57,463 nucleotides of DNA from the NCBI GenBank assembly GCA_025354865.1, contig JANXMB010000114.1, forward strand, positions 1-57,463, read 5' to 3'. Below are positions 1 through 57,463 of the stretch, piece after piece. Positions within the stretch are counted from its first letter, which is position 1; every line of letters begins with the position of its first letter. A program made the translations under genes and the position numbers. The notes beneath the pieces were generated by a model. It had not been told where the DNA came from. It worked only from the letters and a program-made list of their open reading frames with translations, and made no database searches. Source of the stretch: Acetobacteraceae bacterium (GTDB lineage: Bacteria; Pseudomonadota; Alphaproteobacteria; Acetobacterales; Acetobacteraceae).

Positions 1-112
1 CACTCAGATAGGTCCGATGCAAACCGCAGAGATCTGCGAACGCCTCTTGAGACAAGCCCCGTTCCTCGCGGAGCCGCCGTATATTCTGGCCGAGTCGAAC
101 AACTAAGGACAT
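1..112 (-). CDS. XRE-family HTH transcriptional regulator, truncated by the window edge
   Basis: The minus strand reads from an ATG at 112 into the left edge and gives 37 residues with the typical start of an XRE/Cro-C1 helix-turn-helix: [19 protein letters not shown] followed by [12 protein letters not shown]. The recognition-helix segment HRTYLS is of the kind seen in stand-alone XRE regulators, including controllers near restriction systems. No clear Shine-Dalgarno lies upstream of the ATG. The C-terminal half is outside the window, so the target and any effector domain cannot be judged. Family call is firm; role is unknown. Confidence 0.75.
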
Positions 113-467
113 ACCAGCATGATGTATGATGTTGCTTTTGAGGCTACAGACTAAGAGTCACAACTGAACCGCCCCGGGTTTGCCGGAGGCTCCAACTCCT
201 GCGAAGGTGGCGCGATTACAAGCAAGACCACGAACAAATTTTCGCCCGCGATGCACGAGCGTGTGGTTCGGATATGGCGACGGCTTCACTAAGACCAAGG
301 CGCGGCAATGGAACACCAAACCAGCGCTTGGGGCATGGCGGGCGAAATGGGCAAGCATGGGCGCCCACGCTCTCCTGGTCCGGTTTGCCGTTCGGGCTGC
401 CAACACCCTGGACAGACCGGGGCGAAACCAAGCAGGCTCGACGCCGAACCGAATAAGGGGAATTTCC
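113..467. other. 355-bp intergenic region with no gene recognised
   Basis: This stretch lies between the divergent XRE start (112) and the SDR start (468). Reading frames through it are open but give arginine- and proline-rich translations with no family resemblance. I see no repeat, RNA gene or convincing promoter. The AAGGGG just before 468 is the ribosome binding site of the SDR. Confidence 0.5.
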
Positions 468-1226
468 ATGCCGGATTTGACAGGCAAAGCAGCACTGGTC
501 ACAGGCGCCCAACAAGGCATCGGTGCCGCTATCGCCATCGCCCTTGCTCGGGATGGCGCGGATGTGGCGATCAACTGCCTCGATGCGCAAGGGGACGCGG
601 AACGGGTTGCCGCTGCGGTCGTCGCGGCCGGGCGGCGGGCCATTCTGGTGCCGGGCGATGTTGCGGCGCCGGATGCGCCGGCCCAGGCGATCGCCGCGAC
701 CATCGCGGCCTTCGGCAAAATCGATATCCTGGTGAACAACGCCGGCGTGTTCCCTCGCGTGCCGTTCCTGGACATGACCGGGGCGGACTGGGATTTCGTG
801 CATAGCATCAACCTGAAGGCGACCTGCTTCTTCTCCCAAGCCGCCGCGCGCGCGATGATCGCGGCCGGCATTCGGGGCAGTATCGTCAGTCTGGCGTCCT
901 CGGCGATCTTCGGGGCCTCGCCGCGCGGCGTGCATTACGCCGCCAGCAAAGGCGGGGTGGTGTCGTTGACCCGAGCGATGGCGACGGAATTGGCACCGAA
1001 CGGCATACGGGTGAACGCCATCGCGCCGGGCCTGACCGACACCGCGCAACCGCGCTACGGCATGACGGAGGACGAATTGCAGGCCCGAGGCGCCGCAATG
1101 CCGCTGGGCCGGCTGGGCCAACCGGACGATATCGCCAATGTCGCCGTGTTCCTGGCCTCGGACCGGTCCGCGTTCATGACCGGCCAAGTGGTGCACGCGA
1201 ACGGCGGGCTTTTCATGGCATCCTGA
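468..1226 (+). CDS. SDR family NAD(P)-dependent oxidoreductase
   Basis: A 252-residue classical short-chain dehydrogenase/reductase. The cofactor motif TGAQQGIG is at residues 12-19, NNAG at 90-93, and the catalytic Tyr157 and Lys161 sit in YAASK, with serines near 142-145. The C-terminus ends in a family-typical NGG segment. The start at 468 is chosen because the protein begins MPDLTGKAALVTG, as these enzymes do, and AAGGGG lies 7 bases upstream; a longer open frame from 180 lacks homologous sequence. It resembles the 3-oxoacyl-reductase or sugar/alcohol dehydrogenase branch. The substrate cannot be told from sequence. It converges with the next gene. Confidence 0.88.
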   Translation: MPDLTGKAALVTGAQQGIGAAIAIALARDGADVAINCLDAQGDAERVAAAVVAAGRRAILVPGDVAAPDAPAQAIAATIAAFGKIDILVNNAGVFPRVPFLDMTGADWDFVHSINLKATCFFSQAAARAMIAAGIRGSIVSLASSAIFGASPRGVHYAASKGGVVSLTRAMATELAPNGIRVNAIAPGLTDTAQPRYGMTEDELQARGAAMPLGRLGQPDDIANVAVFLASDRSAFMTGQVVHANGGLFMAS

Positions 1227-1244
1227 TGGGGCGTCTTGAGGGGA

Positions 1245-1829
1245 TTACCCGGCAGGGCCACGCTCCGCCTTGTGATATTCGCGGTTCGGCATCATGTCCG
1301 ATGCCGACGCCATGCGATTGGACAGGTTGAAAAACGCCACCGTTTCCGAGAGGTCGAACAGATCCTCGTTCGTCAGTCCGACCGCGCGCAGCCCGCCGCG
1401 TTCCGCGTCGTCCACCAGATTGGGTGTTGTCGTCAGCTTCCACGCGAAATCCAGCATCGCGCGTTGCCGAGCATCGAGGGGGGCGACGCGGTAGTTCAGG
1501 GCCATCATTTCGCCCAGTTCGGGATCGCCGGACAATTGCCGCACCGCCGCGCCATGCGCCACGAGGCAGTAGTAGCAACGATTGGCGGATGACACGACGA
1601 CGGCCACCATCTCCCGCTCCAGCTTCGACAGGCCGGACTTCGACAGCATGATGTCGTTGTACATGGCCATGAAGTTGCGCAGGCGCTGGGGTTTCAGGCT
1701 GTAGGTGCTGAACACGTTCGGCACGAAGCCCAGTTTTTCCACGCATTTCGCCCAGATCGTCTGCAGGTCGGCGTCCAACGTCGCGGCGTCGGGCACGCCA
1801 AGCTTGGAGATGTGGTCGGGCTGCGGCAT
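1245..1829 (-). CDS. peroxidase-related enzyme, AhpD/carboxymuconolactone decarboxylase-like
   Basis: 194 residues, a length usual for the 'uncharacterised peroxidase-related' branch of the AhpD-like fold. The redox motif is visible as SSANRCYYCLVAH, with Cys85, Cys88 and His92 arranged as in AhpD (CxxC then His three residues on). Members are thought to reduce peroxides or handle small thiol-reactive compounds; the substrate here is unknown. The gene is the last of three minus-strand genes (SDR, 2-hydroxyacid dehydrogenase, this one) separated by 11 and 66 bp, so co-transcription is plausible. Confidence 0.82.
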   Translation of the reverse strand: MPQPDHISKLGVPDAATLDADLQTIWAKCVEKLGFVPNVFSTYSLKPQRLRNFMAMYNDIMLSKSGLSKLEREMVAVVVSSANRCYYCLVAHGAAVRQLSGDPELGEMMALNYRVAPLDARQRAMLDFAWKLTTTPNLVDDAERGGLRAVGLTNEDLFDLSETVAFFNLSNRMASASDMMPNREYHKAERGPAG

Positions 1830-1895
1830 CGCGGTGGCTCCGTTCCGGGTTTCGTCGTTGGCTTGGCGGCGTCGGGTGTGGAAGGCCGTTATCGG

Positions 1896-2876
1896 CTAAC
1901 CGAAGACCTCGGGGTTGATCGCATTGCCGGCGTTCGGCGTGCCGTCCAACACCCCGAGGATGTTCTGCGCCGTCGCCACCGCCATGCTTTGGATCGATTC
2001 CACCGTGACGCCCGCCATGTGCGGGGACGCGATCACATTGGGAAGCCGCAACAATGGATTGTTCGTCGGGGTCGGTTCGAGGTCGAATACATCCAGCCCG
2101 GCGCCGGCGATGTGGCCCGTCGTCAAGGCTGCATAGAGATCGGCCTCGTTCACAATGCCGCCACGCGCGGTGTTGATGAGGTAAGCGCCTTTCTTCATGC
2201 GGGCGAGGCGGGCGGCGTTGAACAAATCGACCGTCGCCGGGCTTTTCGGGCAGTGGATCGAAACGAAATCCGCGCCTGGCAGCGCCGCATCCAGATCGGC
2301 GACCGGGGTGCAACCGGCCGCGACGATTGCCGCTTGGTCCACGAACGGATCGTAAATGCAGACGTTCATGTCGAAGGCCAAACAACGGCGGGCAGACCTT
2401 GTGCCAATGCGCCCGAAGCCGACGATAATCACCGTCTTGCCGGAGATTTCCATCGGCGGCGTGGCATGCCGAGAGGTCCATTTATCGTCTTTGACGAGCC
2501 GGTCCATCTGATGGTTCAGTTTCGCCAGCGCGATGATGAAATGGAACGCCTGCTCGGCTACCGAAACGGAATTCGCACTGCCGGCCACCATCAGCGGCAC
2601 GCCGCGCGCGGTCAGCGCCGGGACCTCCACCGCATCGTAGCCAACGCCGATCCGCGCCACGACCTGCATCGCCAAGGCGGCGTCCATTTCGGCTTGTTTG
2701 AACGCGGTGCCGGACAGGGCAACCCCGGCGGCGTCGGCTGCCAGGATGCGAAAATCGGCCTGCGAGATGCCCGCCGGGTAGATAATCGTCTCGATATCCT
2801 CGCGGGACTGCATCAATGCGATTCCCTGCTTGCCCATCGTATGCGGGAGCAGAACTTTGCGTTTGTTGGTGGCCAT
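1896..2876 (-). CDS. D-isomer-specific 2-hydroxyacid dehydrogenase (NAD-binding)
   Basis: 326 residues with the D-2-hydroxyacid dehydrogenase fold. The N-terminal substrate domain includes RIGVGYDAVEVPAL near 75-88. The Rossmann motif VGFGRIG has its glycines at 153, 155 and 158. The catalytic-acid region SPHMAGVT supplies the active-site His near the C-terminus. The family reduces 2-oxoacids or oxidises D-2-hydroxyacids (phosphoglycerate, glyoxylate/hydroxypyruvate and relatives). The length is that of the short form without an ACT domain, so serine biosynthesis SerA is unlikely. It is 12 bp downstream of the SDR at 2889-3644, probably in one transcript; a shared catabolic role is inference. 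Confidence 0.85.
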   Translation of the reverse strand: MATNKRKVLLPHTMGKQGIALMQSREDIETIIYPAGISQADFRILAADAAGVALSGTAFKQAEMDAALAMQVVARIGVGYDAVEVPALTARGVPLMVAGSANSVSVAEQAFHFIIALAKLNHQMDRLVKDDKWTSRHATPPMEISGKTVIIVGFGRIGTRSARRCLAFDMNVCIYDPFVDQAAIVAAGCTPVADLDAALPGADFVSIHCPKSPATVDLFNAARLARMKKGAYLINTARGGIVNEADLYAALTTGHIAGAGLDVFDLEPTPTNNPLLRLPNVIASPHMAGVTVESIQSMAVATAQNILGVLDGTPNAGNAINPEVFG

Positions 2877-2888
2877 GGAAGGAAATCC

Positions 2889-3644
2889 TTAAAGCTGACG
2901 GGCGATGGCAGCGAGGTAGCCGCGATTGGCAGTTGGCGCCAGATGCACCTCGTTCATCACGACATGCCTCGGCAGGCAGGCGATGTAGCGAATAAGGTCG
3001 CCGCAATCGGCCGGCTGCACCATTTTGGCTCGGACTTCCGGCCCGACCGGATTCGGCCGCTGGTCGAGGATCGGCGTCGCGACCTCCCCCGGGAGGAACA
3101 CGGTGGAGCGGATCCCGTTCACGCATTCCTGCATGTTCAGCCCGTGGCTCATGGCGACAATGCCGTGCTTGGCGGTGACGTAGATCGGCCCGGACACGCC
3201 GCCGATGAAACGCCCGGCCATCGAGGCGGTGTGGATGATAATCCCATCCTGCTGCGCCCGCATGAAGGGCAGCGCGACCGTGACGCAATAAAGCGCGCCG
3301 ACCAGATTGCCCTGGATCAAAGTGTCGATGCCCTCGGGCGTCAGTTTGTCCCAGTGCCGGTCTACGATGTTCACCCCGGCGTTGTTCACCAGAATATCCA
3401 GCCGATCGAATTGCTCCCGGATGCGCTCGCCAACCTTGGCGACCTGCGCCTTGTCGGTAAGGTCGGCGGGCATGACAAAGGCGCTGCCCTGCGGCATGCG
3501 GCTGGCCACGTTGTCGAGCTTCGAAACCGTGCGCCCGGTCAACACGACGGTGGCGCCTTCGTCGGCCAACGCCAGGGCCGCAGCCTCCCCGATGCCGCTA
3601 CCGGCGCCGGTGACCCATGCGATCTTTCCCGCCAGTCGCTGCAT
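2889..3644 (-). CDS. SDR family oxidoreductase
   Basis: 251 residues starting MQRLAGKIAWVTGAGSGIG, with the cofactor glycines at 13-19, NNAG at 87-90, and Tyr155/Lys159 in YVTAK. The frame is open 11 codons further upstream, but the start at 3644 places the family-typical N-terminus correctly and has GAGG about 9 bases upstream. It is a classical SDR of unknown substrate, upstream gene of the three-gene minus-strand group running to 1245. Confidence 0.87.
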   Translation of the reverse strand: MQRLAGKIAWVTGAGSGIGEAAALALADEGATVVLTGRTVSKLDNVASRMPQGSAFVMPADLTDKAQVAKVGERIREQFDRLDILVNNAGVNIVDRHWDKLTPEGIDTLIQGNLVGALYCVTVALPFMRAQQDGIIIHTASMAGRFIGGVSGPIYVTAKHGIVAMSHGLNMQECVNGIRSTVFLPGEVATPILDQRPNPVGPEVRAKMVQPADCGDLIRYIACLPRHVVMNEVHLAPTANRGYLAAIARQL

Positions 3645-3715
3645 CTGTGTTTCCTCGGTTGCTTGAAGTCGCGGCATTCAAATGGTTCGCCTGTCGCCCG
3701 GCAAGTCCCCGGGCT

Positions 3716-5578
3716 TCAGGACGCGGCCTCCAACGCCTCCTCGGCTTCGAGCCAGGCCGTTTCCGCTGCTTCGTATTCCCGCCTTATGGCCGCCAGACGT
3801 GCGTTCGCGGCAGTGACCTCCGACACGCGGCCCGGCGCGTACAACGCGGGATCGGCCAGCTTCTTTTCGATCGTCGCCCGTTCCGCCGTTAGTTTCGTCA
3901 TCCGCGCTTCCGCGTCCTTGGCCTGTTTGCGCAGGGGTGCGACCGCCAACCGCGCCTCCGCCCGTTCTCGGCGATCGTCGCGGCGGGTGGCGGTGTCGGC
4001 TTTCGCGGCCGGGCGCGCCCGTTCGACCAGCAATGCTCGGTAATCGTCCATGTCGCCGTCGTAGGGGCGCACCGTGCCGTCGCCCACCAACCACAGCCGA
4101 TCGGCGACCAGTTCCACCAGATGCGGATCGTGGGTGATCAGGAGGACCGCGCCCTCGAAATCGCCGAGCGCCTTGACCAGGGCGTCGCGGGCGTCGATGT
4201 CGAGGTGGTTGGTCGGTTCGTCCAACAACAGCAGTTGCGGCGCGTCGCGGGTGGCGAGTGCCAGGAGCAACCGCGCCTTCTCCCCGCCCGAGAGGTTGGC
4301 GATCGGCGTTTCCGCCCGATCCGCATCCAACCCGAACCGCGCCAACTGCCCCCGCACCTGCGACGGACCAGCGCGCGGCAGTGCTCGGGTCATATGATCG
4401 ACGGGGTTTTCGTCCATGACCAGTTCGTCGGTTTGATGCTGGGCGAAATAGCCGACTTTCAGCTTGGGACCGCGCCGCATTTCCCCGGACATCGGGTCCA
4501 ACCGGCCGGCCAAGAGCTTGGCCAGGGTCGATTTGCCGTTGCCGTTGGCGCCCAGCAAGGCGATGCGATCGTCCATATCGATGGTCAGAGACAGATTTTT
4601 CAGCACCGGCCGCCCGTCGTAGCCGATGGTGACGCGGTCCAACGCCAGGATCGGCGGGGCGATGCGTGCCGGGGGCGGAAAGTTGAAGCGGGTGGGGGTG
4701 TCCTCGATCACCGATTCGATCTGCGGCAACCGCTCCAGCGCCTTGATGCGGGCCTGCGCCTGTCGCGCTTTCGAGGCTTTGTAGCGGAACCGATCCACGA
4801 ACGACTGGATGTGCGCGCGCTCGCGAGCGATCTGCGCGGCGGCGGCGTTTTGTTGCAGTGCGCGTTCGGTGCGAATCCGCACGAATTCGTCGAACCCGCC
4901 CGGCGTCAGGGATATTTTGCCCTTATCCAGATGGGCAATCGCCTCTACCGCGCGATCCAGCAAACCGCGATCGTGCGAAACGACCACCGCCGCGCCGGGG
5001 AACCGGGCGAGCCAGGTTTCCAGCCAGAGCGTTGCCTCAAGATCCAGATGGTTGGTCGGTTCGTCCAGCAGCAGCAGGTCGGGGTTGGCGAATAGCGCGG
5101 TTGCCAGCGCCACGCGCATCCGCCAGCCGCCGGAATATTCCGCGACCGGGCGCGCCTGTGCTGCCTCATCGAAGCCGAGGCCGGCCAGAATGGTGGCAGC
5201 CCGAGCCGGGGCGGAGTCGGCGCCGATGGCCATGAGGCGTTCGTGAATTTCGGCCAACCGCATCGGCTCCGCCGTTTCCGTTTCCGTCAGCAACGCCAGC
5301 CGCTCGGGGTCGCCTTCCAGCACGGTTTCCAGCAACGACGCGGGGCCTTCCGGGGCTTCCTGCCGCACCGTCGCCAAACGCGCGCGGCTGGACAGCCGGA
5401 TATCGCCGCCATCGAGCGGGATTTCGCCGGCAATGGCGCGCAGCAAAGTCGATTTGCCGGCGCCGTTGCGGCCGACCAGCCCGATGCGGCGGCCGGGATC
5501 GACCGTAAGGTCGGCGCCGCTCATGAGCGTGCGTCCGCCCATGCGGATCGTGAGGTTGGAGATGACCAGAAGGCTCAT
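3716..5578 (-). CDS. ABC-F family ATP-binding cassette protein (Uup/YheS-like)
   Basis: 620 residues with two ATP-binding cassettes and no membrane segments, the ABC-F arrangement. Walker A motifs are GRNGAGKST (about residues 36-44) and GANGNGKST in the second half; signature motifs are YSGGWRMR and LSGGEKAR, each followed by LLLLDEPTNHLD. The long linker is rich in basic and helical sequence, and the C-terminal 80 residues are charged and probably coiled-coil. ABC-F proteins bind the ribosomal E site and relieve stalled translation; YheS/Uup relatives are usual in Proteobacteria. The start at 5578 is the ATG of MSLLVISNLTIRMGG; an open frame continues to 6271 but without homologous sequence. 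Confidence 0.9.
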   Translation of the reverse strand: MSLLVISNLTIRMGGRTLMSGADLTVDPGRRIGLVGRNGAGKSTLLRAIAGEIPLDGGDIRLSSRARLATVRQEAPEGPASLLETVLEGDPERLALLTETETAEPMRLAEIHERLMAIGADSAPARAATILAGLGFDEAAQARPVAEYSGGWRMRVALATALFANPDLLLLDEPTNHLDLEATLWLETWLARFPGAAVVVSHDRGLLDRAVEAIAHLDKGKISLTPGGFDEFVRIRTERALQQNAAAAQIARERAHIQSFVDRFRYKASKARQAQARIKALERLPQIESVIEDTPTRFNFPPPARIAPPILALDRVTIGYDGRPVLKNLSLTIDMDDRIALLGANGNGKSTLAKLLAGRLDPMSGEMRRGPKLKVGYFAQHQTDELVMDENPVDHMTRALPRAGPSQVRGQLARFGLDADRAETPIANLSGGEKARLLLALATRDAPQLLLLDEPTNHLDIDARDALVKALGDFEGAVLLITHDPHLVELVADRLWLVGDGTVRPYDGDMDDYRALLVERARPAAKADTATRRDDRRERAEARLAVAPLRKQAKDAEARMTKLTAERATIEKKLADPALYAPGRVSEVTAANARLAAIRREYEAAETAWLEAEEALEAAS

Positions 5579-5728
5579 GGTGCGGGGTTTAAAGCAGGCG
5601 TGGCTCGCTGGGAAAGGGGGGAGCCATGCCGGGGCGGTATCGTGCCGATACCATAATGGTATTTTATTGCCGATCCGGTGGTCGCTACGAGTGTTTTTGT
5701 GCAGCGAGCACCAGGAAAGGAACAGGAA

Positions 5729-6109
5729 ATGGGTTACAGGACACATATCGTGGCGGCGGTCGCCCTGGCGCTGGCGGCGGCGGCCCCGGCCATGGCGCAA
5801 CCAGCGGGCGGCGGCAATCCTGCGGTCATGAGCGACCGTTCCGTCAGCGTTAGCAAGCTGATCGGCGAGAAAGTCTACGACGACAAAGGCGCGACCATCG
5901 GGTCGGTTGTCGATGTCGTGCTGAAAGGCCAGGGCGCGGAACCCGGCGTGATTCTGTCGGTCGGCGACTACCTGGGCACGGCGAAGAAGATGGTGAGTGT
6001 GCCGCTGAGCCACGTGCACCTGGACACCGCCAAGGCGATGATGGCCGGCACCAAGCAGGAGATGATGGCAATGCCGCCGTGGATGCCGACCCAAGGCGGT
6101 GGCGGCTAA
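5729..6109 (+). CDS. exported PRC-barrel domain protein
   Basis: 126 residues. The first 23 form a signal peptide (MGYRTHIVAAVALALAAA, ending AMAQ). The mature part contains a PRC-barrel-like core, with SVSKLIGEKVYDDKGATIGS followed by a VVDVVLKGQG strand and a VSVPLSHVHLD strand. PRC-barrel proteins of this exported type are common in alphaproteobacteria and are usually of unknown or stress-linked function. The start at 5729 is preferred over an in-frame one at 5678 because it opens the signal peptide and follows an AGGAAAGGAACAGG stretch. Divergent from the ABC-F gene. Confidence 0.82.
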   Translation: MGYRTHIVAAVALALAAAAPAMAQPAGGGNPAVMSDRSVSVSKLIGEKVYDDKGATIGSVVDVVLKGQGAEPGVILSVGDYLGTAKKMVSVPLSHVHLDTAKAMMAGTKQEMMAMPPWMPTQGGGG

Positions 6110-6139
6110 TCTGCCGCAGCTTCCGGCCTTACGACCCGC

Positions 6140-6164
6140 GCCGGTGTTCGAACAGGACACCGGC
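6140..6164 (+). terminator. candidate terminator hairpin downstream of the PRC-barrel gene
   Basis: GCCGGTGT (6140-6147) pairs perfectly with ACACCGGC (6157-6164) around a 9-base loop, 30 bases after the stop codon. Only an interrupted AT stretch follows, so intrinsic termination is possible rather than certain. Confidence 0.45.
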
Positions 6165-6259
6165 CGGCTTCGCATTAAATTATTTGTAACCATATAACCT
6201 GTAATGGCGGCCGGATGCCCGGGTCTGACGGAAGATACCGATCGGAACGGAGCCGTAAG

Positions 6260-7087
6260 ATGGAATTGCACGAAGTCCGTTATTTTCTGTCTCTTGCAGA
6301 AACGTTAAATTTCACCAAAGCAGCGCGTATTTGCCATGTTGCTCAGCCGGCGTTGACCCGAGCGATCCAGAAATTGGAGCACGAATTCGGCGGGCTGCTG
6401 TTTCGTCGGGATCGAAACAATATCCGACTGACCGAATTGGGTCGTGTCGTGCACCCGCATTTGATGGCGGTGATGGCGGATTCGGACCGCGCGCAGGACT
6501 CCGCACGCAGTTTTCTGCGATCGGACGCCGGGAAGGTTCGTTTCGGTGTCATGGTTTCGGTCGGGCCTTTGCGCTTCCTGCCGTTTTTTGCCGAATTCCG
6601 TCGCAACAATCCCGCCATCGAAATCGGGGTATCGCGCTTTCCTTACGAGCGGCTGCTGGCGATGTTGCTGCGGGGCGATCTGGACGTTGCCCTCGCGGCG
6701 AATCCCGACGGCATCGCGCCGCCGTTGGATGGCGAAACTTTGTATGTCGAACGCTTGGCCGTGGCCTTGCCGCACGGGCATCGTCTGGCCAATCGGCATA
6801 GCATTCTGCGCGCCGATATCGCAGGCGAAACCCTCCTGTTGGAGCGCGAAAACGAAGGTCACGACTGGGTTTTGTCGATGGTTGCCGCCGGGTTGGGCGT
6901 GTGCCTGCTACCGGAATCGAGTTTGCCGATCCCTGGTGTTTCGATCCGCCCGATCGTCGATCCCACGCCGCCGCAGGAAGTGCGTCTGATTACCGTATCC
7001 GGGCGTCACCGATCGCCGCCTATGGCCGCCTTCATGCAAGCGGTACGGCAACATTCTTGGTCGGCGGATGCAGGGGATTTATCGTAA
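6260..7087 (+). CDS. LysR-type transcriptional regulator
   Basis: 275 residues. The N-terminal winged helix-turn-helix is plain: MELHEVRYFLSLAETLNFTKAA, then a recognition region around VAQPALTRAIQKLE and LLFRRD. The rest is a LysR substrate-binding domain (FGVMVSVGPLRFLPFFAEF, DVALAANP). Start at 6260 gives the family-typical N-terminus. It lies tail to tail with the hydratase at 7079-7930, overlapping it by 9 bp, so it does not sit in the classic divergent position to the genes it might control. The upstream region 6165-6259 is AT-rich and may carry its own operator. The inducer is unknown. Confidence 0.88.
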   Translation: MELHEVRYFLSLAETLNFTKAARICHVAQPALTRAIQKLEHEFGGLLFRRDRNNIRLTELGRVVHPHLMAVMADSDRAQDSARSFLRSDAGKVRFGVMVSVGPLRFLPFFAEFRRNNPAIEIGVSRFPYERLLAMLLRGDLDVALAANPDGIAPPLDGETLYVERLAVALPHGHRLANRHSILRADIAGETLLLERENEGHDWVLSMVAAGLGVCLLPESSLPIPGVSIRPIVDPTPPQEVRLITVSGRHRSPPMAAFMQAVRQHSWSADAGDLS

Positions 7088-7930
7088 TATTGCCTTCGCC
7101 TGCATCGCGATTCCGCCGCTTGGGCCGACGGCGAACAATTCCACTGTATCGTTTCCGGTCGTGCGCCCCATCGTTTCAAATGGTTTTGTATCGAACAGCG
7201 GCGCCCTGGCTCGCATTTCGAACCGAGCGATTGGGCGCGAAACGTTGTCGCGTAGGAGGTCCAGCAGACATTGTTGCGAAAACGGTCCGTGTACCACGAG
7301 GCCCGGAAATCCCTCCACCCCCGTCGCATAGGGGCGATCGTAATGGATCCGGTGCGGATTGAATGTCAGGGCAGAATAACGGAACAGCGACACCGGGTCG
7401 GGCGTCCAGGTTTTCGTCCATGCCATGCCGGCCGGTGGCGATTCGGTTTGCGGTATGCCCGACGCGGTGCCCGGTTGCACCGCTTCGCGAAAAACGCTGA
7501 CTGCGTCTTCGGTTAGGGCAAGACCGCGCGGCGTGTATATCCGCCTTGTCTGGGTCGCGACGATCAGTGTGCCGGTCCCGCCTTCGCGCAATTGCACGTC
7601 GGAAAATTCGGTCTCCCGGCGTAACGCATCGCCGACCAGGATCGGCGCATGGAACGTCAATGTGGCCCCGGCATACATCCGCCGAGGCAACGGCATTTCC
7701 GGCAGGATACCGCCCGTGACCGGTAAACCGTCTTGGCCGAGCGTGGCGAGGCGACTGTCGGCGGGGAAATATGCGAGATGCCAGCCTGGTGCGATCGGCT
7801 CCCCCGCGACCGGCGGCTTTTCGTCGCGATCGAATGTAACGATCATGCCGCGCAACGGTGTTGCGGTCGCTTCGTCGAATTCGACGATTTTCCGGCCGAG
7901 TTGGGCGCGGATCGGTGCGATATCGATCAT
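7079..7930 (-). CDS. FAS1-like dehydratase / mesaconyl-CoA hydratase-like protein
   Basis: 283 residues with the double hot-dog pattern of MaoC/FAS1-like dehydratases. The N-terminal half has PGWHLAYFP and a following strand pair; the C-terminal half has the conserved LFRYSALTFNPHRIHYD (hydratase-type active-site His/Asp region) and LVVHGPFSQQ. Relatives hydrate enoyl-type CoA thioesters such as mesaconyl-C4-CoA or itaconyl-CoA. The start at 7930 follows the upstream acyl-CoA dehydrogenase stop by one base, so the three genes 10228-7079 read as one operon: two dehydrogenases then a hydratase. The substrate is not determined. Confidence 0.8.
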   Translation of the reverse strand: MIDIAPIRAQLGRKIVEFDEATATPLRGMIVTFDRDEKPPVAGEPIAPGWHLAYFPADSRLATLGQDGLPVTGGILPEMPLPRRMYAGATLTFHAPILVGDALRRETEFSDVQLREGGTGTLIVATQTRRIYTPRGLALTEDAVSVFREAVQPGTASGIPQTESPPAGMAWTKTWTPDPVSLFRYSALTFNPHRIHYDRPYATGVEGFPGLVVHGPFSQQCLLDLLRDNVSRPIARFEMRARAPLFDTKPFETMGRTTGNDTVELFAVGPSGGIAMQAKAILR

Positions 7931-7931
7931 G

Positions 7932-9017
7932 TTACAGCCATCCTTGCAAACGCGCCGCTTCGTCCCGGCAGCGTTCCGGATTGCCCAGGATCTGGCGGTT
8001 GAACCCGATACGTTTGAACCAGAAATGCAGGCCGAGCAGATCGGTGAATCCCATGCCGCCATGCGTTTCGGTGGTCATTCGCGCCACGTCGCGGGCGACA
8101 TCGGACACATGGGCTTTGGCGTGGCAGGCGGTGAGCCGCGCCTCATCGGGCAGGGCGTCTTGGGCGTAGGCGGCGTACCAGACCGCACCGCGGCAGGGTT
8201 CCAACGCGGTTACGCATTCTGCCAGGGGATATTTAACGCCCTGAAAACTCCCGATTATGCGCCCGAACTGCACCCGCTCTTTGGCGAACGCCACCGCGCG
8301 ATCCAGCATCGTTTGCGCGGCCCCCACCGAGTCCGCTGCCAAAACGACCCGACCGGCATCCAGCACGATCCGAGCGGCGGCGAGGGGATCGTTGGCGGCG
8401 TCCAGACGTTCCGCCGAGACATTGGAAAAAGCGACATCCACCAACGGGCGGGTACGGTCGATACTGCGGCGCAGCGTTTGGGATACGCCGGGATCGTCCG
8501 CGCCGACGATCGCTGCGGTGCCGTCGTGCTGGAACACCAGAAAATGCGTGGCCGCGCTGGCATCCATAACGCCATCGATCCGTCCATTCAGACCGCCATC
8601 GAAGCTGACCGAGGCAGCGCCGGTCTGTCCAGCCAATCCGGCGAAAGCGACGGCGATCCGCACTTCCCCCGCAGCGATTCGGGGCAGCCATTCGTCTTGT
8701 TGCGCGGGGGAGGCGCAGTGGACGAATGCCAGCGGGGCCATGGCGATTGCGCCGACGAAGGGCAGGGGGGCGGCAGCGTAACCCAAAGCCTCGGCCGCAA
8801 CGGCCGCATCCAGCACCCCCAGCTCGGCGCCCCCGAAACGTTCCGGTACTAGTAGACTGGGCAGACCGAGTTCCACGACGCCCTGCCACAAATCGTCGTC
8901 GAAACCATTGGCTGTTTCGGCGAGCAAGCGCAGCCGATCCATCGGCAGGCGGTCTTTGAGGAAGTCGCGCAACGAATCGTCGAATTGCCGTTGTTCCAGC
9001 GTGAGCGAAAAATCCAT
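7932..9017 (-). CDS. acyl-CoA dehydrogenase family protein (smaller subunit type)
   Basis: 361 residues beginning MDFSLTLEQRQFDDSLRDFL, the usual acyl-CoA dehydrogenase N-terminus. The C-terminal helical domain contains the family stretch VARMTTETHGGMGFT near 310-325. Middle-domain sequence is divergent and the canonical flavin-contact motif is weak. It overlaps the larger acyl-CoA dehydrogenase upstream by one base (TGATG). Paired diverged dehydrogenases like these often form heteromeric enzymes in steroid, terpenoid or branched-chain degradation; that pairing is inference here. Confidence 0.85.
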   Translation of the reverse strand: MDFSLTLEQRQFDDSLRDFLKDRLPMDRLRLLAETANGFDDDLWQGVVELGLPSLLVPERFGGAELGVLDAAVAAEALGYAAAPLPFVGAIAMAPLAFVHCASPAQQDEWLPRIAAGEVRIAVAFAGLAGQTGAASVSFDGGLNGRIDGVMDASAATHFLVFQHDGTAAIVGADDPGVSQTLRRSIDRTRPLVDVAFSNVSAERLDAANDPLAAARIVLDAGRVVLAADSVGAAQTMLDRAVAFAKERVQFGRIIGSFQGVKYPLAECVTALEPCRGAVWYAAYAQDALPDEARLTACHAKAHVSDVARDVARMTTETHGGMGFTDLLGLHFWFKRIGFNRQILGNPERCRDEAARLQGWL

Positions 9018-10228
9018 CAGCGCATCCCCGCCACGAATTTCGGTTCGCGCGGCAGATCGAGGCCGCGTTCGCCGATAATATTTTTCTGAATATTGGACGA
9101 ACCGCCGCCGATCATCAGTCCGACATCGTACATATAATCGATATTCCAGGTGGTGGCGTCGTCGTCTTCTGCGTCCTCCCCAAGGGATTCATACGGTAGT
9201 CCGGCGGATCCCAGGGCATCGACGGCCAGCGACGACAGGCGGTAGCCGAGCATGGTGCCGCCGTATTTGACGATCGCGCGTTTGACGCCGGAGTCGATGC
9301 CTTGTGCGGCTTCGGTCAGCAGGCGCAGATTATGGGCTTTCCAGGCAAGCACCTCTCCCTGCAAACGCAACAATCGATCGCGATATTCCGGCATGCGAAT
9401 CAACGGGACGCCGTCTATTTCTGTTTTTGACAACAACGAAATCAATTGTTCAAGCCGAGCATTCGTTTTGCCGGCATCGCCGAGCATGAGGCGTTCGTGT
9501 TTGAGGGTGATGTTGGCAACGTACCAACCTTTTCCGCGTCCCAAAACGATCTGGGTTTCCGGCACTTTGACGTCGGTAAAGAAGACCTCGTTGAATTCGC
9601 TGCGTCCGGTCATCGTTTTCAGCGGCCGCGCGTCCAAACCATCGGACTTCATCGACAGCAGCAAATAGGATAGACCCTCGTGTTTCGACGCGTTCGGTTC
9701 GGTTCGGCACAGCAAGAACATCATGTCCGCGTAATGGGCGGAACTCGTCCATATCTTCTGTCCGTTGACGATCCAATGCCCGTCTTTCAATTCTGCCTTG
9801 GTCTGCGCATTGGCCAGATCGCTGCCGTTGCCGGGTTCCGAATATCCCTGGCACCAAATGATATCGCCACGGATGGTGGGGCCGACATAATCGCGCTTTT
9901 GTTCGTCGGTTCCGACTTCCAACAGCGTTGGCACCAGCATCGAGATGCCTTGGTTGGTCAGCCCGGCATAAATATTCGCGCGCGCGAATTCGCTGGCGAT
10001 GACCGAGGCTTCCATGATGTCGGGCTGGCGCCCCGCGCCGCCGTACTCCTGCGGGATGGTGCGGCCGACATAGCCGTGTTCGAGCAGGCGCTTCTGCCAG
10101 TCCAATGTTTTCTGGTCCGGTCGCTTGCGCCCGCCGCCGAGCTTGGGCGACAAATGGCCGTAATCGGCCACAAAAGCGCGGATTTCCGCCTGTAGCGCCT
10201 GGTATGGTTCGCTCAGCGTGAGGTCCAT
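9017..10228 (-). CDS. acyl-CoA dehydrogenase family protein (larger subunit type)
   Basis: 403 residues. Family motifs include WCQGYSEPGNGSDLAN (the flavin/substrate contact region, about 130-145) and GQKIWTSSAHYADMM (155-170), with the helical C-terminal domain ending in GGGSSNIQKNIIGERGL, the usual C-terminal signature of the FadE17/FadE26-like branch. It is the first gene of the operon running to 7079. The 110-bp gap to the divergent LLM oxidoreductase (10339) should hold both promoters. The reaction is FAD-dependent alpha,beta-desaturation of an acyl-CoA; the acyl group is unknown. Confidence 0.9.
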   Translation of the reverse strand: MDLTLSEPYQALQAEIRAFVADYGHLSPKLGGGRKRPDQKTLDWQKRLLEHGYVGRTIPQEYGGAGRQPDIMEASVIASEFARANIYAGLTNQGISMLVPTLLEVGTDEQKRDYVGPTIRGDIIWCQGYSEPGNGSDLANAQTKAELKDGHWIVNGQKIWTSSAHYADMMFLLCRTEPNASKHEGLSYLLLSMKSDGLDARPLKTMTGRSEFNEVFFTDVKVPETQIVLGRGKGWYVANITLKHERLMLGDAGKTNARLEQLISLLSKTEIDGVPLIRMPEYRDRLLRLQGEVLAWKAHNLRLLTEAAQGIDSGVKRAIVKYGGTMLGYRLSSLAVDALGSAGLPYESLGEDAEDDDATTWNIDYMYDVGLMIGGGSSNIQKNIIGERGLDLPREPKFVAGMR

Positions 10229-10338
10229 GGTTCCCTCCTTTGTCCCTTGTCGGCCAGTCTAGGGCGGGTCGCGCGGTTGACGCCACCCCGGCCGGGCGCG
10301 AAAACTGGCAAGGATCGAACAACGGGAGCGTCGGCGGT

Positions 10339-11385
10339 ATGGAATTCGGCATTTTTCATGAGTTTACCTCGTTGCCCGGCCGGCCAGATTCCGAAGCCTT
10401 TGCCAAATCTTTCGCGGTTGTCGATGCGGCCGAGAAATACGGGCTCGACGTCATGTGGTTGGCGGAACTGCATTTCGATGCAGCGCGTTCGGTTTTGGGG
10501 GCGCCGATGCTGGTCGCATCGGCCATTGCCGCGCGCACCGAACGCATGAAAATCGGCACCAGCGTCACGGTGCTGCCATTGAACAATCCCCTCCGCATCG
10601 CCGAAGAAGGCGCCACACTCGACCAAATTGCTCGGGGTCGCACAATTTTCGGTGTCGGTCGTAGCGGTGTGGTATCGACCTACGAAGCCTATAATATTCC
10701 GTATGCGGAAAGTAAGGAACGTTTCAGCGAGAACCTGGAAATTATCGAGCGCGCGTGGTCCGAGCCGAAATTCTCCCATAAAGGAAAATATTACAGTTTC
10801 GACGATGTGACGGTCGTGCCACGTCCGTATCGGAACGGCGGGCCGGAAATCCGGGTCGCGGCGCAAAGTCCGGATACGTTCCAAACTCTGGGCGAGCAAG
10901 GGCGGGCAATGTTCCTGTCGGTGCGGCACGAAAATGCCAATATGTTCGCATCTTACATCGATACCTATCGGAAAGCGTGGCAAGCGGCTGGCCATCCCGG
11001 GACGGGACGCATCCACCTCCGCGCCGCCGGCTTCATCGCCCCCACCGACGCCGAAGCCCATGCTCGGTATGAGCCGACATTGATGCACCACTACCGCACC
11101 CAGGCGGAACTTCTGGCCGATTCAGCGGGCCGATTGGATACGCCGGCGGATAGTTCCAAATGGAAAACGGTTCAGCGCTTGCGAACTATCTCGTACCGCG
11201 AGGCGATCGAGGGCACCGTCCTGGTCGGCTCCCCCGATACCGTGACACGCAAGCTGAAGGCGCTGGAAGCGGAGCTGGGGTTGGAAGGAATCCAGTTCGA
11301 ATTGAACGGCGGCGGCAGGATTTCCCTCGATCACGAAACGGAAGCCCTGCGCTTGCTTTGCCAGGAAGTGAAACCGGCGTTTTAG
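10339..11385 (+). CDS. LLM class flavin-dependent oxidoreductase
   Basis: 348 residues of the luciferase-like monooxygenase fold: MEFGIFHEFTSLPGRPDSE at the N-terminus, then VMWLAELHFDA, IGTSVTVLPLNNPLRIAEE and a C-terminal LVGSPDTVTRKL typical of bacterial-luciferase/alkanal-type monooxygenases. Members use FMNH2 or F420H2. The start at 10339 matches the family N-terminus; the longer frame from 10240 reads through the intergenic gap. Divergent transcription from the acyl-CoA dehydrogenase operon suggests a shared catabolic pathway. A separate flavin reductase is encoded at 42640-43242 but is not linked. Confidence 0.88.
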   Translation: MEFGIFHEFTSLPGRPDSEAFAKSFAVVDAAEKYGLDVMWLAELHFDAARSVLGAPMLVASAIAARTERMKIGTSVTVLPLNNPLRIAEEGATLDQIARGRTIFGVGRSGVVSTYEAYNIPYAESKERFSENLEIIERAWSEPKFSHKGKYYSFDDVTVVPRPYRNGGPEIRVAAQSPDTFQTLGEQGRAMFLSVRHENANMFASYIDTYRKAWQAAGHPGTGRIHLRAAGFIAPTDAEAHARYEPTLMHHYRTQAELLADSAGRLDTPADSSKWKTVQRLRTISYREAIEGTVLVGSPDTVTRKLKALEAELGLEGIQFELNGGGRISLDHETEALRLLCQEVKPAF

Positions 11386-11419
11386 GACGCGATAGGCCGG
11401 TTTTTCCGATCGGCGCGGG

Positions 11420-11941
11420 TCAGATGAAGATGTCGTTGATCGCGCCGGCCCCGCCGACGAGGTAGAACGGGTTGCGCGCGCCGGCGGTGGCGGAGGCGAC
11501 GGGGGCACCGATCGCGGCGCCGATGGCTGCGGCAGGGGATTGCAGCCACACGTCGTAATGGGTCGGCGTGATGAACAGCCGGCGGTTGCCCATATCGGCG
11601 ACCAGACGCACGAAGCCGGGCCATGCCAGCAGGTTTCCGGCCAGATAATATTCCCGGTAAACCACCCGTCCGCCCGGTGCGACAGGCAGGTTTCCGTCGC
11701 GGTCGTCGTGATCCGTCGGCTGGCGATAATTGTTCGCGAGATCGGTGCGATTGTCGCGGTTTATCGATTTGACGACGGTGACGAAATTGGGACCCACCAC
11801 GGTGTTGCTTGAAAGTACCGAATAGCGGACCTCGTAGATCGGCAACAGGCTGGTGCGTCCCGCGAGGACGGAGCCGGTGAGCGAGGCAAGTGCCCCGATC
11901 GTGTTGCCGTTGGCGGTATTTCCGACGTGGTTCACGGGCAT
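11420..11941 (-). CDS. hypothetical protein with a barnase/RNase N1-T1-like segment
   Basis: 173 residues, not recognised as a whole. Residues 80-131 follow the pattern of microbial guanyl-specific ribonucleases: DRDGNLPVAPGG, then VVYREYYL with Glu97, then FVRLVAD with Arg112, then PTHYDVW with His128. These match in order and spacing the catalytic Glu, Arg and His of barnase (NREGKLPGKSGRTWREADI ... RILY ... DHYQTF). Residues 1-70 look like an extra beta-rich region and 135-155 is an Ala/Gly-rich hydrophobic stretch. There is no signal peptide and no barstar-like neighbour. It starts 26 bp after fdsD and may be read through from the formate dehydrogenase operon. The ribonuclease assignment is my inference from motif order. 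Confidence 0.5.
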   Translation of the reverse strand: MPVNHVGNTANGNTIGALASLTGSVLAGRTSLLPIYEVRYSVLSSNTVVGPNFVTVVKSINRDNRTDLANNYRQPTDHDDRDGNLPVAPGGRVVYREYYLAGNLLAWPGFVRLVADMGNRRLFITPTHYDVWLQSPAAAIGAAIGAPVASATAGARNPFYLVGGAGAINDIFI

Positions 11942-11967
11942 GGCGAAGTCCTTCTGCGGAACGGCGG

Positions 11968-12174
11968 TTAGGGTTTTCGCAAACGCTCCGCCGCCTGGCG
12001 GACGATGGGATCGAGTGCGATCTCATCGAGATGGGCCAGGAAATCCCGGCGCATCCGCGGGTCCCAGAATTTCGTCAAATGCTCCGCGATGGAAGCCACC
12101 CCGTCTTCACTTTTTTGCGACACAAAAAACCGGCCGATTTGGTTTGCCATGTAAGCAAGCTTGTCAGGCGACAT
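11968..12174 (-). CDS. fdsD: formate dehydrogenase subunit delta
   Basis: 68 residues with the FdsD pattern MSPDKLAYMANQIGRFF and a C-terminal FWDPRMRRDFLAHL. FdsD is the small accessory subunit of soluble NAD-dependent formate dehydrogenases. Two starts are possible: ATG at 12195 has no Shine-Dalgarno, whereas ATG at 12174 has AAAGGG 10 bases upstream and gives the family-typical N-terminus, so it is preferred. It overlaps the end of fdhD by 11 bp and is the last recognised gene of the fds operon. Confidence 0.88.
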   Translation of the reverse strand: MSPDKLAYMANQIGRFFVSQKSEDGVASIAEHLTKFWDPRMRRDFLAHLDEIALDPIVRQAAERLRKP

Positions 12175-13078
12175 GTCGTGCGATCCCTTTGCCATCGCGG
12201 TCGGGTTCGACCCGGCCGGCGTCTACAGAAAATTGCGATTTGCCATTCGTTTCCGATGCGACGGAATGCATCGCAATCCGGTGCGCATGGGTGAATATTT
12301 CGAAGCCGTCGTTACGGGCGATACCGACCAAGGCGATTCCGGCGGCCTCGGCGACTCGGACCGCGAGGGCGGTCGGTGCGGAAACGGCGACCAGGATCGG
12401 GGCGCCCATGGTCGCGGCCTTCTGCACCAACTCCACCGAGATACGACTACTTAAAAGCAACAAACCGGACGCTGCGGAGATGCCCTGCCTCGCCATCGCG
12501 CCGGCCAGCTTGTCCAGCGCATTGTGCCGCCCGACATCCTCCCGCAATGCCACCCACCCCCGCCCTGGGACCCAAAAACCCGCCGCATGCACTGCCCGAC
12601 ATTGTTGGTTCAACACTTGTTCGGCGTACATCGTTTCTATCGCGCGTTTTATGGTTTCCGATGAAATAACGAGTCCGGCCGCTATCGTCGGTACCGGTCG
12701 CACAGCACTCGCTAAACTATCCAATCCGCATAACCCGCATCCACTGGGACCGGTCAGACGCCGTTGCCGACGGGTCAGGGCGTCCAGATTTTCGCCCGTC
12801 AGGGTCATGCGCAGTTCGATACCGTCGGCAACCGTCACGATTTCCAGATCGGCAATTTCGGCGGCGGTGCGGACAATCCCCTCGGACAGGCTGAAACCGA
12901 TCGCAAAATCCTCCAGATCGGCAGGCGTCGCCAGCATCACCGCGTGGGTTGCTCGGTTATACGTCAGCGCGATCGGCGTTTCCTCCGGCACCGTGCGATT
13001 GCCCGCACCGGCGCCCGCACTGGCGCCGTTCTCGCGCCAAGCGATGCGAGGGATCGCGACGACCGGGGCCGGGATCAC
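12164..13078 (-). CDS. fdhD: formate dehydrogenase accessory sulfurtransferase FdhD
   Basis: 304 residues starting at a GTG that overlaps the fdsA stop as GTGA. The protein has the FdhD signature EETPIALTYN, then GFSLSEGIV, the active-site pair Cys114 and Cys117 in GPSGCGLCG, and the conserved LREDVGRHNALDKL. FdhD transfers sulfur from a cysteine desulfurase to the bis-MGD molybdenum cofactor, which activates formate dehydrogenase. Placement straight after fdsA is the standard fdsC position. The open frame continues upstream to 13417 inside fdsA, but the GTG is the first sensible start after the catalytic subunit. Confidence 0.92.
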   Translation of the reverse strand: MIPAPVVAIPRIAWRENGASAGAGAGNRTVPEETPIALTYNRATHAVMLATPADLEDFAIGFSLSEGIVRTAAEIADLEIVTVADGIELRMTLTGENLDALTRRQRRLTGPSGCGLCGLDSLASAVRPVPTIAAGLVISSETIKRAIETMYAEQVLNQQCRAVHAAGFWVPGRGWVALREDVGRHNALDKLAGAMARQGISAASGLLLLSSRISVELVQKAATMGAPILVAVSAPTALAVRVAEAAGIALVGIARNDGFEIFTHAHRIAMHSVASETNGKSQFSVDAGRVEPDRDGKGIARHVA

Positions 13079-15912
13079 TTCGCCGGCGCCGCCTCGATCC
13101 GGCGGGCATTTTCGGACAGGTCGCGATAGTCTTCCTGCCATTGGCTGATGCCGTTCGAGGGTGCGACCTGCACCGCCGTGACCTTGTATTCCGGGCAATT
13201 CGTCGCCCAGTCGGAATAATCGGTGGTGATAACGTTCGCCTGGGTCACCGGATGATGGAACGTGGTGTAAACGACACCGGGTGCCACGCGTTCGGTCACG
13301 ACGGCGCGCAAGCTCGTGTCGCCCGCGCGGCTGGCCAGACGAACCCAGTCGCCATCGCGAATGCCGCGATCTTCGGCATCCTGGGGATGGATTTCCAGCA
13401 TGTCCTCGGGATGCCAAACGACATTCGCGGTCCGGCGTGTCTGCGCACCGACATTGTACTGGCTGAGAGCCCGGCCTGTTGTCAGAAGGAGCGGGAAGCG
13501 CGGGCCCACTTTCTCATCGGTTGGCACGTATTCGGTAATGACGAAATGGCCCAATCCGCGCTGGAATTTTTCCACGTGCATGATGGGAGACCCATCCGGA
13601 TTGGCATCGTTGCACGGCCATTGGACGGATTCGCGTCCCAAACGTTCGTAGGTCACGCCGGCGAACGAAGGCGTGGTGCGGGCGATTTCGGCCATGATTT
13701 CCCGCGGGTGGGTGTAGTTCATCGGGTAGCCCATGGCATTCGAGATCGCCATGGTTGTTTCCCAATCCGCTTTACCGGCCTTCGGCGCCATGACCCGGCG
13801 CACCATGTTGATGCGCCGTTCGGCGTTGGTGAAGGTGCCGTCCTTTTCCAAGAACGTCGATCCCGGCAGGAAGACATGCGCGTAATTGGCGGTCTCGTTC
13901 AAAAACAGGTCGTGCACCACGACGCATTCCATGGCTGCCAGACCTTTGGAAACATGGTGCGTATCGGGATCGGATTGCAGGATGTCCTCCCCCTGAACGT
14001 AAAGCCCCAGGAACGACCCATCTATTGCGGCATCGAACATATTGGGGATGCGTAACCCCGGCTCGGCGCTCAGCGGCACGCCCCATTCGCGTTCGTAAAT
14101 CGACCGCACAGCGTCGCCGGATACGTGACGATAGCCCGGCAGTTCGTGCGGGAAGCTGCCCATGTCGCAACTGCCCTGGACATTGTTCTGACCGCGCAGC
14201 GGGTTCACGCCCACGCCCTCCCGCCCGATATTGCCGGTGGCCATCGCGAGGTTGGCAATTGCCATAACCGTAGTGCTGCCCTGGCTGTGTTCGGTCACAC
14301 CCAAACCGTAATAAATCGCCCCGTTGCCGCCGGTTGCGTAAAGCCGAGCGGCGCCGCGCAGAAGGTCGGCGGGTACGCCGGTGGTGGATTCCAGGGCCTC
14401 GGGGCTGTGCCGGGGTTCGGCGACGAAAGCCGCCCAATCGGAAAACGCATCGAGTTCGCAGCGTTCGCGCACGAAATCGGCATCGATCAGATTTTCCGTC
14501 ACGATGACATGCGCCAGCGATGTCATGACCGCGACATTGGTGCCGGGTCGCAACGGTAAGTGGAACGCTGCCTCGACATGCGGGGTGCGAACCAGATCGA
14601 TGCGACGGGGATCGATCACGATCAGTTTCGCGCCTTCGCGCAGGCGTTTTTTCATCCGCGATGCGAAGACCGGGTGCCCGTCGGTCGGGTTGGCGCCGAT
14701 CACCACGATGACATCGGCCTGTTCCACGCTGTCGAAATTTTGCGTGCCGGCGGATGTCCCGAAGGTCTTTCCGAGTCCGTAACCGGTGGGGGAGTGGCAA
14801 ACCCTGGCACAGGTGTCGGTGTTGTTGTTGCCGAAGGCGGCGCGGGCGAGTTTTTGGACCAGATAGGTTTCTTCGTTCGTGCAGCGCGACGATGTGATGA
14901 CGCCGATCGCGTCCTTGCCGGCCTTGGCCTGGATGCGTTTGAATTCGGATGCGACATGGCCGATCGCTTCGTCCCAAGAAACTTCCTTCCAGGGATCGGT
15001 CGTTTTGGCCCGCACCATCGGTTTCAGGATGCGATCTGGGTGGGACGCATAACCCCAGGCGAAACGACCCTTGACGCAGGAATGGCCGTGATTGGCCTTG
15101 CCATCTTTCCAGGGCACCATGCGCACGACCCGATCGCCGCGCATTTCCGCTTTGAACGAGCAGCCGACGCCGCAATAGGCGCAGGTTGTCACAATGGAAT
15201 GTTCGGGCTGCCCGAGTTCGATCACCGATTTTTCCATCAACGTCGCCGTCGGGCAGGCCTGGACGCAGGCGCCGCAAGAAACGCATTCGCTGGTCAGGAA
15301 GGGTTCGTTCATGCCGGCGGCAATTTTCGATGCGAAACCGCGCCCTTCGACGGTCAGCGCGAAGGTGCCTTGCACTTCCTCGCAGGCGCGCACGCAACGG
15401 GAGCAGACGATGCATTTCGACGCATCGAAATCGAAATAAGGGTTGGACCCGTCGGTCGGCGCGTCCAGATGGTTGGCGCCGCTTTGGCCGTAACGAACGT
15501 CGCGCAGCCCGACTTCCCCGGCGGTATCCTGCAACTCGCAATTGCCGTTGGCAGAGCAGGTCAGGCAGTCCAGCGGATGGTCGGAGATATAAAGCTCCAT
15601 CACCCCGCGGCGCAGGCGGCGGACATTGTCGCTGGCGGTATGCACCTTCATGCCCGGCGCAACCGGCGTGGTGCAGGATGCCGGGGTCCCGGCGCGGCCT
15701 TCGATTTCCACCAGACACATGCGGCAACTGCCGAAACTGTTCAGCGTATCCGTTGCACAGAGCTTCGGAATCTTGATGCCGGCTTCCATCGATGCGCGCA
15801 TGATCGACGTGCCTTCGGGCACGGTGATCGGGTTGCCGTCGACCTCCAGCGTCACCAGCCTTGTGGCTGACTGGGCCTGGGTGCCGTAGTCGATTTCCTC
15901 GATCATGGTCAT
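13075..15912 (-). CDS. fdsA: NAD-dependent formate dehydrogenase, catalytic alpha subunit
   Basis: 945 residues. The N-terminal [2Fe-2S] ferredoxin domain is seen as SFGSCRMCLVEIEG, followed by a NuoG-like His/Cys-ligated cluster segment, two [4Fe-4S] motifs (CIVCSRCVRACEE and CVSCGACVQACPT), and a further CAYCGVGC cluster. The molybdopterin part has Cys372 next to His373 in ARVCHSPT, where formate dehydrogenases carry the Mo-ligating Cys or Sec; this is therefore a Cys enzyme. It oxidises formate to CO2 in the cytoplasm and passes electrons through FdsG and FdsB to NAD. The ATGA overlap with fdsB fixes the start at 15912. Confidence 0.95.
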   Translation of the reverse strand: MTMIEEIDYGTQAQSATRLVTLEVDGNPITVPEGTSIMRASMEAGIKIPKLCATDTLNSFGSCRMCLVEIEGRAGTPASCTTPVAPGMKVHTASDNVRRLRRGVMELYISDHPLDCLTCSANGNCELQDTAGEVGLRDVRYGQSGANHLDAPTDGSNPYFDFDASKCIVCSRCVRACEEVQGTFALTVEGRGFASKIAAGMNEPFLTSECVSCGACVQACPTATLMEKSVIELGQPEHSIVTTCAYCGVGCSFKAEMRGDRVVRMVPWKDGKANHGHSCVKGRFAWGYASHPDRILKPMVRAKTTDPWKEVSWDEAIGHVASEFKRIQAKAGKDAIGVITSSRCTNEETYLVQKLARAAFGNNNTDTCARVCHSPTGYGLGKTFGTSAGTQNFDSVEQADVIVVIGANPTDGHPVFASRMKKRLREGAKLIVIDPRRIDLVRTPHVEAAFHLPLRPGTNVAVMTSLAHVIVTENLIDADFVRERCELDAFSDWAAFVAEPRHSPEALESTTGVPADLLRGAARLYATGGNGAIYYGLGVTEHSQGSTTVMAIANLAMATGNIGREGVGVNPLRGQNNVQGSCDMGSFPHELPGYRHVSGDAVRSIYEREWGVPLSAEPGLRIPNMFDAAIDGSFLGLYVQGEDILQSDPDTHHVSKGLAAMECVVVHDLFLNETANYAHVFLPGSTFLEKDGTFTNAERRINMVRRVMAPKAGKADWETTMAISNAMGYPMNYTHPREIMAEIARTTPSFAGVTYERLGRESVQWPCNDANPDGSPIMHVEKFQRGLGHFVITEYVPTDEKVGPRFPLLLTTGRALSQYNVGAQTRRTANVVWHPEDMLEIHPQDAEDRGIRDGDWVRLASRAGDTSLRAVVTERVAPGVVYTTFHHPVTQANVITTDYSDWATNCPEYKVTAVQVAPSNGISQWQEDYRDLSENARRIEAAPAK

Positions 15913-17375
15913 GGCCGGAAATCCTCTGGGAAATGATCCAGTGCCGATAGGACTGGGTAAGGAATGAAGCCGCCGAGTGCGCAGAGCGAGCCGAATTTCA
16001 TCGTGTGGCAAAGATCGCGCAACAGCCCGGTGTTGGCATCGACGGCGACGCCGGCAGCAATTTTATCCAAGGTTTCCATGCCGCGCGTCGATCCGATGCG
16101 GCAGGGGGTGCATTTGCCGCAGGATTCGGCGGCGCAGAATTCCATGGCAAACCGCGCCTGTTTGGCCAGATCGACGGTATCGTCGAACACCACGATGCCG
16201 CCATGGCCGATCAGCCCGTCGCGCGCGGCGAAGGCTTCGTAGTCGAACGGGGTATCGAACAGGGCAGGGGGGAAATAGGCGCCCAATGGGCCGCCGACCT
16301 GCACCGCGCGCACTTTGCGACCGGACAAGGTGCCGCCGCCGATGTCGTTGACCAATTCGCCCAGCGATACACCGAATCCGGCTTCGAACAGGCCGCCGAA
16401 TTTCACATTGCCGGCCAATTGCACCGGCATCGTGCCCCTCGACCGTCCCAGCCCCACCGCTCGGTATGCCTCCGCCCCGCCGGTCAGAATGGCCGGGATC
16501 GTTGCTAGGGTGATGACGTTGTTGACCACTGTCGGGCAGCCGAACAAGCCTTTGTGCGCCGGCAGCGGCGGCTTGGCGCGCACCTGACCGCGACGGCCTT
16601 CCAGGCTTTCCAGCAACGCGGTTTCTTCGCCGCAGACATAGGCGCCGGCGCCGACCCGTTGCGCGATATCGAAACCTTCGCCCAGCAGCCCCGCTTTGCG
16701 CGCGATCGCCAGGGCCGCGTCGAACGTTGCGATGGCGTGCGGGTATTCGGATCGGGTGTAGACGTAGCCTTTCGACGCGCCGACGCAGAACCCGGCGATC
16801 GCCATGCCCTCGATCAAGGCGAAGGGATCGCCCTCCATCAACATACGGTCGGCGAAGGTGCCGGAGTCGCCCTCATCGGCGTTGCACACGATATATTTGC
16901 GGTCGCCGTCGGCATCGGCGGTGGTTTTCCACTTGATGCCGGTCGGGAAGCCGGCGCCGCCGCGCCCGCGCAGGCCGGACTGCAACACCAGATCGATGGT
17001 GGCCGCTGCGCCGAGGGTGCGGGCTTGGGCGAGTGCGGCCAGACCGCCATGCGCGGCGTAATCGTCGAGGGAGAGCGGATCGATCACGCCGCAGCGGGCG
17101 AACGTCAACCGCGTCTGCCGCTTCAGAAACGGGATTTCCTCGGTCGGCCCCAGGCTCGGCGCCGTCCCCGCGAGGATCCCAAGCACATCGTCCGGGCTCG
17201 CCGGTCCGTAGGCGATCCGGCCGGCGGGGGTTTCGACCTCGACCAAAGGTTCCAGCCATGCCATGCCGCGCGATCCCGTGCGGACGACGGTTGCATGCGG
17301 GGCGAAGGCGGCTGCCACCGCGTCGGCGCCCAGCGCCAGGGCGAAGGCGTCGCGGGAGATGAAGACGCGGGTCAT
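15909..17375 (-). CDS. fdsB: NAD-dependent formate dehydrogenase, beta (FMN/NADH-binding) subunit
   Basis: 488 residues with the NuoF-like core: SGLRGRGGAGFPTGIKW (NADH/FMN pocket), CNADEGDSGTFADR, GAYVCGEETALLESLEG and the cluster ligands ESCGKCTPCRIG. It hands electrons from the FdsA clusters to NAD via FMN. The N-terminal 110 residues resemble a thioredoxin-like extension found in FdsB proteins. The start at 17375 overlaps the fdsG stop as ATGA, so translation of the two is probably coupled. Confidence 0.94.
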   Translation of the reverse strand: MTRVFISRDAFALALGADAVAAAFAPHATVVRTGSRGMAWLEPLVEVETPAGRIAYGPASPDDVLGILAGTAPSLGPTEEIPFLKRQTRLTFARCGVIDPLSLDDYAAHGGLAALAQARTLGAAATIDLVLQSGLRGRGGAGFPTGIKWKTTADADGDRKYIVCNADEGDSGTFADRMLMEGDPFALIEGMAIAGFCVGASKGYVYTRSEYPHAIATFDAALAIARKAGLLGEGFDIAQRVGAGAYVCGEETALLESLEGRRGQVRAKPPLPAHKGLFGCPTVVNNVITLATIPAILTGGAEAYRAVGLGRSRGTMPVQLAGNVKFGGLFEAGFGVSLGELVNDIGGGTLSGRKVRAVQVGGPLGAYFPPALFDTPFDYEAFAARDGLIGHGGIVVFDDTVDLAKQARFAMEFCAAESCGKCTPCRIGSTRGMETLDKIAAGVAVDANTGLLRDLCHTMKFGSLCALGGFIPYPVLSALDHFPEDFRP

Positions 17376-17857
17376 GGCGCGGCGGCCGAGGCGGCGTTGG
17401 CCAGGGCAGCGGCGATTTTTGCCGCGTCCAAACGGGCCAAGGGCGCCCCATCCAGTAGCGCGGCCGGGCCGATGGCACACAGGCCGAGGCAGAACACCGG
17501 CTCCAGCGTTACCGCCCCGTCGTCTGTCGTGCCATGCCAATCGACGCCCAGCGCGGTGCGGACATCGGCACCGACTCGGTCCGCGCCCATCGCCTGACAC
17601 GCCTCGGCGCGGCAGAGGTGCAGGGTATGCCGACCGGGCGGGGTGCGGCGGAATTCGTGATAGAAGGTGACGATCCCGTGCACCTCGGCGCGCGACAGGT
17701 TCAGCGCTTTCGCCACCATCGGCACGGCGTCGGTCGGCACGCATCCGAAAGCATGCTGAATGGCGTGCAGGATTGGCAGGGCCGCGCCCTCCAGGCTGAT
17801 ATGTGCGGCGACGATCTCGGCGGCGCGGTCTTCGTTCCATGGCTCGTAGGCGGCCAA
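17372..17857 (-). CDS. fdsG: NAD-dependent formate dehydrogenase, gamma ([2Fe-2S]) subunit
   Basis: 161 residues of the NuoE type with [2Fe-2S] ligands Cys82, Cys87, Cys123 and Cys127 (CRAEAC and CLGLC). The start is a TTG at 17857: it is preceded by a full AGGAGG with 5 bases spacing, and the length then matches FdsG proteins. No ATG fits; an upstream TTG at 17929 has no ribosome binding site and lies in the promoter region. This is the first gene of fdsGBA-fdhD-fdsD, all joined by short overlaps. Confidence 0.92.
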   Translation of the reverse strand: MAAYEPWNEDRAAEIVAAHISLEGAALPILHAIQHAFGCVPTDAVPMVAKALNLSRAEVHGIVTFYHEFRRTPPGRHTLHLCRAEACQAMGADRVGADVRTALGVDWHGTTDDGAVTLEPVFCLGLCAIGPAALLDGAPLARLDAAKIAAALANAASAAAP

Positions 17858-17889
17858 TCGATCCTCCTGCAACGGCGTCTTTTCAGTGT

Positions 17890-17917
17890 ATAGTAGGCGC
17901 AATTGGCGGGCAACCAA
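17890..17917 (-). promoter_or_regulatory. candidate promoter of the fds operon
   Basis: On the minus strand TTGGTT (17917-17912) is followed after 16 bases by TACTAT (17895-17890), about 32 bases before the fdsG TTG. Both boxes match the sigma-70 pattern moderately. Confidence 0.35.
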
Positions 17918-17949
17918 GGGGAAATGCAAGAAAGCGAGGCCATACGACG

Positions 17950-17964
17950 ATAGAAAATCTCTAT
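17950..17964. promoter_or_regulatory. candidate LysR-type operator upstream of fdsG
   Basis: A 15-bp dyad of the form ATAG-N7-CTAT, part of a longer perfect 7-bp inverted repeat (CGATAGA / TCTATCG, 17948-17966). It lies about 30 bp upstream of the candidate -35 box. ATAC-N7-GTAT and similar dyads are binding sites of LysR regulators, and fds operons in other bacteria are commonly controlled by a LysR protein (FdsR). No such gene adjoins the operon here. Confidence 0.4.
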
Positions 17965-17975
17965 CGATGGACGGT

Positions 17976-18284
17976 TCAATGGTCCTCGTCGGGGTGCATC
18001 AGGATCGCCAATGCGCGTCGCAGGCGCATCACGCCGCCGCGAGTCAAGCCGTTGCCGCACATGCGCAGGCCCTCGGCCGACAAATTGGCGATTTCTTGCG
18101 TCGGTTGCACGGCCGCTTCCAGGCGCAGGGTCTCGACCCGATCGTGCAATTGCAGGCAGTACGCCGGCGAATCCGTGGTGATCTCGGGGGGGGCGTCGGC
18201 CGCTTTGGCGTCGATCCCATAGGACCCGACGACCGTGAGGCCGAGCAGACATCCGAGGAGTGGCAGGGGCAGCGGAGTCGTCAT
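17976..18284 (-). CDS. small exported protein of unknown function
   Basis: 102 residues. The first 29 look like a signal peptide (MTTPLPLPLLGCLLGLTVVG, then a likely cleavage near AKAAD). The mature part is about 70 residues with two cysteines (43 and 76), a helical middle (LQLHDRVETLRLEAAV) and the segment LSAEGLRMCGNGLTRGGVMRLRRALAI. The alternating charged and hydrophobic pattern suggests a small helical periplasmic protein. I do not recognise a named family, though similar small proteins occur beside two-component genes in alphaproteobacteria. It follows the histidine kinase gene by 58 bp on the same strand. Confidence 0.65.
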   Translation of the reverse strand: MTTPLPLPLLGCLLGLTVVGSYGIDAKAADAPPEITTDSPAYCLQLHDRVETLRLEAAVQPTQEIANLSAEGLRMCGNGLTRGGVMRLRRALAILMHPDEDH

Positions 18285-18342
18285 GGCGGGGAGTGTGCCC
18301 GGATGTGCCTGTCCTGCCCATGGGGCCGCGGTGACAACGCGG

Positions 18343-19758
18343 TCAGATAGCTGCGGCTTCCGCCGTGTGTCGGGTAGACGCGGCTTCCGCCGAGACGGGC
18401 AGCGCCAGCACCGCGCGCAGGCCGGGGGCACCGTCCTCCAGCCGCAGGGTGCCGCCGTGCAACTGTGCCACCGCCTGCACCAGCGCGAGGCCCAGGCCCG
18501 ACCCCGGCGTATGCCGCGCCGTTTCCCCCCGGTAAAATCGTTGCGGCGCCTTTGCTCGGTCTTCCCTGGGGATGCCCGGCCCGCGATCGGTGACCACGAT
18601 TTCCAGCCCGGTCGGCAGCACATGCGCCGATAAGGTTGCCGTCCCCCCGGCGGGGGAGAATTTCACCGCGTTGTCCACCAGATTGGCGACGGCCTGTTGG
18701 ATCAGCGCGGCATCGCCGAAGGCCGGCAACCGAGGCGGCAATGCCGCCGACAGCGTGACACCGCGTTCCTCGGCGACGGCTTCGTAGAGTTCCCCGACCC
18801 CGGCCAAGGGGGCTGCCAGGTCGCAGCGGGCGAAGGCGGCGCGGCGAGACCCTGCCTCGATTTCGGCGATCCGCAGCAGGGCCTGAAACACCGCGACGAT
18901 GCCGTCCAGGTCGGCGGTGGCGCGATCGATGGCGGAGCGCAGGTCGGCGGCGGTTGCGGCATGCAGCGAGGCGTCCTCCAACCGGGTGCGGGCGCGGGCG
19001 ATCGGGGTGCGCAGATCGTGCGCGATGGCGTTGGAGACTTGGCGCACGCCCTCCATCAAGCGGCCGATGCGGTCCAGCATGTCGTTGATGACTTCGGCCA
19101 GTTGGTCGAATTCGTCGCGACGGCCGGACAACCGCACGCGTTGGGCGAAATCGCCGCCGGCAATCGCGGCGGCGGTGGCGGATATGTTGGCGATGGTGCG
19201 CCGGAACAGGCTGCGCACCACCAGCGCCCCGGCGGTGGCCATGGCGCCGACGATCACCAGCGCCCATAGCAGCGCATCGGTCAGCAACTGCCGCAACTGG
19301 GATCGCACCACCACATCGCGCCCGATCAGCAGGTGGTAGCCGCCGGGCAGGTCGTAGAACATCACCCGCGCCAGCGATCGCATCCCCACGCGCGTCACCG
19401 GCAACTCGTAGAACGATCCGGTTTCTCGGACGGTATCCGGCCAATGGTCGAGGTTCCCGGCGATGCGAGCGAACGCGCGATCCGCCAGCAGATAGATGGC
19501 ATCGTCATCGACATTGCCCGCCAGCCGATCGGCAATGGTCGCCACCAGGGTCCGGATGCCGCCGTCGTCCCAGCGTTCCGACAGGCCCTGGGCGTCGGCG
19601 CGAATGGCGGCCTCGGTCTGCCGATCGAGCAAGCCGGCGGTGGACCACCACAGAAACAGCGCCAGGGCGGCGGCGCTTAGGGCCAGCAACCCGGCATAGG
19701 TCGCGGCGAAGCGTACGCCGGCGGAATGGAACAGCGGCGGGCGGGGCGGCGGCGCCAC
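18343..19758 (-). CDS. two-component sensor histidine kinase
   Basis: 471 residues. Two membrane helices (about 17-38 and 163-182) flank a periplasmic sensor of some 120 residues. A HAMP linker follows, then a HisKA domain with the phospho-accepting His247 in AIAHDLRTPIARAR, then an HATPase with NAVKFSPAG, DRGPGI and GSGLGLALVQ. Architecture is that of an EnvZ/QseC-like kinase. The start is a GTG 3 bases after the response regulator stop, so the two genes are translationally linked. The signal is unknown; the neighbouring DegP-like protease hints at envelope stress, which is inference. Confidence 0.92.
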   Translation of the reverse strand: MAPPPRPPLFHSAGVRFAATYAGLLALSAAALALFLWWSTAGLLDRQTEAAIRADAQGLSERWDDGGIRTLVATIADRLAGNVDDDAIYLLADRAFARIAGNLDHWPDTVRETGSFYELPVTRVGMRSLARVMFYDLPGGYHLLIGRDVVVRSQLRQLLTDALLWALVIVGAMATAGALVVRSLFRRTIANISATAAAIAGGDFAQRVRLSGRRDEFDQLAEVINDMLDRIGRLMEGVRQVSNAIAHDLRTPIARARTRLEDASLHAATAADLRSAIDRATADLDGIVAVFQALLRIAEIEAGSRRAAFARCDLAAPLAGVGELYEAVAEERGVTLSAALPPRLPAFGDAALIQQAVANLVDNAVKFSPAGGTATLSAHVLPTGLEIVVTDRGPGIPREDRAKAPQRFYRGETARHTPGSGLGLALVQAVAQLHGGTLRLEDGAPGLRAVLALPVSAEAASTRHTAEAAAI

Positions 19759-19761
19759 AAG

Positions 19762-20445
19762 TCAGACTCGCTCCACGCGCAGGGTGTAGCCGGCGTTGCG
19801 GACGGTCTGGATCAGCGCGATGGGGAACGGCTTATCGACCTTCTGGCGCAGGCGGGAGACATGCACGTCGATGACGTTGGTCTGCGGGTCGAAGTGGTAG
19901 TCCCACACGCCTTCCAGCAGCATGGTGCGGGTCACCACCTGGCCGGCGTGGCGCATCAGATACTCCAGCAGGCGGAACTCGCGCGGTTGCAGGTCGATTT
20001 TCTGCCCGGCGCGTTTCACCTGACGCGACAGCAGGTCCATCTCCAGATCCTCCACCACCAGCTTCGTGGTCGGCGCATCGGCTTTGCCGCGTCGGACCAG
20101 AGCTTCGACCCGAGCGAGGAGTTCGGCGAAGGCGAAGGGTTTGGTGAGGTAGTCGTCGCCGCCGGCTTTCAGCCCTTTCACCCGTTCGGTGACATCGGCG
20201 AGGGCCGAGAGGATCAGCACCGGCGTGGCATTCTTTTGGCTGCGCAGGGTTTCCAGGATTTTCAGCCCGTCGATGCCGCCCGGCAACATGCGGTCGAGCA
20301 CGATCGCGTCGAACGCTTCGCCGACTGCCATGAACAAGCCGTCGCGGCCGTTGTCGGCGTGTTCGACCACGTGGCCGGATTCCTTCAGGCCGCGCGCCAC
20401 GAACCCGGCGACATCCTTGTCGTCCTCGACCACCAGGATACGCAT
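19762..20445 (-). CDS. OmpR-family response regulator
   Basis: 227 residues. The receiver domain begins MRILVVEDDKDVAGFVARGL with acidic pocket residues at 8-9 and the phosphorylation site Asp51 in IVLDRMLPG; Lys of the TKPFAF segment is present. A winged-helix DNA-binding domain fills 125-222 (LLEYLMRHAGQVVTRTMLLE, then VIDVHVSRLRQKV). It is the partner of the kinase at 18343-19758 and lies 99 bp after the serine protease gene. Confidence 0.93.
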   Translation of the reverse strand: MRILVVEDDKDVAGFVARGLKESGHVVEHADNGRDGLFMAVGEAFDAIVLDRMLPGGIDGLKILETLRSQKNATPVLILSALADVTERVKGLKAGGDDYLTKPFAFAELLARVEALVRRGKADAPTTKLVVEDLEMDLLSRQVKRAGQKIDLQPREFRLLEYLMRHAGQVVTRTMLLEGVWDYHFDPQTNVIDVHVSRLRQKVDKPFPIALIQTVRNAGYTLRVERV

Positions 20446-20544
20446 ACTAACTCACTCCCCCAGAGCGCGGTTCGGCCCATCGGACCGGTGCAGCGCGCGA
20501 CATCGTTGTGTGTGGTGTGGATTGGTCCATGCGCACAGGACGGG

Positions 20545-21630
20545 TCAACCCGCCTGCTCCGGCGGACGGCGGCCGACGATCACTGGGGTATCGAGCGTCT
20601 GGCCCTGCCGGCGCACGGTGACGCGAACGGTGTTCCCCGGCGCCACCGCCGCCACCGCCTTGATCAGTCCGTTGGCGGTTTCGATCCGGTCCCCGTTCAC
20701 CGCCATCAGGATATCGCCGATGCGCAGGCCGGCTTTGGCCGCCGGTCCGGCGCGGTCCAGGCTGGCGATGGTCAGCCCACCGCCCGGCAGCGGGTCGCCG
20801 ATCGAGACGCCCAGCCACCCGCGTTCGATCTGCCCATGCGCGGCGAGTTGGGCGACGATCGCGCCGGCGATCTCGCTGGGAATGGCGAACCCGATGCCGA
20901 CCGACGCGCCGGTGGGGGACACGATGGTGGATGTCACCCCGATCACCTGCCCATCCATGTTGAACACCGGACCGCCGGAGTTGCCCGGATTGATCGGCGC
21001 ATCGATCTGAATGAAGTTGTCGAATGGGCCGGAGCCGAGGTCGCGCCCCTCCGCCGAGACGATGCCGGCGCTGACGGATCCACCGAGGCCGAACGGGTTG
21101 CCGGCGACGACGATCCAGTCCCCGACCTCGGTCTTTCGGGAATCGCCCCAGGCGACGGATGGCAGCGGGCGGGGGCTATCGACCTTGATGACCGCGATAT
21201 CGGTCAGTTCGTCCCGCCCGACGATCCGCGCCGGCAATTGGCGCCCATCGGCGAGGGAGACGACGATCCGATCCGCCCGCCCGACAACATGGTTGTTGGT
21301 GACGATAAGCCCGGCGGGATCGATGACGAAACCCGACCCGGCGCCGGTCACCTGCTGTTGTTTGGCACCGAACTTACGCCGGAACTGCCGCCCCAGCGGG
21401 GTGTCGCGCAGCTCCGGCGGCATTTCGGCCCAGACATCGCCGCCGGTCACGGTTTCGGTCACCGCGATATTGACCACGGCCGGCAGCACTTTCTTGACCA
21501 GCGGGGCGAAGCTTTCCGGCGCACCGCGGGCGACGGCCCCGGGGGCTGTGACGCAGGCGCTCAGGAACAGGGCCAAAGCCAGAATCATACCGGTGGGCGG
21601 TGCGATAGCGCGGTGGAGCAAGCGTTTCAT
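20545..21630 (-). CDS. DegP/HtrA-like trypsin-type serine protease with one PDZ domain, lipoprotein
   Basis: 361 residues. The N-terminus is a lipoprotein signal with lipobox LSAC and acylated Cys26. The protease domain has the triad His114 (TNNHVV), Asp144 (LTDIAVIKVD) and Ser218 (GNSGGPVF). A single PDZ domain occupies about 262-350 (GWLGVSIGD ... VNGDRIETANGLI). HtrA proteases degrade or refold damaged envelope proteins; one PDZ and a lipid anchor point to a DegS-like or alphaproteobacterial membrane-tethered form. The start at 21630 is set by the lipoprotein signal; the same frame stays open through the 27-bp repeats upstream, which would be translated as a 9-residue repeat only if a much earlier start were used. 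Confidence 0.9.
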   Translation of the reverse strand: MKRLLHRAIAPPTGMILALALFLSACVTAPGAVARGAPESFAPLVKKVLPAVVNIAVTETVTGGDVWAEMPPELRDTPLGRQFRRKFGAKQQQVTGAGSGFVIDPAGLIVTNNHVVGRADRIVVSLADGRQLPARIVGRDELTDIAVIKVDSPRPLPSVAWGDSRKTEVGDWIVVAGNPFGLGGSVSAGIVSAEGRDLGSGPFDNFIQIDAPINPGNSGGPVFNMDGQVIGVTSTIVSPTGASVGIGFAIPSEIAGAIVAQLAAHGQIERGWLGVSIGDPLPGGGLTIASLDRAGPAAKAGLRIGDILMAVNGDRIETANGLIKAVAAVAPGNTVRVTVRRQGQTLDTPVIVGRRPPEQAG

Positions 21631-21726
21631 GATCGGTGCGGGATCCCTCGGAAGCAGACGCAGCGCCACGGAGATGGCGCCTGTCCCTGCTTGTAACAAG
21701 TTCTGCCGGCGGATAATCGGTCCATT

Positions 21727-21850
21727 CACCCGCGATCGATAAAACGCGGTTACCCGCGATGGGTAATAGAACGCGGTTACCCGCGATGGGTAATAGAACG
21801 CGGTTACCCGCGATGGGTAATAGAACGCGGTCACCCGCGATAGGTAATCA
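21727..21850. repeat. 27-bp tandem repeat array between the HtrA and DUF486 genes
   Basis: Three exact 27-bp units (21751-21777, 21778-21804, 21805-21831) are flanked by a degenerate 24-bp copy on the left (21727-21750) and a partial copy on the right (21832-21850) that lies in the last codons of the DUF486 gene. Each unit holds a dyad TTACCC-N5-GGGTAA and a second one CGCGG-N4-CCGCG across unit borders, so the transcript can form alternate hairpins. The array seems to have grown from the 3' end of the DUF486 gene. Confidence 0.9.
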
Positions 21851-22172
21851 ACACGATGCCGACCGCGAGAATCCCGAAGCCGATCATCTGCACAACCGAA
21901 ATACGCTCCCCCAGCGCGAAATGCGACACCAGGGCGACGCAGATGACGCCGAATGCGAGATGGAACGACGCCATCTGACCGCCGCTGTAGGTGCCGTAGC
22001 CGAAACGGGTTGCCGCGACATTCAGGACGTATTCCGGCAGCACCAGAAGCCAGCTCGCCCCCAAGGCCGTCCAGAAGCCGATCTGGTCGCGGAAGCGGAG
22101 ATGCCCGAGCCAGGCCGTGGCCATAAGCGCGCTGGACAGGAACATGAAGATCGGTACCAAAGCGGTTTTCAT
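21831..22172 (-). CDS. DMT-type membrane protein of the DUF486 family
   Basis: 113 residues with four hydrophobic segments: ALVPIFMFLSSALMATAWLG, IGFWTALGASWLLVLPEYVL, MASFHLAFGVICVALVSHFAL and VQMIGFGILAVGIVLITY. This is the size and layout of DUF486 proteins, small relatives of the drug/metabolite transporter superfamily with no assigned substrate. The start at 22172 gives the family N-terminus MKTALVPI and follows a GAGGAG stretch. The gene's last codons are part of the 27-bp repeat array downstream. Confidence 0.85.
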   Translation of the reverse strand: MKTALVPIFMFLSSALMATAWLGHLRFRDQIGFWTALGASWLLVLPEYVLNVAATRFGYGTYSGGQMASFHLAFGVICVALVSHFALGERISVVQMIGFGILAVGIVLITYRG

Positions 22173-22278
22173 GGGCGATTTTTCCTCCTCGAATCGAACG
22201 GAGGTCTTAGCGCAGGTCTGGGACATGCGTCTTGTGCGGGGTTTCGCATTTGCGTTGCGGTCCCCCCCGGGGTTCCGA

Positions 22279-24714
22279 TCAGCCCTTGTCGGGATTGCCG
22301 CCATCCTCGGGCCAGCGATGGCGCGGATAACGCCCCCGCATGTCGCGGCGGGCATCGGCCCAGGCGCCTTTCCAGAAACCGCCGAGGTCGGCCGTCACCG
22401 CGATCGGCCGCATCGCCGGCGATAGCAAGGCCAACCGCAGCGGCACCCGCCCGCCCGCCAGCCGAGGCGTGGTTGCAAGCCCGTAAAACGCCTGCGCCCG
22501 CGCACTCGCCAGCGGCACTGCCTCCGCATAGTCCACCGCCGCGCGGCCGCCCGGCAGCGCGAGGTGGGTCGGCAACTCCCGATCCAGCCGATCCGCCAAT
22601 GCCCAAGGTAGCCGGCCGCGCAGAATCGACAATAGGTCCAGGCGCGATAGGTCGGTCAGCCGCGCCATGCCGGACAAATGCGGCGTGAGCCAATCCCGCA
22701 CCCCCTCGCCCAAGCCCGTGTCCGACAAATCCGGCCAGTCGGCAGTCGGCTCCACCCCGCGCATCAGCGCCACGCGGGTCTGGAATTGTCTTGCGGCATC
22801 GGACCAGGGCAGCGCGCGCAGGGCATCCGCCGCCACCGCGTCGGCCAAGGTGTCGGCCACATCCGACGGATCGGCCGGGACGGTGCGATCGCTCAGGATC
22901 AGCATCCCCAACCGCCGCCGCCGCCGCGCCAACACCGCGCCGCCCACCGGATCGAAACCGCGCTCGATCTGCTCGGTTACCCGCGCTTCCAACGACTTGG
23001 GCAGGTTGTCGGGGTCGAGCGGTGCGGCCAGGACAATCCGAGCGGCGGTTTTCATCTCCAGGGAGGCAACGACCAGGAGGGCGGCATTCGCCAGCCCGTC
23101 GGTCTTCGGCAGCCGCGCACCGCCACCGCCGGATAGGCGGAAGGACCCAGCCTCCCCCCGGCGTTGTGCGATGCGGTCGGGGAAGGCGGCGGCGAGCAAC
23201 CGGCCCGGATCGCCATCGGCCCGCACATCGCGCCCCACCCGCAAGCGGCGCCGATACTGCCCCGCCGCTCGTTCGATCCGCGACAAGGCCGCCCGATCGG
23301 CGGATGGGTCGCCATAGGCCATCGCGATCAGCCGGGTTTCGATATGTGCCGCGACATCCCGCCCCCGCATCGGATCGCGTTCTTCCAACAGCGCCGCGAT
23401 ATCCGCCGCTCGCGCGGCCTCCGCCGGGGTTTCCGCCGCCAACATCATCGCGGCGAGGCGGGGATGCGCGCCCAATTGTGCCATGCGCTGGCCGGCCGGC
23501 AGGATCCGCCCGGCGGCGTCGAGGGCGCCGAGGTCCGTCAGCAGCGCCTGCGCCGCCGCCAAGGCACCGGCCGGCGGCGGGTCCTGGAACGACAATTCGG
23601 TCGGCGACGTCCCCCACGCGGCACAATCCAACGCCAGCGACGACAGCTCGGCTTCCAGTATCTCCGGCCGATCGAACGCCGGCAGGCCGCGATGCAAGGA
23701 AGGCGACCAGAGGCGAATGGCGACGCCCGGTGCCTCCCGCCCGGATCGGCCGGCGCGCTGGTCGGCGGCGGCGCGGGAAATGCGCAAGGTGGTCAGCCGG
23801 GTCAAACCGGTCGCAGGGTCCAGCCGAGGCGCCCGCCGCCAGCCGCCGTCTACGACGATGCGCACGCCGGGCACGGTCAACGACGTCTCGGCGATCGAAG
23901 TCGCCAGCACCACGCGGCGGGTCGTGGCCGGGGTCAGCGCCCGATCCTGGTCGGCGCGCGGCAGTTCGCCATGCAGCGGCAGCACCAGTGCCCCGCACCC
24001 GTCCAGCGCCGATTGGGTGCGGCGGATTTCCGCCATGCCGGGCAAAAACGCCAGAATATCGCCATCGTGCTCGACCAACGCCGCGCGGATGGCGCGCGCC
24101 ATCGCGTCGGGCAGGTCGCGCGGCAAGGCGATGTCGCGGGCGGCGTGACGCACCTCGACCGGATACATGCGGCCGGCGCTTTCCACGATTTCGGCGTCCA
24201 TCAGCGGCGCCAACCGCGCCCCATCGGCGGTCGCCGACATCGCGATCAGCCGCAACTCCGGGCGAAACATGCGTTGCAGATCGAGGCAAAGCGCCAAAGC
24301 CAAGTCGGATTCCAGCGAGCGTTCGTGGATTTCGTCCAAAATCACCACGGCCACACCGTCCAGGCCGGGATCGGATTGCAGCCGGCGGACCAGCAGGCCC
24401 TCGGTGACGACCTCGATCCTTGTGTCGGCGGAGACGGCCGATTCCAGCCGGGTGCGGAACCCCACCGTGCGACCAACCGGCTCCCCGATTGTGGAGGCCA
24501 TACGGTTGGCGGCGGCGCTGGTGGCGAGGCGGCGCGGTTCCAGCATCAAGATCTTGCCGGTGCCGAGCCATGCGGCGGACTGTAACGCGAGTGGCACCAG
24601 GGTTGTCTTACCGGCACCCGGTGGGGCGACCAGCACGACGTTGCGGCCGGCATCCAGTAGGGCGTGCAACGCAGGGAGCGCATCGGTGACAGGCAGATCG
24701 GGCAGGTCGAGCAT
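22279..24714 (-). CDS. hrpB: ATP-dependent helicase HrpB
   Basis: 811 residues, the length of HrpB proteins. The helicase core shows Walker A APPGAGKTTLVP near 35-46, DEIHERS (the DEIH box) and a helicase C-terminal QRAGRSGREAPG motif, followed by the HrpB-specific C-terminal domain (ending in a region with RDMRGRYPRHRWPEDP-like sequence). HrpB is a DEAH-box-type RNA helicase of unclear physiological role. The start at 24714 (MLDLPDLPVTDALP) fits the family; the open frame upstream to 25050 lies under the divergent DsbD-like gene. Confidence 0.93.
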   Translation of the reverse strand: MLDLPDLPVTDALPALHALLDAGRNVVLVAPPGAGKTTLVPLALQSAAWLGTGKILMLEPRRLATSAAANRMASTIGEPVGRTVGFRTRLESAVSADTRIEVVTEGLLVRRLQSDPGLDGVAVVILDEIHERSLESDLALALCLDLQRMFRPELRLIAMSATADGARLAPLMDAEIVESAGRMYPVEVRHAARDIALPRDLPDAMARAIRAALVEHDGDILAFLPGMAEIRRTQSALDGCGALVLPLHGELPRADQDRALTPATTRRVVLATSIAETSLTVPGVRIVVDGGWRRAPRLDPATGLTRLTTLRISRAAADQRAGRSGREAPGVAIRLWSPSLHRGLPAFDRPEILEAELSSLALDCAAWGTSPTELSFQDPPPAGALAAAQALLTDLGALDAAGRILPAGQRMAQLGAHPRLAAMMLAAETPAEAARAADIAALLEERDPMRGRDVAAHIETRLIAMAYGDPSADRAALSRIERAAGQYRRRLRVGRDVRADGDPGRLLAAAFPDRIAQRRGEAGSFRLSGGGGARLPKTDGLANAALLVVASLEMKTAARIVLAAPLDPDNLPKSLEARVTEQIERGFDPVGGAVLARRRRRLGMLILSDRTVPADPSDVADTLADAVAADALRALPWSDAARQFQTRVALMRGVEPTADWPDLSDTGLGEGVRDWLTPHLSGMARLTDLSRLDLLSILRGRLPWALADRLDRELPTHLALPGGRAAVDYAEAVPLASARAQAFYGLATTPRLAGGRVPLRLALLSPAMRPIAVTADLGGFWKGAWADARRDMRGRYPRHRWPEDGGNPDKG

Positions 24715-24766
24715 GACTCGGTGTATACTATATGGAATACCGATGCGCCCGATCGAAGGTCCGTTC

Positions 24767-26776
24767 ATGCTGCGTTTGTTGCTTGCGTTTCTGCTCCTGA
24801 CGATGGCGGTGCCGGCTGTTGCGCTGGAAAGCGCGGTGGTCGAGTCCAAGCGCGCGACCGTGTCTTTGGTTTCCGACACCGATGCGATCGCGCCCGGCAC
24901 CGAATTTCGGGTCGGCCTGCGGTTCCGTCTGGCGGAGGGGTGGCACACGTATTGGAAGAATCCGGGCGATGCCGGCGTGCCGCCCGAGCTGACTTTCGCC
25001 TTGCCGGACGGCGCCACCGCCGGCCCGATCGATTGGCCGGCGCCGAGCAAAGTGGCGGAAGGGCCGGTGACGACTTATGCCTATACCGGGGAAATGCTGC
25101 TGCCGGTGGCAATCCGGGCGAACGGCGCGTTCACTTTGAAGATGCATGCCAATTGGTTGGTTTGCAAAGATATTTGCATCCCGGAGGAGGGCGATTTCAG
25201 CCTCGCTCTGCCGGTTGGCACGCCCGGCCCGAATGCGGCCGCCGGCTTGTTCGCGGCGCACGATCGGGCGGTGCCGCGCCCCTTGCCGTGGGCCGCGACG
25301 ATCGCCGCCGAAGGTGCCCTGTTGCTGCGTGGGCCAGAGGCGCGGGCGACGGCGGATGCTTGGTTCGTACCCGATGCCGGTGGGCAAATCGTCGATAGCG
25401 CGCCGCAAGTGCTGGCGATGCGGGACGACGGCTTCGTGCTGGGATTGAAGCTGGCGGCCGCGTTCAAGCCGACGGAGGGCTTGTCGGGCATCCTCACGGT
25501 GCTCGATGTCTCCGGTATGCGATCCGATTTCCTGCTGCACGCACCGATCGGGGTGGTGCCGCCTGCCGGTGCGCCGCTGGGGCAGGCGCTGCTGTTCGCC
25601 TTCCTCGGCGGCTTGATTCTGAACCTGATGCCCTGCGTTTTCCCGATCCTGGCGATGAAAGCCGTGGGCCTCGCAACCGGCTTCGCACGCGGAGCCGCTC
25701 GGTTGCACGCGGTGTTCTATACGGCGGGCGTGCTGGTCGCCTTCCTGGGGCTAGCCGCCGCCTTGCTGGCCGCCCGCTCGGCTGGAGTCGCGGTGGGCTG
25801 GGGGTTCCAGTTCCAGTCCCCGGTGTTCGTCGTCGCGATGGTCTGGGTGCTATTCGCAGTGGGTTTGAACCTGTCCGGGGTCTTCCAATTTGGCGCCGGT
25901 CTGATGGGGGTGGGCGGAAATTTAGCTGGTAAATCCGGGCATTGGGGCGATTTCTTCACCGGCCTGCTGGCGGTGCTGGTCGCCACGCCCTGCACCGCGC
26001 CGTTCATGGGCGTGGCGATCGCCGCCGGCCTGTCCGCGCCGCCACCGACGACCGCCGCAATATTCCTGGCGATGGGTTTGGGCCTCGCGACGCCGTATCT
26101 GTTGCTGGCGTTCGTCCCCGGTCTGGGGCGCCGGCTGCCCCGGCCCGGCCGTTGGATGGATGTGCTGAAGCAGGCGCTGGCCTTCCCGATGTATGCCGCC
26201 GCGGTCTGGCTGCTTTGGGTCGCAGCGCAACAGGCGGGATCGCCCGGCGTCGCCATCGCCGCCGCCGGCTGCGTGCTGTTGGGGTTCGCCGCCTGGGTTT
26301 GGGGCGTGGGGCAGGTCGCCGTGCGCCCTTCCAACCGCAAACTCGCCCAGGCCCTGGCGGTTGCCGCCGTGCTGTCCGCGCTGGGCCTGCTGACCGGGAT
26401 CGCCGTCGCGCCACCAGCCGAAACAACCGAGCGCGGGATCGAGGCTTTTGCCCCGGATCGCTTGGCGGCGGCGCAGGCGGCGGGCCGGCCGGTTTTCGTC
26501 AATATGACGGCGGCGTGGTGCGTCACCTGTCTGGTAAACGAGCGTGTGGCCCTGCGCACCGAGGCGGTGCAACAGGCGTTCGCGGCGCGCAAAGTGCTGT
26601 ATCTCAAAGGCGATTGGACTCGGCAAAACCCTGAAATAACGGCATTCTTACGCGCACACGGGCGCGACGGGGTGCCGCTGTATTTGTTTTATCCGGCCGA
26701 TGGCACCGCGCCGACCGAGCTACCGCAGATCCTGACCGAGGGTATCGTGTTGGCAGCGTTGGGGCCGGTTCGCTAA
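24767..26776 (+). CDS. DsbD-like thiol:disulfide interchange protein
   Basis: 669 residues. A signal peptide (MLRLLLAFLLLTMAVPAVAL) leads to a periplasmic DsbD-N/ScsB-type beta domain with WHTYWKNPGDAGVPP and NWLVCKDICIPEEG. Next comes an eight-helix CcdA/DsbD transmembrane domain with redox Cys290 (LNLMPCVFP) and Cys409 (ATPCTAPF), and a C-terminal thioredoxin domain with CVTC at 585-588 and a cis-Pro in GVPLYLF. It moves reducing power from the cytoplasm to the periplasm. The start at 24767 is preferred because GAAGG lies 7 bases before; TATACT at 24724-24729 is a likely -10. Confidence 0.9.
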   Translation: MLRLLLAFLLLTMAVPAVALESAVVESKRATVSLVSDTDAIAPGTEFRVGLRFRLAEGWHTYWKNPGDAGVPPELTFALPDGATAGPIDWPAPSKVAEGPVTTYAYTGEMLLPVAIRANGAFTLKMHANWLVCKDICIPEEGDFSLALPVGTPGPNAAAGLFAAHDRAVPRPLPWAATIAAEGALLLRGPEARATADAWFVPDAGGQIVDSAPQVLAMRDDGFVLGLKLAAAFKPTEGLSGILTVLDVSGMRSDFLLHAPIGVVPPAGAPLGQALLFAFLGGLILNLMPCVFPILAMKAVGLATGFARGAARLHAVFYTAGVLVAFLGLAAALLAARSAGVAVGWGFQFQSPVFVVAMVWVLFAVGLNLSGVFQFGAGLMGVGGNLAGKSGHWGDFFTGLLAVLVATPCTAPFMGVAIAAGLSAPPPTTAAIFLAMGLGLATPYLLLAFVPGLGRRLPRPGRWMDVLKQALAFPMYAAAVWLLWVAAQQAGSPGVAIAAAGCVLLGFAAWVWGVGQVAVRPSNRKLAQALAVAAVLSALGLLTGIAVAPPAETTERGIEAFAPDRLAAAQAAGRPVFVNMTAAWCVTCLVNERVALRTEAVQQAFAARKVLYLKGDWTRQNPEITAFLRAHGRDGVPLYLFYPADGTAPTELPQILTEGIVLAALGPVR

Positions 26777-26793
26777 CACGCTCGGATTCCGGC

Positions 26794-27348
26794 TTAGCCC
26801 ACCAATCGCCGGATCAGCGCGATCGAGAGCGGCGACTCCCACGCGGCCGGGCCTTCCAGCCGAGCGACGTCGCGGCCTTGCCGATCGATCACGATCGTGG
26901 TCGGCAGCCCGTGCGCCCCCCAGGCTCGGGCCAAAGCACCTTTCGGGTCGATCAGGATCGGCAGGGCGGCGATATCGTGCTCCTTGAACCACGCGCGCAC
27001 CGTCTCCACCCCGCCGCGATCGGACGACAGCGGCATCACCGCGATATCGAACGGTGCCAATGCGACCGACAGCGCCTGTAGCGACGGCATTTCGGCCACG
27101 CAAGGCGCGCACCAGGTGGCCCAGAGGTTGACGACCATCCCGTGGCCGCGGAATGCCGCGAGCCGATGTTCCGCCCCGCCGGCGTCGAAGAACGGCGCAT
27201 CGGGCGGCACGGTGGGCGGATCGGTCGGCACCAGCACGTCCGCGAGATCGCGCAGTTTGGGCGCGGCCAAAGGTTTGCGCGGGGGCAGTGCGGCCGCTAG
27301 AATGGAACCTGCCGCCAGGACTGTCCGGCGGGTTATCGGCGACATCAT
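26794..27348 (-). CDS. TlpA-like periplasmic thioredoxin with a Tat-type signal
   Basis: 184 residues. The N-terminus [20 protein letters not shown] has twin arginines and a moderately hydrophobic core, typical of a Tat export signal. The thioredoxin/TlpA domain carries [13 protein letters not shown] (CxxC about 78-81) and GLPTTIVID with the cis-Pro. TlpA-like proteins reduce periplasmic disulfides, often for cytochrome c or copper-enzyme maturation, and draw electrons from a DsbD/CcdA protein; the neighbouring convergent DsbD-like gene fits this. AAGGAAGG lies 5 bases before the first ATG. Confidence 0.87.
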
Positions 27349-27359
27349 GGAAGCCTTCC
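27349..27359. promoter_or_regulatory. dual-strand ribosome binding site between tlpA-like gene and argH
   Basis: Only 12 bp separate the divergent start codons (27348 and 27361). The inverted repeat GGAAG-C-CTTCC in this gap supplies GGAAG 7 bases before the argH TTG on the plus strand and AAGGAAGG 5 bases before the ATG on the minus strand. The 5' ends of the two mRNAs must be complementary. Confidence 0.7.
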
Positions 27360-27360
27360 T

Positions 27361-28773
27361 TTGAACGACGAAACCGAGCGCAGAAATACGTCCGCCAATG
27401 CCCAATGGGGCGGCCGGTTCGCGGCCGGCCCCTCGGCGATCATGCAGGAGATCAACGCCTCCATTGGGTTCGATCGGAAACTTTGGCGGCAGGACATTCG
27501 CGGCTCCCTCGCGCATGCGGCGATGCTGGCGCATATCGGGCTGATCTCGGCCGAAGACAAGGCCGCGATCCAATCCGGCCTGGAAGGCATCGCGGCGGAG
27601 ATCGAAGCCGGGCGTTTCCCGTTCGACGCCGACCTCGAAGACATTCACATGAATATCGAGGCGCGGCTGACCGAACGCATCGGGGAGGCGGGGAAACGGC
27701 TGCACACGGCGCGCAGCCGCAACGACCAGGTGGCGACGGATTTCCGCTTATGGGTGCGCGACGCGATCGACGGCCTTGGGGCGCAGATCGCCGACACCAT
27801 GCGGGCGCTGGCCGAGCGTGCGGCGGCGTACGCGGGCGACGCGATGCCGGGCTTCACCCATTTGCAAACGGCGCAGCCGGTGACGTTCGGGCATCATTTG
27901 CTGGCGTATGTCGAAATGCTGGATCGCGATCGCGGCCGGCTGGTGGATTGTCGCAAGCGCCTGAATGTCTCGCCGCTGGGCTCCGCCGCCTTGGCTGGGA
28001 CCTCCTTCCCGATCGATCGGCACATGACTGCCGCCGCGTTGGGTTTCGACGGCCCGACCGCCAATTCGCTGGACGCTGTGTCGGACCGCGATTTCGCCCT
28101 GGAATTCCTGTCCGCCGCCGCGATCTCGGCCATGCATCTGTCCCGCCTCGCCGAGGAAATCGTGATCTGGTGCAGCGCGCCCTACCGGTTCGTGCGGCTG
28201 TCCGATGCCTTCACCACCGGTTCGTCCATCATGCCGCAGAAGCGCAATCCCGACGCGGCCGAGCTGGTGCGAGCCAAAACCGGGCGGATCAACGGGGCAC
28301 TGGTCGCGCTGCTGACGGTGATGAAAGGGCTGCCATTGGCCTATGCCAAGGACATGCAGGAAGACAAGGAACCGGTGTTCGATGCGGCCGAGGCCTGGGC
28401 GCTGTCGCTGGCGGCCATCGCCGGCATGGTGCGCGACATGACCCCGGTGCTGGAGCGGATGCGTGCGCTGGCGGGATCGGGCTTCTCCACCGCCACCGAT
28501 TTGGCCGATTGGTTGGTGCGGGTCTTGAAACTACCGTTCCGGGAAGCCCATCATATCACCGGACGGCTGGTGGCGATGGCGGAGCAGAAGGGGGTCGATT
28601 TGGCCGATTTGTCGCTGGCGGAAATGCGGCAGGTGCACGAGGGCATCGCCGACGACGTGTTCAACGTGCTGACGGTCGAGGCCTCGGTCGCCTCCCGAAC
28701 CAGTTTCGGCGGCACCGCCCCCATCAACGTCGCTCGGGAAGCCGCACGTTGGCTCGCGGTGTTGCCGGCATGA
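27361..28773 (+). CDS. argH: argininosuccinate lyase
   Basis: 470 residues of the fumarase/aspartase superfamily. The family N-terminus [16 protein letters not shown] is followed by the signature [15 protein letters not shown] (serine base loop) and [14 protein letters not shown]. It cleaves argininosuccinate to arginine and fumarate, the last step of arginine biosynthesis. The start is a TTG because no ATG or GTG lies in frame before the conserved region, and GGAAG is well placed. It overlaps the next small lipoprotein gene as ATGA. Confidence 0.95.
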
Positions 28774-28892
28774 AGGTGCTAACGCTGTTGCTGGCGGCGC
28801 TGCTGCTGAGCGCCTGTGCCAAGAAGGCGCCACCGAAACCGCCCGGCCCGGACGAGCAGATCGTTTACCCCAAGGCCTATCCGTCCCGATGA
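28770..28892 (+). CDS. small lipoprotein downstream of argH (LptM-like)
   Basis: 40 residues starting in the ATGA overlap with argH. A lipoprotein signal ends in LLLSAC (acylated Cys16), followed by a short Lys/Pro-rich tail [20 protein letters not shown]. Many proteobacteria carry such a tiny lipoprotein in this position; gammaproteobacterial LptM (YifL) assists LptD maturation. Whether this alphaproteobacterial form does the same is unproven. Confidence 0.75.
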
Positions 28893-29275
28893 CCCAAGAT
28901 CTGACGCTGCTGGCCTGCGCCGTTGTGCTGACCTTCCTGCAGGGGATCGTCGCCGGCATGGGGGCGAACCGGCAGATGGGTCTGCCCACCATGGCCGGCA
29001 ATCGGGAGCGTCTGCCCGAAATCCTCGGCTGGCCCGGACGTGCCGCGCGCGCCCATCGCAACATGCTGGAAAACCTGCCGTTATTCGCGGCGTTGGTGCT
29101 GATCGCGCATGTCGCGGGGCGGACGAACGGGGTGTCCATCCTGGGCGAGCACATCTTCGTATGGTCGCGGCTGGTCTATGCCGTCGTCTACGCGGTCGGG
29201 GTGACGGGCCTGCGGAGCGTCGTGTTCGCGGTGTCGGTGGGCGGCATGGTGCTGGTGTTGCTACAATTGGTCTAA
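28889..29275 (+). CDS. MAPEG family membrane protein
   Basis: 128 residues with four hydrophobic segments and the MAPEG pattern: RAARAHRNMLENLPLFAALVL in the second helix region, then VYAVVYAVGVTGLRSV. MAPEG proteins include microsomal-type glutathione transferases. It starts in an ATGA overlap with the lipoprotein gene and is the end of the argH transcript. It ends 15 bp inside the opposite-strand candidate immunity gene. Confidence 0.85.
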   Translation: MTQDLTLLACAVVLTFLQGIVAGMGANRQMGLPTMAGNRERLPEILGWPGRAARAHRNMLENLPLFAALVLIAHVAGRTNGVSILGEHIFVWSRLVYAVVYAVGVTGLRSVVFAVSVGGMVLVLLQLV

Positions 29276-29527
29276 CGCCAACCCACCCCGCCCGCTGTCG
29301 CGCAGAGTCCGATCGATATGCCGCAGAAATGCCGCGCAGGCCGCGTCCTCATCGGAGTGGGTTTCCAACGGGGATTTTCGGCCGCGCTCGCTATAATAGA
29401 TCGACCAGCCCCCCGGCACAGGTTCGATGCCGATACACTCGCCAGTGCCCAGACCGCCATCCGTCGCGTAGAGCCAGTCAGGGACCGCCGCATTGCGGAT
29501 AAGCGAGATTGTTTCCGCCAGCTTCAT
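29261..29527 (-). CDS. candidate immunity protein for the adjacent TNT-like toxin
   Basis: 88 residues, acidic, with no signal peptide, hence cytoplasmic. The segment GGWSIYYSERGRKSPLET then DEDAACAAFLRHI reads like small immunity proteins of polymorphic toxin systems, in which a short strand pair is followed by an acidic helix. The start codon lies 50 bp inside the end of the toxin gene, so translation is probably coupled. No named family could be assigned with certainty; the role is inferred from position, size and the overlap. Confidence 0.55.
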   Translation of the reverse strand: MKLAETISLIRNAAVPDWLYATDGGLGTGECIGIEPVPGGWSIYYSERGRKSPLETHSDEDAACAAFLRHIDRTLRDSGRGGLALDQL

Positions 29528-30002
29528 AGTTGACCGCCACGATGGATTGATCGGCCACCAGCTTATACGCGGGCTCCGTCGTTTGCACCTGCTTCGCGCC
29601 GCCGGGCTGGGCGAACCACGGCGCGGCCTTGCAGGCCTTCACCGGCAGCGGCTTCAGCACCTTATAGACGCGGTAGTCCATCTGTTTGCAGACATACGGC
29701 ACCGCTCGGGCTTTGAAGGACTGGCCGCGCGGGCTGAAGAACGTCCCGCCCTCCGATCCGAAACGGTCGATCAATGTGCCGACGGCGATCGTCTCGGCGA
29801 CTGGGGCGGCGGCGCAACCGTCGTTCGGCGGCCAGGAGATATTGGCTTTGTCCGCCTCCCAGGCGATCCATTTCGGCACGAGATCCCATCGCAGATTGGC
29901 GGGCCATCCGGCGGGCGGCGCCGCGCGCACCTGCGCCATGGCCGACGATGCCAAAAGGATCGATGTCAACAGGGCGAGGCCAAGGGCCGATAGCCGCTTC
30001 AT
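29478..30002 (-). CDS. secreted TNT-domain protein, probable NAD+ glycohydrolase
   Basis: 174 residues. A cleavable signal peptide (MKRLSALGLALLTSILLASS, AMAQ) precedes a domain that follows the tuberculosis necrotizing toxin pattern: WPPNDG (57-62), GTLIDRFGSEGG with Arg80, FFSPRGQSFKARAVP, YRVYKVLKPLPV, and APWFAQPGG with Gln132 then Gln138. TNT enzymes hydrolyse NAD+. Four cysteines (63, 105, 124, 171) in an exported protein suggest two disulfides, as in fungal TNT-like NADases. The start at 30002 has AAGGA 9 bases upstream. A small overlapping gene downstream is a likely immunity factor. No secretion-system genes or toxin-delivery domains are adjacent. Confidence 0.8.
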   Translation of the reverse strand: MKRLSALGLALLTSILLASSAMAQVRAAPPAGWPANLRWDLVPKWIAWEADKANISWPPNDGCAAAPVAETIAVGTLIDRFGSEGGTFFSPRGQSFKARAVPYVCKQMDYRVYKVLKPLPVKACKAAPWFAQPGGAKQVQTTEPAYKLVADQSIVAVNYEAGGNNLAYPQCGGP

Positions 30003-30127
30003 CGGACGCATTCCTTCTTTTCGATTGCGCGATGGTAACCTTGCCCCGAGCGAAGGGTAAACCCCGGTTGACCGTGTCGGGCAAAACGGGTCCCATCGCG
30101 ACCCGAACGACAATGGGGCAGCGGTTC

Positions 30128-31108
30128 ATGAAAATCTGCGTCTACGGCGCTGGCGCCATTGGCGGGCACCTCGCGTCTCGGCTGCATCGCGGCGGGGCCG
30201 ATGTGTCGGTCGTTGCCCGAGGCCCGCATCTGGCCGCCATTCAGACCCGTGGCCTGACGGTGCACGCTGTCGATGGCACCCACACCGCACATCTGCGGGC
30301 GACCGACGATCCGGCCGCATTGGGGCCGCAAGATGCGGTGTTCGTCACCGTCAAAGCCCCCGCCTTGCCGCAAATCGCGGCGGGGATCGCGCCCTTGCTG
30401 GGTCCCCAGACAGCGGTGGTCTTCGTGATGAATGGCATCCCCTGGTGGTATTTTGATCGGCTCCCCGGTCCGCACGCGGGCAAATCGCTGCCCCGGATCG
30501 ATCCTGGCGATGTGTTGCGCACCGCCCTCGGGCCGGGGCGCGCGATCGGCGGCGTGGTTTATTCCGCCAGCGGCGTGCTCGAACCCGGCGTCATCGAGGT
30601 CGAGCAACCGAAAAGCCGCTTCATCCTGGGGGAGCCGGATGGCACCCTGTCCGACCGCGTTCTGGCCCTGACCGATCTGATTTCCAAAGGCGGCGTCAGC
30701 GGGGAACCGGTGGCCGATATCCGCACCGAAATCTGGAATAAACTGATTTCCAACCTCGCCGGCGGCAGCTTGGCCGTGCTGGCGGGCAACGCGCCGCAGA
30801 CGGTCTACACCGAACCGGCGACGAAACAGGCCTCGCTGGCAGCAATGCGGGAGGCAACTCTGGTCGCCCAGGCCCTCGGCGCCAATCCCACGACCAACCA
30901 CGAAGCGCGCATCGCCAGTCAGGCCAGCATGGCGCATAAACCCAGCATATTGCAGGATCTCGAAGCCGGTCGCCCGATGGAAATCGACGGCATGTTCGAC
31001 GCGCCGCTCGCCCTTGCTCGGATGGCCGGCGTGGCGACCCCGACCCTCGACCTGCTGGTGGCACTGTGTAAGCTACGGGCCGAGAGTAGCGGTCTGTACC
31101 AACGATAA
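30128..31108 (+). CDS. 2-dehydropantoate 2-reductase family protein
   Basis: 326 residues. The NADPH motif GAGAIGGHLA is at residues 7-16 and the C-terminal domain has the family segment EIWNKLISNLAGGSL with the catalytic Lys, then GRPMEIDGMFDAPL. Ketopantoate reductase makes pantoate for coenzyme A, but longer paralogues like this one often act on other 2-oxoacids, so panE is not assigned. It is followed 11 bp later by an aldo/keto reductase on the same strand. Confidence 0.85.
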   Translation: MKICVYGAGAIGGHLASRLHRGGADVSVVARGPHLAAIQTRGLTVHAVDGTHTAHLRATDDPAALGPQDAVFVTVKAPALPQIAAGIAPLLGPQTAVVFVMNGIPWWYFDRLPGPHAGKSLPRIDPGDVLRTALGPGRAIGGVVYSASGVLEPGVIEVEQPKSRFILGEPDGTLSDRVLALTDLISKGGVSGEPVADIRTEIWNKLISNLAGGSLAVLAGNAPQTVYTEPATKQASLAAMREATLVAQALGANPTTNHEARIASQASMAHKPSILQDLEAGRPMEIDGMFDAPLALARMAGVATPTLDLLVALCKLRAESSGLYQR

Positions 31109-31119
31109 GGAATAACACC

Positions 31120-32118
31120 ATGGAAATGCGCGATTTCGGTCGGACCGGATTGAAGGTCTCCGTCCTCGGTTTCGGCTGCGGCGCGGTGGGCGGGTTGATG
31201 GTGCGCGGTTCCGCAGCGGACCAGGAGCAGGCGATCAGCAAGGCGCTGGATGCTGGAATCAACTATTTCGACACCGCCGTGCAATACGGCGACGGCCTGT
31301 CGGAAACGCATCTCGGCCGCGCCCTTGGCAAGCTGAAGCCTGCGCATGCCATCGTCGGCACCAAAGTGCGCATTCCCAGCGACGCCTTCGGTCGCATCGC
31401 CGCCGAGGCGACGCAATCCCTCGACGCCAGCCTTGTTCGGCTGGGCATGGACCATGTCGATATCTTCCACCTGCACAATCCCATTTCGATGGCCGGCGGC
31501 GGCGAGAGCCTGAGCGTGCAACAAGTGTTGGAGGAAATCGCCCCGACGTTCGAGGCGTTGCGCGCGGCCGGCAAGATCCGCTTCCTGGGCATTACCGCCG
31601 TCGGTGAGACCGAGGCGCTGCACGCTGTGCTGGATTCCAACCGGTTCCAGAGCGCGCAGGTGAGCTACAATATGCTGAACCCCTCGGCCGCGCAGAAGCT
31701 GCCCGCCGGTTACCCGGCGCAGGATTACGGCAGGCTGTTCGACCATACCGTTGCGGCCGGTGTCGGCGTGGTCGGCATTCGGGTGCTGGCCGGCGGGGCT
31801 TTGACGGGGACGGCCGAACGGCACCCGATCGCCAGCCCGCCGCCGCCGCCGATCGGGTCGGCATTGGACTATGGGACCGACCTGCAACGCGCCCAACGGC
31901 TTATGCCATTGGTGACCGAGGGCTTCGCCGGCTCGCTCGCGGAGGCATCCACCCGGTTCGCGATTTCCCATCCGGCGATGGGTTCGATCCTGGTCGGCAT
32001 GGCGACGGTCGCCGAGTTCGATGCCGGTTTGGCTGCCGTGCGAAAAGGCCCGCTATCGGCGGCGGCCCTGGCGCGGGTGGCGGAATTGTCGGCAGGGTTC
32101 GTCGGCGAAGGCCGTTAG
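31120..32118 (+). CDS. aldo/keto reductase
   Basis: 332 residues, a TIM-barrel aldo/keto reductase. The catalytic residues are visible as Asp51 and Tyr56 (YFDTAVQYGDG) and Lys82 (GTKVRIP), with His in VDIFHLHNP. Sequence MEMRDFGRTGLKVSVLGFGCG at the N-terminus is typical of the large oxidoreductase-like branch (Tas/YajO relatives). The substrate is unknown. AAGG lies 9-12 bases before the ATG. Probably co-transcribed with the ketopantoate reductase-like gene. Confidence 0.88.
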   Translation: MEMRDFGRTGLKVSVLGFGCGAVGGLMVRGSAADQEQAISKALDAGINYFDTAVQYGDGLSETHLGRALGKLKPAHAIVGTKVRIPSDAFGRIAAEATQSLDASLVRLGMDHVDIFHLHNPISMAGGGESLSVQQVLEEIAPTFEALRAAGKIRFLGITAVGETEALHAVLDSNRFQSAQVSYNMLNPSAAQKLPAGYPAQDYGRLFDHTVAAGVGVVGIRVLAGGALTGTAERHPIASPPPPPIGSALDYGTDLQRAQRLMPLVTEGFAGSLAEASTRFAISHPAMGSILVGMATVAEFDAGLAAVRKGPLSAAALARVAELSAGFVGEGR

Positions 32119-32145
32119 CGCGCGGCCCCGCCGACGGCCGGGGCC

Positions 32146-32946
32146 TCAGTTCCCTTTGAACACCGGCTTGCGCTTTTCCAGGAAGGCGTTGACCGCTTCC
32201 CGATGATCCCCGGTCGCATGCGCCAAAGCCTGCATCGCGGCCGACATTTCCAGCAGCGTGTCCAGGCGCACCGACCGCCCTTCGAGCAGCAGCCGCTTGG
32301 CCATCCGCACGGCCTGCGGCGGGTTGACCGCCACCCGTTGTGCCAGCGCCTTCGCGGCGTCCAACAGTTCCGCGTCCGGCACGACACGGGACACCAGCCC
32401 GCAGGCCAAGGCCTCCGCCGCGTTCAGCATGTCGCCGGTGAAGGCCATCTCGCAGGCTTTGGAAAACCCGACGACCCGAGGCAACAACCAGGCCCCGCCG
32501 TCGCCCGGCACGATGCCGACCTTGACGAAGCTCTCGGCGAAACGGGCGCTCTCGGCGGCGACGCGCATGTCGCACATGCAGGCAAGGTCGAGGCCCGCCC
32601 CGATCGCCGGGCCGTTGACGGCGGCAATGATCGGCACGTCCAGCGCTTCGAACGCCAACGGGATGCGCTGGATGCCGAATTTGTAGTAGCGGGTGGTGAG
32701 CTGCGGCTGTTGCTGCCGCACCTCGAAATCGTCGCGCATCTTGCGCAGATCGCCGCCGGAGCTGAACGCGCTGCCGGCGCCGGTCAGAATGGCGACGCGG
32801 ACCGACGTATCGGCGTTCAGCCGTGCCAGGGCATCGACGATGCCATCGACCATATCCATTTCGGAAATGGGATTGCGCATGCCGGGGTCGTTCAGGGTGA
32901 TGGTGACGATTCCGCCGTCCTGCTCATAGAGCACTTTGTCGGTCAT
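32146..32946 (-). CDS. enoyl-CoA hydratase/isomerase family protein
   Basis: 266 residues of the crotonase fold, with oxyanion-hole segments AGSAFSSGGDLRKM (about 56-69) and AVNGPAIGAGLDLACM (109-124), and a C-terminal helical tail ending FLEKRKPVFKGN. It lies downstream of an acyl-CoA dehydrogenase and mmsA on the same strand (gaps 42 and 6 bp), which suggests hydration of an enoyl-CoA such as methacrylyl-CoA; that assignment is context only. Confidence 0.87.
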   Translation of the reverse strand: MTDKVLYEQDGGIVTITLNDPGMRNPISEMDMVDGIVDALARLNADTSVRVAILTGAGSAFSSGGDLRKMRDDFEVRQQQPQLTTRYYKFGIQRIPLAFEALDVPIIAAVNGPAIGAGLDLACMCDMRVAAESARFAESFVKVGIVPGDGGAWLLPRVVGFSKACEMAFTGDMLNAAEALACGLVSRVVPDAELLDAAKALAQRVAVNPPQAVRMAKRLLLEGRSVRLDTLLEMSAAMQALAHATGDHREAVNAFLEKRKPVFKGN

Positions 32947-32988
32947 TTTTGCTGTGTCCTCAGGGATTTAGGGAATTCTATCGGGCGC

Positions 32989-34137
32989 TTACCGTAAGCC
33001 GAGCCCGCGAGCGATGATGCCGCGTAGGATTTCGCGGGTGCCGCCGCGCAGGCTGAACGATGGCGCGTGCATCATCGTATGTGCCAGCACGGCCGAGAAA
33101 TCCCGCGTCGATTTGGCATCCGGCTCCGCATCCACCAATTGGCGGGCGATTTCGGGGATTTCCTGCTCGACCAGCGCACCGAGGTCCTTGACCAAGGCCG
33201 CCTGCAACGCCGGATTGGCGCCGTTTTGCAGCATGCCGGCGACGGATCGGGACAGGCGCCGCAGCACGATAATATGCGATGCCAACCGCCCCAGCGCCAC
33301 CGCCCCCGCATCGCTCGGATTCGCCGCAAGAACCCGAGCCAATTCCACAAGCACCTGAAACGACGACAAAAACCGCTCGGGACCAGAACGCTCGAACGCC
33401 AATTCCGATGTGACCTGGTTCCAGCCGTCGCCTTCGGGACCCAGCAGAGCGGTGTCCGGAAGGAAGGCGTCCTGGAACACGACTTCGTTGAAATGGTGTT
33501 CGCCGGTCATCGCCACGATCGGGCGGACGGTCACGCCCGGGGTGTTGCGCAGGTCCACCAGCATCTGCGACACGCCGCCGTGCCGCTGTTCGGAGGATCC
33601 GGTGCGGCAGAACAGGATCATGTACTGGGATCGGTGGGCGAAGCTGGTCCAGACTTTGGTGCCGTTGACGACGTAGCCGCCTTGGACTTTGGCGGCCTTG
33701 GTTTGGACCGATGCGAGATCGGATCCGATGTTCGGCTCGCTCATACCAATGCAAAAATAGGCTTCGCCGGCGGCGATGCGCGGTAGCAGGGCCAGGCGTT
33801 GTTCCTCGGTGCCGACGCGCAGGATCAGCGGACCGGATTGGCGATCGGCGATCCAATGCAGGGCGACGGGCGCCCCGGCAGCGAGCATTTCCTCCAGCAC
33901 GACGTAGCGTTCCAAAGCGGTCCGCTCCTGCCCGCCGTATTTCTTCGGCCAGGTCATACCGATCCAGCCTTTGGCGCCCATTGCGCGGCTGAAATCCTCA
34001 TCCATGCCGGTCCAGGATTCCGCCCGTTCCACCGGCTTGCGATCGGCGAGCTGGGTGCGGAGGAAGTCGCGAACCTCCGCCCGCAGCGCTTCGGCCTCGG
34101 GCGATGGGGGTGGGGCGGGAAAGGTGAACGCGGACAC
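32989..34137 (-). CDS. acyl-CoA dehydrogenase family protein
   Basis: 382 residues. FAD/substrate contact motifs FCIGMSEPNIGSDLASV and GTKVWTSFAHRSQYM are present, and the helical C-terminal domain ends FSLRGGTREILRGIIARGLGL. The start is a GTG 6 bases after the mmsA stop. Together with mmsA and the enoyl-CoA hydratase it resembles part of valine or branched-chain acyl-CoA breakdown, but hydroxyisobutyryl-CoA hydrolase and the dehydrogenase MmsB are absent from the window. Confidence 0.88.
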   Translation of the reverse strand: MSAFTFPAPPPSPEAEALRAEVRDFLRTQLADRKPVERAESWTGMDEDFSRAMGAKGWIGMTWPKKYGGQERTALERYVVLEEMLAAGAPVALHWIADRQSGPLILRVGTEEQRLALLPRIAAGEAYFCIGMSEPNIGSDLASVQTKAAKVQGGYVVNGTKVWTSFAHRSQYMILFCRTGSSEQRHGGVSQMLVDLRNTPGVTVRPIVAMTGEHHFNEVVFQDAFLPDTALLGPEGDGWNQVTSELAFERSGPERFLSSFQVLVELARVLAANPSDAGAVALGRLASHIIVLRRLSRSVAGMLQNGANPALQAALVKDLGALVEQEIPEIARQLVDAEPDAKSTRDFSAVLAHTMMHAPSFSLRGGTREILRGIIARGLGLR

Positions 34138-34143
34138 CGGCGC

Positions 34144-35640
34144 TTACCGCCCCAGCGTCGGCATGGTGAATTCCGGCCCACGCCGAGCGCCGCCGGTCCA
34201 ACGCTGGGTGATCGCTTTGTAGCGGGTGTAGAACCGCACGCCTTCCATCCCGTAGATGTGGTGATCGCCGAACAGCGACTGCTTCCAGCCGCCGAAGCTG
34301 TGGAACGACATGGGCACGGGGATGGGCACGTTGATGCCGACCATGCCGATCTGAATGGCCTGGGAGAAATCTCGGGCGACCCCGCCGTCGTTGGTGAACA
34401 AAGCGACGCCATTGCCGTATTGGTGGTTGTTGATCATGCGGGTGGCGGTCGCGACGTCGGGCGCGCGCACCACCGACAGCACCGGGCCGAAGATTTCGTC
34501 CTGGTAGATGCGCATGTCGGTGGTGACATTGTCGAACAGGCAGCCGCCGAGAAAGAAGCCATTTTCATAGCCTTGCAGCGTCAGGCCACGCCCGTCGACC
34601 ACCAGATCGGCGCCTTCTTTCACCCCGAGATCGACATACCCCCGCACCTTCGCCAAGTGCTCGGCGGTGACCAGAGGACCCATTTCGGCTTCGGGATCGA
34701 CGCCCGGCGCGACCTTTAGCGCACGCACCCGCGGCGCCAGTTTCGCCACCAATTCATCCCCCGCCGATCCGACCGCGACCGCAACGGACACCGCCATGCA
34801 GCGTTCCCCGGCGGCGCCGTAGGCCGAACCCATCAGCGCATCGACGGCATCGTCGATGTCGGCGTCGGGCATCACCACCAGGTGGTTCTTCGCGCCGCAC
34901 AATGCCTGCACCCGCTTTCCGTGCTGCGTGCCGGTGCGGTAGATCTTTTCGCCGATCGCGGTGGAGCCGACAAAGCTGATGGCTGCCACGCCGGGGTGCG
35001 TCAGGATCGATTCGACCGCTTCCCGCCCGCCTTGCACCACGGCGAACACGCCGTCCGGCAGTCCGGCTTCCTTCAGCAGCGCCGCCAGTTTCAGCGCCAC
35101 CGACGGGTCTTTTTCCGACGGCTTCAGAATGAAGCAATTCCCCGTCGCCAGCGCGATCGGGATCATCCACAGCGGCACCATGATGGGGAAATTGAACGGG
35201 GTAATGCCGGCGACCACGCCCAGCGGCTGGCGGATCGACCACGCATCGATGCCGGTTCCCACGGCATCGGTGAATTCGCCGCGCATCAAATGCGGGATGC
35301 CGCAGGCGAATTCCACCACCTCCAGGCCGCGCTGCACTTCGCCGTCGGCATCGGACAGCACTTTGCCGTGTTCGGAGGTCACGATGGCGGACATTTCTCC
35401 CCGGTCGCGATGCAACAATTCCTGCAATTTGAACATGACCCGAGCGCGGCGGAGCGGCGGGGTGGCCGCCCAGGCGGGCCATGCGGCATTGGCGGCGGCG
35501 ACGGCGATATCGACTTCATGTGCGTTGGCCAGGGCGACCCGGCCGGTGACCTCGCCCGAGGCGGGGTCGAACACATCGCCGAACGCGCCGCTGGTGCCGG
35601 CGACAAGCTTGCCACCGATAAAATGTCCGATCTCGCGCAT
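34144..35640 (-). CDS. mmsA: CoA-acylating methylmalonate-semialdehyde dehydrogenase
   Basis: 498 residues, the usual length. The aldehyde dehydrogenase motifs include [44 protein letters not shown] and the catalytic Cys in [12 protein letters not shown], where MMSDHs carry this exact neighbourhood. The enzyme converts methylmalonate or malonate semialdehyde, NAD and CoA to propanoyl- or acetyl-CoA. Start at 35640 ([13 protein letters not shown]) has AAGGA 7 bases upstream; a GTG at 35670 does not. First gene of the mmsA-acd-ech group. Confidence 0.93.
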
Positions 35641-35818
35641 GGTCCGTTCCTTCGCCTTATTTTCCTCCACGGCAATTAGGACAAATTGGCGCGCGCGGCT
35701 AGAGTGGGAGGAACCGAGGTGGGATCGTCGCGGGTCCGAATTGCACGCTCGAACAAGCGGTTAGAGTGCGATCGGTGAACACGCGGCACGCTGGCCACGA
35801 CCGAAGGTTCGGAGTCTC

Positions 35819-36667
35819 ATGCAGCATCGTAGTCTTCGCTACCTTCTGGGCGGCGCCTTCCATCGTATGGCCTATACCGAATGGGGCGATCCCGACGCTC
35901 CCCCGGTTCTCTGCGTGCATGGGGTGACCCGGAATGGTCGGGATTTCGACGCTTTGGCCGCCAATCTATCGGACCGCTTTCGGGTGATTTGTCCCGATCT
36001 GCCCGGTCGCGGCGGATCGGATTGGTTGCCCGACCCCATGCTCTATCAGGCGCAGCATTACGTGACTGCGCTTGCCCATCTGCTGGCGGCAATCGGGCGG
36101 GATACGATCTGGATCGGCACGTCCCTGGGCGGAATTTGCGGGATGGTGACGGCGGCCACGCCCGGAAATCCCGTGGCCAAGCTGGTGTTGAACGATATCG
36201 GCCCGTTCATCCCGGCCGAGGCCCTGGCCCGCATCCGTACTTATATGTTGGCCTCCAGCGAATCGCAGCGCACCCAATTTTTCGCCGATCAGGACGCGGT
36301 CGAACGGTATTTGCGGTTGGTGCATGCCCAGTTCGGACCGTTGACCGATGCGCAATGGGCGCACCTTGCGCGGCATTCCACCCGGGTCCTGCCCGACGGA
36401 CGATTGGCGCTGCATTACGATCCCGCCATCGTCGAACCGCTGCGCGATCACCAGCCGGTCGCGGTGGACCTTTGGCCGTTATGGGCGCGCATCCAGGTGC
36501 CGATCATGGCGATTGCCGGCGCTAACAGCGATCTGCTGTTGCCGGAAACGCTCGCGCGGATGGCGGCCTCGGGGGCGCACACTCTGGTCGTGCCCGATAC
36601 CGGCCACGCCCCGGCGCTGATGGACGACGCACAGATCGCCGCCGTGCGCGCCTTCCTGCTGGGCTGA
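35819..36667 (+). CDS. alpha/beta hydrolase
   Basis: 282 residues of the alpha/beta hydrolase fold. The oxyanion motif HGVTRNG, nucleophile elbow GTSLGG (Ser about 102) and the catalytic His in PDTGHAPALMD are visible. The cap region (120-200) is helical. Substrate unknown; esterase, haloalkane-type or lactone hydrolase are all possible. First of three plus-strand genes, hydrolase-DUF3445-SDR, spaced by 3 bp and an ATGA overlap. Confidence 0.87.
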   Translation: MQHRSLRYLLGGAFHRMAYTEWGDPDAPPVLCVHGVTRNGRDFDALAANLSDRFRVICPDLPGRGGSDWLPDPMLYQAQHYVTALAHLLAAIGRDTIWIGTSLGGICGMVTAATPGNPVAKLVLNDIGPFIPAEALARIRTYMLASSESQRTQFFADQDAVERYLRLVHAQFGPLTDAQWAHLARHSTRVLPDGRLALHYDPAIVEPLRDHQPVAVDLWPLWARIQVPIMAIAGANSDLLLPETLARMAASGAHTLVVPDTGHAPALMDDAQIAAVRAFLLG

Positions 36668-36670
36668 CCG

Positions 36671-37597
36671 ATGCGCCCGTTGCCGGCGGAAATCCTGCAC
36701 GACCCCATCGAGCCCGGGCCTTATCGCATGGCAATGGGCCTGACGACCGTGCCCGAGGCCGATTGGTTCGAGCTCGACGACCGCTACGGCGCCGATATGG
36801 CGGAAAAGCGCCACCTGCTGGCGGAGCGGCGGGCGGATGTCCTGGCCGCGATCCCTGGGACCGAGGCAGCCTGCGCCGAGACGCTGGCGCTTGTCTCCGC
36901 CGCGCTGACCGCACATCGGTCCGATTGGTTTTCCCGCAGCGGCCCGATTTTGACGAACCATTTGACCGGTGAGGCCTGGGACACTCAAGCGCATCCGCCA
37001 TTGGAATTGGCGGGTCGCCTGGTGCAGGAGGATCTCTGCCTTATTCAGAATCGACCGGAGGGGCCGGTATTCGCCGCCGGCGTCCTCTGCTTCCCCAGCC
37101 GTTGGCGCTTGTCGGAGAAAATCGGTCTACCGTTGGCGGCGGTGCATGGTCCAGTACCGGCGTATGCCGAGCGGCTGGCGGCGCCGGTCGATCGGTTCAT
37201 GCGCCATTTGCGGCCGGGACGCATCGTCTGTCGCTTGAACTGGTCGATCGTCGACGATCCCGCGCTGTTTCAACCCGGCGGCAAGTGGCGCGTCGCCCGC
37301 AACGACGCGGTGACCGCCGAAAACGCCGGGGACTCGCTGTTTCTGCGGGTGGAACGCCAGACCCTGCGGCTGCTGCCGGCCAGCGGTGCGGTCCTGTTCG
37401 GCATTCGGGTGCATGTCTACCCGCTGCATCGCGCGGTTGCCGCCGGCCTCGACCCTGATCGGAACCGCTTTCTGGCTGGGCGTTTGGCTGCAGCGGTGCG
37501 GGCGCTGCCCGACAATGTCGCCACCTACAAAAGTCTGCCATCGTTTCGCACCGCGCTGCTGGCGTGGTTGGACAATGCTACGGGAGCAACCGCATGA
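36671..37597 (+). CDS. DUF3445 family, heme-dependent oxidative N-demethylase-like protein
   Basis: 308 residues with DUF3445 features: EKRHLLAERRADVLAAIPG, then LVQEDLCLIQ, VLCFPSRWRLSEKIGLPLAAVHGPVP-type central sequence, and RLNWSIVDDPALFQP. Characterised members are heme-dependent oxidative N-demethylases acting on dimethylamine; this one may act on another amine. Start 3 bp after the hydrolase and ATGA overlap with the SDR show a tight operon. Function in this operon is unknown. Confidence 0.85.
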   Translation: MRPLPAEILHDPIEPGPYRMAMGLTTVPEADWFELDDRYGADMAEKRHLLAERRADVLAAIPGTEAACAETLALVSAALTAHRSDWFSRSGPILTNHLTGEAWDTQAHPPLELAGRLVQEDLCLIQNRPEGPVFAAGVLCFPSRWRLSEKIGLPLAAVHGPVPAYAERLAAPVDRFMRHLRPGRIVCRLNWSIVDDPALFQPGGKWRVARNDAVTAENAGDSLFLRVERQTLRLLPASGAVLFGIRVHVYPLHRAVAAGLDPDRNRFLAGRLAAAVRALPDNVATYKSLPSFRTALLAWLDNATGATA

Positions 37598-38367
37598 ACG
37601 ACCCCTTTGCCGCTTTTCGCCTGCAAGGACGCACCGCGCTGGTGACCGGCGCGCGACGGGAGATCGGCCGCGCCATTGCGGAGATTTTGGCGGGGGCTGG
37701 CGCGAGGGTGGCGATCCATCATGCCGGCAACCCGGAGGAAGCCGCCGATGCCGCCGCCGTTGTCGCCGAAATCCACGCCGGGGGCGGGGAGGCGATGGCA
37801 TTCGGGCAGGATTTTGCCCTCGACGACGCCGGTGTTGCGCTGGCGGCTGCGGTCTCCGCTTGGGCGCCGGTGGATATATTGGTCCTGAATGCCTCCATCG
37901 AATTGCCCGAGGATTATCGGTCCATTACCCGCGCGCATTTCGATCGACAGATTGCGGTGAACCTGCGTACCACCCTTGAACTGCTGCAAGCCTTGGTGCC
38001 GCCGATGGCCGAACGCGGGTGGGGTAGGGTGGTGACGATCGGTAGCGTGCAACAGGAACGGCCGCACCCCGCGATGATGGTCTACGCCGGCACCAAAGCC
38101 GCCCAGCTCAATTGGGTGCTCAACCTCGCTCGGCAATTCGGCGGCCAGGGGGTGACGGTGAACAACCTCGCGCCCGGGGCGATCCTGACCGCGCGCAACC
38201 GAGCGCAAATGGTCGCCGAGGGTGCGGCCCTCGCCGCGCGTATTCCGGCCGGGCGGCTGGGAACGCCCGACGATCTGGTCGGCGCGGCATTGCTGCTGTG
38301 TTCCGACGCCGGGCGTTACATCAACGGGCAGAACCTGTTCGTCGATGGCGGGCGGACAGCGGTCTAA
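37594..38367 (+). CDS. SDR family oxidoreductase
   Basis: 257 residues. The cofactor loop is TGARREIGRA (family TGxxxxIG), the NNAG position reads LNAS, and the active site is Tyr then Lys in YAGTKAAQ. The changed NAG motif is unusual but occurs in diverged SDRs. The tail NGQNLFVDGG is normal. It ends 12 bp before the convergent MocR gene stop. Confidence 0.86.
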   Translation: MNDPFAAFRLQGRTALVTGARREIGRAIAEILAGAGARVAIHHAGNPEEAADAAAVVAEIHAGGGEAMAFGQDFALDDAGVALAAAVSAWAPVDILVLNASIELPEDYRSITRAHFDRQIAVNLRTTLELLQALVPPMAERGWGRVVTIGSVQQERPHPAMMVYAGTKAAQLNWVLNLARQFGGQGVTVNNLAPGAILTARNRAQMVAEGAALAARIPAGRLGTPDDLVGAALLLCSDAGRYINGQNLFVDGGRTAV

Positions 38368-38379
38368 CCCCGCCCGCCA

Positions 38380-39819
38380 TCAATCGCCGATCCCGATAGA
38401 CCGCAGTGCGGCGTCCATCCGCCGGGCGCAATCGGCGGCCATCGCGGTCGGGGTGGCGGCGAAGCCCATGACCAGACCTTTCATCGTCGGCAGCCCCGCG
38501 TAGTACGCGCGCAGCGGTGCGACCGCGAGCCCAGCGGCGCGGCATGCCTGCACGGCGGCCGCCTCATCGGCGGAATCGGGCAGCCGAGCGACCATGTGCA
38601 GCCCGCCGGGGACGGCGAACGGTTCGGCGGTGCGCACATGTTTCTGCATCGCGGCCAGCACGGCGGTGCGGCGCCGACCGTATTCTGTGCGCATCCGGCG
38701 GATGTGGGGGGCGAGCAGGCCTTGGCGCATGAACGCCGCCAGCGTGGCCTGCCCGATCGCATCGGTGCCGCGATCCGTTAGCGTGCGCAGGCGAACGAAG
38801 GCTGCGACCAGCGGGGCGGGCACGACGGCGAAACCCAGACGCAGGGCCGGCGCTAGCGTTTTGCTGAACGTGCCACAGTAAATCACCCGGCCGGCGGTAT
38901 CGAGGCTGGCCAGCGGCGGCAGCGGCCGTCCCTCCCACCGGAATTCGGAGTCGCAATCGTCTTCCAGCACCCAGGCGTTGGCTCGGCCGGCCCAATCCAA
39001 CAGCGCCAGTCGCTGCCCAATTGGTAGGGCACCACCCAGCGGTGTGGCATGGGACGGTGCGACCAATGCAAGCCGAGCCTGGGGGGCGAGGCGGATGCCG
39101 GCGGCGATGTCCATGCCCTCGGGTCCGCTGGGAATAGCAATCGGGACGGCGCCGGATGCGAGCAAAGCGCCTCGGCCGGCGATGTAACCGGGGTCTTCCA
39201 CCCAGACCGAATCGCCGGGATCCAGCAGCAGATCGGCGGCGGTGCGCAGGGCTTGCTGGGTGCCGGCGGTGACCACGATGCAGCCGGGATCGGCGACCAG
39301 GCCCCGCGTTGCGGCGAGGTGTGCGGCAATCTGTTCCCGCAGCACCCGCAGTCCCTGCGGCGGCGGATAGCTGGCAAGCTCGCCGGCGAAATCCTGCAAC
39401 ACCCGCGCGGCGCAACGCGCCCAGGCGCGGGATGGAAACAGATCGGGCGCTGGCAGCCCCCCGGCCAGGAGCAATCCGCTGCCGCTGCCACGGGCCGCCG
39501 CGCTGGCCGGAATGGCCGACAGCAGCGCGCCCCTTGCGGATAGTGCTTGGGCGGCGGTTTGTGGGGCTGGGGCCGGGCTTGGGGCCGCGTCGGGCAAGTC
39601 CGGGGCCACGTAAGTGCCGCTGCCGGTGCGGGCGCGGACATAACCCTCCGCCGAGAGGCGTTCGTAGGCCAGCACGACGGTTTGTCGAGCGACACCCAAT
39701 TCCTGCGCCAATGCCCTTGTCGGCGGCAGGCGGGTTCCGGACGGCAGGGTGCCGGTGAGAATGCCCTGGCGAAGGCGCTCGAACACGGCGTGTTGGCGGG
39801 TTTGGTCTGGCAGGAACAT
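38380..39819 (-). CDS. MocR-type PLP-dependent transcriptional regulator (GntR HTH plus aminotransferase fold)
   Basis: 479 residues. An N-terminal GntR winged helix (RLPPTRALAQELGVARQTVVLAYERL, seen as two blocks around 34-60) is joined to a fold-type I aminotransferase domain with the PLP lysine in CGTFSKTLAPALRLGF and the Asp in ESDCDSEF-like sequence. MocR proteins sense PLP or amines and activate or repress nearby genes such as pdxST, gabTD or taurine genes; none is adjacent. The start at 39819 precedes the HTH correctly. A dyad sits 7 bp upstream (see next entry). Confidence 0.9.
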   Translation of the reverse strand: MFLPDQTRQHAVFERLRQGILTGTLPSGTRLPPTRALAQELGVARQTVVLAYERLSAEGYVRARTGSGTYVAPDLPDAAPSPAPAPQTAAQALSARGALLSAIPASAAARGSGSGLLLAGGLPAPDLFPSRAWARCAARVLQDFAGELASYPPPQGLRVLREQIAAHLAATRGLVADPGCIVVTAGTQQALRTAADLLLDPGDSVWVEDPGYIAGRGALLASGAVPIAIPSGPEGMDIAAGIRLAPQARLALVAPSHATPLGGALPIGQRLALLDWAGRANAWVLEDDCDSEFRWEGRPLPPLASLDTAGRVIYCGTFSKTLAPALRLGFAVVPAPLVAAFVRLRTLTDRGTDAIGQATLAAFMRQGLLAPHIRRMRTEYGRRRTAVLAAMQKHVRTAEPFAVPGGLHMVARLPDSADEAAAVQACRAAGLAVAPLRAYYAGLPTMKGLVMGFAATPTAMAADCARRMDAALRSIGIGD

Positions 39820-39825
39820 TTTATT

Positions 39826-39856
39826 TGGTTGCCTTGGACTGGTCCAATCGCAACCA
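39826..39856. promoter_or_regulatory. nested dyad upstream of the MocR gene, candidate autoregulatory operator
   Basis: An outer inverted repeat TGGTTGC / GCAACCA encloses an inner one TTGGAC / GTCCAA around a 2-bp centre. The array is 7 bp from the MocR start codon, and GntR/MocR sites often contain this kind of GGAC/GTCC core. Position suggests autorepression; no other gene uses it obviously. Confidence 0.5.
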
Positions 39857-39897
39857 TAGGTATTCGTCGCATGGCCTGCAAGCCGTACATGCACTAA

Positions 39898-39929
39898 CCG
39901 CAGCCATGGGCGCTCTGCCCAGGCTGCGG
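39898..39929 (-). terminator. intrinsic-terminator-like hairpin after rpsU
   Basis: The 8-bp arms CCGCAGCC and GGCTGCGG, with a second internal pair GGGC/GCCC, form a strong hairpin starting about 28 bases past the rpsU stop. The following TTAGTG is only weakly U-rich, so termination may need a factor. Confidence 0.55.
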
Positions 39930-39957
39930 TGGCTCTATTCGGTAGGCTTGGCTTCGG

Positions 39958-40161
39958 TTAGAAGCCTTCGCGTTCCACCCGCTTCCGTTCCATCTTACGG
40001 GCGCGGCGCACTGCTTCAGCCGCCTCACGGGCCCGACGCTCGGACGGCTTCTCGTAATGCCGCCGCAGCTTCATTTCACGGAAAATGCCTTCACGTTGCA
40101 TCTTCTTCTTGAGCGCCTTGAGCGCCTGATCGACGTTGTTGTCACGCACGAGGACTTGCAC
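39958..40161 (-). CDS. rpsU: 30S ribosomal protein S21
   Basis: 67 residues with the invariant S21 sequence: [39 protein letters not shown], and a basic tail [13 protein letters not shown]. The start is taken as a GTG at 40161 since S21 begins MQVLVRD and AAGGAG lies 11 bases upstream; an ATG at 40182 would add seven atypical residues that overlap this Shine-Dalgarno. S21 assists initiation on the small subunit. Transcribed alone, divergent from def. Confidence 0.95.
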
Positions 40162-40250
40162 TTGGCCGCCTACTCCTTTCATTCGTCGCTCCCGCCAATC
40201 GGTTGCGCACAGGGGGTTCGCTGTCGGGGTGCCCCAACGCGAAGGCAGGC

Positions 40251-40279
40251 GCTATAACATGGGTGTTCCCCCATACCAA
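40251..40279 (-). promoter_or_regulatory. candidate rpsU promoter
   Basis: Minus-strand TTGGTA (40279-40274) and TATAGC (40256-40251) are separated by exactly 17 bases, about 90 bases before the rpsU start. Each box matches four of six consensus positions. Confidence 0.45.
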
Positions 40280-40299
40280 CCCCGTTTTGAGGCGGTTCC

Positions 40300-40839
40300 A
40301 TGGCCATTTTGAAGATTGCCCGCATGGGTCACCCGGTGTTGCTGCGTCGCGCCGATCCCGTCGCCGACCCCGGCGCGCCGGAAATTCGTAGGCTGGTGGC
40401 CGATATGATCGAAACCATGGAGGACGCGCCGGGCGTCGGTCTGGCGGCGCCGCAGGTGTTTTGCTCGCTGCGGCTTTTCGTTTTTCGTGTGCCCGGCGAC
40501 CGGTCCGGCGTCGATCCCGACGATTCGCCGATGGGCAACACCGTCCTGATCAACCCCGTCCTGGAGCCGATCGGCGAGGAAAAAGTGCTGGGGTGGGAAG
40601 GTTGCCTGTCGATACCCGGCATGCGCGCCGCCGTTCCCCGCGCCAAACGGGTGCGCTACCGCGGCGTCGATTGCGACGGCAATGTCGTCTCGGGGGAGGT
40701 TTCGGGCTTCCACGCCCGCGTCGTGCAGCACGAGTACGACCACCTCGACGGCATTCTTTACACGATGCGGATGACCGATTTCGGGCTGTTCGGGTTCAAC
40801 GAGGAACTCAACAAAGCCGCCGAGGAAGCCCAGCGATGA
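40300..40839 (+). CDS. def: peptide deformylase
   Basis: 179 residues with the three deformylase motifs: GVGLAAPQV, EGCLSIPG (metal Cys) and QHEYDHLDG (two metal His and the catalytic Glu). It removes the formyl group from nascent proteins. First gene of a run of plus-strand genes joined by ATGA overlaps (def, COQ9, DAO). A second def copy may exist elsewhere; this variant has a slightly longer loop before EGCLS. Confidence 0.94.
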   Translation: MAILKIARMGHPVLLRRADPVADPGAPEIRRLVADMIETMEDAPGVGLAAPQVFCSLRLFVFRVPGDRSGVDPDDSPMGNTVLINPVLEPIGEEKVLGWEGCLSIPGMRAAVPRAKRVRYRGVDCDGNVVSGEVSGFHARVVQHEYDHLDGILYTMRMTDFGLFGFNEELNKAAEEAQR

Positions 40840-41435
40840 ACAGCCCCGAGCGTAGTCTGGAACGCGACACCGCGATCGAGGCGATGTTGCCGCATGTGCC
40901 GTTCGATGGCTGGACCGCCAAGGCATTGGCGATGGGGCTGGCCGATGCCGGTATGCAAGCCGATGAGGTGGATTTTCTGTTTCCGCTGGGCAACGCCGAT
41001 ATGGTCGCCACCTTCTGCGATTGGGCCGATCGGCGGATGGAAGAAGCGGCGGCTGCGCTGGACGAACCGCGCCTCAGTCGGCGGATCGCGGCCGTGCTGG
41101 CGCTGCGGTTCGAGCAGAACGCGCCATATAAAGAAGCCATCCGCCGGGCGATCGGGGTTCTGGCCTTGCCGGGAAACGGTCGTACCGCGTTGGCCTGCAC
41201 CGCCCGAACCGTCGATGCCATTTGGCATGCGGCCGGCGACCGCTCCGCCGATTTCAGTTGGTATACCAAGCGCGCGATCCTGACGGCGGTCTACTCGGCC
41301 GCGCTGTTGTATTGGCTGCGCGATAGCAGCGAGGGCAATGCCGATACCCTCGCGTTTCTCGAACGTCGCTTGCGCGGGGTTGCTCGGATCGGTCGCCTGC
41401 GGGCGCGGTTTTCGAACAGGATGGTGGCGGCATGA
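40836..41435 (+). CDS. COQ9 family ubiquinone biosynthesis protein
   Basis: 199 residues. Family features are the N-terminal AMLPHVPFDGWTAKALAMGL and the C-terminal KRAILTAVYSAALLYWLRD helix, which in COQ9 binds lipid. COQ9 proteins support the COQ7/UbiF hydroxylation steps of ubiquinone biosynthesis and are restricted mostly to alphaproteobacteria and mitochondria. ATGA overlaps join it to def before and the FAD oxidoreductase after. Confidence 0.88.
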   Translation: MNSPERSLERDTAIEAMLPHVPFDGWTAKALAMGLADAGMQADEVDFLFPLGNADMVATFCDWADRRMEEAAAALDEPRLSRRIAAVLALRFEQNAPYKEAIRRAIGVLALPGNGRTALACTARTVDAIWHAAGDRSADFSWYTKRAILTAVYSAALLYWLRDSSEGNADTLAFLERRLRGVARIGRLRARFSNRMVAA

Positions 41436-42538
41436 CCAAAATTATCGTCATCGGCGCCGGCGTGGTTGGCGCATCCGTCGCCTTCCGCCTAGCCCAGGCA
41501 GGGGCCGAGGTTCTGGTGTTGGACGCCAATCGGCCTGGCGGCGGCACGTCCGGCATCAGCTATGCTTGGACCAATGCGCATCGGAAGCCGCCGTATCCCT
41601 ACCATGTTCTGAACGTGAACGGCATGAAGCTGCATGCCGGGCTGCGCGAGGAACTCGGCGCCACCCCGTGGTGGCACGGCGGCGGCAGCCTGGAATGGAC
41701 CGAACCCGAACGCTGGGATTCGTTCGCGGCCAATATCGCGCAACTCCGGGGGTGGGGTTATGCGGCCGAGAGCATTACCCCGGCCGAGGTCGCCGAACTC
41801 GAACCCGACATCGATCTGGCGCTGCTGGGCGATGCCCCCGTTGCGTTTTTCCCGGACGAGGGCTGGTGCGATCCGGTGGTCTATATCCAGGCGATGCTGT
41901 CCTTGGCCACCCGGCGGCACGGAGCGCGGGTCGTTCTCGGCGCCCGCGTCGCCGATCTGACGATGCAGGGCGATCGGACGACCGGGGTGCGGTTGGCCGA
42001 CGGCGCCGAGCACGGGGCGGACGTGGTGGTGAATTGCACAGGGCGGTGGACGAACGATGTCGTGCGAGAGGTCGGTTTGCACCTACCCCTGGCGCCGACC
42101 CCCGGGCTTCTGGTGTTCACGCCCCCCGTGGCGTGCGGGCTTTCCCGGGTGCTGCATACCTCGGTCGTCAACATGCGGCCGGATGGGGCAGGGCGCTTGA
42201 TGCTGCATTGGGACCCGACCGACCTGACGGTATCGCTGGACACGCGCCCCTCGGTCGATATGCCGCAGGTCGCCGACCTTCTGCGTCGCGCTCGGCAAGT
42301 ATTCCCCGGCATTGGCCCTATTCCGGCGGAGGCTGTGCGTCTGGGCATCAGACCGATTCCCGGCGATGGGCTGACTGCCGTGGGGCCGGTTCCCCGGGTC
42401 GATGGCTATTACGTCGCGGTGACTCACAGTGGCGTGACGATGTCGCCATTCCTCGGCGTATGCGTCGCGGACGAGATCGTGCGCGGCATATCCCGCCCGG
42501 AACTGGCCGATTTCCGTCCCGCTCGGTTTTTCAACTAA
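41432..42538 (+). CDS. FAD-dependent oxidoreductase (DAO family)
   Basis: 368 residues. The dinucleotide-binding motif GAGVVGASVAFRLAQAGA is at residues 8-25, and DAO-type segments GGGTSGISYAWTNAH, VVNCTGRWTNDVV and the C-terminal GYYVAVTHSGVTMSPFLG (FAD isoalloxazine contact) follow. It oxidises the C-N bond of an amino acid or amine such as a D-amino acid or N-methyl compound. Joined to COQ9 by an ATGA overlap. The substrate is unknown. Confidence 0.88.
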   Translation: MTKIIVIGAGVVGASVAFRLAQAGAEVLVLDANRPGGGTSGISYAWTNAHRKPPYPYHVLNVNGMKLHAGLREELGATPWWHGGGSLEWTEPERWDSFAANIAQLRGWGYAAESITPAEVAELEPDIDLALLGDAPVAFFPDEGWCDPVVYIQAMLSLATRRHGARVVLGARVADLTMQGDRTTGVRLADGAEHGADVVVNCTGRWTNDVVREVGLHLPLAPTPGLLVFTPPVACGLSRVLHTSVVNMRPDGAGRLMLHWDPTDLTVSLDTRPSVDMPQVADLLRRARQVFPGIGPIPAEAVRLGIRPIPGDGLTAVGPVPRVDGYYVAVTHSGVTMSPFLGVCVADEIVRGISRPELADFRPARFFN

Positions 42539-42639
42539 CCCGCCACCGGCCCGCTGACTGTCCGAGCGACCGTTATCGGCGTATAAAACGTTCGGGCGCA
42601 CGGCACCGGCCGACGATGTTGTATCGAAAGGGTATTCGA

Positions 42640-43242
42640 ATGTTCTACGAGCCGCGGTTGGGCCATGGGCTGCCGCACGATCCGTTCAAAGCGATCGTCG
42701 CACCGCGTCCGATCGGCTGGATTTCGACCCTCGACCGGCAGGGGCGCCCCAACCTCGCGCCGTATAGCTTTTTCAACGCCATCCATTCCGCCCCGCCGAT
42801 GCTGGCCTTCACCTCCGAGAGCATGAAACACAGCGCCGCCAATGCCATTGCGACCGGGGAATTCGTGTTCAACCTGTGCACGCATGCGCTGTTCGACGCG
42901 ATGAATGTGTCCTCGGGCGACCTGCCGGAAGGCGCGAACGAATTCGATGCCGCCGGTCTGACGATGGCGCCGTCCGCGATCGTCAAGGCGCCGCGGGTTG
43001 CGGCGTCCCCCGCGTCGTTGGAATGCAAAGTCACCGGTTCCATGCAATTGCGCGATATCGAGGGGCAAACGGTCGCGGGTTGGCTGATCATGGGCCAAGT
43101 TGTCGGCGTCCATATCGATGCGACGTACCTCGTGGACGGTCGTTTCGATACGTTGAAGGCACAATCGCTGGCGCGTTGCGGCTACCGCGATTATGCGGTG
43201 GTCGCCTCGATGTTCGAAGCGGCGCGACCGAGCGACCGGTAG
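42640..43242 (+). CDS. flavin reductase family protein (FMN-binding split barrel)
   Basis: 200 residues. The split-barrel motifs PRPIGWISTLDRQGRPNLAP and FNAIHSAPPMLAF (FMN-phosphate contact) with KHSAANAIATGEFVFN are visible. Such proteins reduce FMN for two-component monooxygenases or act as uncharacterised flavoproteins. The start at 42640 is preferred (GAAAGGG, 8 bases) over an in-frame ATG at 42616. TATAAA at 42582 may be its -10. It is followed 12 bp later by a crotonase. Confidence 0.85.
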   Translation: MFYEPRLGHGLPHDPFKAIVAPRPIGWISTLDRQGRPNLAPYSFFNAIHSAPPMLAFTSESMKHSAANAIATGEFVFNLCTHALFDAMNVSSGDLPEGANEFDAAGLTMAPSAIVKAPRVAASPASLECKVTGSMQLRDIEGQTVAGWLIMGQVVGVHIDATYLVDGRFDTLKAQSLARCGYRDYAVVASMFEAARPSDR

Positions 43243-43254
43243 GGAGGCGGGGAT

Positions 43255-44067
43255 ATGGCCGATCGTTACGCTGCTTATACGCGGTTCGGGTTCGACCGGC
43301 CGCACCCGCGTGTGCTTCGTATTACGATGGCGGGCAGCGGCGGCAAGCTCAATCCCGTCGATGCCACCATGCACAAGGAATTGGGCGATATCTGGCGCGA
43401 TATCGACGCCGATCCCGATACCAATGCGGTGATTCTGACCGGCGGGCCGCGGGCTTTTTCGGCCGGCGGCGATTTCGATATGATCGAGGAAATCGTCGCC
43501 GATTTCGACTCCCGCGCCCGCGTTTGGAAAGAAGCTCGGGATATGGTCTACAATATTATCAATTGTTCCAAACCGATCGTTTCGGCGATGCGCGGCCCGG
43601 CCGTTGGCGCCGGCCTGGTCTGCGGGTTGCTTGCCGACATATCCATCGCCACCAAAGACGCGCGCCTGATCGACGGGCACACAAGGCTCGGGGTCGCTGC
43701 CGGCGATCACGCGGCGATCGTGTGGCCCCTGCTGTGCGGTATGGCCAAGGCGAAATACTATTTGTTGTTGTGCGAAACCGTATCCGGCGCCGAAGCGGAG
43801 CGAATCGGTCTGGTCTCCCTGGCAGTGGAAGACGCCGAACTGGATACCAAAGCCGAGGAAATCGCCATTCGTCTGGCCGAGGGCGCGCAGTCGGCCATCC
43901 GTTGGACCAAATACGCGCTGAACAATTGGCTGCGCATGGCCGGCCCGACCTTCGATACGTCTTTGGCGTTGGAATTCATGGGCTTCGCCGGTCCGGAAGT
44001 GCGGGAAGGCGTGGCCTCCCACCGGGAGCGGCGTCGGCCGGTGTTTCCGCCGGGGTCGCCGGTTTAG
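43255..44067 (+). CDS. enoyl-CoA hydratase/isomerase family protein
   Basis: 270 residues of the crotonase fold with the oxyanion-hole segments [15 protein letters not shown] and [16 protein letters not shown], and [12 protein letters not shown]. The C-terminus [17 protein letters not shown] is family typical. Start with GGAGG 7-11 bases upstream. Co-transcribed with the flavin reductase; the substrate is unknown. Confidence 0.87.
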
Positions 44068-44169
44068 GTTCGGCAGCGGGGCAGCACCCCATTCTTCTCG
44101 GCTGACACGGCGGCGGTTTTTCACTATGGGAACCCCGACAGTGCCGCTTCCGGTGCTCCGAGACCCAGA

Positions 44170-45975
44170 ATGACCGATACGCCCCTCGACCATATTCGCA
44201 ACTTCGCCATCATCGCGCACATCGACCATGGGAAATCCACCCTGGCCGATCGGCTGATCCAATTCACCGGCGCGGTGGCGGCGCGAGAGATGACCAACCA
44301 GATCCTCGATAGTATGGAACTGGAAAAGGAACGCGGCATCACCATCAAAGCGCAGACCGTGCGCCTGTCCTACACGGCGCGGAATGGCGAAACGTACGAG
44401 CTGAACCTGATGGATACGCCCGGGCACGTCGATTTCGCGTACGAGGTCAGCCGGTCGCTCGCGGCGTGCGAGGGATCCTTGCTGGTCGTCGATGCGTCCC
44501 AAGGGGTCGAAGCGCAGACCTTGGCCAACGTCTATCAGGCGATGGAAAACAACCACGCGATCGTGCCGATCCTGAACAAGATCGATCTGCCGGCGGCGGA
44601 ACCGGAACGGGTGAAACAGCAGATCGAGGATGTCATCGGCATCGATGCGTCCGACGCCGTCGAGATCAGCGCCAAAACCGGTATCAATATCGAAGGCGTG
44701 CTGGAGGCATTGGTCCACCGTTTGCCGCCCCCGACCGGCGATGCGACCAAACCATTGACTGCGCTGCTGGTGGATAGCTGGTACGACCAATATCTTGGCG
44801 TCGTCATTCTCGTGCGGGTGCGGGACGGGCGGCTCAAGCGGGGCCAGCGCATCCGCATGATGTCCACCGGCACCGCCTATGTGGTGGAACAAGTCGGTGT
44901 GTTCACCCCCAAGATGGTGCCGACCGACGACCTTGGCCCCGGTGAGATGGGCTTCGTCACCGCCGCGATGAAAACCGTGGCCGATTGCAACGTTGGCGAC
45001 ACCATCACCGACGATCGGGTGCCGGCGGAAACCGCGCTGGCCGGATTCAAACCGTCGATCCCCGTCGTCTGGTGCGGTCTGTATCCGATCGATGCCGACG
45101 ATTTCGAGAAGCTGCGCGAAAGCCTGGGTAAGCTGCGCCTCAACGACTCCAGCTTCCACTTCGAGGCCGAGACCTCCGCCGCGCTCGGTTTCGGTTTCCG
45201 CTGCGGCTTCCTGGGCCTGCTGCACCTGGAAATCATCCAGGAACGCCTGACCCGCGAGTTCAATCTGGATTTGATCGCGACCGCGCCGTCGGTGGTTTAC
45301 AAAGTCCACAAGACCAACGGGGAATCGTTCGAGCTGCACAACCCCGTCGATATGCCCGACGGATCGGTTATCGCGAAGATGGAGGAGCCTTGGATCAAGG
45401 CCACCATCATGGTGCCCGACGATTACCTGGGCGCGGTCCTGGGCCTTTGCAATGAACGCCGTGGCATGCAGGTGGACCTGACTTATGTCGGCAACCGAGC
45501 AATGGCGGTTTATCGGGTGCCGTTGAACGAGGTGGTGTTCGATTTCTACGATCGGTTGAAATCCATCTCTCGCGGCTATGCGTCGTTCGATTATGCGATG
45601 GATGGCTACGAGGAGAGCGATTTGGTCCGGATCTCCATCCTGGTGAACGCCGAACCGGTCGATGCCCTGTCGTTCATCGCGCATAAATCGGTGGCCGAGG
45701 GGCGGGGGCGGTCGATCTGCGGGCGATTGAAGGACCTGATCCCCAAGCAATTGTTCAAGATCGCCATTCAGGCGGCGATCGGATCGCGGGTGATCGCACG
45801 CGAGACCATCGGCGCGCTATCGAAGGACGTGACCGCGAAGTGCTACGGCGGCGATATCAGCCGCAAACGCAAACTGCTGGACAAGCAGAAAGAGGGCAAG
45901 AAGCGGATGCGCCAGTTCGGCAAGGTGGAAATCCCGCAATCGGCCTTCCTCGCGGCGCTGAAAATGGACGCATAA
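44170..45975 (+). CDS. lepA: elongation factor 4 (LepA)
   Basis: 601 residues, full-length LepA. The GTPase domain has [15 protein letters not shown] (P-loop), DTPGH and NKID; the EF-G-like domains and the LepA-specific C-terminal domain ([20 protein letters not shown]) follow. It remodels ribosomes, probably during back-translocation or 30S assembly. Immediately upstream of tRNA-Ser. Confidence 0.97.
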
Positions 45976-46026
45976 AAGGGGTTTGCGGACGGCGGTGAGG
46001 CTGCTATCAAGCGCCTCCCGCGCGCT

Positions 46027-46116
46027 GGAGAGATGGCCGAGTGGCTTAAGGCGCACGCTTGGAAAGCGTGTGTGCGTGTAAACGTACCCAGGGTTCGAAT
46101 CCCTGTCTCTCCGCCA
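46027..46116 (+). tRNA. tRNA-Ser (anticodon GGA)
   Basis: A 90-nt tRNA including CCA. The acceptor arms GGAGAGA and TCTCTCC pair perfectly, the anticodon loop reads CTTGGAAAG with anticodon GGA, the long variable arm of serine tRNAs is present, and GGTTCGAATCC forms the T loop and stem. It lies 51 bp after lepA. The 3' end is the boundary of the island that follows. Confidence 0.97.
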
Positions 46117-46139
46117 GATATGGTATTACCGGAGTGCGA

Positions 46140-46456
46140 TTGCTTTTCTTCGCTAGTTTGCGGAAGTAGAATTGCGGTTCGGAATGGTCGCGAACGAAAC
46201 GGCCGAACCATTGGACGATCGCCACGTCGAACGGCGCGGGTTTGCTGGTTCCCGCCTCAATCATGCGTTGGAATTCCGGGGCGGCGGTCGCTGGTGGCGA
46301 ATGCGCGCGGCTCAACGTAGGTCTCGGCAAGCTGATAGCCGCGAGATTGGCAATATCCTCGCCCTACCGCTTCCGATCCGAGATGGAAAGATCGTGCTCG
46401 GCCCGCCGCGCAGTCGAGACGCGCAGATAAAGGGCGACGCGTTGCGGAACGGTCAT
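46140..46456 (-). pseudogene. remnant of a serine recombinase (resolvase/invertase)
   Basis: The minus strand starts at an ATG (46456) with AAGGAGA upstream and reads VALYLRVSTARRAEHDLSIS, the N-terminus of large serine recombinases, then meets an in-frame TAG. Downstream the homology continues in a shifted frame as GYQLAETYVEP and returns to the first frame as PEFQRMIEAGTSKPAPFDVA and FRKLAK, where the catalytic domain ends abruptly 24 bp from the tRNA 3' end. Stop codon, frameshifts and loss of the C-terminus make it non-functional. Just upstream a fragment ending DVFDELFGS (46487-46520) looks like the tail of another lost gene. Confidence 0.8.
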
Positions 46457-46575
46457 GCTGGCGCTCTCCTTATCTCATCGCTATGACCCGAACAGTTCGT
46501 CGAACACATCGCGCAAACACCGGTCGGACGGAACGGTCGATCTCTACGCTGGGACGCGTTCAGCTATATTTTCGG

Positions 46576-46929
46576 TCACGCTTCCCGCTTGCTCCTTGGC
46601 GAAACAGCCAGCCCGAGGAACACGAGAACGGCCTGATTGAGCCGCAGGATATCCTCGTCGTCCAACCGGCCGACGCGCGCGCCGACCTTGGTCTTTGGAA
46701 CCGTGGTGATCTTGTCCACCATCAGGCGAGACGCCCCGCGAAGGCCGTTGCGCTGGTTCGGCTCGACGGCCAAGCGGAACAGTGGCGCTTCGGTCTCGTC
46801 GGTCGTAAAGGCGCAGACCGTTATGGAGTCCGTTGCGTCGAAGCTATCGTCCTGCACGATGACGACGGGGCGCGGCTTGCCCGCATAGTCTTTGCCGCCA
46901 GAGACGGTCCAGATGTCGCCCCGCCTCAT
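46576..46929 (-). CDS. MazF/PemK-like toxin (endoribonuclease)
   Basis: 117 residues of the PemK/MazF fold: MRRGDIWTVSGG, then KPRPVVIVQDDSFDATDSITVC (start of the active site region with Arg and Thr/Ser), LAVEPNQRNGLRGASRLMVDKI and a C-terminal helix. Such toxins cleave mRNA at short sites when the antitoxin is lost. It overlaps the antitoxin stop as ATGA. The C-terminus has an extra VSPRSKREA tail. Confidence 0.9.
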   Translation of the reverse strand: MRRGDIWTVSGGKDYAGKPRPVVIVQDDSFDATDSITVCAFTTDETEAPLFRLAVEPNQRNGLRGASRLMVDKITTVPKTKVGARVGRLDDEDILRLNQAVLVFLGLAVSPRSKREA

Positions 46930-47150
46930 TCATCGTCCCAGTCGGACACCGCGTCGATGAACGCCTGATCTTCGGCCGCGCGATGGCTCGCCGCCACAGC
47001 CAGGGATTGCCGGTGCGCTTCGGAGCGGAAGGCCGGGGAGCGCACGTCGGGCACCCAAACCTGGATCGGGCGCAGACCCTTGGCGCGCAGGCGCTCGCGA
47101 TGTTCCTGGACCTTGACGCGGGATGACTTGGGGCTCGATGCCGAGGCCAT
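46926..47150 (-). CDS. MazE-like antitoxin (DUF3018 family)
   Basis: 74 residues, charged, with a basic N-terminus (SSPKSSRVKVQEHRERLRAKG) followed by LRPIQVWVPDVRSPAF and an acidic C-terminus ending VSDWDDE. This is the DUF3018 MazE-family arrangement: DNA-binding N-terminus, toxin-binding tail. GGAG lies 8 bases before the ATG. It is the first gene of the mazEF-like pair. Confidence 0.88.
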   Translation of the reverse strand: MASASSPKSSRVKVQEHRERLRAKGLRPIQVWVPDVRSPAFRSEAHRQSLAVAASHRAAEDQAFIDAVSDWDDE

Positions 47151-47168
47151 GGCGAATTCTCCGATTGA

Positions 47169-47180
47169 GTTACATGTAAC
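47169..47180. promoter_or_regulatory. candidate autoregulatory operator of the mazEF-like pair
   Basis: A perfect 12-bp palindrome, GTTACATGTAAC, lies 19 bp upstream of the antitoxin ATG, where a toxin-antitoxin complex would bind to repress its own transcription. Confidence 0.55.
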
Positions 47181-47337
47181 CTATCGTCGGGGCGGCCCAG
47201 TGCCCAGCACTTTTCATTGGACAGGGTCATTTCCCCCTTCGGCAAGGAGCCCATTTCCCGAGGCGCAACGCATAGTTATTACTAAGGCTGTGAATCGCGC
47301 CGGCAAAATGCGGTGGACGGCGATACCGATATGGCTT

Positions 47338-48456
47338 TCAAAGCCATGGCTGGGCGTGAATTATGCGCCTCAGTTCGCTCCGAATAGACAAAGTAGAACC
47401 AGCAAGGTCTACAGTCGCAAACGCAATTGAATGTCCTTGGATTGTGGCATGCTCGTAAAGCTGCGAGCCGACTGCCGGATGCAGGAATAAACCTGCCGAG
47501 GTGTCCCACCGCCGATCGCCGCCTTCCTGAGATCGAAGGTAGGCGTACATCTGGTATAGATATCCGCTCTTCAGACCTGCATCACCGAAGCGGCCAACCC
47601 CCAAAATGGACGTGAACTTGGTGTCGATGACGAGCCTTTTGGCAGCGCCCGGCGCGTCGATGACGATGTCGGTCACCATGCGCGGAAGGATTGTGCCAAG
47701 TTGCGGTGACGAGGATGACAACTGCCATTCGAGGGGAATGCTACCACGCACGGACCACCCACGCGGTTCCAGATCGACGCGGGCGAAGCCGAGGATCGCC
47801 TTCTCAAACAACCGACGCACCCATGCCTCTTCCCGATCGGGAGCCACAAGTGGCGTTGCACCCGCATCTTCAGTGGGAAGGGCCAGGTCGAAGGCCAAAC
47901 GAGCAAGGGCAACCATGAATCGGTCGGCAGCGTCGTTTCTTCCGATTTGGTCGGCTGCGAGTTCGGCGCGAGATGGACGCGTTCCCCCGACACCTGCCCG
48001 ACCGAGTGTCGCTGACAGTGCGCGGCATTTGCGAATCAGTTCGTTGTCCCGGACGAGCCGCGCCATTAAATCCAGCGCCGCCCGGACAAGTCTATTACGT
48101 GCCGTGTCAATAGTAAGTTCTTCAAAGCGACAAAAGACCTCTCCTTTGGAAAGGAGCTGTCGCGACTCAGTAATTAGAATATTTATTCGGCCTCGGACGC
48201 GCGTGAGTGCTTTTTCGCGATGACAATAGCCTCTGGTAAAATTGCGACGTAGGCGACGCTCAACGGCATCGGTCAGAAGTCGCGCGATCAATTCTGGAAT
48301 CTCTTCGATGTCTTCTTCAACGATCGCGTCGAAGGCACCCCTGACGCGGGTCAAGTCCGACGCATAGAGCATTAACAGCCAAAGATTCCGAACTGGAATA
48401 CGACCGATCTGCCGATCGCCGGGCGATGAGTTTTTAATGTCTGACGGCGATATCAA
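47338..48456 (-). CDS. McrC-like restriction endonuclease subunit
   Basis: 372 residues. The N-terminus IGRIPVRNLWLLMLYASDL is the McrC family start, and a PD-(D/E)xK nuclease core is seen as Asp263 in VTDIVIDAP followed by Asp278-Thr-Lys280 in LVIDTKFTS. McrC is the nuclease partner of the McrB motor. The start is a TTG that overlaps the mcrB stop as TTGA. AT-richer than its neighbours in parts (for example near 48170-48240), which supports transfer. Confidence 0.88.
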   Translation of the reverse strand: MISPSDIKNSSPGDRQIGRIPVRNLWLLMLYASDLTRVRGAFDAIVEEDIEEIPELIARLLTDAVERRLRRNFTRGYCHREKALTRVRGRINILITESRQLLSKGEVFCRFEELTIDTARNRLVRAALDLMARLVRDNELIRKCRALSATLGRAGVGGTRPSRAELAADQIGRNDAADRFMVALARLAFDLALPTEDAGATPLVAPDREEAWVRRLFEKAILGFARVDLEPRGWSVRGSIPLEWQLSSSSPQLGTILPRMVTDIVIDAPGAAKRLVIDTKFTSILGVGRFGDAGLKSGYLYQMYAYLRSQEGGDRRWDTSAGLFLHPAVGSQLYEHATIQGHSIAFATVDLAGSTLSIRSELRRIIHAQPWL

Positions 48457-50285
48457 TTCAGCCCCGTGAGCAGCTTCGCTCGCGCCGCCTTAGCCGTCTC
48501 CGGCGCGTCATACCAATACTCATCCAACAAAGGGCCGATTTCTGTCTCAACCCGTGCTCGGAACCACGCGCGACCGTCGGCGATCGGAGCGTCTGTGTCC
48601 GGGGTCACGTAAGAATGCCCGATTCGGAACTGAGGACCGAGCGAGATCGCCGCCGAAATTTCGGCATTGAGTACACCAATTCGGTTTTCAATTTCGGTGA
48701 GTAGCGAACTCTCAATCCCCCGGTGTGCGCACCATGCCCGCCAAGGGTTCCCAAATCTGGGCTCGAGATCGATAAAGGCAAAGCGACGCCGCAGTGCCAG
48801 GTCGACAATTGCAAGTGAGCGGTCGGCGACGTTCATAGTCCCGATGACGTATAAATTCGCTGGCACATAGACCCGCTCGCCTGGCTCCTTACGGTAGGCC
48901 AGCTCGATTGCTTCCGACCGTCGGCGCTTCGAAACTTCTAACAGCGTGAGCATCTCGCCAAAAATCTGAGCCGGGTTACCACGGTTAATTTCCTCAATGA
49001 CCAGCACAAATGGCTGATCTGGTTCGCTCTCAGCGGCTTGGATCGCTTGCATCAAGATGCCATCGACGAGTGCGAGGCGTCCGTCGCCAGCAGGCCGCCA
49101 GCCGCGCACAAAATCCTCGTATGCAAGCGACGGGTGGAATTGCACAACGCGAAGTCTCGACCGAGCCGTCTCGCGGTCGTTGGAGCCGGCCAGTGCAAAC
49201 CCGAGGCGTTTCGCTAGCCAGGTCTTCCCCGTGCCGGGTGGGCCCTGGAGAATCAGGTTCATCTTGGAGCGCCAGCGGTCGAGGATTTCCGATAGCTCTG
49301 CGTTTGTTAAAAAACATCCATCGGCAATAATATCTTCAATCGTGTAAGGGGATTCTTCCTCGACAATTTCTTCGTCTTCCGTCGTTACCGGGTTTTCTTG
49401 TGTGTCATCCGGGATGATCGCCGGTTTAGCCCCATATTTCTCCAGCCAATAAGGCTGCGCCAGAAACCACGCGTAGTCCTGTGGCGCACCTCGGAACGTA
49501 AAATCGATCAATCGGCGACTGGCTTCGGCCTCCGGGTCGGCTTCAACGATGGTGGTTCGGTAGGTGTAAAAATACCAGTCGCGCGGTTCCGTTGGTGGGT
49601 CCCAGGCGACTTTCACCGTCCGTCCGTCACCGGCATTATCGAGGACCGTGCCCGTAGCCTTTATTCTCATGACCGATACGGCCTTGCCGCCGACTTCAAA
49701 CGGCACACGCTTTTTGACAAAGCTTGCCTTTATCGCGACCTGGTCTCCGGGTCTTATTCGGCGAACCAGGTCCAAAAATTGGTCTTCGTAACCGTTCTCC
49801 CAGACGCCTTGTTTTAGAAAACGAGGAAGCTGATCGTCGTTCCCATTCCAAACTGAGCCAACGAACCAGTATGACTTTCCCTCCTCCTCGCTGTCTGCCG
49901 GGGCACCGGGGGCGAGCGCATCTTCCTCGGGCACGGGGCTTCCGGGCCGGTTGGCGTCGCGAATCCGAACGTACAGGTCCCAGGTTTCTTCCGGTGAGAG
50001 CTTCGCTTCACGCCCTTCGGGGGTCAGGCTCCACAATCCGCGCCGTACATTTCCAAGAAGGCCGGCTTTCACGAGGTAAAAGCGAGCCCAGTGGACATCG
50101 TTTTCGAATATCGATTGCGTGTTGCTTTGGATAAACCGGGTCAGGTCGTCAGCCGGAACCTCCGCCCTGGATCGGATCCAAGCCGTGGCTTCGGCAGGGC
50201 GCATTGGGTTGGGATCTGCCGAACGGAGCGCATCTAGCAGCAGTGGAAAGTATTTTGTAAATCGGTTGCTTTTCGCTTCGGCCAT
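48453..50285 (-). CDS. McrB-like AAA+ GTPase with Mrr-N winged helix and EVE/PUA-like reader domain
   Basis: 610 residues in three parts. Residues 8-95 resemble the Mrr N-terminal winged helix (KYFPLLLDALRSADPNPMRP, RGLWSLTPEGREAKL). Residues 138-245 resemble an EVE/PUA-type module (SYWFVGSVWNG, FLKQGVWENGYED, RIRPGDQVAIKASFV, VMRIKATGTVLDN, VAWDPP), a fold that binds modified bases. Residues 340-520 are the McrB AAA+ domain with Walker A GPPGTGKT (348-355), Walker B LVIEEINRGN and the McrB signature TMNVADRS (483-490). It should read a base and drive McrC. The start at 50285 was chosen over 50306. Confidence 0.9.
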   Translation of the reverse strand: MAEAKSNRFTKYFPLLLDALRSADPNPMRPAEATAWIRSRAEVPADDLTRFIQSNTQSIFENDVHWARFYLVKAGLLGNVRRGLWSLTPEGREAKLSPEETWDLYVRIRDANRPGSPVPEEDALAPGAPADSEEEGKSYWFVGSVWNGNDDQLPRFLKQGVWENGYEDQFLDLVRRIRPGDQVAIKASFVKKRVPFEVGGKAVSVMRIKATGTVLDNAGDGRTVKVAWDPPTEPRDWYFYTYRTTIVEADPEAEASRRLIDFTFRGAPQDYAWFLAQPYWLEKYGAKPAIIPDDTQENPVTTEDEEIVEEESPYTIEDIIADGCFLTNAELSEILDRWRSKMNLILQGPPGTGKTWLAKRLGFALAGSNDRETARSRLRVVQFHPSLAYEDFVRGWRPAGDGRLALVDGILMQAIQAAESEPDQPFVLVIEEINRGNPAQIFGEMLTLLEVSKRRRSEAIELAYRKEPGERVYVPANLYVIGTMNVADRSLAIVDLALRRRFAFIDLEPRFGNPWRAWCAHRGIESSLLTEIENRIGVLNAEISAAISLGPQFRIGHSYVTPDTDAPIADGRAWFRARVETEIGPLLDEYWYDAPETAKAARAKLLTGLN

Positions 50286-50681
50286 CTTGCACCCATCCCC
50301 CGTCATCGATTCGCCCGGAAGAGCCGGGTCCTGGGCCCAAATCGGCCCGGCCCGCTCGTATCCGTGAAGCCGGGGCTATGGGAACCGGCGCGACTCGGGC
50401 ATCCATGTCGTATTTTGCCAATTCAATCCGAAGATACCCCAGGCTATATGGTCCGGCCAGATGCTCATGCTTCGACTATAGGGCTCTGGCGTAGAGATAG
50501 TGCTCGGCATCGTCTGCCATGGCCCGCCATTTATGCTGGATTTCCAAGGCTTTTCTTAGAAATACGGTGGTCTTTGGTGGAACCGCGCGTCCGGGCCGAG
50601 ATCGCAGCCGAACGGATGGCGTCCTAGCCGACTGCCCTTCGCGCCGTCGGCCCGATCCGCTTCCTGCAAACCAGCAACATA
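50286..50681. other. 396-bp region without a recognised gene
   Basis: Between mcrB and the solute-binding protein gene. Small open frames exist but none has family resemblance. Some frames read like decayed small proteins (for example KALEIQHKWRAMADDAEHYL on the minus strand), which fits the far boundary of the tRNA-associated island. I found no copy of the tRNA 3' end that would mark a second attachment site. Confidence 0.45.
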
Positions 50682-51680
50682 CTAACTGCCGTTCGACGGC
50701 ACCGTATCGAAATACAGGTCCCGCCAACTGTCGGGTTGGTGCTTGATCGCACCGGCCTTGAACATGAACGCGGCGGTTTTGCCGGCGCCCTGCGGTTCTA
50801 GACTGAAGCTCATACCGGGCCCCGACATCATCGCCAGCAGTTCATCCACGGTGAATTTATCGTGCGTCGCGCGCAAATACGTTTCGGCGGCATCGCGCGG
50901 ATTGTCGCGGATCGACATCGTTGTGTCGTGCAACGCGCTCAGGAATGCGGCGACGGTTTTCGGATTGTCGGTGCGAAATTTGGTCGTCGAGGACAGTGCG
51001 CTGACCGAATGCGGCCCGATCGCGTCGAAGCTGCTGGCGACGACATGCACTCCGGCATGGTTCAATTCGAAATATTGGTATGGCAGGGAACTGAAATGCG
51101 ATGCGAAGGCGCCACCGCCCGCGATCAGGCCGGCGGTGGCATCGGGATGGCCGATCGATACGGTGTTGCCATCGAGTTTGCGCGACTCGTTTTCTCCGAA
51201 CGTTTTCGCCGCAAGGATATTCAGCATCATCGCTTGCATCGACACCTTCACCGATGGCAGCGCGATCCGGTCGGCAGGGACATAATCCGCCAGGGTTTTA
51301 ATGCGCGGGTCCGACGTCACCAACAGCAGCGGCATGACATTCATGCCGGACAGGCCGCGGACGGCGCCGGCGCCGCGGGTTTTGTCCCACATGGTAATAA
51401 GGTTGGACATCCCGACTGCCGCGATATCGATCTCCCCTGAAATCAGGCCGTCGTTCAGCACGGCAGGCCCGCCGACCGTAACGAATTCGATCCGCAGGTT
51501 CGCCAACCCGGTTTCGCGGGCGCGAATGCCCACGGTGCCGCGTTCGCGCATCAGCACAAGCTGCATATACGGCAGCCCATTTTGCATGCCGATGCGCAAC
51601 CGATCCGTTTCGGCATGTGCCGTCGGCGTAAGCCAGGTCAGAGAGAGCGCCGCGATGGCGAGGGTTAGCAGGAATTTCAC
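50682..51680 (-). CDS. ABC transporter solute-binding protein, NMT1/TauA/SsuA-like
   Basis: 332 residues. A signal peptide (MKFLLTLAIAALSLTWLTPT, AHA) precedes a periplasmic binding protein type 2 fold with LRIGMQNGLPYMQL and SGEIDIAAVGMSNLITMWD. Such proteins bind taurine, sulfonates, nitrate or pyrimidine precursors. The start is a GTG with GGGAG 6 bases upstream. No permease or ATPase gene is adjacent, so it is an orphan component or belongs to a distant transporter. Confidence 0.85.
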   Translation of the reverse strand: MKFLLTLAIAALSLTWLTPTAHAETDRLRIGMQNGLPYMQLVLMRERGTVGIRARETGLANLRIEFVTVGGPAVLNDGLISGEIDIAAVGMSNLITMWDKTRGAGAVRGLSGMNVMPLLLVTSDPRIKTLADYVPADRIALPSVKVSMQAMMLNILAAKTFGENESRKLDGNTVSIGHPDATAGLIAGGGAFASHFSSLPYQYFELNHAGVHVVASSFDAIGPHSVSALSSTTKFRTDNPKTVAAFLSALHDTTMSIRDNPRDAAETYLRATHDKFTVDELLAMMSGPGMSFSLEPQGAGKTAAFMFKAGAIKHQPDSWRDLYFDTVPSNGS

Positions 51681-51704
51681 GACACGCTCCCGTAGGCTTC
51701 TGGC

Positions 51705-52421
51705 TTATTTCGCCTTCTTCGCCGCATAAGATCCGCCGGCCGCCCGCACTTCTGCCGCGTTCGTTGCTGCGCGCAGCCGAGCGAGGTGTTCTGCCTCCCC
51801 TTCTAGCATGGCTTTGGCGTTGGCCAGAACCTGTTCGGCTTTGTCGGCCGGGAATTTGACCGCGCCGTTTTCGTCCATGTGGATCAGGTCGCCCGGGGCC
51901 ACGTCCATGCCGCCGACGGATACCGGCACGTTGACCGCCTGGACCGCCATTTCGCCATGGCCGGCGGTGACGCCGCCCAGCAGCATCTGGAAATTCAACC
52001 GCCGCACCGCGTCCACGTCGCGGGATGGGCCGTTGGACAGCATGCCGATGCAGCCCACGGCTTTCATCGATGTGACCATGATTTCCCCGGCCAGTCCGGC
52101 CTTGGACATCAATGCGGCGGGCCATTTTTGTTGGATTACCAGGATGGTGGGTTTCTTCATCGCGTCCAGCGCATCGATCACGTCCATGAACGACAGGCGG
52201 CCGGTATAATTTGGGTCGGGCAGCCCGAACACGCAGGTCACGGCATGGCCGACGATGGCGCCCATTTCCGGGTAGATACAACGGATGGATGTGTCGGTGT
52301 ACCAGTTCTCAGTCCAGGGGTTGTAAAGCCCGAGGCAGAGGGGATTTTTCGGATAGGTCGCCACGACGTTGGTGATTGTCGGCGTGTCGATCGTGCGCAA
52401 TTCGGTCAGGACGTCGGTCAT
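51705..52421 (-). CDS. RraA family protein (aldolase-like)
   Basis: 238 residues. Core segments DTPTITNVVATYP, GLAGEIMVTSMKAVGCIG (substrate loop) and SVGGMDVAPGDLIHMDENG with GAVKFPAD are those of RraA-like proteins, a fold shared by 4-hydroxy-4-methyl-2-oxoglutarate/4-carboxy-4-hydroxy-2-oxoadipate aldolases and the RNase E inhibitor RraA. Beside a solute-binding protein a catabolic aldolase is more likely. The start at 52421 has AGGA 9 bases upstream. Confidence 0.84.
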   Translation of the reverse strand: MTDVLTELRTIDTPTITNVVATYPKNPLCLGLYNPWTENWYTDTSIRCIYPEMGAIVGHAVTCVFGLPDPNYTGRLSFMDVIDALDAMKKPTILVIQQKWPAALMSKAGLAGEIMVTSMKAVGCIGMLSNGPSRDVDAVRRLNFQMLLGGVTAGHGEMAVQAVNVPVSVGGMDVAPGDLIHMDENGAVKFPADKAEQVLANAKAMLEGEAEHLARLRAATNAAEVRAAGGSYAAKKAK

Positions 52422-52472
52422 GCGGGTTTTCCTTCCAAGAAGGCCCACACATCCAACGTTCGCGCGCGATCA

Positions 52473-52763
52473 TCAAGCCTCGGCGTATGCGTTCCGGCGT
52501 AAAATTTGCCACCAGGGGGTTGCGATCCCGGTTTCCGCGAAGCCGATCAGGGCGGAGAAATAGGGGATCAGCATGGGGTCGGGCGGATGACCGGCGACAT
52601 TGCGGTAGTTGTCGGCCAGGGCGTGCGCCTGTTTGCCACGGAGATCGCCCAGTGTCGCGACGCCCATCCGGTGTAGGTCGGCTTCCATGTTGGGCCAGAG
52701 CCCGCGCAACGGGGCCAATTGGGCGCGCAATTGTAGGATGGGTGCAGGCGTTCGATCGATCAT
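52473..52763 (-). CDS. helix-hairpin-helix protein, Cdd1/TfoX-C-like
   Basis: 96 residues. The central segment RGLWPNMEADLHRMGVATLGDLRGKQ matches the helix-hairpin-helix core of Cdd1-type 'pathogenicity locus' proteins, in which PG..A.DL...G....LRG is conserved; the rest is helical. The canonical PGVG is replaced by RGLWP here, so DNA binding is uncertain. The start at 52763 follows MIDRTPAP; the earlier TTG at 52805 is not needed. Confidence 0.72.
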   Translation of the reverse strand: MIDRTPAPILQLRAQLAPLRGLWPNMEADLHRMGVATLGDLRGKQAHALADNYRNVAGHPPDPMLIPYFSALIGFAETGIATPWWQILRRNAYAEA

Positions 52764-52886
52764 GACGACAGTGTAGGCTGGCGGCGAAATTCCTGACAAG
52801 TGCAATATTCATCCGGATGACAGGGGCATGGCGGCGGGCCGGCCGGACATGCTACGCAGGCCCGATTTTGCGATCGAAGGACGCCC

Positions 52887-53786
52887 ATGGCCGGCACACC
52901 GACATTTGCCACTCCGCCCGGATTTTTCGGGCTTACCCGGTCCGACCGCGATGCAGCTTTTGCCGTGGCCGGGGTGCCGCTGGATATCGGCACCACCAAC
53001 CGCACCGGAACCCGCGAAGGCCCCGCCGCGATCCGCCGCGCCAGCCGGATGCTGCTGGATGGGGCGCATCCTGGATTCTGGACCGATCCCGCGACCTACG
53101 ACATATCCGATATCGGCGATTTCGCCATTGCGCTGGGCGATATTGCCGGGTCGTTGCAAGCGATACAACAACAGGCGGCGGGGCTGCGGCATTTATTGTG
53201 TCTCGGCGGCGAACACGGCATCTCCCTCCCGCTCCTGCGCGCCCTCGCCGGTCGGATTGGCAAGGGCTTGGCGCTGGTGCATTTCGACGCCCATGTCGAT
53301 ACTTGGCCCGACAATTTCGGCCAGATTTACGGCCATGGTTCGGTCTTTTTCCACGCCATAAACGAGGGATTGATCGATCCAAGACGCATGATTCAGATCG
53401 GCATTCGTTCCCCCGTGCAGCGGGACGTCTGGGATTGGACGACGGGGCAGGGGGTCACGATTTTGTCGGGCCTGGATGTTCAGGAAATGGGTCCCACCGC
53501 CGTTGCCGATCGCATACGATCGGTGGTCGGTACCGCGCCAGCTTATTTCAGCTTCGATATCGACGCCCTCGACCCCGCATTTGCGCCGGGCACCGGCACG
53601 CCGGAAATTGGCGGTCTCGCCAGTTGGCAGGCGCAGGCGATCGTCCGTCGCCTCGGCGGCATCGATTTCCGGGGGATGGACGTGGTAGAGGTCGCACCGG
53701 CCTACGATGTGTCGGAAATCACCTCCCTGGCGGCTGCGACGATCGTGTGGGAATATCTTGCGTTATTGCATAGCAGAATTGCTTGA
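52887..53786 (+). CDS. arginase/agmatinase family ureohydrolase
   Basis: 299 residues. The binuclear-manganese motifs are GGEHGIS (His), HFDAHVDTW (Asp/His/Asp) and SFDIDALDPAFAPGTGTPEIGG (two Asp). Family members split arginine to ornithine plus urea, or agmatine to putrescine plus urea. The GGEHG form, with Glu in place of Asp of GGDHS, is seen in agmatinase-like relatives. GAAGG lies 6 bases before the ATG. It sits just ahead of ornithine decarboxylase, so the genes may form a polyamine set. Confidence 0.88.
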   Translation: MAGTPTFATPPGFFGLTRSDRDAAFAVAGVPLDIGTTNRTGTREGPAAIRRASRMLLDGAHPGFWTDPATYDISDIGDFAIALGDIAGSLQAIQQQAAGLRHLLCLGGEHGISLPLLRALAGRIGKGLALVHFDAHVDTWPDNFGQIYGHGSVFFHAINEGLIDPRRMIQIGIRSPVQRDVWDWTTGQGVTILSGLDVQEMGPTAVADRIRSVVGTAPAYFSFDIDALDPAFAPGTGTPEIGGLASWQAQAIVRRLGGIDFRGMDVVEVAPAYDVSEITSLAAATIVWEYLALLHSRIA

Positions 53787-53974
53787 AACGCATTTCATCT
53801 GAAAGCCCCGTGCCCCTATAAGCTTCGTCCCGCCTCCGCCCCCCTCTGGGTTCGGCCAAGCGGTTTCGACGACGCCCGCACGTGCCGCGAGTCCCGCAGG
53901 GGACACAGTAACGACGTAAGCGTCCTTTTCGGTCTGTCCGGTCCAGTTGGCCGGGGTTCGTTAGGGAACTGCCT

Positions 53975-54022
53975 ATGTGTGCTGATCTGTTCGTGGCGCC
54001 GCGAAGTACGCGCATCGCCTAA
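53975..54022 (+). CDS. 15-residue leader peptide upstream of ornithine decarboxylase
   Basis: ATG to TAA gives MCADLFVAPRSTRIA. AGGGA lies 7 bases before the ATG, a good ribosome binding site. The stop codon is one base ahead of a hairpin. Arrest peptides for ornithine and arginine control in other bacteria are of similar position, though longer in enterobacteria (SpeFL). The peptide has three basic or polar residues in APRSTR. Its role is inferred from layout. Confidence 0.5.
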   Translation: MCADLFVAPRSTRIA

Positions 54023-54023
54023 T

Positions 54024-54062
54024 CCTGCCGAGGGGCGCCCCGCGTCCTCGTGCCGGATTTTT
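54024..54062 (+). terminator. attenuator hairpin with U-run in the ornithine decarboxylase leader
   Basis: CCTGCCGAGG and CCTCGTGCCGG pair (5 bp, a bulge, 2 bp, a mismatch, 2 bp) around a GC-rich loop and are followed by ATTTTT (54057-54062). This is an intrinsic-terminator shape inside the leader, between the upstream ORF stop (54022) and the decarboxylase start (54132). Confidence 0.55.
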
Positions 54063-54131
54063 CTCGATCTCCCTGGTTCCGCATGCGTGCCGCTACAGGC
54101 GCGCGTGCCGGTTTTCGCGAGGATTGTTGCG

Positions 54132-55349
54132 ATGTCCGTTGCCCGCTTCCGTACCGCCGTGTCCGCCCCACGCCGTGTTGTCGATCTGCCCGCCGTCCGC
54201 CCGACCGTCGATGCGACGATCGCCGCGCTGCGTCCGGAAGACCCGGTGCACTGCATCCGCCCGACCGCCTTGGCCGCCACCGCGCGCGATTTCGTCGCTG
54301 CCTTCCCCGGCGACGTGCTGTACGCCGTCAAATGCAATCCCGACCCCGCCGTGCTGCGTGCGTTGTGGGATGGGGGCGTGCGGCATTTCGACTGCGCCTC
54401 CCCGGCGGAAATTGCCCTGGTGCGCACGATGTTTGCCGACGCCGCCATCCACTTCATGCACCCGATCAAAGCCCGTGGCGCGATCCGGGAGGCTTGGGGT
54501 CGCCATGGCGTGCGCGATTTCGTCCTCGATTCGGCCGACGAACTGGCGAAAATCCTGGCGGAAACCGGCGCGTCTGCGGACCTGGGTCTGATCGTGCGGC
54601 TGGCTTTGCCGAAGGGGGAGGCGGTGCTCGACCTCTCCGGTAAATTCGGGGCCGAGGCAGCCGACGCCGTGGCGCTGCTGCGCGCCGCCCGTCCCCATGC
54701 CGCGCGCCTCGGCATCGCGTTCCACGTCGGCTCCCAATGCCTGGAGCCTTTGGCGTGGCGCCGAGCAATGGCGGTTGCGCGGGAAACGATCCAGCAGGCG
54801 GGCGTCGCCATCGACATCGTGGATGTCGGCGGTGGATTTCCGGTGGCGTATCCGGGCGTCGAAATCCCCGAACTCGGCGCGATCGTCGCCGAGATCGAGG
54901 ACGGTTTCGATCGTCTGGCGCTGCCGAACGCCCGCCTCTGGGCCGAACCGGGCCGCGCGCTGGTGGCGTCCGGCGGGTCGGTGGTCGTGCAGGTGCAGGC
55001 CCGTCGCGGGGACGCGCTGTATATCAACGATGGCGTTTACGGCAGCCTGGCCGATGCTGGCACGCTGGCATTCCGCTACCCCGTCCGGTGCATCCGTCCG
55101 GTGGGCAACGCGCCGTCCGACGCATTGCGGGGCTTCAGCTTCTTCGGCCCGACCTGCGACAGCGCGGATGCGATGCGCGGCCCGTTCTGGTTGCCGGCCG
55201 ACATCGCCGAGGGCGACTGGATCGAAATCGGCCAACTCGGGGCTTACGGCGCCTGTCTGCGCACCGGGTTCAACGGCTTCGATCGCGCTCGTATCGTCGA
55301 AGTCGCCGACGACGCGCCCGACGGCCGGTGTTTCGCGCTCGCCGCCTGA
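54132..55349 (+). CDS. ornithine decarboxylase (PLP, alanine-racemase fold)
   Basis: 405 residues. The PLP lysine is in LYAVKCNPDP, glycine-rich phosphate binding is in DVGGGFPV, and the second active-site region GPTCDSADAM carries the Cys and Asp contributed by the partner subunit. This is the eukaryote-like type III decarboxylase that turns ornithine into putrescine. The start at 54132 gives MSVARFRTAV. It is preceded by the leader peptide and attenuator, and followed by homospermidine synthase 110 bp downstream. A speC/speF symbol is not given because the family name in this clade is not settled from sequence alone. Confidence 0.9.
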   Translation: MSVARFRTAVSAPRRVVDLPAVRPTVDATIAALRPEDPVHCIRPTALAATARDFVAAFPGDVLYAVKCNPDPAVLRALWDGGVRHFDCASPAEIALVRTMFADAAIHFMHPIKARGAIREAWGRHGVRDFVLDSADELAKILAETGASADLGLIVRLALPKGEAVLDLSGKFGAEAADAVALLRAARPHAARLGIAFHVGSQCLEPLAWRRAMAVARETIQQAGVAIDIVDVGGGFPVAYPGVEIPELGAIVAEIEDGFDRLALPNARLWAEPGRALVASGGSVVVQVQARRGDALYINDGVYGSLADAGTLAFRYPVRCIRPVGNAPSDALRGFSFFGPTCDSADAMRGPFWLPADIAEGDWIEIGQLGAYGACLRTGFNGFDRARIVEVADDAPDGRCFALAA

Positions 55350-55359
55350 CGCCTTCATT

Positions 55360-55389
55360 GCGGGCACCGCCCGCTGGATTCGGTTTTTT
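55360..55389 (+). terminator. hairpin and delayed U-run between ornithine decarboxylase and hss
   Basis: GCGGGC (55360-55365) and GCCCGC (55369-55374) pair around a 3-base loop; six T residues (55384-55389) come 9 bases later. Partial termination before hss is plausible. A second pair of the same arms occurs about 55 bases downstream. Confidence 0.45.
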
Positions 55390-55459
55390 ATTCTTTCAAC
55401 TGTGCACGATGCAGTTGGCGGGCCTGTGCCCGCTGCGCGTCGCCGATAAGGATATCGCC

Positions 55460-56869
55460 ATGACCGTACACGCACGTTTCGACGGACGACTGGTAATGCT
55501 TGGCTTCGGCAGCATCGGCCAGGGTGTCCTGCCGCTGATCCTGCGGCATATCGACATCGCCCCCGAACGGATCGCGATCGTCGCCGCCGACGCAGCCGGT
55601 GCCGATGTGGCCGCCGCATACAATGTTGGCCACACCGTCCTCGCCCTCGATCCGGACAACGACCGGGCCGCGCTCGTGGGCCGGTTGGGACGGGGCGATT
55701 TCCTGCTGAACCTGTCGGTCGATGTCTCCTCGGTGGCGCTTATGGCGCTGTGCCGGGAGGTCGGGGCCTTGTATTTGGATACCTGCATCGAACCCTGGGC
55801 GGGCGGCTACACCGACCCGAATGCCACGGTCTCTCAGCGCAGCAACTACGCGTTGCGGGAATCGGCGCTTGCGCTCGCGCGTCCCGGCGCGGGCGATCCG
55901 ACGGCGGTCACGACGCATGGCGCCAATCCCGGGTTGGTCTCCCACTTCGTCAAGCAGGCGCTGCTCGACATTGCCGCCGATACCGGCGTGCAAACCGCCG
56001 TTCCCGCCGACCGTGCCGGCTGGGCCGCGCTTGCGCGTACCCTCGGCATCAAGGTCATCCACATCGCAGAACGGGACACCCAGACGGCAGATCGGGCGAA
56101 GAAACCGGGAGAATTCGTCAACACCTGGTCGATCGACGGCTTCGTCGGGGAGGGGAACCAGCCTGCCGAACTCGGCTGGGGCACGCACGAGAAAGCGATG
56201 CCGTTCGATGGCTGCCAGCACAATTTCGGCTGCGGTGCGGCGATTTATTTGAACCGGCGCGGCGCGGCAACGCGGGTGCGCAGTTGGACCCCGCTGGAAG
56301 GCCCGTTTCATGGTTTCTTGATTACCCATAACGAAGCGATTTCGATTGCGGATTACTACACCTTGGACGAGGGCGGTTCGGTCCGCTACCGCCCGACGGT
56401 GCACTACGCCTACCATCCCTGCGACGATGCGGTGCTGTCGCTGCACGAACTCGCGGGCAAGAATTGGCGGATGCAGGCCGAAAAGCGCCTGATGATGCAC
56501 GAGATCGCAAGCGGGATCGACGAACTCGGCGTGCTGCTGATGGGGCATGCCAAGGGCGCCTATTGGTACGGCTCCCGCCTGTCGATCGAGGACGCCCGCG
56601 CTTTGGTGCCGCATAACAACGCGACATCGCTGCAAGTGACCGCCGCTGTGCTGGGCGGCATGGTCTGGGCGATGGAACACCCGAGGGAGGGCGTGGTGGA
56701 AGCCGACCAGCTCGATCATGCCCGCGTGCTGGCGATCGCCGCGCCGTATTTGGGGGAGATGGCGGGCGCCTATTCCGACTGGACGCCGCTCGAAGATCGC
56801 GGCGGCCTGTTCGCCGAGGACACCGACCAATCCTGTCCCTGGCAGTTCGGTAACTTTCGCGTGGCCTGA
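55460..56869 (+). CDS. hss: homospermidine synthase
   Basis: 469 residues, the usual length. The NAD-binding motif GFGSIGQGVLP is at residues 14-24, with later family segments TTHGANPGLVSHFVKQAL and HGFLITHNEAISIADY and conserved NFGCG. The enzyme joins two putrescines through an aminobutyl transfer, giving homospermidine, a common polyamine in alphaproteobacteria. AAGGA lies 7 bases before the ATG; an in-frame ATG at 55409 lacks a ribosome binding site and lies in a hairpin-rich region. Confidence 0.93.
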   Translation: MTVHARFDGRLVMLGFGSIGQGVLPLILRHIDIAPERIAIVAADAAGADVAAAYNVGHTVLALDPDNDRAALVGRLGRGDFLLNLSVDVSSVALMALCREVGALYLDTCIEPWAGGYTDPNATVSQRSNYALRESALALARPGAGDPTAVTTHGANPGLVSHFVKQALLDIAADTGVQTAVPADRAGWAALARTLGIKVIHIAERDTQTADRAKKPGEFVNTWSIDGFVGEGNQPAELGWGTHEKAMPFDGCQHNFGCGAAIYLNRRGAATRVRSWTPLEGPFHGFLITHNEAISIADYYTLDEGGSVRYRPTVHYAYHPCDDAVLSLHELAGKNWRMQAEKRLMMHEIASGIDELGVLLMGHAKGAYWYGSRLSIEDARALVPHNNATSLQVTAAVLGGMVWAMEHPREGVVEADQLDHARVLAIAAPYLGEMAGAYSDWTPLEDRGGLFAEDTDQSCPWQFGNFRVA

Positions 56870-56988
56870 GGCGCGTTTCATCGGCTTGTCATGCGGCTGC
56901 CCTGGAGAATCCCCCCAACCCGCCTTACGTCCCTCGCACTCGGCCCGCCCAGGTTGGTCGAGTGCCCGAGGGGCAGCAGGAGCGTTTT

Positions 56989-57210
56989 ATGCCGAGCGAT
57001 ACGATGTTGAGCCGATTGCCGCGCACGCAGGCGGTGCAGCGTGCGCTGCGGGCGGCGCCCCCACCGGGCGCGGCGGCGGATTTGCTATGTTTGGAAACCT
57101 GGAAGATCGACGCGCCGCGGGATCTCGCGACCATGCTGCGCGTTCGGCAGATTGTGCGCGCCAACCCAGATCTGGCGGCCGAGATCGACGCCGAGTTGGC
57201 CGCCGGATAG
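56989..57210 (+). CDS. small hypothetical protein
   Basis: 73 residues with the segment CLETWKIDAPRDLATMLRVRQIV followed by ANPDLAAEIDAELAAG, a helical C-terminus. No family recognised. The start at 56989 has AGGAG 6 bases upstream; a GTG at 56962 is possible. A GCACTCG / CGAGTGC dyad (about 56935-56966) lies just upstream. Confidence 0.5.
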   Translation: MPSDTMLSRLPRTQAVQRALRAAPPPGAAADLLCLETWKIDAPRDLATMLRVRQIVRANPDLAAEIDAELAAG

Positions 57211-57301
57211 GCCCCCGCCGACCGAGCGCGGGTCGGACATTCTTCATGTACCGATCGCCGCATTTGTTGCTATACAGCGTCGTTCCCCTGCGCGAGGTTC
57301 C

Positions 57302-57463
57302 ATGTCCGAAGACCAGCCGACCGGCGATCTCGCCCTGAAGATCGTCGCCATGCCCGCCGACACCAACCCGGCCGGCGATATTTTCGGCGGCTGGATCATG
57401 GCGCAGATGGACCTTTCCGCCGGCACCGCCGCGTCGGAACGCGCGCGCGGCCGAACCGCCACC
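57302..57463 (+). CDS. acyl-CoA thioesterase, YciA-like, truncated by the window edge
   Basis: The first 54 residues are present: MSEDQPTGDLALKIVAMPAD, then TNPAGDIFGGWIMAQMDLSAG and ASERARGRTAT. The Asn and Asp of NPAGDIFGGW are the YciA-type hot-dog thioesterase signature. Members hydrolyse acyl-CoA esters in the cytoplasm. The C-terminal half lies beyond 57463. Confidence 0.87.
   Translation, partial: MSEDQPTGDLALKIVAMPADTNPAGDIFGGWIMAQMDLSAGTAASERARGRTAT

Follow-up and report, generated by a model that had tools for sequence, protein, structure and literature searches.

Upstream of the ornithine decarboxylase (ODC) gene of this Acetobacteraceae bacterium lies a leader that is real and looks functional, in which translation of a short upstream open reading frame (uORF) is probably gated by a structured RNA. 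We lean toward the reading that this is a divergent ar45-speF leader: the RNA would gate translation of the uORF, and a ribosome at the uORF stop codon would disrupt the hairpin H2, so that ODC is transcribed. A hairpin acting at the stop codon had been put forward in the preliminary description of this DNA, and this idea survives as the downstream step of the scheme. The window, by which we mean the whole stretch of 57,463 nucleotides that was analyzed, contains the following genes and signals around the leader.

52887–53786, + strand: agmatinase, the upstream neighbor (NF002564 and TIGR01230, above cut-off).
53818–53823, + strand: possible −10 element (TATAAG) of a leader promoter, read by eye.
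53975–54022, + strand: uORF of 15 codons plus TAA (MCADLFVAPRSTRIA), read in the sequence and in the leaders of relatives.
54132–55349, + strand: ODC, 405 aa (Pfam PF02784 and PF00278; best PDB match 5gjm).
55460–56869, + strand: homospermidine synthase (HSS), the downstream neighbor (PDB 2ph5, E 9.5e-163).

The Pfam domains and the best PDB match, a lysine/ornithine decarboxylase, agree with the earlier assignment of the decarboxylase. The uORF runs from ATG at 53975 to TAA at 54020–54022 and has the good Shine–Dalgarno sequence (SD; AGGGA, 53963–53967) that had been read there before; its distance to the decarboxylase, previously given as about 110 bases, is 109 nt from the uORF stop to the ODC start at 54132. 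A promoter scan of the window called no promoter at the leader, and CTATA stands at the place of the putative −10 element in 18 of the 23 leaders that reach that far. Elsewhere in the window, a GC hairpin with a six-T run between ODC and HSS (55360–55389) is a possible terminator, and a tRNA gene (Rfam RF00005) lies at 46027–46113.

The uORF recurs widely among relatives. A DNA search of 59 genomes, including the source genome, matched 27 of them, a few marginally, and found the widest conservation directly 5′ of the uORF. A pattern derived from the conserved core retrieved 79 stretches from a one-genome-per-species collection, with titles that mostly name Acetobacteraceae or Rhodospirillales and a few MAG titles that name other groups. 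ODC follows 155–551 nt downstream on the same strand in 73 of these 79 stretches; the remaining six have 109–379 nt of DNA left. A uORF with an SD is present in 75 (68 with ATG and seven with GTG starts), most often with a length of 15 (n = 33) or 16 codons (n = 32). Lengths of 14–17 codons occur in 68 of the 75 uORFs, including that of L041, where the end of the locus falls inside the stop, and in 26 of 31 after clustering, compared with 6.6% in mononucleotide shuffles. Four matches were scored as lacking a uORF with an SD: L052 has a GTG frame ending in TAG, and L044, L057, and L106 have no start codon at the uORF place. From 103 loci with the core, we obtained 90 uORFs of 14–17 codons with a visible stop and, from these, 61 leaders with less than 95% similarity. 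The stops of these 61 Acetobacteraceae leaders are TGA in 59 cases, TAA in two, and never TAG, which makes up 41% in shuffles; TAG stops were seen in L052 and L182, both outside this set. The uORF is beyond chance expectation, and comparison of the leaders indicates that its start, length, and stop are kept among relatives.

A conserved frame raises the question of the encoded peptide. In E. coli, SpeFL undergoes ornithine-dependent arrest, and the preliminary description had proposed for this leader that ornithine or a polyamine similarly makes the ribosome stall at the stop codon through the nascent peptide, which would prevent the terminator. The maintenance of start, length, and stop fits this proposal, as do the near-uniform TGA (L052 and L182 apart) and the recurrence of R-S-P/T..I-A/V across many family members. 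Column permutations in the 15- and 16-codon groups (27 and 29 of the 61 leaders) gave no indication that substitutions favor similar residues, with 47/300 and 157/300 permutations scoring as well in codons 2–7 of the two length groups. In both groups, frame 0 outscores the two other frames in codons 2–7, which favors arrest and leaves some room for coding; from codon 8 to the end, the best score lies in frame +2. The family string, in full A-M-R-S-P/T..I-A/V, has its codons in the arms of an RNA hairpin, H1, with which the CGA-AGT codons and AUGCG..CGCAU also coincide.

53995–54019, + strand: H1, hairpin within the second half of the uORF (folding compared with synonymous recoding).

Thus, the frame is kept, while amino-acid selection of the peptide is unsupported, the permutations giving no signal and part of the motif coinciding with the H1 arms. 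Furthermore, some clades have other C-termini (VSPDRRRAKPG.., MFSVPHAAMPLHRTLV), the uORFs of leaders from elsewhere in the class (9–59 codons) have no peptide in common, and inspection of the listed uORF peptides did not find the SpeFL core HIRRT..HIM, with RRT alone occurring in L008 and L039, which have the same uORF. We therefore consider arrest by the peptide unlikely; alignment of the leader peptide across relatives bears out the uORF with its SD in 75 of 79 matches and its length, and leaves conservation of the peptide itself unsupported. The uORF could also act by codon-based attenuation, in which slow decoding of Arg (CGA is frequent at codon 9 or 10) would report arginine or the charging of tRNA-Arg, as in orf34. 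Most of the peptides have two or three Arg codons, and Salmonella orf34 is described in the accessible text of PMC6386406 as sensing arginine via codons 12 and 13, but some clades (AAMPLHRT, AAMLSHR) no longer have the CGA, and it sits in H1, so that nucleotide constraint could account for it. This makes arginine-dependent attenuation improbable.

The most conserved part of the leader is found upstream of the uORF, at 53871–53967, and is predicted to fold into the following elements.

53871–53875, + strand: P1 5′ strand, GACGC (all counted cells paired).
53876–53919, + strand: ar45-like core with CGCACGTGCCGCGAG, a variable P2 hairpin, CACAGTAACGACG, and short inner helices (near-invariant columns).
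53920–53924, + strand: P1 3′ strand, GCGTC (pair counts).
53923–53932, + strand: anti-SD strand TCCTTTTCGG, predicted P4 5′ strand (duplex energies, pair counts).
53938–53954, + strand: P3 hairpin CCGGTC..GGCCGG, enclosed by P4 (double changes in five of six pairs).
53957–53967, + strand: SD1, the SD of the uORF, with its flank TTCGTTAGGGA, predicted P4 3′ strand (duplex energies).

Among the Acetobacteraceae leaders, 96.6% of the cells in this fold are paired and eight of 21 pairs show double changes, a result that none of 500 shuffles reached. In 49 leaders mostly from outside the family, whose alignment was fitted to the model, 93.4% of the cells are paired, with double changes in 11 of 20 pairs. 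P1 has changed from CG to UA in L105 and L109, and AU to GC and GC to CG changes occur elsewhere. These comparisons indicate that the fold formed by P1, the inner helices, P2, and P3 is conserved.

The helix order of the core matches that of Rfam ar45, and the preliminary description had called the leader speF-type. Neither Rfam speF (RF00518) nor ar45 (RF02347) gave a match in the window, the latter not even at E ≤ 10; speF was likewise not found in the source genome or in 14 control genomes, and at the gathering score Rfam yielded nothing in 20 loci positive for our own model, R1, including that of the window. R1 is a covariance model built from 46 Acetobacteraceae leaders only: of the 61, 12 that had long insertions, were of the GTG type, or nearly duplicated others were removed by hand, and a further three were omitted. 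It recovers 12 of 13 loci that were found with the Rfam speF model (two of them, L120 and L121, below the Rfam cut-off, and three, L113–L115, near relatives of L112), at E ≤ 2e-4 and across the ar45/speF junction; the thirteenth, L031, was matched only at E 0.09 and out of register. The kinship with speF is thus supported by way of R1, while the covariance search with the Rfam speF model itself gave no match in the window. Matches to ar45 and speF adjoin within one leader in eight of ten scanned speF-model loci (L030–L032, L112, L116–L119), which have in common the block CGCACGUGCC, a variable hairpin, the block AGCAACGACG, the 3′ strand of P1, a U-rich strand, a GC hairpin, and an SD. By this comparison, 53871–53967 is homologous to ar45 together with the start of speF. 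After their SD, most of the speF loci (L030–L032, L112–L121) have a UUG, from which short or long frames start, for example LPHVRIGPPVPT.

Each half of this element has been described before. In the accessible portion of the 2005 account (PMC1273637), the "extended speF element" consists of a stem near the start site with a large insertion on top, followed by about 80 conserved nucleotides; this element probably already spans both Rfam families, which makes the joining of ar45 and speF less new. The same portion makes no mention of a uORF, and reports that in-line probing of the speF RNA of A. tumefaciens showed no binding of six pathway compounds, homospermidine not being among the six. A later study (PMC7717549), in the part accessible to us, notes that ar45 and speF adjoin, were observed as separate RNAs, and have an unclear function.

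We examined which genes follow the leader. Among 200 family genomes, R1 matches were found in 61 and ODC in 63, and in 59 of the 63 ODC-bearing genomes the leader stands directly before ODC on the same strand. The four others are G034 and G363 (both with ODC at a contig edge), G304, and G204, in which only a weak R1 match (E 0.29) lies upstream of ODC. Three further matches in the family comprise a second copy before HSS in G307 and weak matches before a second type of ODC in G344 and G350. Across 241 genomes of the class, R1 matched 35, including the source genome. Apart from the latter's own match, 40 of 41 matches precede ODC of one of the two types or HSS, and the remaining one lies at a contig end: 13 stand before an ODC with 54–65% identity to that of the window, 24 before an ODC with 30–36% identity, and three before HSS. 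L163, the only one of the 30–36% identical ODCs tested, also has a lysine/ornithine decarboxylase as its nearest PDB entry. The leaders before HSS, all R1 matches in the numbering of their loci, are as follows.

L181, 514–620: leader before HSS.
L152, 1501–1614, − strand: leader before HSS.
L156, 1501–1616, − strand: leader before HSS.
L196, 535–715, − strand: leader before HSS.

One genome, G443, contains three copies of the leader, before two ODC types and HSS. This placement bears on the idea that the upstream RNA acts solely in trans, as the sRNA ar45, and happens to be transcribed beside ODC, the uORF and the hairpins being incidental. Independent expression of ar45 from speF in Bartonella and S. 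meliloti and its co-precipitation with Hfq in S. meliloti, both from the accessible part of PMC7717549, agree with such a role, but the steady cis position before ODC or HSS, the copies at three polyamine genes in G443, and the predicted pairing of the 3′ flank with SD1 speak for action in cis. Moreover, a short ar45 transcript would also be expected if attenuation occurs past P1 and the U-rich strand. We hold a purely trans-acting role to be very unlikely. In L112 (1409–1492) and similar leaders, the end of ar45 is formed by P1 and the U-rich strand and resembles an intrinsic terminator; therefore, the ar45 sRNA may be an attenuated leader.

The 3′ flank of the conserved RNA may connect it with the uORF. 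The strand between P1 and P3 reads CCUUUU or GCUUUUUU in most leaders and has other letters in a few (e.g., L186, L188), and in 112 of 114 leaders the best duplex between this strand and the sequence 3′ of P3 involves the SD belonging to the first AUG (AUG1). The P4 duplex has a mean energy of −11.7 kcal/mol, compared with −8.7 for a shuffled 5′ strand and −10.7 for the 5′ strand of another locus (standard deviation 0.2 each, 20 rounds). In the shuffle control, P4 passed on the cells paired and on the covariation score, and failed on the number of double-change pairs, which was five in alignment A4 (equaled by 34/500 shuffles) and four in A5 (322/500), two alignments with many rows in common. 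The inner pairs of P4 often fail; slid versions have lower covariation scores, with a slide of +3 pairing as many of its fewer cells. In 45 of 51 leaders, folding without a shuffle control predicts that SD1 is largely paired (unpaired below 0.3). Covariation in P4 is modest; comparison of the leaders shows a U-rich strand capable of base-pairing with the SD of AUG1. The peptide had been taken as the sensor in the preliminary description; against this stands that the most conserved part of the leader is the upstream RNA, whose 3′ flank would pair with the SD of the uORF.

We surveyed AUG1 in 40 leaders outside the Rfam-speF loci and the G307 pair, with L167 and L179 left out. AUG1 has an SD in 36 of the 40, opening a separate ORF of 9–59 codons in 31 and running in frame into ODC, apparently as its start, in five (L161, L176, L177, L184, L189). 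No other in-frame ATG with an SD precedes the ODC core in those five loci, and L184 has a GTG with a weak SD; some of the five could be chance frames. The apparent use of AUG1 as the ODC start points to AUG1 as the target of the switch, with the uORF as a relay. The survey also touches the possibility that the uORF is a product of chance and that the leader works solely by RNA-based control of ODC translation. Peptide-level constraint is unsupported by the permutations and three relatives (L044, L057, L106) lack a start codon at the uORF place, as this would predict; the occurrence of AUG1 with an SD in nearly all surveyed leaders and the retained length of 14–17 codons (26 of 31 clusters versus 6.6% in shuffles) count against it, and we judge a chance uORF rather unlikely.

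Two further hairpins lie between the uORF and ODC.

54021–54062, + strand: H2, hairpin resembling a terminator, located at the uORF stop and followed through to TTTTT (folding; relatives).
54081–54108, + strand: H3, second stable hairpin, 5′ of the ODC SD (−21.6 kcal/mol).

H2 corresponds to the hairpin with a T run noticed earlier at the uORF stop: its stem spans 54021–54059, with outer A-U pairs overlapping the stop codon, and its T run 54058–54062. With a predicted energy of −20.9 kcal/mol and a z of −2.84 (3/200 shuffles as good), H2 of the window looks like a good candidate for an intrinsic terminator; a simple terminator scan listed nothing at this place, probably owing to a bulge and a mismatch in the stem. 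In relatives, the mean z of H2 is −1.6 and falls below −1 in 39 of 61 leaders, and H2 is weak or missing in several, chiefly the Belnapia group, where the stop is 43–54 nt from ODC. At least four T within 8 nt after the H2 fold are present in 20 of the 61 non-redundant leaders, and a run of at least four T within 70 nt of the stop in 18, so the T run is mostly local. When the place of a ribosome at the stop is forced open in the model, pairing of the next 45 nt decreases from 0.47 to 0.16 (51 leaders), in part by construction, in keeping with the earlier proposal that such a ribosome would cover the 5′ arm of the hairpin. The same opening does not free the ODC SD (14 up and 10 down, of 51 leaders). 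As the modeled loss of H2 comes without opening of this SD, control of transcription would be favored.

H1 folds only mildly better than synonymous recodings (mean z −0.73 in 61 leaders), and its register shifts between clades. The mean z is −0.89 for the family (65 leaders), −0.37 for the class (40 leaders), and −1.58 for nine speF loci, six of which are below −1, against −0.09 for 217 control windows. As a class-wide feature, H1 was rejected as weak (z below −1 in 10 of 40 class leaders versus 18% of control windows). Three other candidates were set aside. H2 is not the dominant hairpin of the spacer, since the most stable one starts at most 10 nt from the stop in only 11 of 51 leaders, with 6.8 expected (57 leaders used, hairpin found in 51). 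Pairing of H1 or H2 with the ODC SD was seen by eye in single clades only, and the modeled effect of a ribosome at the stop on it is nil on average. In the window and in many nearer relatives the end of the uORF (CATCGC) could pair with the start of ODC (GCGATG), a candidate that was dropped because the context of the ODC start differs in other leaders.

In the reading that we favor, the gated uORF on a divergent ar45-speF leader, P4 would hide SD1, and a signal of polyamine status, sensed by the RNA or by a protein, may shift P4 and thereby decide whether ribosomes load at AUG1. At the five loci in which AUG1 appears to serve as the ODC start, this control would be direct; in the window and the family, AUG1 begins the uORF, which is usually 15 or 16 codons long. 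A ribosome reaching the uORF stop would cover the 5′ arm of H2, and transcription would continue into ODC, while on an untranslated uORF H2 would end transcription, perhaps with Rho taking this part where H2 lacks U's. Because the RNA seems to hide the SD of a tiny gene whose translation enables ODC, it is a likelier sensor than the peptide, and the search for the sensor moves from the peptide to the RNA. More tentatively, ar45 and speF may be two halves of one widespread alphaproteobacterial polyamine switch, serving two ODC types and HSS, with SD1 gated through P4 and the ar45 sRNA as its product, ended prematurely after P1 and the U-rich strand. The signal could be homospermidine, a candidate because this triamine is made by the controlled genes. 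The arrangement suggests how the same switch could control a gene either directly or by way of a short ORF. Since 2005, speF has stood as an orphan regulatory RNA, and the literature describes ar45 as an sRNA with no known function. Read as a single element, as already hinted in the 2005 description, the two make one testable switch; the present comparison detects this element where the Rfam models fail, adds HSS to the genes that it precedes, and points to an SD that may be hidden. The literature searched, in its accessible parts and with subscription papers largely outside the search, holds no description of a gated uORF in this leader, of its occurrence in Acetobacteraceae, or of its position before HSS.

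The leader can be compared with five known systems. It shares with ar45 (RF02347) the helix order, the two conserved sequence blocks, and the succession of P1 and U-rich strand, but the letters of P1 are GCCC/GGGC there and GACGC/GCGTC in the window. With speF (RF00518), it has in common the P3 hairpin and an SD-like GAAGAGG after the ar45 part, which pairs with GCUUUUUU, as well as the position upstream of ODC, that of the window being of the COG0019 type as judged by its Pfam Orn/DAP/Arg decarboxylase domains; in contrast, AUG1 is absent from the uORF place in all nine such loci examined, mostly with UUG instead. The orf34/SpeFL leader of Salmonella speF, as described in the accessible part of PMC6386406, similarly has a uORF before ODC that is required for expression, with a hairpin just past its stop, and translation of orf34 can prevent early termination before ODC; however, orf34 has 34 codons and the HIRRT..HIM core, and its termination is Rho-dependent. 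The odc1 (uORF-25-1) motif, according to the accessible text of PMC8632094, also joins a structured RNA to a short uORF before an alphaproteobacterial ODC, but this uORF encodes 11 amino acids and begins at a UUG two nucleotides ahead of the main UUG, whereas the window has AUG, 15 codons, and ODC 109 nt further on. Finally, the SAM-II riboswitch of S. meliloti metA (PMC9373788, in the part accessible to us) involves an unrelated RNA and gene, an AUG1 in frame with AUG2, and a known ligand, but has the same layout, with SD1 and AUG1 inside the switch and an intrinsic terminator before the AUG2 of the gene.
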